A stretch of 64,000 bases of DNA from Blepharisma japonicum (taxonomy: Eukaryota; Ciliophora; Heterotrichea; Heterotrichida; Blepharismidae), in NCBI GenBank assembly GCA_949751835.1, contig CATKHK010000010.1:124001-188000 (forward strand), written 5' to 3'. Position 1 is the first letter of the stretch, and each line of letters begins with the position of its first letter. The notes under the pieces are model-generated. The model was not told the DNA's origin and did no database searches. It saw nothing but the letters and a program-made list of their open reading frames with translations. This document shows, in pieces, positions 1 through 64,000 of this stretch. Both the position numbers and the translations under genes were made by a program.

Positions 1-368
1 TTCATGTTTGGCAAAGGGTTTCTTATAACAATATCTTCATCTCCGCTTTCTTCTGACACGTCTTCATCTAATGTGAAATTGGAAATTTCATGTGTGAAAA
101 CTTGGTTAAAGTCTCCTTCATTATCATATGAAACCTTAAAACTGTTTTCAATGGTTTCTATATTATTGGGGAACCCTTCAGGGCTCATGTCATAAGATCT
201 ATCCATAAAGCTTCCTTTATAGCCTTCTGAAGATGATTCAAAATCAGAAAAAAGCCCTGACCCAAAAGAGCTTTCTACCTTTGCGTTAGAGTCTCTGTTC
301 TCTTGTAAATCGTTCTCTGAAGAGATTGGGATCTCTTTGTTACAATCTATTTCAGCAGCGCCTTCCAT
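1..368 (-). CDS. Hypothetical acidic protein, N-terminal part only (runs off the left edge)
   Basis: The minus strand is open from an ATG at 366-368 to the window edge, giving about 122 codons with no stop. The visible part begins MEGAAEIDCNKEIPISSEN and is rich in Ser, Asp and Glu. It shows no signal peptide, membrane segment or recognisable domain. It is transcribed divergently from the aromatic amino acid hydroxylase gene, with about 240 bp between the two starts. The long acidic open frame and clean ATG support a real gene, but no function can be named from this fragment. Confidence 0.6.
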   Translation of the reverse strand, partial: MEGAAEIDCNKEIPISSENDLQENRDSNAKVESSFGSGLFSDFESSSEGYKGSFMDRSYDMSPEGFPNNIETIENSFKVSYDNEGDFNQVFTHEISNFTLDEDVSEESGDEDIVIRNPLPNM

Positions 369-607
369 TGCTTTTTAAAAATTTACCTGCTTGATTTATC
401 TTGTAAGATATTTAGATAGTCAATAATAATAATTTTCCTGATTAAAATTATTGATTAATCGGTAAGCTTTGGGTAGAAGAAAATATCAAAATTTAACTTC
501 CTCATCGGAAGATTGTTCTTTAGTTCGAGGGAAAGAGTGACTTTCTACGTTCGAAGAACACACCAAAGATAATTGTCCAAATAAATGATTCAATTATTAT
601 TTATAAA

Positions 608-1579
608 ATGCTAACTTTTTGTGCTTTAAATCAGCTGAAAACTAATTTAAGAGCTCTTTACACTCGGAAATTCAGTTTCATTGGCCAAGAAATTTGGTAT
701 CCTTCTTCAAGAAGTGAGCTTGACTTAATTGATAAATCCTATGAAGACTGTGTATCAAGACTTGGAGCCTCATATCCAGGGTATAATGACTCTAGCTATA
801 TGGACTGACTCAAAAATACAAGAAATTTAGATCAATCAGCAGATGCTGATATTGCAGATCTAGTGTATCCTAGTGACACTTACCACACTTGGAAGATTCT
901 TTATACAAGATTGAGAGAGCTTCATTTAGAGTGTGCGTGCGAAGAGCATAAAGAGAATCTTAGAGAACTTGAAAAACTTGGGCTTTACTCTCCTGATAAT
1001 ATTCCACAGTTTTCTATAGTAAATAAGTATCTCAGCCATAAAACAGGATTCAAGCTTGTGCCATGCGGAGGAATGATAAATCCAAGATCATTTTTATACG
1101 GTCTTGCATATAAAATCTTTTACAGTTCTCGATATATCAGACACCAATCTGCTGCCTTTTACTCTCCAGAGCCTGATGTAGCCCACGAACTAATGGGGCA
1201 TGTGCCGCTTTTTGCAAATAAAGATTTTGCTGAATTTTCCCAAGCAATTGGAATCAGATCTCTTGGGGCAACTGAAGAAGAGATTGAAAAGCTTGCAAAA
1301 ATTTATTTTTATTCAGTTGAATTTGGGATTGTTGGAAGCCAAATTTTAGGTGCTGGGATATTGGGGTCTTGTGATGAAATAGCACTTATAAAAGATAAAA
1401 AAGTAGAAATTAAGGAGTGGGATTTAGGAAAAGTCCTGAAAAGTGAATTTACTTTGTCAGATTATCAGCCTGGCTATTATTCTGCTGGAAGTCTACTGGA
1501 AATGAAAAGGTTAATAAAAGAAGGGATTGATTTTATAAGACCTATGCCACCACTAAAGCCTATTCCTGCTTTTTTTTAA
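608..1579 (+). CDS. PAH: Aromatic amino acid hydroxylase (phenylalanine-4-hydroxylase type), catalytic domain only
   Basis: This is a 323-residue non-haem iron, pterin-dependent hydroxylase that would convert phenylalanine to tyrosine. The motif PDVAHELMGHVPLF supplies the iron ligands H193 and H198, and E238 in YSVEFGI is the third ligand; the YIRHQSAAFYSPEPD block is also typical of the family. One in-frame TGA (806-808) encodes Trp. Animal enzymes are about 450 residues because of an N-terminal ACT regulatory domain. Here the homology begins directly with the catalytic domain near residue 28, so the allosteric domain is absent. The start is the only upstream ATG in frame. The first 27 residues are basic and could be a weak organelle-targeting or plain N-terminal extension. 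Whether Phe, Tyr or Trp is the preferred substrate cannot be settled by eye. Confidence 0.93.
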
Positions 1580-1674
1580 GTAATTTGCGTTTTTAGTATT
1601 CATGCTTAATAAATTAATTTATATCTAAAATGATCTATATAAATTTACATCAAAATGATCTAAATTTATAATTA

Positions 1675-2504
1675 TTAATCTTTTCTTGACTTGCCCAACA
1701 TTTCCATTCTCTCTTCATATGAGTAGCAAGGTTCCAAATAATTAATATCAATTGAAGGAGAAACAGGTAAAAGCCATGTCGACGAATTTTTTCCCAAAAC
1801 TTCACTTAAGCATTTAATAACTGAATGAGGAACTCCATACCTATCTTGATAGCTTTCTACTGTAGTTTGATTCACTAAAACTAGCTGTAATTGCTCTATA
1901 AGAAAATCTCCAGTAAATATCAAAAATACAATCGCCTCAAATCCCACTAAAAGAGTAAAAAAACACTTTATAACCTCAAATCTTACATTTCCTTCATAAT
2001 AAATGTACTCATAAATAACCATTCCAATAATAATCAGCGTCAATAATGACGCAAAAGAAATGTAAAATAGGAAAAGAATAAAATATTTTTGGTTATTGAC
2101 TGCTATACAGTTGTTAACCCAAGGACAATGATGATCCATCTTATGATAGCAGGCTTTACAAGTTCTGCAATGATGAGTCCTTGGTGGTTTCCATTGTCCA
2201 CATTCAGTACAATATTTGACGTCCTCAATCGGGATATCGCCTGGGACAGGATATTTCGGTGTTTTCCCAGGGTCGGTAAACATACATTTAAAATGAGATA
2301 TCACAGAAAGAGATACTGACAGTTGATAAAGCAAAAATAAAAAGAGCCCAAGTGGCGATAATCCAAGTGAACCAAATTTGCTCGGATATCATGTAAAAAT
2401 CAAAGAATAACTGACAATAAGATCAGCTACAAGTATTAATGCCAAAGTCTCTGAATAGATATTACTAGCAAGCTCATTAGCCTCCCTGCTAACTTTTTGT
2501 TCAT
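1675..2504 (-). CDS. DHHC-type protein S-acyltransferase (palmitoyltransferase), four-TM
   Basis: A membrane enzyme that transfers palmitate to protein cysteines. Two hydrophobic segments precede the cysteine-rich domain (CTECGQWKPPRTHHC, then MDHHCPWVNNC with the catalytic DHHC), followed by two more membrane segments and a TTVE motif, the family TTxE motif. No ATG exists in the main frame upstream of the first membrane segment. An ATG at 2502-2504 followed by a 17-nt intron at 2449-2465 (GTAATATCTATTCAGAG) restores the frame and gives a sensible start, MNKKLAGRLMSLLTLALILV, and a 270-residue protein. The same AGAG-ended intron form is needed in the gene at 51085-51521. An in-frame TGA reads as Trp at the end of the first membrane segment. 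The enzyme call is firm; the first exon is an inference. Confidence 0.88.
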
Positions 2505-2536
2505 ATTTTTATAAGCTTTTAAGACTAATGGTTTAA

Positions 2537-2926
2537 TTATATGAATTCCTTAAGTTTCTCTTTAATTCTGTTCTTATGCTCGGCAAACATAGCATATGAG
2601 TTGTTAAAGCAATCTTCAAAACATTGTTTATTTTCAGGAATCTCCTCTTCTCCAAATTTATAAGCGCAGCCTCTCGTACAGTTTTTAAATGAGGAATTTA
2701 CGTGATTTATGGTGCCTTCTAGCTCTGTCTGAGCCTTTGCAAGATTTAAAGAACATTTTCTTGAGCAGACATTGCATTCTTGGAAAGGGGCATCGCTTTT
2801 ATAACAGTTTGACATGCAAGCAAAGGATTTGGCTGAAATTACTTTTATTTCAGGCTCAAACTCTGCAGAATAATCGTGCTCAGCGTCTAGAAGTTTAATG
2901 CCAAGTTTGCGAGCAAATGACTCCAT
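2537..2926 (-). CDS. FAM136A: FAM136A-like (DUF842) twin-CX3C protein, probably mitochondrial intermembrane space
   Basis: A 129-residue protein with four CX3C pairs (CMSNC, CSRKC, CTRGC, CFEDC) spaced as in FAM136A, followed by the family's charged helical end (KNRIKEKLKEFI). FAM136A proteins are substrates of the Mia40 oxidative folding route in the mitochondrial intermembrane space; their exact role is poorly known. The length matches the animal protein (about 138 residues). It starts at an ATG (2924-2926) with no targeting presequence, as expected for Mia40 substrates. It is transcribed divergently from the Rab-like gene, with under 100 bp between the starts. The family call rests on cysteine spacing and general resemblance, not on an alignment. 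Confidence 0.78.
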   Translation of the reverse strand: MESFARKLGIKLLDAEHDYSAEFEPEIKVISAKSFACMSNCYKSDAPFQECNVCSRKCSLNLAKAQTELEGTINHVNSSFKNCTRGCAYKFGEEEIPENKQCFEDCFNNSYAMFAEHKNRIKEKLKEFI

Positions 2927-3024
2927 GTTTATGTGTTTATATCATAATTTTGGTCAGTGATTAAAATACGGAAAGATTTTTGTTAAAACTAACTGCAGGA
3001 TTATTAATTTTTCAATTTTAACTT

Positions 3025-3831
3025 ATGACGACCATTATTGGAAAAAAGGTGAATTGTAAACTAAGTAATATTATGGGAGTATCACACACAAAAGCAGGCG
3101 AAATCCCACAGCTGAGGGCAAAGTGTTTAATTGTCGGGCAGCTGCAAGTTGGAAAAACTTGCCTGGTTCAGAGATACAATAATGAAGATTTCAGCAATGA
3201 GTACAACCCTACATTAGGCTGCAACCTAAAGTCCTTTACAATTGACTATTACGGTTTAGGAGTTCATCTTTTAGTTATGGACTCTTTATCTGACATGGAC
3301 TTGCAGCTCGAATGCCGTCTAAAATCAATTAAAAACGCTGACTCAATTGCTTTAGCATTTGATCTCTCCAATATCTCCTCCTACCAAGACATTGCATCCA
3401 AAATTGATTTATTCAAAAAAAACGATTATAGAAATAAAGAATTACTTTTAATAGGCACCAAAGCCGACAAAGAAAATCTTGAAGTCACCGACGAAGACAT
3501 ACAAAAAATTATTGACTCAGAAAATGAAATTAAAATTTCTTATATTGAGACCTCAGCTAAAAATAGCTTAAATATTGCAGAAACTTTTATGAGAATTGTC
3601 GAAATTAGTGTTGGACTGGAAATTTTGAACTGGGAAAGGAGGAAGAATTTTTTGTGGATTGTTAAAAAATTAATGCCACCAAGTGATGAAGAAGAAGGAG
3701 GGAGGAATGTATATTGGGCAAATCTCTGTGAAGCAATACCAAATATGATCTCTAAGAAGGGCAAAAAAAGGGAGCTGCCACTTTATAGGATTCCTCCAGA
3801 ATTAATTCCGAAAATTGCAGAGTATTTGTAA
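3025..3831 (+). CDS. Atypical Rab/Ras-like GTPase with degenerate switch II
   Basis: A 268-residue protein with a G domain at about residues 30-190. The P-loop GQLQVGKT is intact, a TKAD motif occupies the NKxD position and ETSAK matches the G5 loop. The expected WDTAGQ (DxxG) G3 motif is replaced by LLVMDSLSDMD, so the Mg/gamma-phosphate Gly and catalytic Gln are missing. The C-terminal 75 residues are an unusual extension rich in Lys and Pro (MPPSDEEEGG, then PLYRIPPELIPKIAEYL) and there is no C-terminal prenylation cysteine. A second Met at 3073 (MGVSHTK) could be the true start and would expose a Gly2 for myristoylation. It probably binds nucleotide but hydrolyses it poorly; the cellular role is unknown. 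The convergent kinase gene ends only 21 bp downstream. Confidence 0.8.
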   Translation: MTTIIGKKVNCKLSNIMGVSHTKAGEIPQLRAKCLIVGQLQVGKTCLVQRYNNEDFSNEYNPTLGCNLKSFTIDYYGLGVHLLVMDSLSDMDLQLECRLKSIKNADSIALAFDLSNISSYQDIASKIDLFKKNDYRNKELLLIGTKADKENLEVTDEDIQKIIDSENEIKISYIETSAKNSLNIAETFMRIVEISVGLEILNWERRKNFLWIVKKLMPPSDEEEGGRNVYWANLCEAIPNMISKKGKKRELPLYRIPPELIPKIAEYL

Positions 3832-3852
3832 TAAAGATAAAACTATATTCAA

Positions 3853-5898
3853 TTAACTTGGCTTTAAAATAGACCATTGGTCTAGTCTTGGAGCAGGCTC
3901 ATCTTGGTTGAGCCTCCCGAACATTTTTTCTAAAGATTGCTCTTTAGGAATTCTTCTTATCGGTTTCACAGGAGGTGCTGGAACTGCTCTTACCATTAGC
4001 CCTCCCCAATCTACCTCTTGGAAGAATGGGTGTTCTTTAATTTCTTCAGCATCTCTTTTGCCAGCCCCTAATCTTTTATTTGGATCTCTAATAATAAGCC
4101 TTTTTATTAAGTCTTTTGCTTCTTCTGATAAGCTTTTGGGGATTTTTAAGACTCCTCTTTGGATGTTATTGAACAGTTGTTCACGGTTATTTGAGTAATA
4201 AGGAGGCGTTCCCACTATCATTTCATATAATAAAACTCCTAATAAATATCAATCAACTGACCTTGTATGGCCTGCTCTTCTCAGCATTTCTGGGGCTAAG
4301 TATGCAACTGAGCCACAAAAGGATTTATTGAGCTCTCCTTCATGAACACCTTCTTTGGAAAGCCCGAAGTCAGTTAATCTTGCATGCCCATCTTTGTCTA
4401 AAACAACGTTTTCAGGCTTGAGGTCTCTAAAAATAATGTCATGCATATGAAGCTCTTGTAAAGCTAATAGCACTTCAGAAATATAAAATCTAGCTTTGGG
4501 CTCGTCAAATTTTTTCTCTCTGGCTAAATGTGTCCCTAAGTCGCCATTTGGACAAAAGTCCATGACCAAAATAAGTTTTTCTGGAGTTTGAAAGGCATAA
4601 TTCAATTTCACAATATATGGATGCGATATTTTCATCAAAATATTTCTTTCTGTGAAAGCATATCTAACCAAATTATTTTCAAAGACCTTGTCTTTCCTTA
4701 ACACCTTCAATGCAAATTGTTCTCCATTATCAATTTTTTCAACCAAATAAACTTCTCCAAAACTTCCTCTTCCAAGTTGTAGAATTCCTTTGAAATCTTT
4801 AGGGCCTACTTTGCATGGTGGCAGCACATCTTTGAGCTGCCCTAGCATTTCAGCTTTCTTTTTACTGAGAGCAGGCCTCTCTTTAAACGCTTGCAAATCC
4901 TTCGCACTCGGCATATGTTTGCATTTCATTAAAATTTTGTTTATCGAATCAGTCCTTGAGTTATGCAAAATAACTGTATGAAATGGCGTGCGAGCATATA
5001 AAGACTCTGGCATTTCAAGCTTTTCCTTTTGACAATATTCCGTAAATGCATTGAAAACTTGCATATTCAATGCAACAGCCCAAGCTGTAATTCCTAAATG
5101 GTTTTTTATTGTAATATCTGGCCCTTTTCTCAACAAATATTTAACTATAGTAATATGTCCTTGCAAAGATGCATAAAAAAGGGGAGAGCTTCGTTCTATA
5201 TCAATAGCATTAATATCAGCCCCTTGGCTCACTAAAAGTTTGACAACTGGCAAGTGTCCATGAATGCAAGCTAAATGTAAAGGTGTCCTCAACATTGAGG
5301 TTTTTGCATCAATATCTGTGCTTTCCCCATTTTGGATCAAAATTTCGCAGGCATCTCTAAAGCCATCTGAAGCTGCTAAATGAAGAGCAGTTCAGTCGTC
5401 AAGGCCTTTTGTGTTGGTTTGGGCAATTAAATCTCCAAAGTTGTCTCGATCCAAAAGCTCTTTGATTCTATTAATGTCGTTTCTTTGAACTGCCTCCCAC
5501 AAAGAGGAGTTTATTTTTCTTTTCCGCTTGTAAATGTCTTCGATTTCTTCTGTTTCTTCAACAACGAGCAATTTGGCGAATTTAGCTGTGAAAGAATCCC
5601 TATTTTCATCTCTTATGTCCACTTCTTCACCAGTGTCAAGGTTTTTTACTTTAAATACTTCTTCAGGGAGATCTTCATGGACTTTGTCGGATTGAATAGG
5701 ATCAGCAGTTGAAAGGTCTAATTCGTCATTAAAATTGGGATGAGGATCAACAAATAGGACTGAGTACTCAATGGATTTCTGTTCTGGAGATACGATATTT
5801 CCGTCTAAATGAGCTTCGATTTTGATTTTATAATTATTGGTTCCAAGTGCTGCAGGGCTTTTTTTTGGGTTTTTGTTTTGGTTCTGTTTTGAACTCAT
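3853..5898 (-). CDS. Ankyrin-repeat AGC-family Ser/Thr protein kinase
   Basis: A single 681-residue frame crossed by two UGA-Trp codons (4249-4251 and 5392-5394). The order is an acidic N-terminus, ankyrin repeats at about residues 150-295 (for example TPLHLACIHGHLPVVKLLVS), then a kinase domain at about 368-630. The kinase has LGRGSFGEV, ALKVL, FRDLKPENVV, TDFGLSKEG and LAPEML, with the Y/FRD form typical of AGC kinases (PKA, PKG, AKT, S6K). The activation loop reads NKSFCGSVAYLAPE, so Ser takes the place of the usual phospho-Thr. The tail after HPFFQEVDW contains the AGC turn region but ends in WSILKPS with no clear FxxF(S/T)Y hydrophobic motif. Ankyrin plus AGC kinase is an uncommon order in animals; a targeting role for the ankyrins is an inference. 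Confidence 0.93.
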
Positions 5899-6097
5899 AA
5901 ATTATAACTGGCTTTCAGTAATTAATAAATTATTTCTAGTCCCGCTTATGTATATAATATAATGAAATTCAAATTTTTTTCGCATAAATATATGAATTTA
6001 ATTTTATGATACTGCATTTAATTACCAGTCTTCAATGTATCTTAATCAAATGGCTTCTCATCAAAATCCAAATATATAAAATAAACAGCCATAAAAT

Positions 6098-6892
6098 ATG
6101 TCAATTCTAGAGGATTATGAAGAAATTGATTTTTCTGTTTATGATGTTTCAACAGATATTGCCACTACACAAGCCTCACCAAAGACAAAAAAAATTCCTA
6201 GCAAGCCAAAAATTCCGCTACTGAATAAAGACACTACTGATTCAAATACTTATGATTATGAGCGCCTGTTAAAACAATACAAAGCCAGCTCTCCAACCAA
6301 TTTTCGTAAAAGTCCAAGCCCTAGATCTAACGAGGTAGTAGAAAGGCTCCTTTTTAAGCATCAGCTCTCTCAAAACCGAATAAAATTTCAGCAACAAGAG
6401 CAAGAGTATAAAGAGAAAGAAAAATGTCCGTTTGCTCCTCAAGTCTCACCCTCCAGGTCTGTAAGATGCCTTAAACAGTTCTTGCAAGATCAAATTAATT
6501 ATGAGACTAATAAGCAGCAAAAACTCGAAAAACAGAGATTTATTCATGAACAGATAAAAGAAGCTGAAGAAGAAAAAGCAAGGAAAAAAATTAATTTAAG
6601 TCCTGGCACACAAAGAATTTTATCAAAGAAGGGGAAAATGTCACCTGTTCACGAGAGGCTTTATAGTGGAAGCAAAATGATGTGAGTCACCAGCGAGAAA
6701 AAGCTGGAAACTTTGACCAGAAAGCCAATTAAACGTAAAAGTTTAAAAATGGAAAGTAATGATTTTAGCGAGGAAAATCTGGCTATATCACAAGGAAAAT
6801 CTTTTGACAGTAAACGAGTCTTGAAAAAACCTCCCTTGTCAAAGCCAGGCTTGAATAACAAATGCCATCTTAGTAAGGTAACTATAAAATAA
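6098..6892 (+). CDS. Basic, coiled-coil-prone protein of unknown function
   Basis: This is a 264-residue frame with one UGA-Trp (6683-6685). The first 80 residues are Ser/Pro/Lys-rich. A middle stretch (RFIHEQIKEAEEEKARKK) looks helical or coiled-coil, and the tail is strongly basic. A CPFAPQVS motif resembles the CPFxPxxx motif seen in many protist cytoskeletal or basal-body-associated proteins, but this is only a resemblance. It has no membrane segment. The gene is transcribed toward the helicase array, whose first start codon lies 112 bp past its stop. I do not recognise a family. Confidence 0.75.
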
Positions 6893-7004
6893 TTGGTAAT
6901 TTTTGCATAAGTTCTTATTGAAAAATTTAATTGATTTAATTTCTTGTATATTTATAATTTCTGCCAATAATTAATTTATTTCCTTATTTGTTACATCTTA
7001 AACT

Positions 7005-10000
7005 ATGGAGAGTGCTAGTAATAAAGCAGCTCCTGGGCAAAGAAAATCTAAAAAATCTAAATGAAAAAAGACAACATTTGAGTTTGGTTCATCAGCGAAC
7101 TCTAATCTGCCAGAAACACCAGAAATTATAATAATAACAGAAAAGAATAATAATCCTCTCAATGATATATTGCCAACAAATAAATCTGAAAATGTTATCA
7201 ATCAGCGCCAAGTGTCAGAAAAAGTAAAAGCTGAGGTTGATAGATGTTTAAATATAGCAAAAAAGTATCTCGAAAAAAGAGAATTTGATCGAGCACTTAT
7301 TTTTTCGAATAAAGCACTACAACTAAATCCCTCACCTGAAAGCTTATCATTGCTTAATGAAATACAGGAGAAAAAAGAAGAAATAATCAAAAAGCTACTT
7401 GAAGATGAAACTGAGAAATTAAAAAAAAAAAAAATTATTGAAGTGAATGAAAATTTATGCAAACAAATTATTAATAGTTCTAGCATAAATGAAGTCTTAG
7501 GAGTTGATGAGAGTACTTCAGATGAAGATACTATAAGGACAATCAAAAATTTTTTAAGGATTTTACATCCAGATAAAAATCTTGCACCAAGTGCCCAAGA
7601 AGCTACTCAAATTTTGATATCACTGAAAGATAGATTGGAAAAGAAACAAGAGACAACAGATAATCTAGGAAATGAAGAGCACAAAGAAGAGGAAACTATT
7701 TTGAAAAAAGATGAAAAACCAGAAGAAAGTGATATTTCAGATGATAGTTATAATTCTGACGAAGATATTGATAATAAGACAGAAAATACACAGAGAATTC
7801 CAAAAAGAACTCATTTTCGTAGGGCTTCAATAATAAAAGATGAGACTCAAACATCTGAAAACATCCCATATGAAGAAGATGGGAATGCTTATGAAGAACT
7901 TGAAGAATATATTTTACAGTTTTCTAATATTGAATTCTTTAGAAATCCAACCTCTGAAGAAATACCAAATGAATTTATAGATGTTGATGATTATATAGCA
8001 AAGCTTAAGGCTGCTTATTTTGTAGAGCTGCATGAGATCATTCTTAAAGCAATTAATGGAGTATTCAGTGGAAAAGAATATTTTGTTACTTTTGTGCTGA
8101 ACGATGATTTCTTTATGCTTTCACCAGAATGCTCAAGATCCACAAAAGAAGAATTTTCTTTAGAAATCCAAGCAAATGATCTTCTATTTATATGCGATGT
8201 TGAAAATTATAGCTTTATAGAAAATCATTATGATTTAAAGCAATCATCATTTAACCTAGGTATTGTGAAAAAGAATCCAAATGATAATGTTGTAAAAATC
8301 ATTTCATTACTTGAGGATGATTCAAATATTCAATATTGTGTTATCAGTATCGGAAATTTAACTACACTGAGAAGAGAGTTTTTAGCATTTACAAAAATAA
8401 AAGATGCATTACTTCTTGACCATATTTTAAGCCCAAAATTACCGAATATTTGTAATCCAATTGTTTCTCAGAAATTTTTAAATGTGATTAAAAAAAACTT
8501 CAACCAAGGGCAATATGAAGCTTTATTAAATGCCTTTAGTTTAAAAGAAGGTATAATACTTATTCAAGGCCCTCCAGGAACAGGAAAGACAGCTACAATT
8601 ATGGGGCTTATTTCTGGGTATTGATCTTCAAATTCAGAAACGAAACCAAAGATTTTGGTTTGTGCTCCAAGTAATGCTGCCATTGATGAAATAGCATCTC
8701 GCGCCAATAATAATAAGATTTTTGACGAAAATGGTAATCCAGTGTGTAGAATATCTCTATTAAGAATTGGGCAAAAAAGATTTAAAAACGAACTAGGAAT
8801 TATTGAGGATATTAACGTCAAAGATATTCCTACTAATGTAAAGGAAATTTCTTTAAATTATTTGAGTGAAAAAGACCTGAATGAGGGTGGACTTTATGAT
8901 CAAGCCCAAAATATCAAAAATAAATTAAAAAAAGAGCAAAAATTAGCAGAAAGACTAGAAAAAATGATGAAAAAGGGAAATGCTGATATAAAAAAATTTG
9001 AAGAATTAGTCAAAAAGCGAGAAGAAGTTCTGGAAGATATAGACTACTTAAAAGAAGAGCAACAAGACTATCGTGAAAACAGAAAGATAAGTAGAAAAGA
9101 ATTAATACAGGCTGCAGATGTAATTTTTTGTACAACGAGCACTGCTGGGTCAGCAGATATGCTTTCTGCATTTCAAAGCTCTAAAAATAGAATAGCTCCA
9201 CGACGGTTCGATTATTTAATTATAGATGAAGCTTGCCAATGCATTGAGCTGAACATGCTGATCCCATTTTTATATGATACTCCTACAGTGATTTTATTTG
9301 GTGACCATAAACAATTGCCAGCAACAACGTTTTCTGAAACCTCGAAGGTAAATAAATACAACCGGTCATTATTTGAAAGATTTATTGATTGTGGAATTTC
9401 TCCCCAAATTCTAAAAGTACAGTATAGGATGAGCAAAGAATTATGCCAATATCCCAGCATGTATTTTTATGATCACTTATTAAAGTCTCATCCTTCAGTA
9501 GACTTACGGCAAGCTCCACTTGGCATAAGGCCTCTTGGTTTGCTTTTTATTAACCTCACAAGATCTCAAGAAATAAGTGATCAGCATGATTATAGCTACT
9601 ATAACGAAATTGAAGCTAAATATATTGTAAAAAAAATAATTGGAGAAAATGTAACAAATTTGGGGATTATTACTCCTTATAGAAAACAAGTTGAGTGTTT
9701 GACAAAACTTCTTGATGAAAAATTTGAAGGTGACTGAAGGGATAGAATTGAAGTAGACTCTGTTGATGGATACCAAGGAAGAGAAAAAGATTTTATTATT
9801 CTTTCTTTGGTTAGGTCAAATTTAGCTACTGGAAATATTGGATTTCTTAAGGATATAAGGAGAATGAATGTAGCAATTACAAGAGCGAAATTTGGGCTTC
9901 ATATTGTCGGTAATGCTTTATGCTTGAAGAAAAATGATGATTGGGATAATTTTATTGAGTTTTGTGATAGCAAAAATAAGCTGATTCATTCTGATTATGA

Positions 10001-10175
10001 TGGAAAACAATCGTTTTGGAATCAATTAGAGCTTGAAAAGAAAATTTCTATTGATAGAAATCATAAAGGAATTGAATTCAATATAAGTGGTGAAAATCAA
10101 TTCTTAAAGAAAGGATATCATAATGTTAAAGAGAACTCTAAGTCACCTAGAGGAAATTCAGGTAAAAGAAAATAA
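7005..10175 (+). CDS. Helicase array copy A: J-domain plus Sen1/senataxin-type SF1 helicase
   Basis: A 1056-residue protein read through several UGA-Trp codons, with no intron needed. The start at 7005 adds 55 residues before a TPR-like pair of helices (about 72-115, [19 protein letters not shown]) that resembles the DNAJB12/14 N-terminus. A J-like domain follows, with H188-P189-D190 in LRILHPDKN. After an acidic linker comes a complete SF1B helicase: Walker A GPPGTGKT (K528), APSNAAIDE, Walker B DEACQ (D741-E742), [17 protein letters not shown] (about 921) and [11 protein letters not shown] (about 952). A long charged helix between the Ib motif and Walker B matches the Sen1/SETX stalk. Sen1-type enzymes unwind RNA-DNA hybrids; J domains recruit Hsp70. 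This copy is the most diverged and lacks the FWNRRK tail shared by copies B-D. Confidence 0.9.
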
Positions 10176-10434
10176 TTTGCCTAATTATTTATATATAATT
10201 TTGAGTACAAGACTTAAGCATTTAAGTACGAAATGAATGATGGTTGAATGGTTGTGGAATTATTGAAAGAGCATTTAATTGAAATTAAGTATCTCAAACT
10301 TTTAAAATTATAATTATTTATAGATCATTTAGCTAATTACTAGCTTCTTAAGTGAAATAATATTTTTGCTCTACAATTTACATTTATGATTTTTTAGGAA
10401 AAATGAGAAATGTGAAAAATTATTTTTCTGCTAA

Positions 10435-13400
10435 ATGTCAAAGAGCAAACTTGAAACAATTAAAGAAGAGACTGAGAAGACAAGTGGCTTAGAATTCTTT
10501 GAAAATTGGCTTAACATGGAAAAAAATCAAGATACTGCAAATATAGAAATTGTTGAAAATAATAGTTCTTTTGATAAAGACGCTGAAAGCAGTCTTTCCA
10601 CAAAAGATAATAATGAGCTTCGCAGATGCATTAAAATTGCCAAAAAATCTTTAAAAAAGCATGACTTCTCAAAAGCTATATCTTTCCTGACCAAAGCATG
10701 CAATATTGAGCCATCAGCTGCAAATATTCAGCTTTTAAATAATGCAAAAGAGTTAGAGATAAAGATTGCAGAAGAGAAAAGAAAGCTTGAAGAAGAAAGG
10801 AAAAAACTTTGTGAACAAGTATTAAATTCTGAAAATATTTATGAAGCTTTAAACATTGGTGTAGAAGAATCAGATGAAAACGTGAATAAAATTGCAAAAA
10901 ATGTTTTATTAAAAATACACCCAGATAAAGTAAACACTTTGAATAAAGAAGATTTTAAAATAGCCACCCAGAAGTTGAATGGCTTTAGGGAAGAATTTGA
11001 AAAAAGAATAGTCATCGATGCTGATGAAGTATGTCCTCAATTCAAAAGGACGAGCATGCCACTACCTATAGAGGATGAGAAAGCAGAAGAAAATATTCAC
11101 GAATTTAGCAATTCAGATAATTTTGGATGGACTGAAGAAGATAGTGAATTTGAAGAAGATTGTGAATTTGAAGAAGATAGCGAATTTGAAGAAGATAGTG
11201 AATTTGAAGAAGATAGTGAATTTGAAGGAGTTAAGATAATTGGAAAAAAGAGGAAATCTGATTGATATAGCTCTCAACTATATCAAGAGTTAAATAAGTT
11301 TATTTTGCAATTTAATAGAGAAGATTATCTTCAAACTTCTCCTTGGGCTAAAAAAATTTCAGATGAATTTGATGATTTTAAACATTATAAAAATGAGTTC
11401 AAAGCTGCTTTTTTTATAGAAGTGCATGAAATAATTAAAAAAGAAATTCAAGATATTGATAAATTCAAGGTTTTCAAAATGTTTTTGAAAGAAGATGGAA
11501 AAGAAAGCTATGTAGTTTCACATTTAAATAGAAATTTTTGTAAAGAATTCTATGATGAAATACAGGCAAATGATTTGTTGCTGCTGACCCCTAGTCGTAG
11601 CAATGGCTTTAAAATGTCAGATAAGATAAATTCAGACTTCCAATTAGGAATTGCAAGGAAGAATTTTAAAAGTGGATTGATTTCAATAAAAGCAAAAAAT
11701 ATTTGCAAATTTCAAATGGAATATAATATAGTGAGTCTTGGAAACTTGACCACGCTAAGAAGAGAATTTTTGACTTTGAGCAAGATTAAATATTCTTTGC
11801 TATTGGATTATATATTATTTCCTAAACCGCCGATAATTATATCAAATTCAATTGTTTCTGAGCGTTTTCTTAATACTATCAGAAATAAATATAATGAATC
11901 ACAGTTTGATGTCCTTAATAATTTGTTTCATGTGACTGAAGGAATTTCATTAATTCAAGGCCCTCCAGGAACAGGGAAAACCTCAACAATTCTTGGTCTA
12001 ATTTCAGGGTATTTGTCAGTTAAGCATATTTTGAACCCAAAAATTTTAGTTTGTGCTCCTAGCAATGCAGCAATTGATGAAATAGCTTCTAGAGCTTATA
12101 GTGATGGACTATTTGATGAAAATGGAGATCCGCTGAAATACGTTTCAATGCTTAGAATTGGCCAAAAAAAAATTAAAAACGAGCTCGGATTTTTGGAAAA
12201 TGTAAATACAAAAGAAATTCCTTCAAGTGTTAAAAAAATTTCATTAAATTATATAATAGAAGCCAAATTGAATGAGAGTGGCTTATGAGATCCAACAGAT
12301 GAAATTAAACAGAAACTAATAGCAATCGATAAATTGAATGATGAACGTGATGAAATGCTCAAAAAAGGAACCGCGAAAATTGAATTTCTTGAAAAACTAG
12401 AAATAATTTGCAATCTATTAAAAGATGAATTGGATCAGTTATATGATGAAAAGAAAATATATGCTGAGTTTCAAATGTCTTTGAAAAAAGATTATATTAG
12501 AGAATCAAAAATTATTTTTTGTACAACAAGCACAGCTGGCTCTTTAGATATGCTGAATGCATTCGCAGCAGATGATAATGGAATTTCATTAAAAAAATTT
12601 GACTTTCTTATTATTGATGAAGCATGCCAATCTATTGAACTCAGCATTTTAATTCCTTTTCTATATGACACTTCGACTGTTGTTTTAGTAGGTGATCCAA
12701 AGCAGCTTCCTGCAACAACTTTTGCAGATGCATCAAGAGCAAATAGATATAATCGATCACTTTTTGAAAGAATGGAGGATTGCGGTTTTAAACCCTTGAT
12801 ACTTAAAACACAGTATAGGATGACATCTGAACTTTGTGAGTATCCTAGTTTTTATATTTATGATCATAGTCTAAAATCTGATCCTAGCGTTGACATGAGA
12901 CAAATGCCACCTGGCATAAAGAACCGTGGCTTATGATTTTTTAACTTAGCAAATTCAACTGAAGCTATGATGAGCGATGGACATAGCTTTTACAATGAAG
13001 TCGAAGCAAATTATATTGTTAAGGAGTTGATTGGAGCAAGAGGATCGTCGATAGGCATAATAACCCCTTATAGAGCACAAGTTGAAATAATAAAGAAGCT
13101 ACTTTGAGAACGATTTGGCGATAAATGAAGACACAGAATTGAAGTGAACTCTGTTGATGGATTCCAAGGAAGAGAAAAGGACTTTATCATACTTTCTTTA
13201 GTAAGATCTACAAATATTGGATTTTTGAGTGATAAAAGAAGAATGAATGTCGCCATCACCAGAGCTAGGTTTGCATTAAATATTGTAGGAAATGTTTCTT
13301 GCTTAAGGCAGAACAATGATTGAGATGACCTAATAGACTACTGCAATAGCAAAAATAAATTGATAACTATTGGCTCTGATTCTAGTTGGGGAAGCACAAG

Positions 13401-13821
13401 AGATAGAATGCATCATTATTATAGCGATTTTGCTGAAAAAAGCAATATGAAGCAAAAAGCAAACGCAGCAATTTCTCTTGATTCTATAAATAAGAAACTT
13501 GAGGAAAAGAAATCAAGCAATAAAGAAAAAATTGAAGCTCCTAAATTAGAATACAAGGAAGTAAGCATTGATGTTAGCCCTAATAATAAAAATAAAGAAG
13601 AAAGAAAATGCATGGAAGAAACTAAAATACCTTCAAGAGAGACAAATATTAATACTATTGCTATTAATAAACCAAAAGAAGGAAAGAAAAAAGTAGAAGA
13701 AGTGAAAACTATTCAAAGAGCAGATAAAGCAGTTTCAGAAAAAAGCAATACACTACCAAAGAAAAACTCAAAAATGACAAACGCGAGTATAGGTGGAGGA
13801 CTTTGGAATAGGAGCAAATAA
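10435..13821 (+). CDS. Helicase array copy B: J-domain plus Sen1-type helicase
   Basis: A 1128-residue protein with six in-frame UGA-Trp codons. It has the same order as copy A: a TPR-like segment ([19 protein letters not shown]), a J-like domain with H162-P163-D164, a Glu/Asp repeat, then the helicase with GPPGTGKT (K515), DEACQ (D728), [17 protein letters not shown] and [11 protein letters not shown]. All ATP-binding and hydrolysis motifs look intact. A low-complexity Lys/Glu tail of about 140 residues ends in [10 protein letters not shown], a form shared with C and D. The first codon is the ATG at 10435-10437. The 50 bp before it (AAAATGAGAAATGTG, then TTCTGCTAAATG) resemble the leader before copy D, so promoter and leader were duplicated with the gene. 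Confidence 0.9.
11140..11229 (+). repeat. 18-bp in-frame minisatellite coding Asp-Ser-Glu-Phe-Glu-Glu repeats
   Basis: Five tandem copies of the 18-bp unit gatagtgaatttgaagaa, with only single-base differences, lie in the acidic linker of copy B between the J domain and the helicase. Copies C and D have a shorter acidic stretch at this place without the array, so the expansion is specific to B. Confidence 0.9.
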
Positions 13822-14003
13822 AACAAGTAAAAGTAATTATTTCATAAGTAAATTACGGCTTATTATATATTGTTAGCAGATATAATAAAAGCTATAGACT
13901 CTGAATCCTTGAGCTAGTAATATTATTAATTCATGCTCCAAAGCATATTTATTATTAATAATTATTTTTTATATTAAAACTTGTTGAAAAGTATTTGCAT
14001 CAT

Positions 14004-14375
14004 AATGATTATTTAGAGTCCAATTTTTATTCAATAGATTAAAAGCTCCATTCAGCATGTCATCAAGATCAGTAGCTCATTTGATAGCTTGACTACATGA
14101 GCTCTTTGATTCTTAAGATTCTCAATTCAATTTCTTTATAGCTGCAAGTTCTGAGAGCTCTTGAATAAAACCTTTCAAAGGCCAAAAGCTCTATCTGAAA
14201 TAGTAATAGCTGCATGCATGTAGATTAGCCAACAACACCAGTTACTTTATGATATCATAACGAAGTCCAAAATAATCCATATAAATCTACATAAATCTTA
14301 CAATAGGTATAAATATGCAAAAATTTCAAGGAAAATTTGTAAAAAATAGCGTCAAATCATCCCATACATTATTCA
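14004..14375 (-). pseudogene. Dead 3' fragment of the GPAT-like acyltransferase gene
   Basis: About 370 bp closely resemble the 3' end of the intact acyltransferase gene at about 22088-22515, including the shared stretches attatttagagtcc, aatagattaaaagctccatt and ccatataaatctacataaa. An internal deletion of roughly 60 bp and many substitutions disrupt the reading frame. Only the last third of the gene is present; there is no start, NHxNQFVD or EGGSHD part. It sits just past copy B in the same relative position and orientation as the intact gene past copy D. It is therefore best explained as the trailing end of a duplicated block. Confidence 0.85.
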
Positions 14376-14379
14376 GATA

Positions 14380-14545
14380 TATTTGATTTCTTAAGGATAT
14401 TAAAAGAATGAATGTAGAAATTACTAGAGCGAAAGTTAGGCTTCATATTGTGGTTTATGCTTTAAATTTGAAGAAAATAATGATTGGAATAATTTTATTG
14501 AGTTTTGTGATTCATTCTATTATGATGGAAAAAAATCAGTATTAA
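14380..14545 (+). pseudogene. Dead 3' fragment of helicase copy A
   Basis: This stretch resembles copy A at about 9838-9995: the piece around tttcttaaggatat and gaatgaatgta encodes a motif VI relic (KDIKRMNVEITRAK). A one-base deletion and a gap of about 20 bp break the frame, and nothing upstream of motif VI is present. It abuts the acyltransferase fragment within about 10 bp, which marks a recombination junction near 14375-14385. Confidence 0.85.
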
Positions 14546-14855
14546 GATCAAGAATCAATCATTCAAATAATAAAGAACGCGATAATTGAAGAGTTGTAGA
14601 AATATGGAAGGAGTTTTGAGTTTAAGTTAAGTTAGACTGCTTAAAATTATAATTATTTAAAGTTCATTTACCTAATACTTAGCTTCTTCAACGAAAACAA
14701 AATTAATTAGATAAATTCAATTTTACAACCCTGAAGACTTAATTTAATGATATTGTCTTTTAAATATAAAAGAGATTTTAATCTCTATGCAAATTCTAAT
14801 GAAATGAAGATAATATTTTTACTCTATAATTTATCTTTCGAGCATTTTTTCCTTA
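14546..14855. other. Non-coding leader of copy C, related to the A-B spacer
   Basis: No gene is seen here. Blocks such as ttaaaattataattattta, tagcttctt and taatatttttactctataatttat match the spacer between copies A and B (10176-10434). Together with the dead copy-A end just upstream, this shows that the A-end plus spacer unit was carried along when copy C formed. Regulatory signals for C presumably lie here. Confidence 0.7.
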
Positions 14856-17800
14856 ATGTCAATAGGTAAGCTTGAATGGATTGAATGGATTGAAGAAAAG
14901 ACTGATAGGCAAAGTGACTTAGCATTCTCTGAAAATATAACTGACATGGAAAAAATTCAAGCTTGTGAAAGTATCAAATATATTGAAAACAATGGCTCTT
15001 TAGATAGGCAAGCTGAAAGCACTCTTTCCCAAAAAGATACTATTGAGCTTCAGAGATGCAAAGATATTGCCGATAAATATTTAAAAGCCCTAGATTTCGC
15101 AAAATCTATATCTTTTCTGATCAAAGCTTGCAATATTCAGCCATCACCTGAAAATATTGAGTTACTAAATAATGCAAAAGTGATGAAGGAAGAACATGAG
15201 TGTAAAATAAGAGAAAAAGAAGAGTTGGCGAGAAAGGCAGCAGAAGATAAAAGAAAACTAGAAGAAGAAAGGCAAAAGCTATGTCAACAAATATTAATCG
15301 CTAATGACCTTTATGAAGCTTTAGGCATTGAAGAAGGAGAATCAGATGAAAGCGTGAAAAAGCTTATAAGAAAAGCTTTTATAAAAATACACCCAGATAA
15401 GGTAAAAGTTTCGAATCCTGAAGATTTTAAAGTAGCTACTCAGAAATTAAATGACTTTAAAGAAGAATTTGAAAGAAAAATAGGGATTAATTATACTAGA
15501 ATTACGCCTCGAGACTGAAGCAATAATCAGATATTGTCGATAGAGGATGAAAAATCCGAGGAAAGCGTTGAAGAATTCAGCAATTCAGATGATTCTGAAT
15601 CGAGTGAAGAAGAAGGTGAATTTGAGGAGGTTCAGAGAAGGAAAAGAACTAAAAGATCAGATTTGTTTGAGTCTAAACCATACCAGGAGCTAGAAGATTT
15701 TATTTTGAATTTTAATCGAGATTATCTCACAACTCCTCCTGATCCGAAAATAATTTCAGATGAATTTGATGATTTTGAGCAATATAAAGAAGAGTTCAAA
15801 GCAGGATTTTTTTTAGAAATGCTTGAAATTGTTAAAAAAGAAATTAATGATATAGACAAATTCAAGGCTTTTGAATTGATCTTGGAAGAAGATGAAACAA
15901 GAGGGTATATAGTTTCGCATAAAAATGATAATTTACGTAAAGAATTTTTTGATGAAGTACAAGCAAATGATCTATTGCTTCTATTCCCTTATAGTGGTGG
16001 TCGCTTTCGAATGTCAGAAGAGATATCAAATTCAGATTATTGATTAGGAATTGCAAGGAAGGACAATAAGACCGGATCGATTTTTATAAGAACAAAACAA
16101 TCAGCCAAATCTCAGTCAAATTTTAAAATAGTGAGCCTTGGAAACTTAACAACACTCAGAAGAGAATTTTTGACATTGACACTGATTGAAGAATCTTTGC
16201 TATTGGACTATATATTATTTCCAAAACCGCCTAGAATATCATCAAAATCAATAGTTTCTGAGCGTTTTCTCAATACAATCAGAAAAAAATATAATGAATC
16301 ACAGTATGATGTTCTTAATCGTTCATTTCGCATGAGTGAAGGGATTTCATTAGTTCAAGGCCCTCCAGGAACAGGAAAAACTTCAACAATTCTTGGTCTG
16401 ATTTCAGGATATTTATCAACCAATCCTATTATACGGCCAAAAATTTTAGTTTGCGCTCCCAGCAATGCAGCCATTGACGAAATTGCCTCTCGGGCTCATA
16501 ATAATGGGCTATTTGATGAAAATGGAGACCCGTTACAAGACATCACAATGCTTAGAATAGGTCAAAAAAGATTTAAAAATGAATTAGGAATTGTAGAAAA
16601 CATAAGTTCAAAAAATATCCCTGCAAGCGTTAAAGAAATCTCATTAAATTACATAATAGAAACAATGTCATATGAAGAAGGTCTAAGAGATTCAACAGAT
16701 GAAATTAAAGAGAAATTAATAGAAAGAAATAAATTGCATGATGAAATAAATGAAATGATTGAAAATGGAAAAGCAAAAGATACAATTTATGAAAACTTAA
16801 AAAGAGACCTCTGACAGTTACAAAATGACCTGAATCAGCTATTTGATGAAAAAAAATCATACACTGAGCGTCAAAAATCTTTGAAGAAAATATATATTGG
16901 ACAATCAGATGTTATTTTTTGTACGTCAAGCACAGCTGGTTCTGCAGACATGATGGTTGCATTCTCAACAGATGATAATGAAATATCATTAAGAAAGTTT
17001 GACTATCTAATTATTGATGAAGCATGCCAATCTGTTGAGCTAAACATTTTAATTCCTCTTCTATATGATACTTCGAGCGTTGTTTTATTTGGTGACCCAA
17101 AACAACTCCCTGCAACAACTTTTGCAGATGCCTCAAAAATAAACAGATATAATCGATCATTATTTGAAAGAATAGAAGACTGCGAGCTTGAGCCATTGAT
17201 GCTTAAAACACAGTATAGGATGATAACTGAGCTTTCTGAGTATCCTAGTATGTATTTTTATGATCATAAGTTAAAATCTGATCCTAGTGTTAATAGAAGA
17301 CAAATGCCCCCTGGTATCAAGTACCGTGGCTTATGATTTTTTGACTTATTAAAATCAACTGAAGCGAAGGCAAGCGATGGTCATAGCTTTTATAATAATC
17401 TTGAGGCAAAATTTATTGTTTATGAATTGCTTGGAAAGAAGCAATTGTCAATAGGCATAATAACTCCTTATAGAGCACAAGTTGAATTAATAAAGAAATT
17501 ACTCTGAAAACGATTTGGTGATAAATGAAGACACAGAATTGAAGTGGACTCTGTTGATGGATATCAAGGAAGAGAAAAGGACTGGATCATCCTCTCCTTA
17601 GTAAGATCTGAAAAGGTTGGATTTTTGTATGATAAAAGAAGAATGAATGTCGCCATCACCAGAACTAGATTTGCATTGAATATTGTAGGAAATGCTTCTT
17701 GCTTACGGCAGAATCATGATTGAGATGATCTAATAGACTACTGCAATAACAAAATAAGATTGATAATTAGTGACTATAATGGCTCAAAATCATGACGAAG

Positions 17801-18554
17801 GAGAAAAAAAGGTGGAAAATCTAATGATGGCAATACTTTTAAAAGCATCAATCAGAAGCCAAAAGCAAATGTGACAGTTATTCCTGATTCTATAAATAAA
17901 AAGACTTGAAAAATTAAAGAAAAAATAGAGGTCCCTAAATTAGAATATATTGATGATTATTCTATGTACTGAGATGAAAAATGAGATGGAAAATCTAATT
18001 ATACCAATGCTAATAGCATTGCTGAAGAGCAAAAGACAAATGAGACAATTGTCCCTGATCCAATAAATAAAAAGAAATGAAAAATTAAAGAAAAAATAGA
18101 GGCGCCTAAATTAGAATGCATTGATGCCTATTCTGCGTACTGAGAAGAAAAGTTAGATGAAAAATCTAATTATAGCAATATCAATAGCATTAGCGAGGAG
18201 CAAAAGGCAAATTCGACAATTATTTCTGAATCTATAAATAAAAAGAATTGAAAAATAAAAGAAAAAATTGAGGCTCCTAAATTAGAAAATAAAGAAGCAA
18301 GTATTGATGCTGGTGCTATATGCATACAAGAGGAAGAAATAGAGCTCATAGAAGCTAAAATACTTTCAATAGCAATAAATATTGATACTAATGCTATTAA
18401 CAAGCCAAAATATAAAAAGAAAAAAGCAGAAAAAACAAAAAATATTCCAAGAGCAGATATAGCAGCTTCAGAAAAAAGCAATGCATTGCCAAAAAAGAAC
18501 CCAAAAATGCAAAACGCAAGCATAGGCCGAGGATTTTGGAATAGGCGCAAGTAA
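14856..18554 (+). CDS. Helicase array copy C: J-domain plus Sen1-type helicase with Trp-rich repeat tail
   Basis: The longest copy, 1232 residues, read through about 14 UGA-Trp codons. It has a TPR-like segment ([18 protein letters not shown]), a J domain with H179-P180-D181, an acidic linker, then the helicase: GPPGTGKT (K508), [14 protein letters not shown] (D721), [17 protein letters not shown] and [11 protein letters not shown]. The Ala of the usual motif VI (TRAR) is Thr here. The tail is expanded by nearly three tandem 57-residue units carrying UGA-coded Trp, and ends in [10 protein letters not shown]. Many TGA codons in the tail could look like decay, but the frame is open through to TAA at 18552-18554 and the end motif matches B and D. 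I therefore read it as a whole gene. Confidence 0.87.
17862..18287 (+). repeat. 171-bp (57-codon) tandem repeat in the tail of copy C
   Basis: Two and a half copies of a 171-bp unit begin at 17862, 18033 and 18204. Each codes a segment of the form KANxTIxPxSINKKxW, then [12 protein letters not shown], then a Tyr/Trp/Asp-rich spacer in the full copies. The in-frame TGA (Trp) codons at 17907, 18078 and 18249 are exactly 171 bp apart. Copies B and D carry a single equivalent unit, so this is an expansion in C. Confidence 0.9.
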
Positions 18555-18712
18555 TTAATACCTTTGAGCTAATAATATTGTTAATTCATATAGAAATTTT
18601 GATAGATCTTTAAGTTTAAATTAAGTACTTGAGAGTTTTTTAAAATTAATTTACCTTTGCCAAGAATTTCGGGAAAAAATGAGAATTATGAAAAGTTTAC
18701 ATTCTCTGCTAA

Positions 18713-21700
18713 ATGTCAAAAATTAAACTTGAAAAGATTGAAGAAGAGACTGAGCAGCAAAGTGAGTTAGAATTTTCTAAATATAGGCTGAATATAAAAG
18801 AATATCAAGCTTTTTCAGGAACCGAAAATATTGAAAATAATGGCACTTTTGATATAGAAGCTAAAAGCAGTCTTTCCGAAAAAGATACCATTGAGCTTCA
18901 GAGATGCATTGAAATTGCCAATAATTCTTTAAAAAACCAAGAATTCGCAAAATCTATATCTTTTCTGATCAAAGCTTGCAATATTCAGCCATCAACTGAA
19001 AATATTCAGTTGCTAAATAATGCAAAAGAGAGGAAAGAAGAGCATGAGCGTAAAATAAGAGAAAAAAAAGAGTTAGCAAAAAAGAAAGCAGAAGAAAAAA
19101 GAAAGCTTAAGGAAAGACAAAAACTATGCCAGAAAATATTAAATGCTAACAATATTTATGAAGCTTTAGATATTGGAATAGAAGAGCCAGATAAGAGCGT
19201 GAAAAAAATTATAAGAAAAGTTCTTATAAAAATACATCCAGATAAGATAAAAGTTTCGAATCCTGAAGACTTTAAAAGCGCAGTCCAGAAATTAATTGGC
19301 TTTAGAGAAGAATTTGAAAGGAGAATAAGGATTAAATTTTCTGAAATATACCCCCAAGTCGAAAGCCAGGATCAGCTACTACATATAGAGGATGAAAAAT
19401 CAGAGGAAAGTGTAGAAGAATTCAGTAATTCAGATGATTCTGAATGGAGTGAAGAAGAAGAAAGTAAATTTGAAGTAGTTAAGAGAAAGAAAAAAAATAA
19501 GAAATCCGATTGAATTGAGTCTCAACCATATCAGGAATTAGACGATTTTATTTTGTGTTTTGATCGAGATAGTCTTAAAACTCCTCCTCCAGTCAAAAAC
19601 ATTTCAAATGAGTTTAGTAATTTTTATCAATATAAAGAAGAATTCAAAGCAGCGTTTTTTTTAGAAGCACATGAAATTATTAAAAAAGAAATTAAAGATA
19701 TAGACAAATTCAAGGTTTTTAAATTACTGTTAGAAGAAGATGTAAGAGGAGGCTATAAAGTTTCGCATTTAAATGACAGTTTTTGTAAAGAATTTTATGA
19801 TGAAATACAGGCAAATGATTTGCTGCTGCTACTTCCTTATAGTGGCTTTGACTTTCGGATGTCAGATGAGATAATAATTTCAGATTATTGATTAGGAATG
19901 GCAAAGAAGGACCACAAAAGTGGATCGATTTCAATAAAAGCAAAACAATGTGGCAAGTCTCAACTGGAATTTAATATAGTGAGTCTTGGAAACTTAACCA
20001 CACTCAGAAGAGAATTTTTGACTTTGACAAAGATTGAAAATTCTTTGTTATTAGATTATATATTATTTCCTAAACAGCCTAGAATATCATCTAGTCCTAT
20101 TGTTTCTGAACGTTTTCTTAATACAATCAGAAATAAATATAACCAATCACAGTTTGATGTGCTTAATCATTCGTTTCATATAATTGAAGGAATTTCGTTA
20201 GTTCAAGGCCCTCCAGGAACAGGAAAAACGTCTACGATTCTTGGTTTGATTTCAGGATATTTGTCAATCGACCAAGTTTCAAGGCCAAAAATCTTAGTTT
20301 GCGCTCCCAGCAATGCAGCCATTGACGAAATTGCCTCTAGAGCACACAATAATGGTTTATTTGATGAAAATGGAGATCAGTTGCAAGACATCTCAATGCT
20401 TAGAATTGGCCAAAAAAGATTTAAAAATGAGTTAGGAGTTTTAAGAAATGTAAATACAAAAGAAATCCCTGCAAGTGTCAAAGAAATTTCTTTAAATTAC
20501 ATAATAGAAACAGCGTTGAATGAAGAAGGTTTGCAAGACCCAACAGATGAAATTATACAAAAACAAATAGCACTCAATAAATTGCGTGATGAACTAAATA
20601 AAATGATCAGAAAAGGAAATACGAAAGGTAATTTGTTTTTAAACTTAAAAAGAGACTGCCAGATATTAGAAAATAACCTGAATCAGTTATATGATGAAAA
20701 GAATATTTACATTAAGCGTCAAATGTCCTTGAAGAGAAAATATATTGGCAAATCAGATATTATTTTTTGTACAGCAAGTACTGCTGGCTCTCTAGATATG
20801 CTGATTGCTTTTTCAGCAGATGATGATGGAAAATCATTAAAAAGTTTTGACTTTCTTATTATTGATGAGGCTTGCCAATCCGTTGAGCTTAGTATTTTAA
20901 TTCCTTTTCTATATGATACTTCGACTGTTATTTTATTTGGTGATCCAAAGCAGCTCCCTGCAACAACTTTGGCAGATGCCTCAAGAACAAATGGATATAA
21001 CCGATCCCTATTTGAAAGAATAGAAGATTGCAATTTTGCACCATTGATGCTCAAGACACAATATAGGATGATATCTGAACTTTGCGAGTATCCTAGTATG
21101 TGTTTTTATGATTCAAATATAAAATCTGATCCTAGCGTTAATAGAAGGCAAATGCCACCTGGTATAAAGCACCGTGGCTTATGATTTTTTAATTTAGAAA
21201 ACTCAACTGAAGTTATGGAGAGTGATGGACATAGCTTTTACAATGAAAACGAAGCAGCTTATATTGTTTATGAACTACTTGGGGAGAGAGGATTGTCGAT
21301 AGGTATAATAACTCCTTATAGAGCACAAGTTGAAATAATAAAGAAACTGCTTTGAAAAAGATTTGGTGATAATTGAAGACATAGAATTGAAGTGGACTCG
21401 GTTGATGGATTTCAAGGAAGAGAAAAGGACTGTATCATACTTTCTTTAGTAAGGTCTGAACATATTGGATTTTTGAGTGATAAAAGAAGAATGAACGTCG
21501 CTATTACTAGAGCTAGATTTGCATTAAATATTGTAGGAAATGCTTTTTGCTTAAGGCAAAATATTGATTGAGATGACCTAATAGAGTATTGCAATAATAA
21601 AAACAAATTGATAACTGTTAATTATGAATATTGAGGAAGTATAGGAGATGGAATATATAATTATTATAGCGATTTTATCGAGGAGCAAAAAATAAATCAG

Positions 21701-22051
21701 AATATTCCTCCTGATTCTATGGATAAGGGATTTGAGGAAAAGAAACCAAGTAATAAAGTGAAAATAGAAGCGCCTCAATTAGGATATAAGGAAGTAAGCA
21801 TTGACGTTGATCCTATCAGTAGAAGAAGGGAAGAAAGAAAACGCATAGAAGATGCTAAGCCTCAAAAAGAGACCGATATTAATACTAATGCTATAAATAA
21901 ACCAAAAGAAGAAAAGAAAAAAGCAGAAGAAGCGAAAAATATTCAAAAAGCAGACAAAGCAGCTTCAGAAAAGAGCAATACTTTGCCAAAGAAAATCTCA
22001 AAAATGACAAACGCAAATATAGGTGGAGGATTTTGGAATAGGCGTAAATAA
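18713..22051 (+). CDS. Helicase array copy D: J-domain plus Sen1-type helicase
   Basis: A 1112-residue protein with several UGA-Trp codons. It has a TPR-like segment ([18 protein letters not shown]), a J domain with H175-P176-D177, an acidic linker and the helicase with GPPGTGKT (K505), DEACQ (D718), [17 protein letters not shown] and [11 protein letters not shown]. The Lys-rich tail ends in [12 protein letters not shown]. By eye D is closest to B and C, and A stands apart. Its stop lies 49 bp from the end of the convergent acyltransferase gene. That is the arrangement echoed in broken form behind copy B, so D probably sits at the ancestral junction. Confidence 0.9.
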
Positions 22052-22100
22052 ACAAATAAAGTAGTTATTCCTTAAATAAATTTGCAACCAATATGATTAT

Positions 22101-23855
22101 TTAGAGTCCAATTTCATTTAATAGATTAAAAGCTCCATTCAGCATATCATCAAGTTCAGTAGCCTTCTCCTTAAATAAATCCCCTGGCTGCAATCCTGGG
22201 AATATCTTCGGACCATGCTCATTTACTAGCTTAACTACATGCTCTTTTAGCTGAGCTCTTTGACTCTTAAGATTTTCAATTTCTCTAGGACTGCAAATAC
22301 TAAGAGCCCTTGAATAAAGCCTTCCAAAGCTGCTAAAAGCTCTATCTGAAAGTATAATAGCTACATACATGTAGATTGGCCAAGCAACACCAGTTACCAC
22401 AAGATACCAGAGAGAAGTACAAAATGATCCATATAAATCTACATAAACCTTACAATAAGTATAAATAAAAGCAACAATTTGAAGGAAAAGTGTAAAAAAG
22501 AACATCAGTACCATCCCATACACTATTTTCGTTGATGCAACTGTATCACTAGCATTTAGCTTGACTGAAGATGATATCAACGCTTTTTTTCTTTCTTTCT
22601 CTGCAATGTAGTTTAAAATCGCACCCATAAGTCCTGCTATTACCCATCCAGGAAGAGAAATTGTGAGCCCACCCATAATTCTTATCAAAGTTATCAAAGT
22701 ATATGCAATCATCTTTATTTTCGAGAAGTTCGAAAGCCTTAACTGGTAATCTTGAAGCCCAATCTTCTTTAAATTATTCGAATAAGCTTCAACATACTGC
22801 ACTAATTTTTTAAAATCAGGCAAATCTGCATACTTTTCTTTAAGCTCCTTATACCCTTTGGCAAATTTTATATTCATTTCCATATCTAAAGCTGGGTTTT
22901 CTCTAAGATGGTCAGGCTTATAAACTCTTCTTGCCATAAACACATGTGAAAGCTCATCATAAGTTGGTGCAGTGACCCATACTTCTCCAAGTCTCTAAAT
23001 ATCCTTTACATTTTCAATTTGTTTTAGCAAGATTTCTACAGCCCTTTTACGATCTCGCAAATAAAGTGATGCAAGTTCTCTAGGAATCGCATAAGGAACT
23101 CCAAAATTGACGACAGCTTTAGATCTGAATCTGTGCCCTTGGTAATAATTCAAGCCAACACATTGAATTGTGACTGTAATATTGTACCTTGACATGGCTC
23201 CTAGTGCCATTAAACATACTCCAGCCTTTAGTGGCAACAAGTTTGGTCTGTCATGGGAACCTCCTTCTGGGAATATCCCAATGCAGCCACCTTTTCTGAG
23301 CTCAGTCTGTACAGCTTCATAAATATCGTGCTGGTCTATTTTTGGCATGATCTTAAATTGCATGTCTTTAAGCCCGACAGCTGGACCCATAGGGACTATA
23401 ACAGTGTCATTTTCAACAGATTTTATAGTGATCATGAATTTTTCACACTTCATGGAGTCTCCTGGATGCACCTCAGTCACAAATTTGGTCCCAGTTCCTA
23501 TGATCCTTTTAAGATCGTCATCATAAGTAATTGTTCCAGTCCCTTTTGTAACATAATCTTGTGGTCTTTTTACAGGGATTACATGGAAAAGTCTGGCAAG
23601 CGACCCTACAACTTTCTTTTTCATTGACTAAATGGAGTTTACGCTCGCAGCCATCAGAAATGATGGTTGTCTTTTGCATTGGCTAATGATCAAGACTGGA
23701 TCCACAAATTGATTTGAGTGGTTTCCACACAAAATAACAGGCCCAGTCGAAGGAGTCAAGTGCCTCCCAACTGTTTCCACTTCTTGGAAGAAAAAAGCAG
23801 CTAAAAGTCTGAGTTAGCATTACTTTAAATAATAGCGTGCCAAGGTGAAGAGCAT
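22101..23855 (-). CDS. Glycerol-3-phosphate/DHAP acyltransferase, fungal Sct1/Gpt2 type, membrane-bound
   Basis: A 569-residue enzyme built from four exons with 15-nt introns at 23809-23823, 23628-23642 and 22995-23009. Each intron removes a stop or restores the frame. The acyltransferase signatures are GNHSNQFVDP (H41) and GIFPEGGSHDRPNLLPLKAG, the HANQFVD/EGGSHD combination known from yeast Sct1 and Gpt2. These acylate glycerol-3-phosphate in the first step of glycerolipid synthesis at the ER. The C-terminal half has several membrane segments (for example IYGMVLMFFFTLFLQIVAFI-like runs), as in that family. The start (MLFTLARYYLK) follows from splicing the first intron. It is divergent from histone H4, with 87 bp between the starts, and a broken 3' copy lies at 14004-14375. 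Confidence 0.9.
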
Positions 23856-23942
23856 TTTTATTATTAGGATAAATAAGGAATAAGATTTTTAGGAGGAATA
23901 TTAGAAAATAATAAACCGGGGGCTTAAAATATAAAAATTAAA

Positions 23943-24284
23943 ATGAAGGTTGAAGGAAAAGGTGCAAAAGGAATCAAAGGCAAGGGAAAAGGCAAAGGAT
24001 TAGGGAAGATTGGAGGAAAACAAAAAAGACGCCACGTTATCAGGGAAAATATACAAGGAATCACAAAGCCGGCAATTAGACGTTTGGCCCGCAGAGGTGG
24101 AGTGAAAAGGCTGAGTGGACTGGTGTATGATGAAACGAGAAATGTCCTGAAATCGTTCTTAGAAAATGTTGTACGAGATGCTGTTACGTATACTGAGCAT
24201 GCAAGAAGAAAAACAGTCACAGCACTTGATGTGGTCTATGCGTTGAAGCGTCAAGGAAGAACATTATATGGATTTGGAGGCTAA
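23943..24284 (+). CDS. Histone H4 variant with an extended N-terminal tail
   Basis: A 113-residue histone H4. The core is almost canonical ([20 protein letters not shown], then [20 protein letters not shown], ending TLYGFGG). The tail is about ten residues longer than usual and Lys/Gly-rich ([19 protein letters not shown]). Aligning back from the core without gaps, the residues at positions 16 and 20 are Gln and His instead of Lys. Two conserved modification sites would then be lost. There is no intron. The start is the only in-frame ATG near the core and shares an 87-bp divergent promoter region with the acyltransferase gene. It may be a variant used in one nucleus or stage, beside canonical H4 genes elsewhere; that is inference. 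Confidence 0.97.
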
Positions 24285-24986
24285 AGACTTTTAATAATTC
24301 TAAAAATGACTCGTTATAAATTCAAATAAAAAGGAGTTAAAAAGAATTTAGAAACATTATAGCAATAATTGATTAAGATTTATATTTGTCATAATTTCCT
24401 TAAAAGATAAAAGTGGATTAAATTTAGGTAATTGAAGCCTAAATTTTATTTATATAAGGTGATGATATGTATATTCATTTAAGTTAATTTTTGAGATCTT
24501 AAATAGAGAAAATATCTCTTTTCAATTCGAACCAAAATTTTGAATTACTGCTTTTATGTGAAAAATTAGGCTGCTTTATAATTAATGATAAGAGTATTCA
24601 TTTAATTTTATAACATTCATTTTAAAATTTTGAAACCATAGCGTAAATTGATTCTAAAAGTAATTTAGCAGAGTTCATTTTGACTTATTGTGGCTTAACT
24701 TTGCATTCGATCTCAGAATAAAAAATTTTAGATTGGAGATATAAGACGAGTATAGAAGGAAGAAATTATATATAGGCTCAGAATATAGAAATCCACAGTT
24801 TTGAGCTAATATATCAAAATTTTATTGTTAAATTTCAAGAAAACTATTTATTCAAGTAATTACAAGTTTAAGAACAATTTACAGTTATTTTAGAAGTAAG
24901 GATGATCAGAATTTTAAAATTAATTACTTTCAGCAAATCAGTTTTGCCCATAATATTTTACAAAATAATAATTAATTTATAATTAT
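24285..24986. other. AT-rich spacer, no gene seen
   Basis: About 700 bp with stops in all frames even when TGA is read as Trp. No RNA gene or repeat stands out. It should hold the 3' ends of the convergent H4 and small hypothetical genes. Confidence 0.6.
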
Positions 24987-25352
24987 TTATAAATATTCTT
25001 GAGTAGATTTTTTTAAAACGCTTAAGGCTAGTAAACAAGGCTCTTCTAAATTTTTTTGATTTTCATCTTCTTCAAATCTTGACCCTTCAGTCCTAAACAT
25101 AGATTGAGCCTGCTGCGGGGATGGGGAATGACTCATATCAGTAGATCCATCTATTATTATTTGTGATCCAAATGATCCGGTGTTTCTAAAATTATTTGAT
25201 CTTCTTTTAGAAAATCAAGTTTCCAGCTTAGTGATATTTTTATTCAAATGCATTGTCTTATGAGACAATTTTGTTTGATATTGGCAATAGCCTGGCTTTA
25301 TACTTGTCATTGAAGAAGCTCTTCCAGTATGCTTAACTTTATGTTTTTCCAT
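24987..25352 (-). CDS. Small hypothetical protein, 121 residues
   Basis: From an ATG at 25350-25352 the minus strand stays open to TAA at 24987-24989 if one TGA is read as Trp (KLETWFSKRRSNNF). It is easily missed because that TGA splits it into short pieces. The protein is polar and Ser/Gln/Lys-rich, with a Ser/Pro stretch (MSHSPSPQQAQS) and an acidic piece (RFEEDENQKNLEEP). It has no membrane segment or known motif. Its base composition is less AT-rich than the flanking spacers, which supports coding. The function is unknown. Confidence 0.6.
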
Positions 25353-25729
25353 TAATTAGCTTAACTTATTTATTAAAGCATTGCTTTAAAATAACTCTGG
25401 TTGTTGCAACACAAATTATTATTTTTTAGATTGATAAAATTAAATTGCGGTAATAATTCTAGAAAAATAAAGAAGTAATGATCATGATATTTAGATTTTT
25501 CTACTGTTATTATGTGCTAAAATAATTAAATATGAAATGTGTAATAATAAATTTTCTATTAGATTTTTTTATTGCTGCCTGATAGATAACTCTAACCTTT
25601 TTTAGGTAATAAACAATTTTTACCTCTAATAAAAGAGTTAAATCTATTATCCTTTTAAGCATTAAGAAAACTTTATTTCTTAATATTAAAAAAATACAAC
25701 TTTTCTGACCAATTAATAAAGGTTAATTA
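25353..25729. other. AT-rich spacer, no gene seen
   Basis: About 380 bp, very rich in A/T, between two minus-strand genes. No open frame or repeat of note was found; it presumably holds the promoter of the 121-residue gene and the 3' end of CCDC22. Confidence 0.6.
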
Positions 25730-27469
25730 TTATTGCTGTTCTGCTTTAATTTTTTCTAAATCTTGTCTAAGCTGATTAATATCATGCTTAGCATTTCTCG
25801 AGATTGCAGACTCAATTCTGATCTCTAAGTCACTCATTTTGGACTGAAGTCTAAATTGGTCTTCGACATTTCTTATCAATGCTGCATAGCTTTCTCTTAA
25901 GTCAACCAATAGCTTATAAATAACTTTTGCAGCTGAATTTTTCTTTGCTTCTTGAAATACCAAATCTTCAGTTGCAGCATCAGTTCTTTTCAATGCTTCT
26001 CTAGTTAATTCCACACTCTTTTGCATTTGTGTTATATCTTTCACAATTTTCGTCATATCTTTTTTCTGCCTTTTTAATTTTTCCACAATTTCTGTAATCC
26101 TTTTAACATAGGTGTTTCTATTAATGCTTGACGTTCCTTTAGCTTCTTCCTGTTTCAGGATTTCTAATAATTCTTCTTTATCTTCAGCTTCTTCTGCCAT
26201 TTCTCTCATTTCTTCTTTCATTTGTTTAATTTCTTCAATTTTATCACTGTAGCTTTCTTTTAGTTTTTCAGTCTGGATTTCTTTTTCTTTAATTTCTTCC
26301 AAAATCGGCTCTTTATAATCATTTCATTCTTTTTCCATTAATTCTAGCTTACTTTCTAGGTCTTTTATTTCTTCTTCAAGCTTTGTGGAATTTCCTTCAG
26401 TAAGTGCTGTAGCCATCCTATGCTTTTGCTCAAGGTCTTTTTTTAAGTTTTCGTTATCAGTTTTAAGTTGTTTTAAACTCTGCGAGGTTGCTGTTATGTT
26501 TGCTTTTGCTGTAGAAATGGAGGCTTCAATTTGGTCATTTTCTTCAGAAATTTCTTTAAGTTTTTCTTCAAGTTCTTGGATTTCTTTTTCTTTTTGTTCC
26601 ATTGAATCAGCTGATTTAGGAGGAGGGGTGCCTTCAATGATGCCGCTTTGGAGCAATTCGTCTTCTTCAAGATTTTGGGTGTCAATAGCAAAAACACTGC
26701 CAATATCCTCTGTGACTTGAGAAGTCAAATTTGGACGTTCTAATACATGAAGGAGGGATGGAAGGGATTTTTCTGAGAGATCAGATTTAATTAGAATTGA
26801 AGAAGTTTTAGTTGAAGATTTTCCTATTGAAAAATCGAGGTCTTTGCTTTTATTTATTTTTGATTGAGTTAAATAGACTTGAGTGGTATAGAGAGCTGAA
26901 GGATTGCCTTTTGCAAGTCTTTTTTGCCAGTAGATTTTGGAATTTTTATAGTTTTCCCATGCTGGTTTTAGCTCTTCAGAAATTTCTGCACCATCATGAA
27001 GTTCAATTATTCCACGAAAAGTTAACTTGTGAGTTTTATCAAATGGAGGCTGCCATTTCTTTTGAGTCCACTTAGAAACTTTTTCTTTAATCCTTCGTTG
27101 AAATGCTTGCTGAGGAGTATCATCAATAGCGACTGCTTTTGCCTCTTCTTTTGGAACTTTATCCATCATAAATCCAACAACTTTTCTGATGTCCTTTATA
27201 TCTGGATATAGGAAGGTGTTAAAATTAAGATCTCCTGTATACCCTAGAGTTTTTATTTTTTCGCTAAACTGCATGCACATCTTATATTTTGATGAAAGTG
27301 TTGTAGGGAGCTCATTGAAAACTTTACCTAATATAATGTTTAGAAGGCCCATAGTGACTGGAAGAAGAACATCAGGGTTTTGCAAGTTTTCAAGGGATTT
27401 TATGCCTTGGCATGCTGGGATTGACATCTGCTGGAGAGATAAAATCAAAAGGTCATCTACGTCTTCCAT
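25730..27469 (-). CDS. CCDC22: CCDC22 homologue (CCC/Commander complex, endosomal recycling)
   Basis: A 579-residue protein, one UGA-Trp (26324-26326). The N-terminus MEDVDDLLILSLQQMSIPA, followed by a calponin-homology-like NN-CH domain up to about residue 115 (FNTFLYPDIKDIRKVVGFMM), resembles CCDC22. A linker region leads into long coiled coils from about residue 285 to the end, as in the human protein (627 residues). CCDC22 pairs with CCDC93 and ten COMMD proteins in the CCC complex, which works with Retriever and WASH in endosome-to-surface recycling. No introns are needed. The identification rests on the N-terminal motif and overall architecture; another NN-CH coiled-coil protein (CCDC93 or an IFT subunit) is less likely. 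Confidence 0.82.
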
Positions 27470-27673
27470 GATTATTTATGTATTAAGATGAATTTTCAAG
27501 AGAGAAAAATATTTTTAATTATAGAGCTGAAATTTGCAGAAAAGAGTAACTATTAAAAATTAAATATAAAAAATATGTTTATGATAAAAACTAATAATTA
27601 TCAAAAATTTTTAAGAAATTATTTATTAATTATAGCTAATTATTTTTTCTAATCTTTTATTTAATCTAATAGC

Positions 27674-29197
27674 TTACCTACTATTTATCTCATTCAAGAG
27701 GTCTTTGAGATTTTCAATTATGTCTTCTATTACAGGCCTATTTTCTGGTAAAATCGATCATGTATTTCTTATCAAAGACACAAGTTTTGGGTATTTTTCT
27801 TCAATTTGTCTATCCAGCATAGGCTTCCTTCTATTAAACTCAATAGAATCACTCAAAAACTTAAAACTAAAATTTTCATTCTTCCTTAAATAGTCAAATG
27901 GAATCCTTCCAGTCATAATCCAATATAGTATCATTCCAAACGATCAAATATCTGCGGATGCCTCAACTTCTCTATTTGCTAGTACCTCTGGAGCGCAGAA
28001 AAACACTGATAATTCTGCCTTCTTAATTCTAAGTCTCCCTAAAACAACTCTTGACTCGCTATTAATGAAAATATTTTCTGGCGTCAAGCAGCCATATATA
28101 AAATTTTTATCATGGATATACTTTAAGCCTTCAGCTATTTCTATACCTATTCTTATAATTTTTCTGATACTTATATTTTCTTTTAAATAACTTTTCAAAT
28201 TTGTGCATTCTTCAACAATCAGACTGCAATAATTCTTTGTGTCTTGCAGTCCATAAACTTTCAATATGTTTTTATGATCCAGCCCTTCCTGGGTTTTAAA
28301 CTCGTCATAATAATCTACATACAGATGCGAATATTTTTTTGATGTAATTCATGACTGCACTTGATTTCCTTTATATAACCCTGACATAGCGATCTCTGAT
28401 GTGTGCTTGAACTCAGAGGGTGTTAAATCATAATCGAATCCTTCTAAAACAGTAATTTCTTTTGCATAAGGCTTTAACCATTCATTCACGACACTTCTAT
28501 AACTCTCCAAATCTATACTTGTATTTATTTGTGCTATCTTGCTTATATTATGCGGTATCAGTCTGACTTTTATTTCTGGTTGAAGTGAAATTTCTATCAA
28601 TTCTTCTGGAAATTTAGAAAACTTGACTCCTCTTTCAGCAAGTCTTATTATAGTTTCACCAACTTTTTTCAATGTGTTTTCTGTCAAGATTGATTTTGAA
28701 TCAAGCTCTTTGAAGCTCCAAAATTTTTCATATTTTTCAAAATGATCTTTTAAGAACGCATAGAGATTTGAATTCAAGTTACTCAATCTTTTGTCAATAG
28801 TTTCTGTGTACCATCATATAGAATATTCTTCGCTTTGTAAATCTGATGATGTGTCTTTAGTTGATGTTCTTGATAAGTAGGCGCAATCATCTTGACATTT
28901 TATATAGTCACTTAAACTTATTGTTTTGTCTGAATCACTGAGCATTTCCTTTATACTTTGATGTGGACTGTTTGACAGGGACAAGTCAAAAGTTGTATCT
29001 GAGGTCTTGCATTTTCTACCAGGGTGGCTTTCTAAACGATGTGAGGTCTTAGGATCAAAAACAAATTCTATACCATAAATTGCTTTAGCAGGCTGGAATG
29101 GTGTTAACCCAAATGTTTTTGCAATATCAAAATCTTTCAAAATGTACTCAACTAATGTTTTTTCATTTTCCACGAAAATATTTAAGAACTCATTCAT
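27674..29197 (-). CDS. Kinase-fold protein lacking catalytic residues (pseudokinase)
   Basis: A 507-residue frame crossed by several UGA-Trp codons. About 290 residues of unknown N-terminal sequence precede a C-terminal kinase fold. The kinase part has IAEGLKYIHDKNFIYGCLTP where HRDLKP is expected (catalytic Asp replaced by Cys370). The DFG position reads LGR (L386), a recognisable APE-like FCAPEVLA is present, and DIWSFGMILYWIMTGRIPFD matches subdomain IX. No convincing P-loop or VAIK lysine is visible. The fold is kept but catalysis should be lost, so a scaffold or regulator is likely. The C-terminal lobe is clean and in frame, which argues against simple gene decay even though a decayed transporter gene lies just upstream. 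Confidence 0.8.
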
Positions 29198-29270
29198 CCC
29201 TATTATAATTATTGTAGAATCGTAATGTTAAATTAAAATTGTAAATAGAAATCATTTATATTAAAACTAC

Positions 29271-29321
29271 AAATTAAATGGTCGGATTTTTGAATTAAAT
29301 GGTCGGATTTTAAATTAAATA
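29271..29321. repeat. Short direct repeat of attaaatggtcggatttt
   Basis: Two near-perfect copies of about 18-19 bp (attaaatggtcggatttt) and a third partial one (attaaatag) stand in a row in the spacer between the pseudokinase start and the decayed ABC transporter. The role is unknown. Confidence 0.8.
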
Positions 29322-29329
29322 GTGTCTCA

Positions 29330-31560
29330 TGTCATCAGGGGATTGCTTTGTGAGAATTTCAGATGGCGCGGCCGATTTTTATAACGGAGCCCTTATCCAT
29401 TACAATTAATTTATCATAATCCTTTAAATTTGCAAGCCTATGAGAAATGGCGAAAATTGTAGATCATTTGAATTTTTCTCTTATAATTTCTTGAATAAAT
29501 TTATCGGGACTTTTAATCAACATAAGCAGTAGCTTCATCGGTGATTAGAATTTTAATTTTTATAATAAATGCTCTAGCTAAGCATAAAAGCTGATTTTCT
29601 TCTGTAGCTAATGATTATATAAATTAGGAAATTGTGATTTTCAAGTGGTAATATCTCAAAAAAACTTCTTTTCGCATTAGTCAAGAGAAATTCTATACTC
29701 CAAAAACATGTACTAAACTTTGAATTTTACTGAAGATTTATGTACGTCATCATTTTTTATCATTTTGGTCATTTCGTTCTTGGCGAATTCTTTAATTTCT
29801 TCTTTTTCGTTATTATTTTTTATATGAGAAAAGCCTTGAGCCTTAAAGTCTTCGTAATTTCCTTTAAAATGAACTTTTTCTCCTTCAATGAATATTATTT
29901 TATCACACTATGGCAAAAACTCTTGCTGATTTCTAATTAAAATTCTGGTTTTTTCTTTTAAAAATACCATTAATGCAGTTACTGAACAATATTTCAGCTA
30001 CGCTTGAGTCAACTGAGCTAAATGGGCCAACAAGTAAATAAATATCCCTTTGTGCATAAGCAGCTCGTACTAGTGCAATTCTTTCTCTTTGTCCTCCAAT
30101 TAAATTGCAGCCTTTTACTCCTACTTGAGTATGATCGCCATACTTCATTTCACTGATGTCTTTTTTAGACAGCAGCATTGAAGTACATCATTATAGTAAT
30201 TTTTATTGTAGCCATGCCCCATGATAATATTTTCCTTAGTATTATTGCAGGCGTTTCTTGGCAAGTTAGCAATGAACCAGATGTCGTTAATTCTTTTTCT
30301 TCTAATTGAACTTTATTTCAGGAGGCTATAATGCCAACTAATTCAAGTTTTCCTCTTATATCTGTAGGGCTGAGCTGCTGAAAATTGATTGAAGTTTAAA
30401 TCAAGAATTTTCCTATTCTTCTAGATGTTGAAAATAAATTAGAAAAATATAATAATTCGTTTGCAAAAGTTCCTGAAACACTAAAATGTGCAGCATTAGA
30501 ATACTTGCACCACAAAACACATTACTAAGCTTTAACATTCCACCCGTTTCCACATAGATTCAAAGAGTTGCCACTATTATCAGCCCTTGCCCATTTATTA
30601 TTAGTTTTAGCACTGCACTCTTAAAATAAAATGAAATTTTGTTCTCCCTCAATTTTCAAACTATCTTCGAAAAAGAAATTTCCCAAGTGTAGAATTTAAT
30701 TATTCTGATGCCATCTAAAGTATTTCCAATTAAATTCACCCTTGAGCCAATATATTGGTTTATTTTATTCTTAAGCCTATATTTTTCTTTGGTAAAAAAA
30801 ATCTGTAATGGTACTGTGCATATAATTAAAAATAATCCGATAAGCCCAGGCCATACAAGATATATATATATATATAAGGCAACAGCAGCTCCTATAAGAT
30901 AGATAGGAACAATCCACACAGGAGCTGCCAAGCTTATCATTCGGAATCTTTCGTTATCTGTAGATTTTAAGCTCAAAATTTGTCCAGAAATTTCCGGTTG
31001 GCTTAATTATTTATATAGCATATTTAATACTTTTTCGTAGGCTAGACCATATATATGACTCTATGGAGACTCCAAGGAGCATGAAATCAAAATAATCTCT
31101 CTCGTTCTGAATAGAATAAAGTAAACTAACAATTAAGAGTAGAAGAGAATATAAAATCGGTTTCCATTGAGATTCTGGGTCATCCTCGAAGCAACCGATA
31201 ATAAGGATAATGAAAATTGCGATCGCTATACTTAAATATTGAGTGAGAATAAAAGGAATGCTCTTGTAAAATCTTCACCTAAAAGCTTTGAAAAGGGTAT
31301 GGATAAAGCTGGGATTTCATGAACAGGCTTCAACTATTCAAATGCCTTTTAATTTTTTTAAAATTTTCTTCTGCTTCCAAAGACTTTGGCAGGATTTCAA
31401 AGCTTTTTTAGTAGTAACAGTCAGTTTTGGAGAGCTTTCTGATTGTTGGGAATATCCAAAACATAATGAAACGACTGATGCAGCTCGCTTGGTCTATCTT
31501 CAAAATTCTGCCATTAAAAATTGATTATTTTCGATCCCATTGAAAATTTTGAGAAGAGAG
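29330..31560 (-). pseudogene. Decayed ABCC/MRP-type ABC transporter gene
   Basis: The minus strand carries ordered pieces of a multidrug-resistance-protein type transporter. These are a membrane-domain piece (30976-30656, ending TLDGIRIIKFYTWE), and the first nucleotide-binding domain (about 30300-29740) with a weakened signature GCNLIGGQRERIALVRAAY and Walker B changed to YLLVGPFSSVDS. A loop resembling ILIRNQQEFLP follows. Last comes the tail of the second nucleotide-binding domain (about 29640-29370), with ITDEATAYVD and FAISHRLANLKDYDKLIVMD. The first Walker A is gone, the second membrane domain is deleted, true stops (TAA, TAG) and frame changes fall inside conserved blocks, and no tiny intron repairs them. 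This is a host gene that has died, not a small functional transporter. Confidence 0.85.
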
Positions 31561-32985
31561 ATTAATTAAATAATGAAATTAGAATTATAATTTTATTAAT
31601 TTGTTATGGAAGAAAATATGAAGCAATTAATTTATGATTAAGTTTTAAATACTTATGTGAAAAACTGAAAAATGCATAAGTTTTTAAAAATATAATTTAC
31701 AGTGTTTGTTATTATTTTTATTCCAAAAATAATTTTAGTCAGCTAATTATAACAGCAAGAAAGTTAAATAAAAATCATTTAAGAAAGAAAGTAAATCTTT
31801 AAATTAATATTTCATTCTATCTATAAATAAGAATCACTTAAAGAGCAATTATGAGTGATTTCTGTATTTTTAATTTTTACCTACCAAAGAGACTCTAATT
31901 TATTTCAAATTATAGCGTTTTGTATTGAAAAGCAGCTTTGGTTCAAAATCTATTGCTCTAAAATTTCATTAACAGAGAAAAATAATTCATAGAAATTCTT
32001 ATTCAAATTTATTAATGCATAAGTACTGTCTTATAGTTTATTATCTCAATATTTATCAAAAAACTTGCTGCCTTATCTCGAGTTTTAGAATTTAATTCAC
32101 AGAATATCATGCTTTCTTTCAGAGAAACTAAGAAATTTTAGGTTATTATTAGATTAGTAGTTCTTTTAAGGATATCGGACTATATTTTTAAAGATCAAAT
32201 CTATTGATAAGGTAATAAATTTTAATTAATAATAGCAAGAGGTAAGCTGCACACAATTTTAAGCTTAATTCTTTCCAATAATCGACTAATAATTTGATTA
32301 TTAATGCTCAAAACTAATATCTTTTCTGGGAAAGAGAATTTTGGAGGTTTAACAGATTATCAACATAATTTATTATGATGACTATAATTATATATCCAAA
32401 AATTCAAGTCAAAAATGATTTTTATTACAAATTTAAAAAATCTCTTTTGACAAAATTTAGAATATCTTCAATATGTATTTTTTTAATTGCCTCTAGCTTG
32501 AGTTCACATATTACTTGGGGGAAAAAATTAGCTATTAGAATAGTCTGCCAATTGAATTAAAATCTCATAAATTATGATAGCTTTCGTACAATATTATATG
32601 GAATAAAGTGCTTCTGATACTCTAATATTTGTCCTTTTTAAGGGAATGAGAGATTTTTATACATCAATATTTGGATTGAAAATTGTGATTAGGAAAATGA
32701 ATTAAAGCTTATGACGACAGTGAATTTTTGAGTAAAGAAATTAATTAAATCTATTCCTTAGAAAATCAAGCTTATATTACATAATAAGCATAATTAAATG
32801 CTATTTATGAGTAAGATTAATAAATTCAAATATTAAATATTGGTAAACATTTATTTTTGTTATAAAGCAAAAATTAATTTTTAATAAATTTCATTTTCTG
32901 AAGACAGAATTATTATTGGTCTCCTTAATTTCAAAATAAAAATGAAAATTTTAATAAAAATTTTAGCTATTACTTATTAATAATC
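31561..32985. other. Long AT-rich gene-free block
   Basis: About 1.4 kb, the longest empty stretch in the window. Stops are frequent in all frames, and the only small open frame (about 61 codons near 32375) has no protein-like features. No RNA gene, terminal repeat or transposon signature was seen. It could be spacer left from decay, or an internally eliminated sequence if the window is germline DNA. Confidence 0.6.
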
Positions 32986-33963
32986 ATGCACAAGCTATCA
33001 TTTGAGCGTAATCCACGTCTGAGTATCAGAAATCATCTAGATAATTACCAAAAACTAGAAAAAATTGGTGAAGGTACCTACAGCAGCGTCTATAAGGCAA
33101 TTGATAAGAGTTCTGATCAATTCGTTGCCTTGAAAAAAATCCGCCTTTCGGATGATGAAGAAGGGATACCAAGCACAACAATACGTGAAATTTCTCTATT
33201 GAAAGATTTAATTCATCCCAATATAGTAAAGTAATTATTATAAAGGCTGCTTGATGTAATTCATGATAATCACAAACTTTACCTGGTTTTTGAGTATGTT
33301 GACCACGATTTAAAAATGATACTTGATACTTATTTAGGTCAGGGATTTGACCTTTTAGAAGCTAAATCTTATCTGTATCAACTTTTAAAAGGCCTGGCTG
33401 CTTGTCATGCAGAGAAAATTCTGCATAGAGATCTCAAGCCGCAAAATATTTTGATAAACAACGAAGGTGTATTAAAATTGGCAGATTTCGGGTTAGCAAG
33501 GACTTTTGGGATTCCTTATAGCACTTATTCTCAAGATGTAGTCACATTGTGATATAGACCTCCTGACATTTTGATGGGCAACAAAAAATATACAACAACA
33601 ATTGATATGTGATCAGTTGGGTGTATTTTTGCAGAAATGCTGAGAGGAAAACCTTTATTTGCTGGAAATACCAATAATGACCAATTAAAAAAAATTTTCA
33701 TGGTATTTGGGACTCCAAATGAGAATACATGGCCTGGAGTCAGTAGATTTCCGGAGTTTCGTAAAAGTTTTCCAAAATGCCAAGGAATTGATTTGAGGTC
33801 TTTAGTGCCTAAAATTGATGATAGTGGCTTTGAGCTGCTTACAGCAATGCTCCAGATGATCCCATCAAATAGGATTACTTCGCAGCAGGCACTTTCTCAT
33901 CCATTTTTCAATGATATCCCATCTGAGTTGAGAAATATGAGACCAAGGCAATCATTTAATTAA
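32986..33963 (+). CDS. Cyclin-dependent kinase (CDK1/2/5-like, PSTTIRE helix)
   Basis: A 320-residue kinase in two exons split by the 15-nt intron GTAATTATTATAAAG at 33231-33245. It shows [11 protein letters not shown] (the Thr/Tyr pair that inhibitory kinases phosphorylate in CDK1), the cyclin-binding helix [14 protein letters not shown] (PSTAIRE in animals), [19 protein letters not shown], and a T-loop Thr in [14 protein letters not shown]. Two Trp codons (TLWYR, DMWSVG) are UGA. The APE motif reads PPD, an unusual variant that keeps an acidic side chain. A 15-residue N-terminal extension precedes the kinase. Length and motifs fit a working cell-cycle or cell-cycle-related CDK. Confidence 0.94.
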
Positions 33964-34041
33964 CAGTAAAATCAAAATTAATTTATTTAATTATAAATCA
34001 ACAAAATTATGATATTTTTGATTTTATTATTTTAAAATAAA

Positions 34042-34620
34042 ATGGGCTCAATAATCTCACAAATTTGTCAATTTTTTGAAAAAGTCTGGCAATATTTTTT
34101 TGGAGGAAAAGAAAAGCGAGTTCTAATTATTGGGCTTGATGCAGGCGGGAAAACGACTACTCTTTATTGGCTTAAGGAGGAAAAATGTGCTGCAACCATT
34201 CCAACAATAGGGTTCAATTGTGAAACTGTTAGGTATAAAAATATTAACTTTACCATATGAGATGTTGGAGGATTGCCTCAAGTCATTAATTTATGAAGGC
34301 ATTATTATCAAGGCACAGACGGGTTAATTTTTGTCATCGACTCTTATGATAAAGAAAGGATTGGTGAAGCATCTGATGCACTCTATAAAGCATTGAGTAG
34401 TGAAGAACTCAGCAATGTTCCTTTGCTTATTTTGGCTAATAAGCAAGACTTGCCGGATCCGATGAAGGTTTCAGAAATAGTAGATAAACTAAATCTTTAT
34501 TCAATTAAAGAGAGAGATTGGTTCATTCAAGGAACATCTGCAATTACAGGGGAAGGAATTTTTGAAGGGTTAGAATGGCTCAGGACTGTTTTAGACTCAC
34601 AAAGAAAAAAGACTTATTAG
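34042..34620 (+). CDS. ARF-family GTPase with Leu in place of the catalytic Gln
   Basis: A 192-residue ARF-like protein. Gly2 (MGSIISQ) and an amphipathic helix suit N-myristoylation. The motifs [40 protein letters not shown] and TSAITGEG are all present. Directly after WDVGG the sequence reads LPQVINLWRHYY where ARFs have QDKIRPLWRHYF. The residue equal to ARF1 Q71 (Ras Q61) is therefore Leu78, the change used in the laboratory to lock ARF1 with GTP. Two Trp codons here are UGA. Coatomer or other vesicle functions are known for ARFs. This one probably stays GTP-bound unless another residue supplies catalysis, and may act as a slow or regulated membrane tag. Confidence 0.93.
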
Positions 34621-34820
34621 AAAATTATCCCAATAAATCAGATTCATTAAATTATTAGATGCCTTAGTTATTCCTAATCTTATATTCGATACTCTGCTGA
34701 CGAAGAAAAGTTTTTTATATAAATATGATATTTTAAATATGAAAACAACAATATAAAGATTAAAAGTTCTCCCTATGATTGATTAAAATTAATATTTTTA
34801 CTATATATAATAAAAATCCA

Positions 34821-35222
34821 ATGAATAGTCTGATTTCATATGCAGCTAATAAGAAATTCATTGGGATCATTATTTGGCTCTTCTCAATTTACGGATTTGC
34901 ACTTTTAGGCATTGGAGAATTGTAAATTTAATATAGATTCATCATTGTGAGTGGAATAATTTTCATTTTCTTTAATTTAGGAGAAAGAAAAGGAGTAAGC
35001 GCTTATAGTGTTTTTAATGATGGCTGTAAAAAAATACTTGGGACTTCCTCAGCGAGCGATTTAATAAATCAGCAAACAGGTCAAAGAAAATCAACTTCAA
35101 AGCCTGAAGATTATGTCGAGCCATCTTTTATAGTTCGAAATCAAAGATTAAGAAACAAACCATGTCCCTGTGGATCTGGTAAGAAACACAAAAAATGCTG
35201 CCTATATGCGCCTGAACAGTAA
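34821..35222 (+). CDS. SAYSD1: SAYSD1-like ER membrane protein with a C-terminal SEC-C zinc motif
   Basis: The 15-nt intron GTAAATTTAATATAG at 34922-34936 joins two exons into a 128-residue protein. A hydrophobic hairpin (about residues 13-51) is followed by GERKGVSAYSVFNDGCKKILGT, which contains the SAYSVFN signature. In animals SAYSD1 senses ribosomes stalled on the ER translocon by binding ribosomes and UFM1. After a polar linker comes NKPCPCGSGKKHKKCC, a SEC-C type zinc/nucleic-acid motif found at the end of SecA and in other proteins. I do not know this pairing from animal SAYSD1. It would give the membrane sensor a ribosome- or RNA-facing module. Confidence 0.85.
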
Positions 35223-35531
35223 CTGTCACATAGAGATTTTGAAGATTAATATATCTGATAATCATTCAAATTAATTACGACATCCGTCCAGTAATTTTGG
35301 CATCTAATTTCATATGGTATTAGTCAATAATCATGGATTATTGGCAATTTCCTTATATTTTTATTAGCTTTATACGCATTTTTTATGCAGAATTTTGAAA
35401 CTCCTCTTCAATATTCTTTCTACTTAAAAATCAGCCTACTTTCATATATGTTTTTATACCTAAAATATTTAAAAAAAGGCAAGGTTTAATAACCATATAG
35501 GTAATAATATTGCTTTAAGACCAAAAGTTAA
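35223..35531. other. Spacer with one doubtful small open frame
   Basis: About 310 bp between SAYSD1 and the CDPK-like gene. With TGA as Trp an ATG at 35333 opens 55 codons to a TAG at 35498-35500 (starts MDYWQFPYIFISF). It is hydrophobic and AT-driven with no family resemblance. It may be chance; otherwise nothing is seen. Confidence 0.5.
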
Positions 35532-37016
35532 ATGGAATCTCCAGCACAGTCGCTGATCCAAGCTCGTTATCAAGAACTTAAAAACTCAATAACTCATGGA
35601 TACGTCCAGTTTTTTACGTCGGAAACCCATATCAAGACCTTTTATGAGGTAGGGCCAAGAATCGATGGAAATAAACCTCATCGCTTTTCTCAAGTGCGTC
35701 TTTTCACCCACAGACAGCTTCATGCAAAGAGAGCAGTAAAGTCATATTCTTTAAGCGACGCGACATTAACAAGAGACAGAAACGATGTAATGTTTCCAAG
35801 CAAGCAAGGTCTTCTATTTTCGAACATCTTAAATGAAGTATCAGCACTTTCAAAACTGCATCACCCAAATATAATAAAACTTTTTGAAGTATTTCTTGAG
35901 GCAAAATACATCCACTTGGTGATGGAATTTTGCAAAGGCGATACTCTTTTTGAGCTGTTACGACAAATTCGGTGTGTACCTGATAGTAAGGGTATTATTT
36001 TTACAGCACAAATTTTAGATGCAATAAGACACATTCATAGCCTTCGAATTTGCCATAGAGGTCTATGGATTGAAAATATCATGTTTTCTGACAGAGAAAG
36101 AACTCAGATAAAAATCATAGGCTTTGGAAGTTCTATAAAACTAGCAAATGGAAATTTAACTGAAAAATGCGGAAACCTTTACTATACAGCACCTGAAATT
36201 TTTTCAGGGTCATATAATGAAAAATGCGATGTATGGTCACTTGGGGTGACAATTTATACCATGCTGGTTGGATCGCAGCCATTCCAAGGAGAAACATATG
36301 GAGAAATCGTCAAAAGTATCATGAAGGCAAATATTCTCAGACCTTCTCAATTTAAAAACCTACCTGGGGAGACTCGACACTTTATAAAAGGAATGCTTAA
36401 AAAAGATAATCGCCCAAGCGCAAGTGAACTGCTTGACTCTGCTGTTCTCTACACCTATAATTTCTCACAAAAATCATTAATTTTGCAAAAAATTCTCCGT
36501 GCAGTCCTCAACCCAGAAGAAGACAGAATGCTTGAAAAAAAGCGTTCTCTTGGAAACAAGCTAAAATATGTTATATCAAAAATTTTGGCATCAGCTGGTA
36601 TGCTACCTGATGTCCCAATAATAGAAAAACTATGAAAAGACCTTGACTCAAACAGGAACGGAGAGCTCAGAACTGATGAGTTCCAAGAAGGCTTGACCAG
36701 ATTTCTAAAGCTTCAAGAAGATCCTGAAGAAAAAGCCAAAATAATGTTAAAAAGAATGGACATAACCAGAAACCACAGCATCACTCATGATGTTTTCATA
36801 AATCTTGTCCATGAGATTCCAGATGTGCATTGTCTTTACCATGCATTTAATACAATCGACTCAGACAGTGATGGTTTGATCAACGCTGAAGATATTGCGA
36901 TGTATATAGAGGACGAAAGAGTTGACAGACTTTACCGTCTGGTCGCTGAAGTGCTTGGCAAGGAAATGCTGAGCTTTGAAGACTTCTACATCTTAATAAG
37001 GAAATTTGCAATATAA
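35532..37016 (+). CDS. CDPK-like protein with inactive kinase domain and EF-hands
   Basis: A 494-residue protein with one UGA-Trp after residue 367. The order is that of a calcium-dependent protein kinase: kinase fold at about 45-310, junction, then an EF-hand domain. The catalytic HRDLK reads HRGLW (G177) and DFG reads GFG (G197), so both the proton-acceptor Asp and the Mg-binding Asp are lost. The P-loop is also degenerate, although AVK and APE are kept. EF-hands DSNRNGELRTDEF and DSDSDGLINAED look able to bind calcium; the other two are poor. It lacks an N-terminal myristoylation Gly. It is probably a calcium-responsive pseudokinase. The frame is intact over its full length, which argues for a functional product. 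Confidence 0.9.
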
Positions 37017-37780
37017 ATGCAAAATTAATCGTGTTTAATAAATATTATTATATTATAATCAGAATTCAAATAAAATAGAGAATTAAATAAGGTAAAAATA
37101 ATCGATAAATAGAAATAAATGATTTAGAGACAAAAATCAAGCATTTAGGCTTATTTTACTTTTGAGCGTGTTGATGTTTTGCTGAAAATGTTTAGTATTC
37201 ATACAGATGAGATTTATCATAGGGGAGGAATGGAAAAGATTTGGTTGAGGTTGGGGAAATAATATTACAGATAAAGGAGCAGAAAAGATTAAATAAGATA
37301 TGAGAAAATCTGTGTGAGCTAACAGCTTGGAGAGTTTAGTATAATTCGTTATTTGCAATGGATAAGAGAAGTGAGAAATGAAGCATTTGGAATCAATTAA
37401 ATTGCAATCGATGCTTTCTTTAATTGACATTCTAAAGTAGCAGGATTCCTAGGATTTCTAGGGTTTTTGGAATACATCTTTACTTTTAGTTTTAAGCGTC
37501 TAAATGAAGAAAAACCAAATAAAAATTTCAAGACTGAAAATAATGCAAGAGAGCAGCAAAACATAATATAAAAATATGACAAAGCTTGATTTACAAACTA
37601 TAAGCTCTTTCCCTAAGTAAATATGCTAATGAGCTAAATTCATCAAATGTGATTTTTATTATTGGGAGTAGATCAGCAAAGCCCCGAATTAGTATTTCCT
37701 CCAAAAGTTTAAAATTAATATTTTAGCTTAAATTAATGACATTTAATAGGCGATTTTTGCAAGATTATCTTTATTAAATA
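37017..37780. other. AT-rich spacer between convergent CDPK-like genes
   Basis: About 760 bp. Two overlapping short minus-strand frames (37137-37430 and 37397-37582) exist, but they are in different frames and lack good starts or family resemblance. A small direct repeat (cctaggatt / cctagggtt-like) lies near 37446. I call no gene here. Confidence 0.5.
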
Positions 37781-39334
37781 TTAATTTTCTTTTAACAGAA
37801 ATTTTCTGAACTCATCAAAACTGATCATTCCATCTTTATTCACATCAGCCTCCTCGAAAAACTTTCTTCATTCAGAGTTTTCAATCCCTGGGACTGCCGC
37901 TTTAAGCTCATTGAAACTTAGCTGCCCATCTCCACTTGTGTCATACACTTCAAAAGCCTTTTTTAATTTTCTGACTTGAGCAGCAGTGTTCCAATTCGTT
38001 GCAGCAACAATAAATTCCGAATACTCAATATATCCATTTTGATCTATATCGCAATTTTTTAATATTTCTTCAACCTCAACAATATCTTCTAATGCCAAAA
38101 TTTTGCAGCCTTCAATAAGTTCAGCTTTATTTATGACTCCGTCATTATTAGAATCGAGTGACTTAAAGATTTTTATATATTCTTTCTCTTCAGCAATATC
38201 TGTGAACTGCGAAATAATATATGTCAAAATTGATGCTTTAATGATTGATTTAGCCTAAATATTTGATACTTGAAATCTTGCAAAACGAGCCAAAACTTCT
38301 TCATTTCCACTTGATTTACTAAGACTTTCTCGGTTAACAATCCAAGGATGATTAAGAGCTTCAGCTGCAGTAATTCTCTTCTTATAATTAAAATTTAACA
38401 TTTTGCTTAATATATCTTTCAAATCCTCCGAATACAATGAAAAAAGTTCTGGTGAAAAAAGAAAATTTTCATTAACTTTGGTTTTTATTTCATCGACTGA
38501 TAACCCAGTAAAAGGAGGCCTTCCTATCATAATTATATATAAAACGACTCCCAAGCTTCATATATCACTCGCAGTTTGGTTATGATTTCCTTTCCTTACT
38601 TCTGGAGCCGTATAGCTAAGCTATATAACAAATACAAACTCAATTTGCATTGATATTTTGCTAACTCCTGGAGATAACTCAAAATTCATTAATTTTAAGA
38701 TAGAATCATCTGCTGTAGATTCAAAGACTATATTTTCGGGCCTTATATTTCTATTAATAATTCCCTTGCTATGAAAATATTGCATACAAGTTAAAATATC
38801 ACGCATATAGCAGCTTGCACGAAATTCGCTTATATTATTTTGCAAAATCCTATCCAAAAGATTTCCTCCTTTTAAATATTCATAAATCAAATAAACTTTT
38901 TCGCTTGATTGGCGGATTTCTACAATTTTTCCTATATTTGGGTGATCCTATATATATTTTACCAATTCAACAATTTTATATAATTCTTCCCAGCCTTTTT
39001 CTTCCATTTCAGGGTTTATGAATAATCTATTGATTTCTTTTATTTCTCGTTGCAAATTATTTCGATTATCGACAGCAAGTTTGATATCACCATATATTCC
39101 ATCTTGAAGTTTTCTAATAACAGTAAAATTTTGCCGAATAGAGCCTGTGCTTGTCTTAATAAATTTAGCACGAGTAAGCCCTGTGCCTTTTTTTTCTATT
39201 GATGGATTGGATTGAGAAGCTGAAGCATTAGTTTGAGTAGAGTTTCTGCTTTTAAGCTTAATTGATGACTTTTTAGGTTTTTTTTCGGGATTTTTTTTCG
39301 AGACAGGTTCTTCTCTTGAACCGCAGCAACCCAT
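37781..39334 (-). CDS. Second CDPK-like protein with inactive kinase domain, four EF-hands, acylated N-terminus
   Basis: A 502-residue protein from four exons. The 15-nt introns at 38948-38962, 38621-38635 and 38255-38269 each remove an in-frame stop. The N-terminus MGCCGSREE fits myristoylation plus palmitoylation. In the kinase fold the HRD motif reads NRN (N191 for the catalytic Asp) and DFG reads NFE. The Gly loop is weak (LQDGIYGDIKL) while SYTAPEV and SDIWSLGVVLY are kept. Four EF-hands follow: DSNNDGVINKAE, DIDQNGYIEYSE, DTSGDGQLSFNE and DVNKDGMISFDE, all with good calcium ligands. This suggests a membrane-bound calcium sensor using the kinase fold as a binding surface. It is convergent with the other pseudo-CDPK at 35532-37016. 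Confidence 0.92.
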
Positions 39335-40189
39335 TTTTTATTTTTATATTTCAATTATTAGTTAATGAAACGCACATGCCTCATAAGATATTCAATTCAA
39401 AATAAAAGAAAGGGATTGAAATCTGATATATTCGAAATAAAACCAAGCACCTCTTTGAATACATTATTATTTAATTTTTTGATTGCTAGAATGCATAGGG
39501 ATGATTTTTTAATTTGCAAGAATTAATATTCTTATCCTAAATTAATCTTTTAGCATATTAATGAATCATTACACAAAAATTCTATTTACTAATCAGAGAA
39601 AATGTAAAATGACTGTTTAAAAAATTATTTTTTCCATTAAATTTGCTAATAGACTATTCATTTAATTAACGCAAACAATAAAAAAGGCTAAAACATTTTA
39701 CTTCGAGCAGAAGCAAAAAATTAAAAAGATACTAATGATGCATAAGAATATATTGAAAGATTTCTTTAATACTTTTATATTACTCAATATAATTTTTGCT
39801 GAATGTTTTGGTTTTGGAATAATTAATTTTTTAGGATGTTTTTATATATTTATCATTTGAAATGCATTGAAATAAAATATTATATGGGTTTGAGAAAATC
39901 GTTATTCATCAATTTATTATTAATAATTGATATAATCCAAATTATTTTCTGTAAAATATCTAAAGTAATCTTAAGGTTCAATATTACTTTTGATAAAACA
40001 ATAAATATTAAAGACTTTTCCTTGAACTTAATATCATGTTTTTAAAATTAACCATAATTTTGCATAAATTCTTTAATAAATTTTCATATATCTTTATTTC
40101 TCAAGCAATCAGCTACTTACATATTTAATTTAAATTATCAAATTAAGCAATATGATTCATTTTGAAAACCATCTTCCTGTTATAGATAA
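39335..40189. other. AT-rich spacer, no gene seen
   Basis: About 850 bp upstream of two divergent genes. One 69-codon frame (39836-40045) is a low-complexity Ile/Leu/Lys string with no support. No repeat or RNA gene was recognised. Confidence 0.6.
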
Positions 40190-40798
40190 ATGGAAATATC
40201 TGGCTTCTACCCCTTCAAGCAAGCCACAGAAAAAACAGTTCTGGAAGGAAAACCTGAAAATAATGAGACTGCTTATGGAAAGGCAAAAATAATTCCAAAA
40301 AAGCAAGAAGCTGTGCAGCTCAAAGATAAGCCAAGATGAACTGAAGAAGAGGATCAGTTACTATTAGAGTTATATATGGCTCATGGTACAAAGTGGAATC
40401 AAATTTCTTTATATTTTATTAATAGACCATCATCGAGCATAAAGAATCATTTCTATAGACTAAGAAGCATGATGACTGCAGACCAAAGAACTGAAATTAA
40501 GGAAACCCTTAGAGTAAACAAAGCAAAATCTACAATAATCATGCACAACAATATAACTTCTCTTTCGCCTGAAGATATAATCAAAAATGATCTTGAAGTA
40601 GCTTTAGCTGGCAGCATTACAATTAATGATGTTCTGATTCAAAATTTAGGAGGAAGCTTGAATAGCCAAACAGAAACCAATGAAATCAGCGAAAAACGCT
40701 CAAAACTAAAAATACTCCATCACTGGGAATCAATACTTAACAATTTAGTTGAAATAAAAAAAAATGAGCTTGGAATTAACAGTACAAATTATAAATAA
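40190..40798 (+). CDS. Single-repeat Myb/SANT-domain protein
   Basis: A 202-residue protein. The ATG at 40190 is the first in frame after stops, and one UGA encodes the first Trp of the Myb repeat. The Myb/SANT domain (about residues 49-97) reads PRWTEEEDQLLLELYMAHG, then KWNQISLYF and IKNHFYRLR, with two of the regularly spaced Trp residues and Phe or Tyr at other core positions. The rest is polar and Lys-rich, ending in a helical segment (HHWESILNNLVEIKK). Single-repeat Myb proteins bind DNA (transcription, telomeres) or chromatin. Nothing here says which genes it would act on. Confidence 0.85.
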
Positions 40799-41607
40799 CG
40801 AATATTAAATTTGATAATTATAATAAAATAATAAGTTTCTGAAGATTTTTATAAAAGTTTACAACTTTTATTTTTTTTACAAAATATTTTCAGTAAATTT
40901 TTGAAGCAAAAATTAATATATACTAATTCTTATTTTATCAGATATAAATGGAGATCATGTAAGACTTATTCGTTTAAATAAGTTTTATGAATCAAAAAAT
41001 TGGAATGATTTTATTTATAAACTTCATATATTATGCTTGCTGTCAAGGGGTAGTGAATAATATCATCAAGGCTTAAATAATTATTTTAAGGTTTCCAAGA
41101 AAGTAAAAATGTCTATAAATAATTTTAGCTTTATATATCTAAAACAAATTATAAGAAAGGATTACTTATGAATCTAAATTATTTAAGCCATAAAGTTTGT
41201 TTATATCTTATATTGAGAATTCCTTAAAATATAACTATAACGATAATTATATTTTATACTTATATTGGCCTTATGAAGTTATAGAGCATTGCTAACATCA
41301 ATTGTTTATCATGAAAATTTTTGTTTATTGCCGCAGTAATGATTATAATAAGCTTTTAAAATAATCACTATTCAAATATCAAAATTTTATAGATATTAAA
41401 TTTAAAATTATTCACATTAGTATTTATGTGCTTATCAAATCATTTTCAAATTAAATTTTACAAATTTCTTTGAATTTAGAACAGCCTCCTCAGTATTTTA
41501 TAAATTATAATCCATAAAAATTGATATAGGAGTAATGTTTTTATTAAATAATGCTTAAGAGATTATTATTGCTTAATTGAGCAAAAAAAAGCACACTGTA
41601 ATAATTA
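40799..41607. other. AT-rich spacer, no gene seen
   Basis: About 800 bp between the Myb and coiled-coil genes, with frequent stops in every frame and no recognisable repeat or RNA gene. It should contain the promoter of the downstream gene. Confidence 0.6.
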
Positions 41608-42615
41608 ATGGAGTCTAACCAAGAATTTGCCAACAACTACAAGAAAAAGATTCATAACATGAAAGAAGAAATCATAAAGCTTAATAGACAGATAGCCCAA
41701 GCTGAAAGTATTGATGAGACTCAAGCTGGAGATCGTGATGAATCTCTCAAAAAGCAATCTCTCCTTAGACATTGTCAATCAGAAATTGAAGAACTAACTG
41801 ATCAACTTAGTAAGCTGCAAGAAACTAACTCTGAACTTTCTGAAAGCTGTGAAGAATTAAAAAATCGAATAGACCCACTTCCAATTTCTGATAGTCAGCT
41901 CGAAGAGCTCAGAGAACAAATCTCTAATTTAGAGAAAGAAAACGAAGACTTAAAGAGGCAAAACGAAGAAATCGGAGATTCTGGGCTTCAAGAATGGGAA
42001 AATTTATCCCCAACAGCTGCCAATGAGTTTTTTGTGAACCTTCAAAAAAAGCTTTCTCAATTAGAGCAAGAAAATGCAGCTCTCTCAGCCAAATATAAAA
42101 AATCAGAAGCAGAAACTAAAAGGCTTAAAGAAAACTGTGAAAAAGCTGCTGCTAGGTTTAAAAATAATGAAGATACTAGAAGCAGGCTGCAGCAGCTAGA
42201 AGATGACTATCAGAATTGTGTTGATACTGAAAAGGAACTGAAAGAAGAAATTGAAGACGTTGAAAGACAAATCATGCAGAAATCTGCAAGCACTGAAGGC
42301 CAAGATATTAGAAGTCTGCAACATATGATTAGTGAATTAAATGAAAAAATCAGTCAAGAGAAAGCACAATGTGCAAGACTGGAAAAGCAGTTACAGGAAA
42401 AGCAGCAAGAGCTAAGGACTATAAAAATTACATCAAATCTAACGGTAAGTAAAACATCGACTAAGCTTAGCAATGAGTTGGATTTACTTGGAAAAGTGCT
42501 ATTTGATAAATTGAAGACGGTAAGAGAAAAAGACAAAGATATAGCTGAAATTTCATTGAAGTATGAAGAGGCAAAGCTCCAGCTTAATGGGCCCGAAAAG
42601 ATATCTACTAATTAA
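41608..42615 (+). CDS. Long coiled-coil protein, 335 residues
   Basis: From the ATG at 41608 the product is nearly all charged heptads (for example LEKENEDLKRQNEEI, then KLSQLEQENAALSAKY), with a break near residues 125-145 (LSPTAANEFFVNL). It has no membrane segment, signal peptide or catalytic motif. It is probably a structural or cytoskeletal protein, for instance ciliary or basal-body. Coiled coils resemble many families, so I give no symbol. The frame has no UGA codon and no intron is needed. Confidence 0.8.
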   Translation: MESNQEFANNYKKKIHNMKEEIIKLNRQIAQAESIDETQAGDRDESLKKQSLLRHCQSEIEELTDQLSKLQETNSELSESCEELKNRIDPLPISDSQLEELREQISNLEKENEDLKRQNEEIGDSGLQEWENLSPTAANEFFVNLQKKLSQLEQENAALSAKYKKSEAETKRLKENCEKAAARFKNNEDTRSRLQQLEDDYQNCVDTEKELKEEIEDVERQIMQKSASTEGQDIRSLQHMISELNEKISQEKAQCARLEKQLQEKQQELRTIKITSNLTVSKTSTKLSNELDLLGKVLFDKLKTVREKDKDIAEISLKYEEAKLQLNGPEKISTN

Positions 42616-42936
42616 AATTATTTATAAGGATTAAAATCATATTATTAGGAAATCTTTCTCTCTCTTAAATCGATTTAACTAAAATAGTATTATAATTGGA
42701 TGGAGAATCTTATTATAATTTTAGTTTCTTTAGATGATCCCAAAATTATTTCTAAAACAAAAATTTAAATTTATTAGTCTGGCTTAGCACAAAAATTATA
42801 TAGGCTTTACTGACTTTAGAAACACATATTTAAACATATTCTAACGTGGACATCATATTCAAATTAACTGTTTTTTTTTTAACTGGACATTGATCTTTAT
42901 TATAAAATTATACAAAAAAATATCTAAGTACTCAAA
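42616..42936. other. AT-rich spacer, no gene seen
   Basis: About 320 bp between the 3' ends of the convergent coiled-coil and phosphatase genes. It contains homopolymer runs (tttttttttt near 42870) and nothing else of note. Confidence 0.6.
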
Positions 42937-43431
42937 TTATACATTAAAACAACTTATCTTTTTATTTATCCACTTTAATTCTTGAATTCTTATAATTTCT
43001 ATATTTGGATCCAGATAAGTTCGGAGCTGATGTTGTATTGATAAAATTTGATTTTTCAGCTCATTACTTGGGACTACTATTCTCTTGCTTACAACATATT
43101 CATAAGCACGTCTATAATTCCAATCTCTGCTCGCCATATAATAAGCAATTACAATGGTAGCACTTCTGTTTCTCCCAAATTTGCAATGAACCAAGACTTT
43201 TTCTCTCCTAGAAATAGCTTGATCAATAAACCTCAAGCTTTCTTGGACAACAGGCAAAATACTGAAATTTTCTCCTCTTGGTAAAGGCAGGACACAATAA
43301 TTATACAATTCTTCTTTCCTTGGTACTTCATAAAGTTGCAAAATATTTTTTATTCCACATGAACCTAGTTCTTTATCATTTTGGGCACTATATTGGTCTC
43401 CAAGGTAAATAAAATCATCTATTTTATGCAT
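42937..43431 (-). CDS. Dual-specificity phosphatase, tandem copy 1 (shortened N-terminus)
   Basis: A 164-residue dual-specificity phosphatase from the first true ATG (MHKIDDFIYLGDQYSAQND). The active site VLVHCKFGRNRSATIVIAYYM has the HC(X)5R loop, and a conserved Asp/aromatic acid loop lies upstream. It is nearly identical to copy 2 just upstream, but the homologous sequence before its ATG (SIQSRAHLKNH) no longer begins with Met. The duplication therefore cut off the original start and promoter. The C-terminus runs 14 residues further than in copy 2 (QELKWINKKISCFNV) because a small base change removes copy 2's stop. Such phosphatases dephosphorylate MAP kinases and other targets; the substrate is unknown. 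Confidence 0.85.
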   Translation of the reverse strand: MHKIDDFIYLGDQYSAQNDKELGSCGIKNILQLYEVPRKEELYNYCVLPLPRGENFSILPVVQESLRFIDQAISRREKVLVHCKFGRNRSATIVIAYYMASRDWNYRRAYEYVVSKRIVVPSNELKNQILSIQHQLRTYLDPNIEIIRIQELKWINKKISCFNV

Positions 43432-43522
43432 ATGATTTTTCAAATGTGCTCTCGATTGAATAGACCTAAGTACTCAAGTTATACATTAAAACAACTTATC
43501 TTTTTATTTATCCACCTTAATT

Positions 43523-44050
43523 CTAAATTCTTATAATTTCTATATTTGGATCCAGATAAGTTCGGAGCTGATGGTATATTGATAAAATTTGATTTTTCAG
43601 CTCATTACTTGGGACTATCGCTCTCTTGCTTAAAACATATTCATAAGCACGTCTATAATTCCAATCTCTGCTCGCCATATAATAAGCAATTACAATGGTA
43701 GCACTTCTGTTTTTCCCAAATTTGCAATGGACCAAGACTTTTTCTCTCCTAGAAATAGCTTGATCAATAAACCTCAAGCTTTCTTGGACAACAGGCAAAA
43801 TACTGAAATTTTTTCCTCTTGGTAAAGGCAGGACACAATAATTATACAATTCTTCTTTCCTAGGCACTTCATAAAGCTGCAAAATATTTTTTATTCCACA
43901 TAAACCTAGTTCTTTATCATTTTGGGCACTATATTGGTCTCCAAGGTAAATAAAATCATCTATTTTATGCATATGATTTTTCAAACTTGTTCTGGATTTA
44001 ATAGACCCGTTCGGATTCATTTTAATTTTTGCCCAATAAAAAATTATCAT
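43523..44050 (-). CDS. Dual-specificity phosphatase, tandem copy 2
   Basis: A 175-residue (or 165 from the inner Met at 44018-44020, MNPNGSIKS) dual-specificity phosphatase with active site VLVHCKFGKNRSATIVIAYYM. It is almost identical to copy 1 along 150 residues and also in the 3' flank (tacattaaaacaacttatc is shared), so the duplicated unit is about 540 bp and recent. It ends earlier (IEIIRI) than copy 1. This copy keeps what looks like the native 5' end and a 120-bp divergent promoter region shared with the CDPK gene at 44171. It is likely the parent. Confidence 0.87.
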   Translation of the reverse strand: MIIFYWAKIKMNPNGSIKSRTSLKNHMHKIDDFIYLGDQYSAQNDKELGLCGIKNILQLYEVPRKEELYNYCVLPLPRGKNFSILPVVQESLRFIDQAISRREKVLVHCKFGKNRSATIVIAYYMASRDWNYRRAYEYVLSKRAIVPSNELKNQILSIYHQLRTYLDPNIEIIRI

Positions 44051-44170
44051 TTCTTTAGTCGATAATGCTAATCAGATCAGAACAGCATTATTATGCCGAA
44101 ATTCAGAATTAAGATATTAAAATCGCCAAATTTACGTTTTATTTAATAGGCTAATAAATTTTAAAAATCG

Positions 44171-45601
44171 ATGGGCAATATTTGCAACAAAGATTCAACT
44201 CCAGCACCTTCTATTCCCAGACTCTGCCGCAAAAAGAGTAGACTGCCTACCTATAACTGCGACATTACAACACAATATGAAATTGGCAAAGTTATTGGCA
44301 TGGGAAACTTTGGGGCGGTTAGAATCGGGTACCCAAAAAAAAATCCCACTCATAAAGTTGCTATAAAATCTATAGATAAAGCTCGAGTCCGCTGTATTAG
44401 TCAACTACATTTAGAAGTTGAAATTCTATCGAGCCTAGATCACCCAAACATAATAAAACTTCATGAAATTTATGAAGGGAAAAGATTCTATCACATCGTG
44501 ATGGAATATTGCACAGGCGGAGATTTGATGGATAAAATGCTAAAAAAAGGAAATTTCACAGAAAAAGAAACAGGGGAAATCATGAAAAAAATTTTAGGAA
44601 TTGTTAATCATTTGCATAAGGTAAATATATGTCATAGAGACTTAAAATGCGAAAATTTCATGTATGAAAGTGATGAGCCTAATTCAGAGCTTAAATTAAT
44701 TGACTTTGGGCTATCAAAAAAATTCAGAAACTCCTCAAATAAAATGAGCTCTATTGTAGGAACTCCATATTATGTAGCTCCTGAAGTCCTTAAAGGGGTT
44801 TATGGCCCTGAATGTGATTTATGGAGCGCTGGAGTTATTATGTATGCTCTTTTGTGTGGAAATTTCCCCTTTTATGGCGAAAACAAAGTAAAAATTTTTA
44901 AACAAATAATGGAAGGGAATTTTGAGTTTACAGATAACATTTGGAAAGAAACCAGTGGACTAGCAAAAGACTTAATCCACCAGCTATTAACAGTTGATGC
45001 AAACAATAGAATTACAGCAGAAAATGCCCTGCACCATCCATGGTTCAAATTTTTAGAAATGAACTGTTCTCAGAGAATTAATCCCAAAATCATCGATAGT
45101 TTTCGCAGATTTCGGGTTAAAAGCACGTTTCAAAGAGAAGCTATGGGCTTTTTGGTTAGAGATCTGGAGTCATATCAGATTGCAGATCTAAAAGAAGCCT
45201 TTTTATCATTAGATAAAAATAATGAAGGATTTTTGACGCTTCAGGATATTGAAGATGCGTTGAAAGATGACAATTATAACAATATTAATAAAGAACTGGA
45301 GATTTGTTTTTTAAATGCTGATGGAAATGGAGATGGGAGGTTAAGCTATTCTGAATTTTTAGCAGCCACTTTAGCAGCTAAGGATATAGTTGATGAAGAC
45401 CTCTTGTTAAGAATTTTTAAGCATTTTGATGTCAAGGATTGTGGAAAAATCACAGCAGAGTCCTTTGAAGAAGCCATTAAAAGAAGTGGTAGAAAAGGAA
45501 TTGACGGAGAAAGAGCAATTGCAGAAGTCGATTCTAGAGACAAAGGATATATTAGTTTTGATGAATTCAAAGAAATTCTCAAAATTGAATCATTAAATTA
45601 A
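44171..45601 (+). CDS. Calcium-dependent protein kinase (CDPK), catalytically complete
   Basis: A 476-residue CDPK, no UGA or intron. N-terminal MGNICNKD suits myristoylation and palmitoylation. The kinase domain (about 40-295) carries GMGNFGAVR, VAIKSI, HRDLKCENFM, DFGLSKKF and GTPYYVAPEV, all intact. A junction region (RRFRVKSTFQREAMGFLV) is followed by four EF-hands. The second (DGNGDGRLSYSE) is canonical; the first and fourth (DKNNEGFLTLQD, DSRDKGYISFDE) are fair, and the third is weak. In ciliates and apicomplexans CDPKs link calcium signals to motility, secretion and cell division. The gene shares a short divergent promoter with the phosphatase pair. Confidence 0.96.
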   Translation: MGNICNKDSTPAPSIPRLCRKKSRLPTYNCDITTQYEIGKVIGMGNFGAVRIGYPKKNPTHKVAIKSIDKARVRCISQLHLEVEILSSLDHPNIIKLHEIYEGKRFYHIVMEYCTGGDLMDKMLKKGNFTEKETGEIMKKILGIVNHLHKVNICHRDLKCENFMYESDEPNSELKLIDFGLSKKFRNSSNKMSSIVGTPYYVAPEVLKGVYGPECDLWSAGVIMYALLCGNFPFYGENKVKIFKQIMEGNFEFTDNIWKETSGLAKDLIHQLLTVDANNRITAENALHHPWFKFLEMNCSQRINPKIIDSFRRFRVKSTFQREAMGFLVRDLESYQIADLKEAFLSLDKNNEGFLTLQDIEDALKDDNYNNINKELEICFLNADGNGDGRLSYSEFLAATLAAKDIVDEDLLLRIFKHFDVKDCGKITAESFEEAIKRSGRKGIDGERAIAEVDSRDKGYISFDEFKEILKIESLN

Positions 45602-45658
45602 CTGCGAATATTAAAATAACCAGATTATTCTTAAATCAATTTTATAAAATAATTATAT

Positions 45659-47005
45659 TTAATTGCTTGGTCTAAGTGGTAGATCAATTGAATTATCTAA
45701 TGGCAGTCTATTCCTGTTGAAATACTTTTTGTAGAGAATTCGAAGACCAATTAAAAGCAATCCACATAATATCATCCCTCCAGCTACCAGCAGCAGTCTT
45801 ATCATTCTTGAGCTTTCTTCTCCTGACACATCCTCATTTACAGACTCAGCAAATCCTACCCTTTTGTTATCCATATCATAAATCGTATAATATTTCCTCA
45901 AAAATACATCACCAAGCACCCACATATATGAGTCTCCCATCGTGGCTATCAAAAGCAAGCACTTTCTACCACTTTTCATAAAATAATGATGAGGACTTAA
46001 GATAAACTTTATATTATCAGAGAATACAAATCCAATATCTGGGTAATCAGATAATGAATGAGAATTTCCACAGTCGCAAATTAGATTGGAGTTGGATAAG
46101 CTGCAACCAAAAGACCTTTGAAGCCAACTGTAGATTTGATTTACTTCAGTAGTAGGTCCTATGAGGAATGATGTTCCTGTATCCACTATAGCCTGACTTG
46201 ATGCTAAAACAATAGGAGTTGAATTTATTAAAATCCTTGACAATCTAACTGTCCAATATCCAGGATAAGCTATGACGGGTAAATAAGTAATTTCTTTTTC
46301 TTTAGCATATTTGTCTAAATCATAACCTCCTATAATAACCATAGACTGAAGATTTGTATTTGACTTCCCATATCCATTGTCGCTCAAAAACACAGAAAAA
46401 ATCGCATTCTCTATAATATCGCTTTCTTTCATGTTTTGAATTAAAGGTGGACGATAGTCACTCAGCCCATCAAATCCCATCCCTAATATTCCATCAGCCT
46501 GCATCCCAGAAAAATCTTTATCTTTGGAGACTAAAATAAAATCCTGCATAACAGGACTAAGCGTTCCTTTATCTCCAATAAATACAAGATCAGACGATAC
46601 ATTTCCTGCACAAGCCCCTTTCCCATATAAAAGTGTTTTTGGTATTTCTTTATCAATAAATGTAGCTGATTTCTTCTTGTTGAAAGAATTAGTGACTGAG
46701 TGGCATTTATCACAGTCTTTAGAAACAACCCAAAGTCACTAAATAAAGCTTACTGAGCTCCCAGTGTCGAAAATCACTTTAAACTTCTGAGGTGGTGAGC
46801 CTATTTGGATTTGGCCTTTATATTGCATCTAAATAGAAAATACGTTTTGAAGATTGGATAACTGCGCTGTTGTATTTGCAGAAAGAGATAAAAATCCAGA
46901 AATATCGAAATCTTTATAAAGCTTACCAAAGGTAATTTCTTCTTCTTTTTCGATAGGGAAATATATCACGGCAGCGCTGGTTGCGAATAAAATGAAGAAA
47001 AACAT
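45659..47005 (-). CDS. Membrane-anchored pepsin-like aspartic protease
   Basis: A 438-residue protein from three exons. The 15-nt introns at 46829-46843 and 46739-46753 both remove in-frame stops. The second falls inside the active-site motif, which reads FDTGSSWLWV only after splicing; this is strong support. It has a signal peptide (MFFFILFATSAAVIYF), the first catalytic Asp D75 (DTGSS), the second D265 (IVDTGTSFLIG), and a flap region between. A C-terminal membrane helix (IRLLLVAGGMILCGLLLIGL) precedes a short basic tail, so the enzyme faces the secretory lumen, vacuole or surface. Family A1 proteases act in lysosomes or food vacuoles; that role here is inference. Confidence 0.94.
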
Positions 47006-47156
47006 TATAATGGGTATAATTATGATAAGAAAATCTTGTGAATTATTAGTAAGTGAAGGATAAGAGAATTAGGCTTGTTTTGGGATATCAGATATAAACA
47101 AAATGGATCAGCTATTATTTTTAAACTAAAAAAGCAATTTTAAATAAAATAAAAGA

Positions 47157-48611
47157 TTATAAGTTTATTAATTTGTGTGCATCCTCTGTCGTTATTATTT
47201 GTTCTTCTTTATTATTATTTGTGCCAGAAGAAGAATTAGATTCTGTGCTTTCTCCTACTTGTGATTTTTGAGCCTCTATAGGTGATGATTCAGGATTTCC
47301 TGTGACTTGATCACTTTGAAGACATTTGCATTTCTTTAAAACTAATATAATAATAATGCTGACTAATAAGCAACCAGCCATAGCAATAAATGTGCCTTGA
47401 TAGCCAATTATCTATATATGAAATACAGGGAAAATCAGCAACTGGTAAGCATAAAGTGATCCAGTTAATAATGTAAATCCAGTACTCGAATATGATAAAA
47501 CTCAATCATCGTGAGGATAAATTGCTTTGCATGTCATTACTAGAACAAGACCAGTGCAACTGACGAATATAAAACTTATTAAAACTCAGATTGCATATAA
47601 AACCTCATTTATAACAATATAATAAATTGATAAGGAAATACATATTTGGACTGATGCGGAAATTAAAGCAATCTTCCATCATACAAACTTATCAAGAAAA
47701 TATCCACAAAGTAGGCGCGATATCCCACCTAATAAAAATCCAATTGCTCCAATACATGTAAAAAATAAATCATCATTTATATGGGTTGTCCCAAACTCTT
47801 TATATTCTGATAGTAAATATACATAAAAAATATAGAAAAAATAAAACAGCAGCGTCAGGAGCCAAAATCGTTTTTGTTTAATTACCTCAATAAGTTTCAT
47901 CGTGGGTTTATTTTCTTCTTTTTCTGATTTTTCATACTTTTTATTGCAAATTATAAAAATCCCGAATATGGCTGTAATAAAATAAGCTAACGAAACCCAT
48001 CTAATAGCACCTGGAACATTATTATTTACAGACGAGGCAAAATATTGGTCATTTTTATCATTATTTTTGATAAGGCTTTCATTATTTGGATTTATTAATC
48101 AAGCTCACAAAAACCCAAATACTGTTGGGCCGATGCTTTTCCCCGCAAGCCCAATACTTGATACCAGACCAATCCTTCTAGGATAAAATCCTCAGCAGGC
48201 CCAAATGGTAGGCATACTGATCATCCCTGAGACAATCCCTGCATTTAACCCATAAAGTAAACAAAACGCATAATATTTTGTCATAAAAGAGCTCAAAAAC
48301 AAAAAGAAAGCTGCTAATATTGCTCCTAATAGTGCTACCCATTTGCAGCCTATCTTTTGGCTAAGATAAGAGGCAAGAACTGTATATTATTTACTCAGCG
48401 CAAGCGAATCAAAAAAATATGATACTGATAATCCCAAATACATCTTAGACTGAGTGACTGAACTGTCTAGTGAATGGAAATAAGAAGTAAAATATAGGCT
48501 GATAATGCCTCAAATATTTAGTGTTCCTGAAACCTTACTTGGCATTACCATATTGGAGATAAAGCATCCTGTAAGGGCTATTATCCCTTGGTATTTTTTA
48601 GAAACTTTCAT
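47157..48611 (-). CDS. MFS transporter, oxalate/formate antiporter-monocarboxylate type
   Basis: A 474-residue polytopic protein from three exons with 15-nt introns at 48380-48394 and 47412-47426. Several UGA-Trp codons break it into pieces if the standard code is used. Roughly twelve membrane segments are visible, with a central soluble loop (NKKYEKSEKEENKPT) between halves. A conserved stretch (MISMPTIWACWGFYPRRIGL, then SSIGLAGKSIGP) resembles the OFA family of the major facilitator superfamily. The acidic Ser-rich C-terminal tail is cytosolic. The substrate is probably a small organic anion, but this cannot be set from sequence alone. Confidence 0.85.
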
Positions 48612-49227
48612 AATTAAGGAAAAATAAATATATTAATTTTGGTCAGACATTTTATCTGATGGCAAGAAATCTCGTAATTTGTATGGAGTAATTTTTAAAG
48701 GAATTTACTTTTCAAAAAGCTGATTTTTACCAAATTTAAGTTTAATTACTTATTAATGAGTTTTGAGCATTTAGATCTAGAGGCTTAGATGCTATTTTAT
48801 TAGGAAAGAGCATTAAATTATTTTCTTTATTAATTTATTATGAACAACCTAAATACAGGCTAAATAAGTTTATACTTCGTTTTACCAAAAAGGTTTAATT
48901 TAAAATTTATAAAAACAAATACTTTTATAATCAAGATATAATTTTTTTATTTATTAAATTTCGCATGATTAGATATTTAAGTAAAGAAAGCCTAATCAAT
49001 TATTAACTTATTTTGATGATATGAATATAAAAGAAATAAGTCCATTGAGTTTTATGAAAAAAGTTGTCATTACTATGCGAATTTGCAAGTTTTAAAAATA
49101 TTCATATGTAACCCCAAAAGATATATAACTGCACTAAATTTGATTTGGCATTCTTATCAATCAATAATTGTATGATTCTTGCATAAGTGATGATTATGGG
49201 CTATAATTAATAATTTTTTTAATTAGT
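48612..49227. other. AT-rich spacer, no gene seen
   Basis: About 600 bp between two divergent genes. No open frame, repeat or RNA gene was recognised; it should hold both promoters. Confidence 0.6.
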
Positions 49228-49962
49228 ATGGAAAAACCCCATCTTTCGAGAAGTATCAAAGTTCCTGCAAGCACATTTAACGTAATACCAAGAAAAGACG
49301 AGCCAGCGATCTGCTGTCTTTCTCATCAATTCAAAGTTATACTAGAGCCAGAAAAATCAGAAAGAGAACTATCGCAGTCCATCAAGATTTCACCAAAACA
49401 ATTATCCCAATCCCTCAAACTCGATGAGATAAAACAGTTTTCCTTCCAAGGTCAAATTTTCAATCAATATAATTTCAAGCCTGGAAAACCAAGAGCCAAG
49501 CAAACCCTTGTTTTTCCCAAACCTAAAACTCCTTTTTCTCTAAGCATTTATGACATCGACGCAAAGAATAAATCAAAAAATAGAAGAAGCATTGAAAATG
49601 TGGTCGAGCCTCCTAAACCTAAGCCAGAATCTCAGCCTTATGATGGTCGCGTCAGGATATTTCAAGACTTTTCAAGGCTAGACGAGCTCACAAATAAAAA
49701 TCTTTTCCTAAAAAGAGAAATCAGGAAATTTGGAAATTATCTCTCAAGACCTCAGCCAAAAACTGCAGGCATTTTAAACGCTTATTTATCATGCCCAGCG
49801 CTGCCTTCAATTAGTTCTGTTACTCAATCAGCTTTGGTAACTCCAAAGTCATGAAAGGAAAACACTCAGCCTAAGTTTTTGAGAACCATAAAAAGAGTAA
49901 AAACGTTTAATCCAACTTCTAAAAAGGAGAGAAAAGGGAAAATGACTGATTTATTCATGTAA
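49228..49962 (+). CDS. Basic Pro/Lys/Ser-rich hypothetical protein
   Basis: A 244-residue frame with one UGA-Trp (SWKENTQPKF) ending at TAA 49960-49962. It is largely disordered, with repeated short motifs (LSQSIKISPKQLSQSLKL). It contains no membrane segment or catalytic pattern and is strongly basic at the C-terminus. It is convergent with the TPR gene, whose stop is only 15 bp away. I do not recognise it; cytoskeletal or nucleic-acid binding roles are possible but unsupported. Confidence 0.7.
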
Positions 49963-49977
49963 TTAAATATTTATAAG

Positions 49978-50967
49978 TTAAGATATAATCTTAGCACAGT
50001 ACATTTTTAAACGCCTAGTTGCATCTAAATATTTTCTTGTTCCACCAATGCCCAGTTCTATTAATCTTTTTCGATCAATTGGTGAGCCTGGATTATAGGT
50101 TGGGTTATAAGTGTAACTTTGATTTAAATTCATTTCTGGGGTAATTTTCTTTCGAGATCTCATTTTTGGGATTGGAGTTTTTCGATACCCAGAAGTGTTT
50201 AGCCTTGAAATATTATCAAGAATTTCAGGTTTCCTTGATTTAAGTGACGGTGTAAGACTATGAGAAATAACTCTGCTTAGTTCTCGCTTCGTTTGGCGAG
50301 TTTGCTGAAAAACATTAAATGCTCCATATCGTCTACTTGACTGCATCAAGCTATTATACAAATTTTCAGTCAATTGATTATTTGGGCCTAAATGTTTTAA
50401 GGCAAAATCATAGCCTTTTTGATAATGTTCTAAAGCATGATCAAATTTATGAAGGTATTCGTTTTCTACTCCTACATTATAGTGAGCAACAATCAATGTC
50501 GTTACAGCATTTTCAGCTAAATTTTCGTCACTGTTTTCTATATCTTTAAGTAAGCTTAAGGCTTGATTTGCATAATTCAGTGCAATATCATGCTTGCCAA
50601 GCTGTGAATTTATGGCACAGATATTTAGCTGAGTTGATGCAATTGCTGCAGGATCTGAATAGGTTTGAACTTCAAGCTTAAAAGCTTGTTTTAGATAAAA
50701 TAAAGCAACATTTGGCTGTTTGGTTCGTTTATAGTAGCAGCCAAAATTATTGAAGGTGATAGAAGTTAATTTCAAGCGGTTTTGCATATTGGATATTTCA
50801 GGATTTGCCCCATCAAGTAAAATCTTTTCAGCTTCCTGCAAAAACTGAAGCGACTCTTTAGGGGAATCTAAATTTGTCATAGCCTTCTTATTGAGCTCTA
50901 AAATATGTGCCTCAAGCTCTGAAATATTATTTTCAGAGCTATCTTTGATTTCTGTATTTTCGTCCAT
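49978..50967 (-). CDS. TPR-repeat protein, kinesin-light-chain-like
   Basis: A 329-residue protein with about four tetratricopeptide repeats between residues 20 and 205 (for example NFGCYYKRTKQPNVALFYLK and NICAINSQLGKHDIALNYA). The C-terminal 120 residues are basic and Tyr/Pro-rich (SYTYNPTYNPGSP), probably disordered. TPRs bind partner peptides. The repeat length (about 42-44 residues) suits the kinesin light chain/TPR_12 class, common in ciliates. No enzyme motif is present. The start is an ATG at 50965-50967. Confidence 0.82.
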   Translation of the reverse strand: MDENTEIKDSSENNISELEAHILELNKKAMTNLDSPKESLQFLQEAEKILLDGANPEISNMQNRLKLTSITFNNFGCYYKRTKQPNVALFYLKQAFKLEVQTYSDPAAIASTQLNICAINSQLGKHDIALNYANQALSLLKDIENSDENLAENAVTTLIVAHYNVGVENEYLHKFDHALEHYQKGYDFALKHLGPNNQLTENLYNSLMQSSRRYGAFNVFQQTRQTKRELSRVISHSLTPSLKSRKPEILDNISRLNTSGYRKTPIPKMRSRKKITPEMNLNQSYTYNPTYNPGSPIDRKRLIELGIGGTRKYLDATRRLKMYCAKIIS

Positions 50968-51084
50968 GTTAATTTGGAATTAAAAGAGAGAAATTTTAAA
51001 GATACAATTGATGATAGTTTTCAACTATGAGGAAATTAATAAGAAATAAAAACTCATTTGTAAGAAAAATATTTGATTTCTTTT

Positions 51085-51521
51085 TTAATTATTTTCACTT
51101 TCTCTTTTCCTTTGTTCATCTGCATATGCCTTTCTGAATTCTCGGAATTTCATATATCCTTGATATTGTTTATAATTCTTTTTCAATAAATTCAATTCGC
51201 TATTCATTTTTTTGCTAAGTATCATAACACCTTGAACCATTCCACAACAAATAACGCAAACAATGAAATTAAGTAAAAAGACGCTTAATACTTTGGTATC
51301 GTCTTCAAGTCCATCATCATCTTCACCTGAGCCGTCATTGCTCAGTTGCATTAAATCTCTATATATTTCATACTGGTAGGTTGATTGCTAAATTTTAATA
51401 TTCTTGGCTCTGATAAGGCTTGAAGAAATTTTTTGTTACCATCTGCATCAGAACTATATTGTTTAGATTCTAAGGTTATACACCCTAGAACAAGTAAGGC
51501 AAAAACTAAGTATCTTCTCAT
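51085..51521 (-). CDS. Small type I membrane protein with signal peptide
   Basis: Two short overlapping frames join into one 139-residue protein if a 17-nt intron (GTATGAAATATATAGAG, 51357-51373) is removed. A 15-nt intron would leave the frame broken. The product has a signal peptide (MRRYLVFALLVLGCITL), a 60-residue lumenal part with an acidic patch (GSGEDDDGLEDD), a membrane helix (VFLLNFIVCVICCGMVQGVM) and a basic, helical cytosolic tail (KFREFRKAYADEQRKRE). The joined architecture makes sense for a single membrane protein. The family is unknown. Confidence 0.7.
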
Positions 51522-51612
51522 TGTATATTGTAAAACGGATACCTTTATAAAATTAATTATTTTAATGTTCAAAGGGAATTATTGTGTTTCGATTTTCCCA
51601 CAATTAATTAAT

Positions 51613-52524
51613 TTATTTATAATAATTTTGACTTGATTTGGGTGTGGCCCATTCTTTAGAAAAAAAATTATCATCGTTAATGTAATCATCGTCGAAAGGA
51701 TTTGTAGATCTGCGGGCTGTGCTATAATGGGATATGCTGCTTCTCGTTGATAGAGGAAAAAACATATCGTTTGGGATTTCATTATTTTCGGAAAGTCCAA
51801 GAAGATCTATTGTCTTCACACTGGATGAAGGCTGTAGTTTTCTGGCTTCAAAAGTTGAATGATTGCTATTATAAGCAGTGGCTTTACTTTCCCACTGTGA
51901 ATTGTATCGGCGGTATGAGCTTTCAGTATTTGCAAATGTGTTAAATTGTCCATAATCACTTCGTTCCTCTTTCAAGTATTTTCTTGTCTGGAAGGTGCTC
52001 TTACAAAATGCTTCATCTACTTCAGTATTTGCCTTTTTAATTGCTGGTAGATACTCATTAAATTCATTTTGACCTTCAATTTCTTTTTCTGAAGATGATA
52101 ATCTTAGTTGCCCCATCGACAGAGATGAATTCCTTTCTAATTGTTTTGAATGAAAATCAGTAGCACATCAATCGTTAGAAGAAGTATCATAAATTGCCCT
52201 GTCATAGTTAATATCAAATCTTGAGTAATGATATTCATAGATTTGAAAGTTACAGTTATCAAGAATAAAATTATACACATTTTCCAAGACACAGCTAGGC
52301 TTATATGTTTCAATTTCTTTATTTCCGTTGATAATTAAGGTTCTTCTTCCAGAATACTTGCTTGAAAAAAGTATGATATCATAGGCCTTTGAGTTAAAAT
52401 TGAAAGTCCATCTGAAGCGCTTTTTTGAGCTTTTAAAATGCTTTCCGACGTTTGTGATTTCACTTTCAACACGAGTTAACTGCTGCAGAGGAGCATAGGC
52501 TCTTTTTTGGGCTTGATCAGCCAT
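51613..52524 (-). CDS. Hypothetical protein with beta-rich N-terminal domain
   Basis: A 303-residue frame with one UGA-Trp near residue 120. The first 120 residues contain alternating strands (RFRWTFNFNSKAYDIILFSS, then GRRTLIINGNKEIE) reminiscent of FAIM-like beta domains (Trp-rich strand, then a KR-x-hydrophobic-x-x-NG turn), but this is only a pattern. The remaining 180 residues are Ser/Asn/Tyr-rich and probably disordered. There is no signal peptide or membrane segment. Function not identified. Confidence 0.7.
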
Positions 52525-52852
52525 AATTTCTAGGCTCTAGCATTTTTTCATAAATATTTAGCAAAAAATATAGCTTGGCAAGTATCATAATCAAAATGAA
52601 TCTTTATAAGATAGCTGTCTAAATTCTATATTATATGGGAACCAAGATTAATATTCATCATTTTTAAATAGAATTATGGCTCTTACTGAAATACCGAAAG
52701 GAAAAAATAAGCTCTCACCATCTGGAATAAATAGAAAATTAAATTCAATGAAAAGGATAATATTTTATTTATTAATATAAGGATTCTCATTTTATTTCCT
52801 GCATATTAATTTAGTTTCACATTCTAATATACTCTGCCAGTTGTAAAATTAA
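52525..52852. other. Divergent spacer with one doubtful micro-ORF
   Basis: About 330 bp between two divergent genes. An ATG at 52675 opens 34 codons (MALTEIPKGKNKLSPSGI...) ending in a hydrophobic stretch. It is too short to call. The rest is AT-rich promoter-like sequence. Confidence 0.5.
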
Positions 52853-53527
52853 ATGGCCAAATTCGATCATGTTCCCGTCGATGTTCTCAGGCATCATATA
52901 ATCCCTTTCCTTAATGACTCTTCAACTGTCATCCAGCTTGGAGGAGTCAATCAAAGGCTCCGTGAATCTTGGCTTCAATGCAAAGAAGATGTAATCCAGC
53001 TTGCAAACCAAAGAGTCCCTCAGCTGACTGAAGAAATCAAAGTTTTCGAGACAGAAGCACAAAAAGACGAGGTTCCAGGTTTATCCAAAGAACTTTACCT
53101 TGCTGCAAAACAAGTAAACTTATTCGATTTCCATGAAGCAAACTGGGATGACGAAAAATTTGTGCAGCTTTGCAGTCTTTTCTTATTATGCTACACAAAC
53201 ACTGAAATTACCGATAAAAATCAAATCATGACCCACTTAAATAAAGAATTCGCCGTCAAATACTGTGAAAAGTTAGATGTCAAAAAGGCAACTGAAGAAG
53301 TAAAAGAATTGGTTTTAAGCCAAATCAGAAGTGAGCAGTTCAAAGTAATAGACCAGGAATATGAAAACAGCAAAGAAAAAGTCATTGTTCAATGGATTAA
53401 AACTTATGCAAGATATATAACCAGAATGTTTCAGGTCAAAAAGCTGTATGACCAATATGAAGAAGCACTTGTGAATAAGCGAGGGTTTGAAAGAGCAGTA
53501 GCCAATAGAGAAAATATTTGGCATTAA
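52853..53527 (+). CDS. F-box-like N-terminus, otherwise unknown, 224 residues
   Basis: The first 45 residues (VPVDVLRHHIIPFLN, then VIQLGGVNQRLRESWL) resemble an F-box helix bundle, which would dock to Skp1 in an SCF ubiquitin ligase. The rest is helical and charged with no known substrate-binding repeat. There is no UGA or intron. It lies 26 bp upstream of the zinc-knuckle gene on the same strand, very tight packing but not evidence of co-transcription. The F-box reading is tentative. Confidence 0.75.
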   Translation: MAKFDHVPVDVLRHHIIPFLNDSSTVIQLGGVNQRLRESWLQCKEDVIQLANQRVPQLTEEIKVFETEAQKDEVPGLSKELYLAAKQVNLFDFHEANWDDEKFVQLCSLFLLCYTNTEITDKNQIMTHLNKEFAVKYCEKLDVKKATEEVKELVLSQIRSEQFKVIDQEYENSKEKVIVQWIKTYARYITRMFQVKKLYDQYEEALVNKRGFERAVANRENIWH

Positions 53528-53553
53528 TTATGATAATAGGATTAAGCTAATAA

Positions 53554-54291
53554 ATGTCAGACAAAATTAAGCTGGATTCATCATTGTTTTATATAGATAA
53601 TGACCCACCATCAGTAGAAAACACCCCAAAAACCAGCACAACAGATGATTTTTCTAGAAATACAAGGTACTTCGACGACCCAGACCCCTGCATCAAATGC
53701 TACCGATGTTCTCAATTTGGGCATATGTCTTTTAAGTGCCCAAATGAAGTTAAGCGGCCGCCATGCATTTTTTGCACAAAATCTACACATCAGTTTTCTC
53801 AATGCGAGCAAATGATTTGTTACAAATGCCAAGGTGTTGGGCATTACTCGAGAGATTGTCGAACCAGATTCAATAAAGTTTGCAATAACTGTGGAAGGGA
53901 AGGACACTCAGTGTCCTTCTGCTTAACAAAACCTGAACCTATAAGAGAAAAAGACGAAAAAAAATATCAATGTATATATTGCAACGAAAAAGGTCACATA
54001 AATTGCTACACAATAGAAAAAGCTAAAAAAGCCATCAGCAGCTTCAGCTGTAATAAATGCGGATCAAAAGGCCATAATGCCAAAATCTGCCCTGGAGTAG
54101 GAAAATCTCCAGAAAAGCGCGACTTGTTTAAGCAGCACGTAAAAGAGGCTAAGGTAGAAATCCCAGAAACACACAAAGGAATGAACAGAAAAGAAAAACA
54201 CTACTGAAAAAAAGTGGAACAAAAAGCATTTAAAATGCTGCTTAAACGAGCGAAATGCAAAAAGCGTAATAAAACTAAAAAAAGCAGTTAA
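53554..54291 (+). CDS. CCHC zinc-knuckle protein (AIR1/2- or CNBP-like)
   Basis: A 245-residue protein with one UGA-Trp near the C-terminus. Six knuckle-like units occur: CYRCSQFGHMSFKC, CIFCTKSTHQFSQC, CYKCQGVGHYSRDC, CNNCGREGHSVSFC, CIYCNEKGHINC and CNKCGSKGHNAKIC. Four follow CX2CX4HX4C spacing, one has TH in place of GH and the fifth is shortened. A Lys-rich tail follows. Such arrays bind single-stranded RNA; Air1/Air2 form part of the TRAMP nuclear RNA surveillance complex, and CNBP-type proteins act in translation. The number of knuckles and the long N-terminal tail are closer to the AIR type. A functional link to the Sen1-like helicases is only suggestive. Confidence 0.88.
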
Positions 54292-54301
54292 TCTTCTTAT
54301 A

Positions 54302-55027
54302 ATGGACACTTTTAATTCTAATTCTATAAGTGACAGCCAGCTTGAATCTGACGTTCAAAAGCTTAATGAAGCCAAACAAATGAGAAAACAAGTAGAAGAG
54401 GACGCAAGACTCCTTGCGAATAGAATCGCGCTATTAAAAGCTGAAGAAGCTAAAGCTCAACGACACATTGAAGAAACTCGTAAAAGGGCTAAAGATATAA
54501 TAAACAGCCGTATAAGAAACCAAGAGTTCCAGAAGAAGAAAGAAGAAGAGCAAAGAGCAAAATCAATGGAAACTAAGCAAAGAGCAGTCGAAAACTATAA
54601 AAGGAAACAAAATATACTAAAAGCTCAACAAATCATGAAAAACCAAGTTTTAATCCAAAAACAAATGGAAGGAAAATCAGTCAGAGAAGCCAAAGCGCAC
54701 TATAAAATGCAGCTGGAAAGAAAGCTGGAAGAAGAATTTACCAGAAATTGGACTATAAAAGAACAATTGAAAAAGGAAAAAGAAATATCAGTTCAAAGAA
54801 GAAAGGAACAGTTAGAGCAGAAGAAAGTAAAAGTTAGAAATCAGCTAAATAGCCGAATGGAGAATGAAAGCAAAATAAGAGAACTAAAAGAAGGAGAAAT
54901 TGCTAGGATGGAACAAGAAGAACTAGAACTTATACAAAGGCTCCAAAATACACAGTTTCTTCAAAGATCTGCGTATGAAGACTTAGAAAACGCACTTAAT
55001 GGAGGGAATAAGATGTACTCAAGATAA
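54302..55027 (+). CDS. Highly charged coiled-coil protein, 241 residues
   Basis: Starts 10 bp after the zinc-knuckle gene stop. Almost the whole protein is Glu/Lys/Arg/Gln helix (KEEEQRAKSMETKQRAVENY, then RQAL-type heptads), with no membrane segment or catalytic motif. It resembles many ciliary or microtubule-associated coiled-coil proteins but no specific family. The convergent STE24 gene ends 18 bp past its stop. Confidence 0.78.
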   Translation: MDTFNSNSISDSQLESDVQKLNEAKQMRKQVEEDARLLANRIALLKAEEAKAQRHIEETRKRAKDIINSRIRNQEFQKKKEEEQRAKSMETKQRAVENYKRKQNILKAQQIMKNQVLIQKQMEGKSVREAKAHYKMQLERKLEEEFTRNWTIKEQLKKEKEISVQRRKEQLEQKKVKVRNQLNSRMENESKIRELKEGEIARMEQEELELIQRLQNTQFLQRSAYEDLENALNGGNKMYSR

Positions 55028-55045
55028 TTATGAAATTATAATGAT

Positions 55046-56290
55046 TTAAAGAGCTTTTAATCTTTCTAAAAGTGGAGGATGCGAAAAGTTAATTGCAGAA
55101 TATAGTGGGTCTGGGTAAATGTTGCCACTATTTTGGGTATGGATTTTAATCAGTGCTGATTTTAGTAAATCTCCATAGTCATTTTTCTTAGCGAAAGCGT
55201 CTGCTTGAAATTCCTGACGTCTTGATCTAAAAGTCATAATAATTGACAGTACTACATTGACTGGAGCATAAATATATGAAAATAGCATAAGTCCTATGAA
55301 ATTGTTTTGTTGTGAAAAGCCGAACTGCCTATAAAGCTCTTGGGTGTACATAACTTTTCCAAAAAGGTAAAACATTACCAAAATTTGCAGCTCTACAATC
55401 AAAATTCCTTTCAAGAAATGGTTCAATTGCCAATGGCCAAGCTCATGTGCTAAAATAGCAATAATTTCATCTTCACTGATGTTTTTTTCTTTCTTAAGCA
55501 AAGTGTTAAACAAGACGATTCTTTTGTTTTTCCAGAACCCAAAGAAATATGCATTAGAGTGTTCAGATCGTCTGTCTCCATCAACTACATAGATGTTTTT
55601 CAAAGGAAACTTAAGCCTTTTTGCAAGCTCATTTATAGAAGATTTTAGTGTTCCATCTTCGAGCTCTGTAAATGTGTTATAAAGTTGAGCAATCCAGTCA
55701 TGGTAAATATGTGAAATCACCAAAATCACGACAGTCAGAAATCCCCAGACATATAAGTAGAAATATTCTCCACCCCAATCAATGATCCATAATAAAATAG
55801 GAAGCACAATCCCTGTAATCACAGCTGTCACCAGTGTATTTTTGATGATATCTTTAATGAATTCTTTCAGCGTGGTCTTATTAAACCCATATCTTTCTTC
55901 TGTCACAAAGGTTGAGTATAAGCTAAATGGCAAATCTTCAAATATTCCGATAAGCATTAATATATAGCTATAAGCCAAAGCTTGGAAAATCTCCCCTTCA
56001 AGCCCAAAGCATAATAAAAGATCGTGGCTTTTTTCCCAAATATACGGAATTATGTTAAAATAAAGGATTAAAATTGTCTCTAGGGTTGATATATAAGTTT
56101 TGATCATGCTGAATGAGATTTTGTCAAACCCATAATTTTGTGACTTTATGAATTCTTCTTCAGTGGCTACTGCTTTTAGCTCATCTGGAAGAGTTTTGAT
56201 TTTGTAGCGATTCCACTGACGCAGGTTTACGTAAAGACTGAATAAGTATTCTGCGAGTGTGAAGTAAATGACGAGATTGACGATCCACAT
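55046..56290 (-). CDS. STE24: STE24/ZMPSTE24 CAAX prenyl protease, ER membrane zinc metalloprotease
   Basis: A 414-residue M48 metalloprotease with about seven membrane segments. The zinc site is HELGHWQLNH (H282, E283, H286) with E360 in QEFQADAFAKK as the third ligand. The N-terminal block (NYGFDKISFSMIKT, then TFVTEERYGFNKTT) is characteristic of Ste24. The enzyme removes the -AAX tripeptide from prenylated CAAX proteins and clears clogged translocons. Its length matches yeast and human proteins (450-475), slightly shorter at the C-terminus. No introns are needed. The next gene's stop lies 15 bp upstream of its start. Confidence 0.97.
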   Translation of the reverse strand: MWIVNLVIYFTLAEYLFSLYVNLRQWNRYKIKTLPDELKAVATEEEFIKSQNYGFDKISFSMIKTYISTLETILILYFNIIPYIWEKSHDLLLCFGLEGEIFQALAYSYILMLIGIFEDLPFSLYSTFVTEERYGFNKTTLKEFIKDIIKNTLVTAVITGIVLPILLWIIDWGGEYFYLYVWGFLTVVILVISHIYHDWIAQLYNTFTELEDGTLKSSINELAKRLKFPLKNIYVVDGDRRSEHSNAYFFGFWKNKRIVLFNTLLKKEKNISEDEIIAILAHELGHWQLNHFLKGILIVELQILVMFYLFGKVMYTQELYRQFGFSQQNNFIGLMLFSYIYAPVNVVLSIIMTFRSRRQEFQADAFAKKNDYGDLLKSALIKIHTQNSGNIYPDPLYSAINFSHPPLLERLKAL

Positions 56291-56305
56291 TTATTATTAA
56301 AATCA

Positions 56306-57109
56306 TTAGTTTTCTTTACTTATTTCTTCTTGCATAATATTGACATTGGAGGTTAAATAGTCTCTAGCTTTGTCAACTTGCCCAGAAGCCATGTATAGCT
56401 CTGCTAGGTTGTGACGGATTGCAAGAGTTTCTGGGTGGGATTCGCCATGCCAGTTTTCGCGTAGCTGTAAAGCTCTATTTATCAATTACTCTTTAAGGTA
56501 TTTTTCTGCAAGATCATATTCTTTGTTTGCTTTACAAATTAATCCCATCGCATTTAGTGAGTTGACAGACATGACATTTCCTTTTCCAAATCTTTCCTCA
56601 ATAATATCTAAAGCTTCTTTTATATAGCTTTTAGCTTTTTCTAAATTCCCAAGATCTCTATAGCATGATCCCAAAATATTCAAGCTGCTTACTAAATCAG
56701 ACGTATTTTCACTATTTCTCCTTATTTCGATTATTTTTTCTAATAGAGGAATCGCTTTGTCAGGCTCGCCTCTTGCTTTATGTGTGGCAGCAATATTATG
56801 TACAATTGTGACAGTGTTTTTGTGTGTTTCTCCTAAAATAGTCGTATATGACTTATAAGCGTTTTCATATAAAGTTAATGCATTTTCATATCGGCCTACT
56901 GTTTTGTACATCAGCGCCAAATTGCTGCATGCTGTGATGTGCATTTGGTTATTTTCCCCGAGCTCTTTGCTTTCTTCATACGCACGCTCAGCTATGCTAA
57001 GGGCTTCTTGGTAATCTCCTAATGAATAGCACTGGCTTATTTTTCTATTAAGCTCTTTAATAGCATTCTCAGAGGTCGCAAAAACCCTCAGCAGACCTTT
57101 TAAAAGCAT
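56306..57109 (-). CDS. TPR-repeat protein (TPR_12/kinesin-light-chain type)
   Basis: A 262-residue protein in two exons with the 15-nt intron GTAATTGATAAATAG at 56475-56489. It contains about six tetratricopeptide repeats of the 42-residue kinesin-light-chain class (NLALMYKTVGRYENALTLYE, HNIAATHKARGEPDKAIPLL, LNILGSCYRDLGNLEKA, RHNLAELYMASGQVDKA). The N-terminus MLLKGLLRVFATSEN is basic and amphipathic and could be a mitochondrial targeting signal. The start is the ATG at 57107-57109. It is divergent from the 57120 gene, with only 10 bp between start codons. Confidence 0.88.
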
Positions 57110-57119
57110 AATAAATAAA

Positions 57120-57575
57120 ATGGTAAAGCTAATAGAGTGCCCAAATGACCCAACTTCACACAACTTGGTAGAAATAGGTGATTTATTGAATGGCAAAGAA
57201 GGCGAAAAGCTGCAGCAGTTTGCAAATGATTATAAAAAGATTAGGGAAGATTTACTTCTTTCATGTGATAGCCATGATTCGATTTATGATTCTATTCTGG
57301 AGTATGTCAAGAAAAATCCTTATACAACAAGAAGAAAAGATAAAAAAAAATCGCGAATGCAATTTTTGTTTGAAGAAAGCCATTATCCGCATCAAAGACC
57401 AGTACATGGACCTGATCACCCGGTTAATGTTAGGGATACAAAGCAGCCTTGGAATATGAATCCAGGCAGACTGTTTATACCAAAATATGTAGGAGACAGG
57501 ATGAGAGAAGTTCAATGGGCACAACAAGCAATTCAAGCACAGCAGGCTCAAATTGCTCAGCAACAACAAAAATAA
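57120..57575 (+). CDS. Hypothetical protein with Gln/Ala-rich C-terminus
   Basis: A 151-residue protein, no UGA or intron. The N-terminus (MVKLIECPNDPTSHNLVEIG) leads into a helical segment, a basic patch (TRRKDKKKSRMQF) and a His/Pro-rich middle (PHQRPVHGPDHPV). The conserved-looking stretch PWNMNPGRLFIPKYVGDRM precedes a Gln/Ala tail. The family is not recognised. Its start codon is 10 bp from the divergent TPR gene's start, so the two must share promoter elements lying inside each other's 5' ends. Confidence 0.75.
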   Translation: MVKLIECPNDPTSHNLVEIGDLLNGKEGEKLQQFANDYKKIREDLLLSCDSHDSIYDSILEYVKKNPYTTRRKDKKKSRMQFLFEESHYPHQRPVHGPDHPVNVRDTKQPWNMNPGRLFIPKYVGDRMREVQWAQQAIQAQQAQIAQQQQK

Positions 57576-57603
57576 ATAAGCATGGTTATAATAATTTGTT
57601 AAA

Positions 57604-58311
57604 TTAAAGTGCATTCAAATCTTGATGCTGCTGAAGCTGCTCATTAAACTGTTCTTGCATATCCCACCAAGGTGACATATTTTGAGGTTTTTCGCCGGAG
57701 TAAATTTGAGGCCATACACTAGGTGCTTTCCACTTTGTGATCTTAATTTCAAGTCTCCCGCTTAAAATTTCGTTAGTTTCTGTATATCTGGTATCGATAA
57801 CTTCATAAAATGGCAAATTTAGCTCAAATTGCAGCTTTTGCTTAGAATAAATGCATTTAGCTGAAAATTCAAGATGGTCTTTTTTGACTTTGATAACTTT
57901 ATCATATACATGAGTGCATCCTGCAGAGTCAAATCTATGAGAGAACTTTATGTCAAGATAAATATGAGTTAATGACTGTGCCCATCTGAAGCTTGGTTTA
58001 ACTACTTGTGGTTCATTTTCCACATCAAATAAGCTTGTCAAGCTTGCTATAGATCGTTTATAACTTAATAGTAAATTCATAACAGAATTCAAATCAACTT
58101 TAGAGCTGCCAGCTTTAGAAATCAAATATTCAGCCTCTTCATAAGATCCTTTTTTAATATATGAAGAAATACACCTAAATTAAGCTTACTGTGCACTGAG
58201 GTTTTCAGGGACAATTTGTTGAGCTATGATGTCTTTAAGGTCGTAAGCTTGTTCAAACATATCTTCACAAAGAAGCCCAAAACTTACGTGTAGTAATGCC
58301 AAGAAAAGCAT
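57604..58311 (-). CDS. Secretory-pathway CS (p23-like) domain protein
   Basis: A 230-residue protein in two exons, with a 15-nt intron GTAAGCTTAATTTAG at 58175-58189 that removes an in-frame stop. A signal peptide (MLFLALLHVSFGLLCED) is followed by a helical segment. A CS domain of about 100 residues (FRWAQSLTHIYLDIKFSH, then KKDHLEFSAKCIYSKQKLQF, then LEIKITKWKAPSVWPQI) resembles the p23/HACD3 type that contacts Hsp90. The acidic Gln-rich end has no membrane helix. A CS domain behind a signal peptide is unusual, since most CS proteins are cytosolic. It may be an ER co-chaperone working with Grp94, as inference. Confidence 0.8.
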
Positions 58312-58334
58312 AATAATATGGCTAAATAAATTAA

Positions 58335-59426
58335 TTAAATAGAGAGTTTGGAGCCTCTGTCACTCAAGTTTTGGTCTCTAGAAGACGTCGAGCCTGTTGA
58401 CTCGAAAAATTTTCTTCTAGGCTCATAAGATGGGGAAATTTTTACTTCAATTCCTTCGTCTGGAGGTGAGTCCTGTCTGACTTTGCTGAGAGGTGGGCTC
58501 ATTACAAGCTTGATGCTACTTTTTTGTTCCTCTTTTATAGGGATTGATGAAGATGGCTTTGTAATGTTTGCAGCTTTTCCTTCATTTGATGGAACCTCAT
58601 CTACACTAAATCTATTTTCCATATTCCAAATCACTCCATCTCCTATTGGTTTTCCTGTTACCCCAGTCATAGGGAGTAGCCACATCCAAGGATTTTGCCC
58701 AAAAACCTGAATTCAGTTCCTTTCCTTTCCTTTGTCGTATAACCCTGCCCTCTGATTTGCCTTCTTATCCATCTGTTCAATCGTCGTTGTATTGCCTAAT
58801 ATAAGCTTTATATGAAATTTAGCAAAAAGTGTGAGCACAACCGCCAATAATGTAGCAAATAAAAATGCACCGATTAAAACTACTTCTGAATAAGCATGCA
58901 AATCTCTCGTATTAATGATATAAAATACTTTATCATAAGCAGGCTTTGCCATCACTGCTACTGAAATATACAAACAAATCAATACATAAAATAATACCAA
59001 GATAAAATATTTTCTATTGAAAAAGCCTACACAGTTGTTAATTCATGGACAGTGGTGGTCCATGTTAAGCACACAGCGATTACATGCAGAGCAGTGATGG
59101 CAACGTTCAGGCTTAAAAACATGGCACATTAAGCAATATCTTCTTCTTTTTATTTCAGCATCTCCCATATAAAAGCCTCATAAAGGAGGCACCATTCCTG
59201 GATCTGTAAGCATTGCTTTAAAAAAGCTTCAAAGAAACATCAAGATAATTATGTGGAAAATTGCGAGGAATGAGAACTGTTTGAGATTTAAATTCGATAG
59301 GTCTTGAAGGGAGGGGAGATACAGTCGAATTACATTTGAGTATATAAAAGAGACCACTAAAAACACAAAAAGGACGAAAAAATTGCCTAGCAGCTTGGTA
59401 CAGTTTGTAAATGTGCATCTGCTCAT
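58335..59426 (-). CDS. DHHC-type protein S-acyltransferase, second gene
   Basis: A 363-residue enzyme with four UGA-Trp codons, one of them inside the DHHC motif itself (MDHHCPWINNCVG). It has two membrane segments, the cysteine-rich domain ([15 protein letters not shown], then [12 protein letters not shown]), two further membrane segments and TTxE-like TTTIEQM. The C-terminal 120 residues are Ser/Pro-rich and probably regulatory. It palmitoylates membrane-associated proteins. It is unlike the DHHC gene at 1675-2504 outside the core, so it is not a recent copy. Its stop lies 23 bp from the CS-protein start. Confidence 0.93.
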
Positions 59427-59725
59427 TTTTATCTTGAAATGTATAAATATATTTGATTGAAGCTAAAATTTAAAATAGTTAAGATTTATTCAAAAGAAAC
59501 CCAAAAATAAGCTATATAACAGTATTAGGAAACAAATATTGACAAATAAAGAAATTATAAAATCACAAGATTATTATGCTTTATATAAGAATTGATAATA
59601 GCGTTAAATTAATTTTTAAAAAATCTATACAAAATGATTAGAAGAAAAACTGTCAAAGTCTTCAGTATTTTTTTTCAATGATTATTATCACAATTTATAA
59701 AAAAACTATTACATAAAATCCAAAA

Positions 59726-60187
59726 ATGTTCAAAAGACTAAAGCATTTTTCACTTGAATTCAAAAGCTTAGACGAGAATTTAAAGCCGAAATTCATTTTA
59801 AACAAGATTGAAAAGCGTGAACCTTTTAAAGTAGACAAATATTTTTCAAGATTAAATTGTCATCATAATGATGATGACGACCCAAAGCCGGTAACATCAA
59901 GAAGTTCACTGCCAGATATCCAGCATTTAAAATCCCAAAGTGCTATTTCTCTTAATGAGTTGGGTTCACCCAAAAGGAGAAGACGATCAAAGTGATGCTT
60001 TGATAGTTGGGAATTTAATATATGGTCTCGGCCTCGGAATGATACAAAGCCAAGAAGAAATATCCAAGTCCTCAAAAGAATAAAAAATATGGAAACTTTT
60101 GCACCTGGAAAAAGATCTGGCCCAAAGCGACCTGAAAGATTAGAAAAATTGTTGGACCAACTTTCACAAACCCAGATTAAAAAATAG
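59726..60187 (+). CDS. Small basic hypothetical protein
   Basis: A 153-residue frame with one UGA-Trp (SKWCFDSWEF), ending in TAG at 60185-60187. It is rich in Lys, Arg and Pro, with an Asp cluster (NDDDDPKP) and a basic run (SPKRRRRSK) that could be a nuclear localisation signal. It has no membrane segment or known fold. Function unknown. Confidence 0.65.
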
Positions 60188-60355
60188 ATATAAATTTATA
60201 ATTAAAATTTGAATAATCACAATTTTTTCTAATAAGACTTCAGATCATATAATTTGAAAAATCCTTGAAAATCTGCATAACAGAAGAATTAATAAAATTG
60301 TGCTAATAAAACATTTTAAATATATATACAACAAATTAATAATTTGCTAAATACC

Positions 60356-61921
60356 CTATTGTATTGGCATATACTGATTTAGCCTTGGATCTGGTGAGTC
60401 TTTTTTCAAAGATCTTCTTGGCAGCATTGGGCTCTCAAGCAGTGGCGAATTCTGCATCACAATTTCTTGAAATGCCTCATAATCAAACTCTTTATTCGCC
60501 GCTTTAAATTGGTTTATCATATCATCTACTTCACCTTGGGTGACCTCAATTCCTGAACGTAAGAAATTATCATACAAATCTTGTGGAGTTATTGTAGCTT
60601 GTGTTCCCTAAATAATTGTTACATTAGTTAGTGAGTAAAATACATCTTTTAAAATATCCTCATTAAGCACTTTCTTTTTATCAAGAGTTGCAATTATAAA
60701 ATCACTATAGTAGAAGTCTCCATTTTCTAAGTATTTATTTTTTTCTAGTAACTTTTCCAACTTTTCGACAGCTTTTGGCTGTTTTGCATTTTTAAGAGCT
60801 TGAACTACATCAAAAGCGTTGACAACCCCAGTTTTATTTGTATCAAGAGCTCTAAAAATTTCATCAAGCTCTTTGATTTCGTTATAACTCATATTTTTTA
60901 TAATAAGCCTCATTAGATATTTTCTAAGCTTGTCAGGAGCATGATATTTCATCAAAGTCTCAATCACATTTAAAGGAACACTCTTAAGCTTGTTTTTTCT
61001 ATATCTCTTAAACCATGAATGCTTTAAAACCTGAGACAACTTTATTCTATTTGTCGTACTTTTTGTAAGCATTTGGCTCAGCAAGTCTTTTGCGTCATTA
61101 GAAATAAGTTCCCATCTTTCGTGACGAAAAACCAATTCTTCGTGCAAAATTTTATCAAAAACCTCATGATGATTATCTCCAGTAAACGGAACATAGCCTC
61201 CTAGTAATAAATACATCATAATTCCAATACTCCATACATCGCACTCGACTCCATAATTTTTATTGATCACTTCAGGGGCTAAATAATAAGGCGTGCCAAC
61301 AACCGAATGCAGTTCTTTTTGGTCTTCAGAAAATTTTGTCGATAATCCAAAATCTATCATTTTCAGTTCTGCATCCGGCAGTCTTGTTGTCAACAGAAAA
61401 TTTTCTGGTTTTATATCCCGATGGCATATATGCAAGTTATGTAGATAAGTTACAGCTGAACAGATTTTTTCTAGCCATTTCGCCGCTGTTTCTTCATCTA
61501 AAACTCCTTTTCGAAGAAAATCTTCTAAAAGGTCGCCGCCTGTGCATAATTCCATGACAAGATGGACGTAATTGGAATCTTCATAGCATTGAAATAGTTT
61601 TATTATATTTGGGTGATCAGCTTGCTGAAGAATTTCGAGCTCATTTTTGAGGACGTCAATTGAGTGGATTTTTGAGATGGGTATTGATTTAATTGCGTAT
61701 TTTTGTTGCCTGGAAGATTGGTGAACTCTGATTGCTTCTCTGACCGTTCCGAAATGGCCGTGGCCTAATATTTTAATAAATTTATAAGATTCTCTTATAT
61801 CTATATAGTGAGTACTTTCGCGGATGACCCCTCGCAGATGTGATGTAGCGACAAATTCGCCGATTGTTGGATATCTTCCTCGGTTGTGTTGAGGAGCATT
61901 ATTACTGCAGCATACTCCCAT
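60356..61921 (-). CDS. Calcium-dependent protein kinase (CDPK), catalytically complete
   Basis: A 516-residue CDPK in two exons with a 15-nt intron GTAACAATTATTTAG at 60608-60622. N-terminal MGVCCSNN suits dual acylation. The kinase domain (about 50-310) has GHGHFGTVREA, YAIKSI, HRDIKPENFL, DFGLSTKF and GTPYYLAPEV. The EF-hand region has one good loop (DTNKTGVVNAFD); the others are degenerate, so calcium control may be weak. The C-terminal end after splicing (RSLKKDSPDPRLNQYMPIQ) is extra. It is transcribed away from the SIAH gene across an 880-bp spacer. Confidence 0.94.
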
Positions 61922-62804
61922 TTTATGTTTAAAATTATCAGTGCTAGTTCGAATTAGTTATAGAAAAATTATAGTGCTCCAGGAAATTATGGTTTTGAGC
62001 TTAAAATGAAAAAGCTAGCATGCATTATTTTTATATAAATATCACTATTGATTTTGAGAATAATCAATAAAAATAGTCAATGGAACATTTTTATTTATTA
62101 TTAATTTTCTGAGGACTGGACATTTAGCTGAGGATAAAATTATAAGTAGTAAAATAAATAAAATACCTGAAAAACAATAAATAAAATAATTCAAAATTGA
62201 AATAGTTAAAGGCATGGGACTAAATAAAATTAGTCTTAACATTAACTTTTGCATGCTTGAAATATTAATAGAAAGCATTTTTAAGATGATATTTAAAAAG
62301 TGTTTAGCCAGAAAAATAGCTTAATCGTTCATTTTTTTTTCCTAATTTAATTTCGGGTAAGTATAAAGATGATTAAAATGTTAATTAGTATTTTTGAATA
62401 AATAATGTTTTTTGTAAAATGAAATTATAATCCATATGCTTTTATTCTAGATCATCAGTCTTATTTAGTCTATAATTCCAATCACCCTACAAAGTTTCCA
62501 TTTGCAAAATGCTGATCGAATATCTAATGAGAATAATCAGAATACTCTAATGAAAATTAGTAATAATAATTTTAAAGCTAAAGACTAGACTAATATAAAT
62601 TTTTTATTCCTATTAATTTGATATGTAATATTATAATACCCTCAAAAATTAATCATATTCCATTCTGTTTTTCTATCATATTAATTTTATTTATAGTCCA
62701 ATTAAATTTTAATAAGTCAGAATATAATATGAGTAATAATTTCCAATGCAATTTTCAGTCAAAAATTCACCCCAGTCATTCCATTTATCAAAAAAATATA
62801 AAAG
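61922..62804. other. AT-rich spacer with a doubtful small frame
   Basis: About 880 bp between divergent CDPK and SIAH genes. A minus-strand frame of 77 codons (62045-62278) is hydrophobic (one or two possible membrane segments) but has biased, AT-driven composition and no family resemblance. No repeat or RNA gene was seen. Confidence 0.5.
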
Positions 62805-63635
62805 ATGTCAGAAAGATCATCTCTTACAAATTTAAATCTATTGGTTTCGTCCTCGCTAGAATGCCCTATATGTGCTGAATGTTTTACAATCCCTATATTT
62901 CAGTGCGATCTAGGACATTCTATATGTGACCGATGCTCCAAAAAACTCGCTAAATGCCCATTTTGCCAGTCAAACATTGGTCGGAAATTGCGAAATTATA
63001 GCCTAGAACAACAGCTTTCGCTGATTAATATTTCTTGCCATTTTAAAGGCTGCACCAAAACAATAAAACTTTCATCAAGAATTTCTCATGAAATTGATTG
63101 CAGATTTAATCCATCTGGTCTAAAATGTTTGATGCCAAGTTGCAGATGAGCTGGAACCCATAAATCTGTCTTTTCTCATTTAAACATGAAACATAAAATT
63201 CCCCATTACGATGTTATGGGAGATACTGCTGAATTTTCTTCTAGACTAAGATCGAACTTGCTACCTCCAATTGCTGGCTGTGTTAAGTTATTGCATACAT
63301 TTCATTCTAAAGACGGAAGCACGATAACAATCTTAACTTACATTTTTATGGATTCAACAAAAAATTTGTTTTATCCACAATTTAGGACTTTGGAGAATTT
63401 TTCGAGCAAATTCACATTGAAGATTTGGAATATCCAATCAAATCAATGTGATGAATTAACTATTGCAGGCAAAGTTATGACTATTAGGCATCGATTAGAC
63501 GAAGAAAGAGAGAAAAGTTTATGCTTAAAGTTGGATCTAGGTAGTGTGGTAGATAAATTTTCATATGAAGATATAGCTGAAAGAGGCCAAAGGCTATTGC
63601 ATTATAGACTAACAATAGATGGTAAGGTCACCTAA
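62805..63635 (+). CDS. SIAH-type RING E3 ubiquitin ligase
   Basis: A 276-residue protein, close to animal SIAH (about 282), with one UGA-Trp inside the zinc-finger region. RING at about residues 20-52: CPICAECFTIPIFQC, then GHSICDRCSKKLAKCPFC. A SIAH double zinc finger follows (ISCHFKGCTKTIKL, then SCRWAGTHKSVFSHL and HKIPHYD). The C-terminal 150 residues have the strand pattern of the sina/TRAF substrate-binding domain. These ligases target many proteins for proteasomal decay. The start is the ATG at 62805. Confidence 0.88.
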
Positions 63636-63752
63636 TGATGATATTATTATATAGAACTGAATTTAATATAAATTTAAAAAATTATTAAATATCATATATA
63701 AGGGTAAAACAGTTCATAAAAATATCCTTTATATTTTATTTAAAGAATGATT

Positions 63753-63866
63753 CATTGCTCACTAAGTTATCAATTTATCTATAATCAATTATCATCGCTC
63801 ATTAAGTTATTTAATTTAATTAATGATAATGAACCCTAATGATTATTACTCACTGAATTATCCATT
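63753..63866. repeat. Three imperfect copies of a 20-25 bp motif
   Basis: Related copies of tcattgctcactaagttat lie at about 63753, 63793 and 63843, spaced by about 40 and 50 bp, in the spacer between two convergent genes. They could be a decaying minisatellite; no function can be read. Confidence 0.55.
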
Positions 63867-63924
63867 TGACTAATACTAAATAAATCAAATAAATTATTGA
63901 AACAAAATTTTTAGTATCGTTTTT

Positions 63925-64000
63925 TTATTTATTTGTTGGGCAAAGCAAAAGATAATTATCTGTTGGGCTTCCAATAATAAGCGTGCCATTAATAATAGCA
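63925..64000 (-). CDS. C-terminal end of an unknown gene at the right edge
   Basis: On the minus strand the last 76 bp are open and read AIINGTLIIGSPTDNYLLLC, followed by a few residues and TAA at 63925-63927. The codon pattern is unlike the very AT-rich spacer beside it, so it is probably the end of a gene that lies mostly outside the window. It is too short to name. Confidence 0.4.
   Translation of the reverse strand, partial: AIINGTLIIGSPTDNYLLLCPTNK

Follow-up and report, generated by a model that had tools for sequence, protein, structure and literature searches.

Four adjacent genes of Blepharisma japonicum encode proteins in which an N-terminal module related to DNAJB12/DNAJB14-type J proteins is joined to a Sen1-type helicase, and both sequence and tree support a single fusion event followed by local duplication into four. 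The architecture of these proteins, its constraint and its kinship were supported by sequence, while Hsp70 recruitment and 5'-3' translocation are predicted properties. Our preferred reading, which is tentative and which we regard as a serious possibility, is that this once-fused, locally duplicated J/Sen1 protein would be a 5'-3' translocase that brings Hsp70 to RNA-bound protein complexes.

The window, i.e., the whole stretch of DNA analysed, comprised 64,000 nucleotides, and four neighbouring open reading frames (ORFs) on its + strand filled positions 7005–22051. Read from ATG to stop, copies 1 to 4 spanned 7005–10175, 10435–13821, 14856–18554 and 18713–22051 and encoded, when TGA was read as tryptophan, uninterrupted proteins of 1056, 1128, 1232 and 1112 aa. 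The standard code broke all four ORFs, with 3, 6, 14 and 7 in-frame TGA codons, respectively. Each copy was recognised as a fusion from its single ORF and Pfam matches, complemented by a PDB search for copy 1 and a full-length AlphaFold2 (AF2) model for copy 4; thus, the four adjacent same-strand fusion genes of a preliminary description made from the sequence were confirmed, beginning and ending exactly at 7005 and 22051. Spacers calculated from the coordinates measured 259 nt (copies 1–2), 1034 nt (copies 2–3) and 158 nt (copies 3–4). The assembly around the window (45.2 Mb, 224 contigs) contained CCCTAACA telomere repeats, with 168 matches to a three-unit pattern and 0 in a reversed control. 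Blepharisma stoltei is described as having the CCCTAACA telomere repeat, UGA as a tryptophan codon and introns of predominantly 15–16 bp (PMC9942806). Separate genes joined by a reading error were ruled out, as the four copies were continuous under one code and both TGA as tryptophan and the CCCTAACA repeat agreed with Blepharisma (PMC9942806).

Pfam matches identified the neighbours of the array as genes for a biopterin-dependent hydroxylase (809–1579, +), an ankyrin-repeat protein kinase (3853–5898, -), an acyltransferase (22995–23627, -) and a histone-fold protein that was H4-like by eye (23943–24284, +). The neighbours at 6098–6892 and 22101–22994 had no Pfam match, and the Pfam assignments of the flanking genes revealed no functional link to the array.

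The helicase half of the fusions is a Sen1-type SF1B helicase, nearer to SEN1/SETX than to UPF1, IGHMBP2 or AQR as judged from the sequences of copies 1 and 4 and the fold of copy 4. The Pfam families AAA_11 and AAA_12, which the preliminary description had named for a check, both matched all four proteins (E 9e-57 to 8e-51) and placed the helicase cores at 8499–9917, 11890–13296, 16290–17696 and 20138–21544 (all +) in copies 1 to 4. Patterns for what we take to be motifs I, II and III, as well as QYRM, VDGxQGRE and RRMNVAITR, were present in 4/4 copies, leaving SF1 motifs I, II, III, V and VI intact throughout by pattern. Overall, with AAA_11/AAA_12 at E ≤ 1e-50 and motifs in 4/4 copies, the helicase was as complete as had been claimed. 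Copies 1 and 4, the two of the four that were searched against the PDB, had solved SEN1/SETX chains as their best matches (E 5e-67 and 9e-61, respectively), followed by UPF1, IGHMBP2 and then DNA2, ZNFX1 and AQR in varying order.

Sen1 is described as combining a barrel and a prong with an N-terminal brace that is conserved (PMC5452015). A profile of the segment preceding motif I, built from 10 proteins (the four copies of the window plus 6 non-fused Sen1-like paralogues out of the 10 described below), matched SEN1/SETX at 2e-22 and UPF1 at 2e-8. Its alignment started at 31 for C. thermophilum SETX chains (31–260), at 100 for yeast SEN1 and at 139 or later for UPF1, a comparison at the level of the segment rather than of the brace residues. 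The large N-terminal helical domain of Sen1, presumably the one named SEN1_N in Pfam, had no match up to E 1 in the four proteins, and we therefore filed them as having a Sen1-type core rather than as senataxin orthologues. The full-length AF2 model of copy 4 had a mean pLDDT of 48.5, with a long, low-confidence linker and tail, so that only its better stretches carry weight. Foldseek placed SETX structures best; the top ten comprised three SETX, four UPF1 and three IGHMBP2 chains, the sole matches at E ≤ 0.001, and whole-chain TM-scores to these matches were low (0.13–0.30 by target).

The N-terminal modules of 144–158 residues were collinear with a 351-residue DNAJB12/14-like protein encoded on contig C113 of the same genome. 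This protein has a DnaJ domain scoring 88.9 bits as well as a TPR-like hairpin, a hydrophobic stretch and DUF1977, in agreement with the DNAJB12/14 layout given in PMC10939069. The hairpin and J modules corresponded to residues 72–221 of copy 1 (7218–7667), 56–199 of copy 2 (10600–11031), 59–216 of copy 3 (15030–15503) and 56–212 of copy 4 (18878–19348), all on the + strand. BLASTP aligned the C113 protein with copy 1 at 34% identity over 128 columns, with copy 2 at 30% over 145 and with copy 4 at 29% over 145; copy 3 was 32% identical (E 3e-14) in the genome search only, where the copy 1 module reached E 9e-15. A pattern search found HPD in 4/4 copies (7566–7574, 10918–10926, 15390–15398 and 19235–19243) between helices II and III, these helices being modelled for copies 3 and 4. 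Together, the collinearity and the HPD tripeptides bear out the DNAJB12/14-like N-terminal module, TPR-like and HPD-bearing, that had been proposed.

Pfam DnaJ, the other family named for a check, matched all four copies, but weakly. Whole proteins scored 16.1, 17.9, 27.0 and 14.7 bits in copies 1 to 4, 0/4 above the curated cut-off of 27.8 bits, and the trimmed modules scored 19.5, 21.8, 30.1 and 18.6 bits (all E ≤ 0.0021; copy 1, E 0.0011), with copy 3 alone passing and the alignment stopping near position 44 of 63. A profile of seven J domains from the same genome, including that of the DNAJB12/14-like protein (eight loci were given and one yielded none), ranked copies 1 to 4 as its top four, above 2000/2000 shuffled modules, the lead being modest for copies 2 and 4 (12.1 and 11.9 bits vs 9.4 bits for the best shuffle). 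A spurious J motif was ruled out by this shuffle control and the collinearity with the DNAJB12/14-like protein. When a four-copy profile was compared with the PDB, the best J-domain match was DNAJB12 (2ctp, E 6.6e-7); engineered TPR repeats ranked higher as an effect of summing over their many repeats. The fusions lacked a membrane-like stretch (best 19-mer hydropathy 1.35–1.64 vs 2.45 in the DNAJB12/14-like protein), and none of the four proteins had a Pfam match to DUF1977. Since the hairpin and J domain are present and the transmembrane stretch and DUF1977 absent, the module appears related to the DNAJB12/14 family without the protein being a member of it.

Structure prediction pointed to a divergent J fold in the module as the likely state. 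When AF2 modelled the 158 aa of the copy 3 module on their own, the mean pLDDT was 83 (59–66 in the stretch after HPD), and this model had 0 Foldseek matches at E ≤ 0.001; the 50 matches listed were mostly TPR and included no J-only structure. The full-length copy 4 model matched the J domain 2ys8 with a TM(target) of 0.69 and an rmsd of 2.3 Å over 78 columns (E 0.012, rank 21). Three J helices were modelled at copy 4 residues 141–200 with block pLDDT values of 58–82, the Foldseek row giving no residues for the 2ys8 alignment. Thus, the J-fold that the preliminary description expected around HPD was found in the full-length model of copy 4 but not from the N-terminal model of copy 3 alone.

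The preliminary description had also judged that both halves look functional. This held for the helicase motifs, but the J module lacked the helix II aromatic residue (I, A, I and I in copies 1 to 4; aromatic in 0/4) in addition to its early profile end. Seven of seven canonical J domains of the same genome had Y or F at this position, and the matching tyrosine of DnaJ is a known Hsp70 contact. With this residue lost, as well as the C-terminal end of the J profile, the module might be a J-like adaptor that no longer drives the Hsp70 cycle and instead serves in docking or dimerisation, the DNAJB12/14-like protein of the same cell being one conceivable partner. We consider this unlikely, as HPDK was invariant in 4/4 copies, even though module identity between copies 1 and 3 was 35%, whereas HPD is corrupted in the adaptor of PMC10939069. 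In the J segment, omega among copies 2–4 was also less than 1 (0.60, 0.35 and 0.30), and it ranged from 0.27 to 0.60 across the J and helicase segments.

Omega over the TPR-like segment of the same copies was 0.84–1.31 (50 codons), which would suit an account in which the copies are Sen1 paralogues specific to development that carry the J module along passively, without any selected function for it. A SEN1 paralogue of Oxytricha, described as expressed preferentially in macronuclear development (PMC5312943), also fits this explanation. It nevertheless seems very improbable to us, given the invariant HPDK and the retention of the module in 4/4 copies even though, over the hairpin and J segments, synonymous divergence from copy 1 is at least 1.4.

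A search of the same genome with copy 1 identified at least 14 Sen1-like genes, together with two UPF1-like genes and one IGHMBP2-like gene; whole-genome searches were six-frame and exon by exon, the figure of 14 is a lower bound, and the UPF1-like and IGHMBP2-like labels rest on sequence reading and the tree. The Sen1-like genes comprised the four described here, an array of five on contig C3, two on C43 and one each on C109, C97 and C1. Maximum-likelihood analysis of 17 helicase cores grouped the four fusions in one clade (100/100) and separated the 14 Sen1-like proteins from UPF1/IGHMBP2 (100/99; midpoint root, with a long IGHMBP2-like branch). HPD was present in 4/4 fusions vs 0/13 other proteins (10 Sen1-like and 3 UPF1/IGHMBP2-like), the N-terminal side of the C97 protein being cut by the locus edge, and Pfam DnaJ had no match up to E 0.01 in the 10 non-fused Sen1-like proteins. 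One fusion followed by tandem duplication would be the simplest account of these sequences.

A fusion general to the Sen1-like family was ruled out by the HPD count of 0/10 among its other members (for C97, the far N-terminus lies outside the locus). The same count bears on the idea that Hsp70 is recruited in cis for the helicase itself, i.e., for its folding, solubility, turnover or release from RNA, rather than for target remodelling. This would produce the same anatomy, and the long, low-confidence linker and tail of the copy 4 model are compatible with it; however, the absence of HPD from the 10 non-fused paralogues (with C97 cut as above) suggests that such help is not generally needed, and we find the idea distinctly unlikely.

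The five Sen1-like helicases encoded by the C3 array (L010–L014, 176.7–193.7 kb) had no J domain. Four of them have a putative N-myristoylation start, MGC or MGS, which in one case follows an extra Met. Combinations of J domain and helicase were also sought elsewhere. Among prokaryote-labelled contigs, the best 80 of at least 359 relatives (bacteria or archaea) contained 72 helicase ORFs by motif and no J match better than E 0.14. In viral contigs, 600 stretches fitted a pattern and 0 were confirmed by tblastn.

Identity over the helicase core was 56–58% between copy 1 and the rest and 72–77% among copies 2–4. The duplications are old rather than recent on this sequence evidence, because helicase dS was 0.43–0.49 among copies 2–4 and 1.6–1.8 to copy 1, values that rule out recent amplification. 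The recent adaptive growth suggested in the preliminary description was supported neither by these values nor by the omega of the J and helicase segments in copies 2–4. Its fast-changing tails were real: the tails diverged faster than the core, and tails and acidic linkers were less conserved than the core and contained in-frame repeats. These included 18-nt in-frame repeats in the acidic linker of copy 2 (11097–11270, +; repeat family D11), which also contained the most acidic 30-mer, and three 171-nt in-frame tandem repeats in the tail of copy 3 (17840–18352, +; repeat family D12; 81% and 64% identical to the first).

The array has also lost material, as indicated by a decayed remnant between copies 2 and 3 (13993–14850, no strand assigned), in which blastn/tblastn identified a piece of the 22101–22994 gene next to the 3' end, with 3' flank, of a copy-1-type helicase. 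Synonymous divergence between the TPR-like segments of copies 3 and 4 (15030–15179 vs 18878–19027) was 0.09 over 50 codons, cf. 0.26–0.89 in the other segments of this pair; the low value suggests either a tract of gene conversion or, the stretch being short, chance. Copies 2–4 shared a conserved peptide of ~20 residues at the C-terminus (before 13821, 18554 and 22051) that was absent from copy 1; a search of the same genome with the copy 4 tail returned copies 2–4 and one match at E 0.34.

Under our preferred reading, a Sen1-type SF1B helicase acquired, in one event in the lineage of this ciliate, the hairpin and J domain of a DNAJB12/14-type J protein, a soluble N-terminal portion without the membrane anchor, and local duplication of the fused gene then gave the four copies. 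The core would act as a 5'-3' translocase on RNA or RNA-DNA, with the helicase loading on RNA and the acidic/basic linker serving as a flexible tether. The J domain would place ATP-bound Hsp70 on a bound protein machine, such as a stalled polymerase or an RNP, and translocation and Hsp70-driven disassembly would act together. Basic clusters occurred N-terminally in copy 1 and within the linker in copies 3 and 4, with none in copy 2 by the same rule; along with the absence of a membrane stretch, the clusters of copies 1, 3 and 4 would suit a nuclear protein. By analogy with the developmental SEN1 paralogue of Oxytricha, a developmental transcription role for the array is a candidate, and the roles in R-loops or transcription termination named in the preliminary description are likewise putative. 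Possible, though doubtful in our estimate, is the more specific proposal of a class of cellular helicases with a built-in Hsp70 recruiter, a four-gene family of Sen1-type translocases in the ciliate macronucleus in which travel along nascent RNA would be coupled to the eviction of polymerase or RNP by chaperones.

It is still debated how Sen1/senataxin displaces polymerase or removes proteins bound to RNA. If our preferred reading is true, these proteins would be a translocase tethered to an Hsp70 recruiter, in which a role for Hsp70 in removing obstacles becomes testable through a single HPD mutation. The fusions share with Sen1/senataxin the AAA_11/AAA_12 core, the motifs and a pre-core segment best matched by SEN1/SETX chains, but differ by the N-terminal J module; with at least 14 Sen1-like genes in the genome, one-to-one orthology with Sen1/senataxin is not established. 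Like DNAJB12/DNAJB14, they have a helical hairpin at the N-terminus and then a J domain, in collinear arrangement, but differ in that the J domain is divergent and neither a transmembrane-like stretch nor a DUF1977 match is present.

In Cwc23/DNAJC17, the J protein and the helicase are on separate chains, and the likeness of this and other J proteins found beside RNA helicase steps is that of a J protein near a helicase step. Cwc23/DNAJC17 is described as a J protein tied to splicing factors (PMC5473770). The Oxytricha paralogue is, as here, a Sen1 duplication in a ciliate (PMC5312943), in a paper whose main text contains 'DnaJ' 0 times. A literature search at the level of titles and abstract starts, covering part of larger result sets, found no published J-domain/Sen1 fusion.

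Polyomavirus large T antigen is viral, and its helicase belongs to SF3, a different superfamily from the SF1 AAA_11/AAA_12 helicase of the fusions; no sequence kinship is claimed. As in the fusions, a J domain and an ATP-driven helicase are combined in one chain, and the N-terminal J domain is described as binding HSC70 and contributing to replication (PMC3475652). The new design suggested in the preliminary description calls for a caveat, since large T antigen is already a chain with a J domain and a helicase (PMC3475652). The fusion combines two known kinds of protein, and the idea of a J domain with a helicase has a viral precedent. It suggests that nucleic-acid motors can capture J domains in a cellular genome, as in the viral T antigen.
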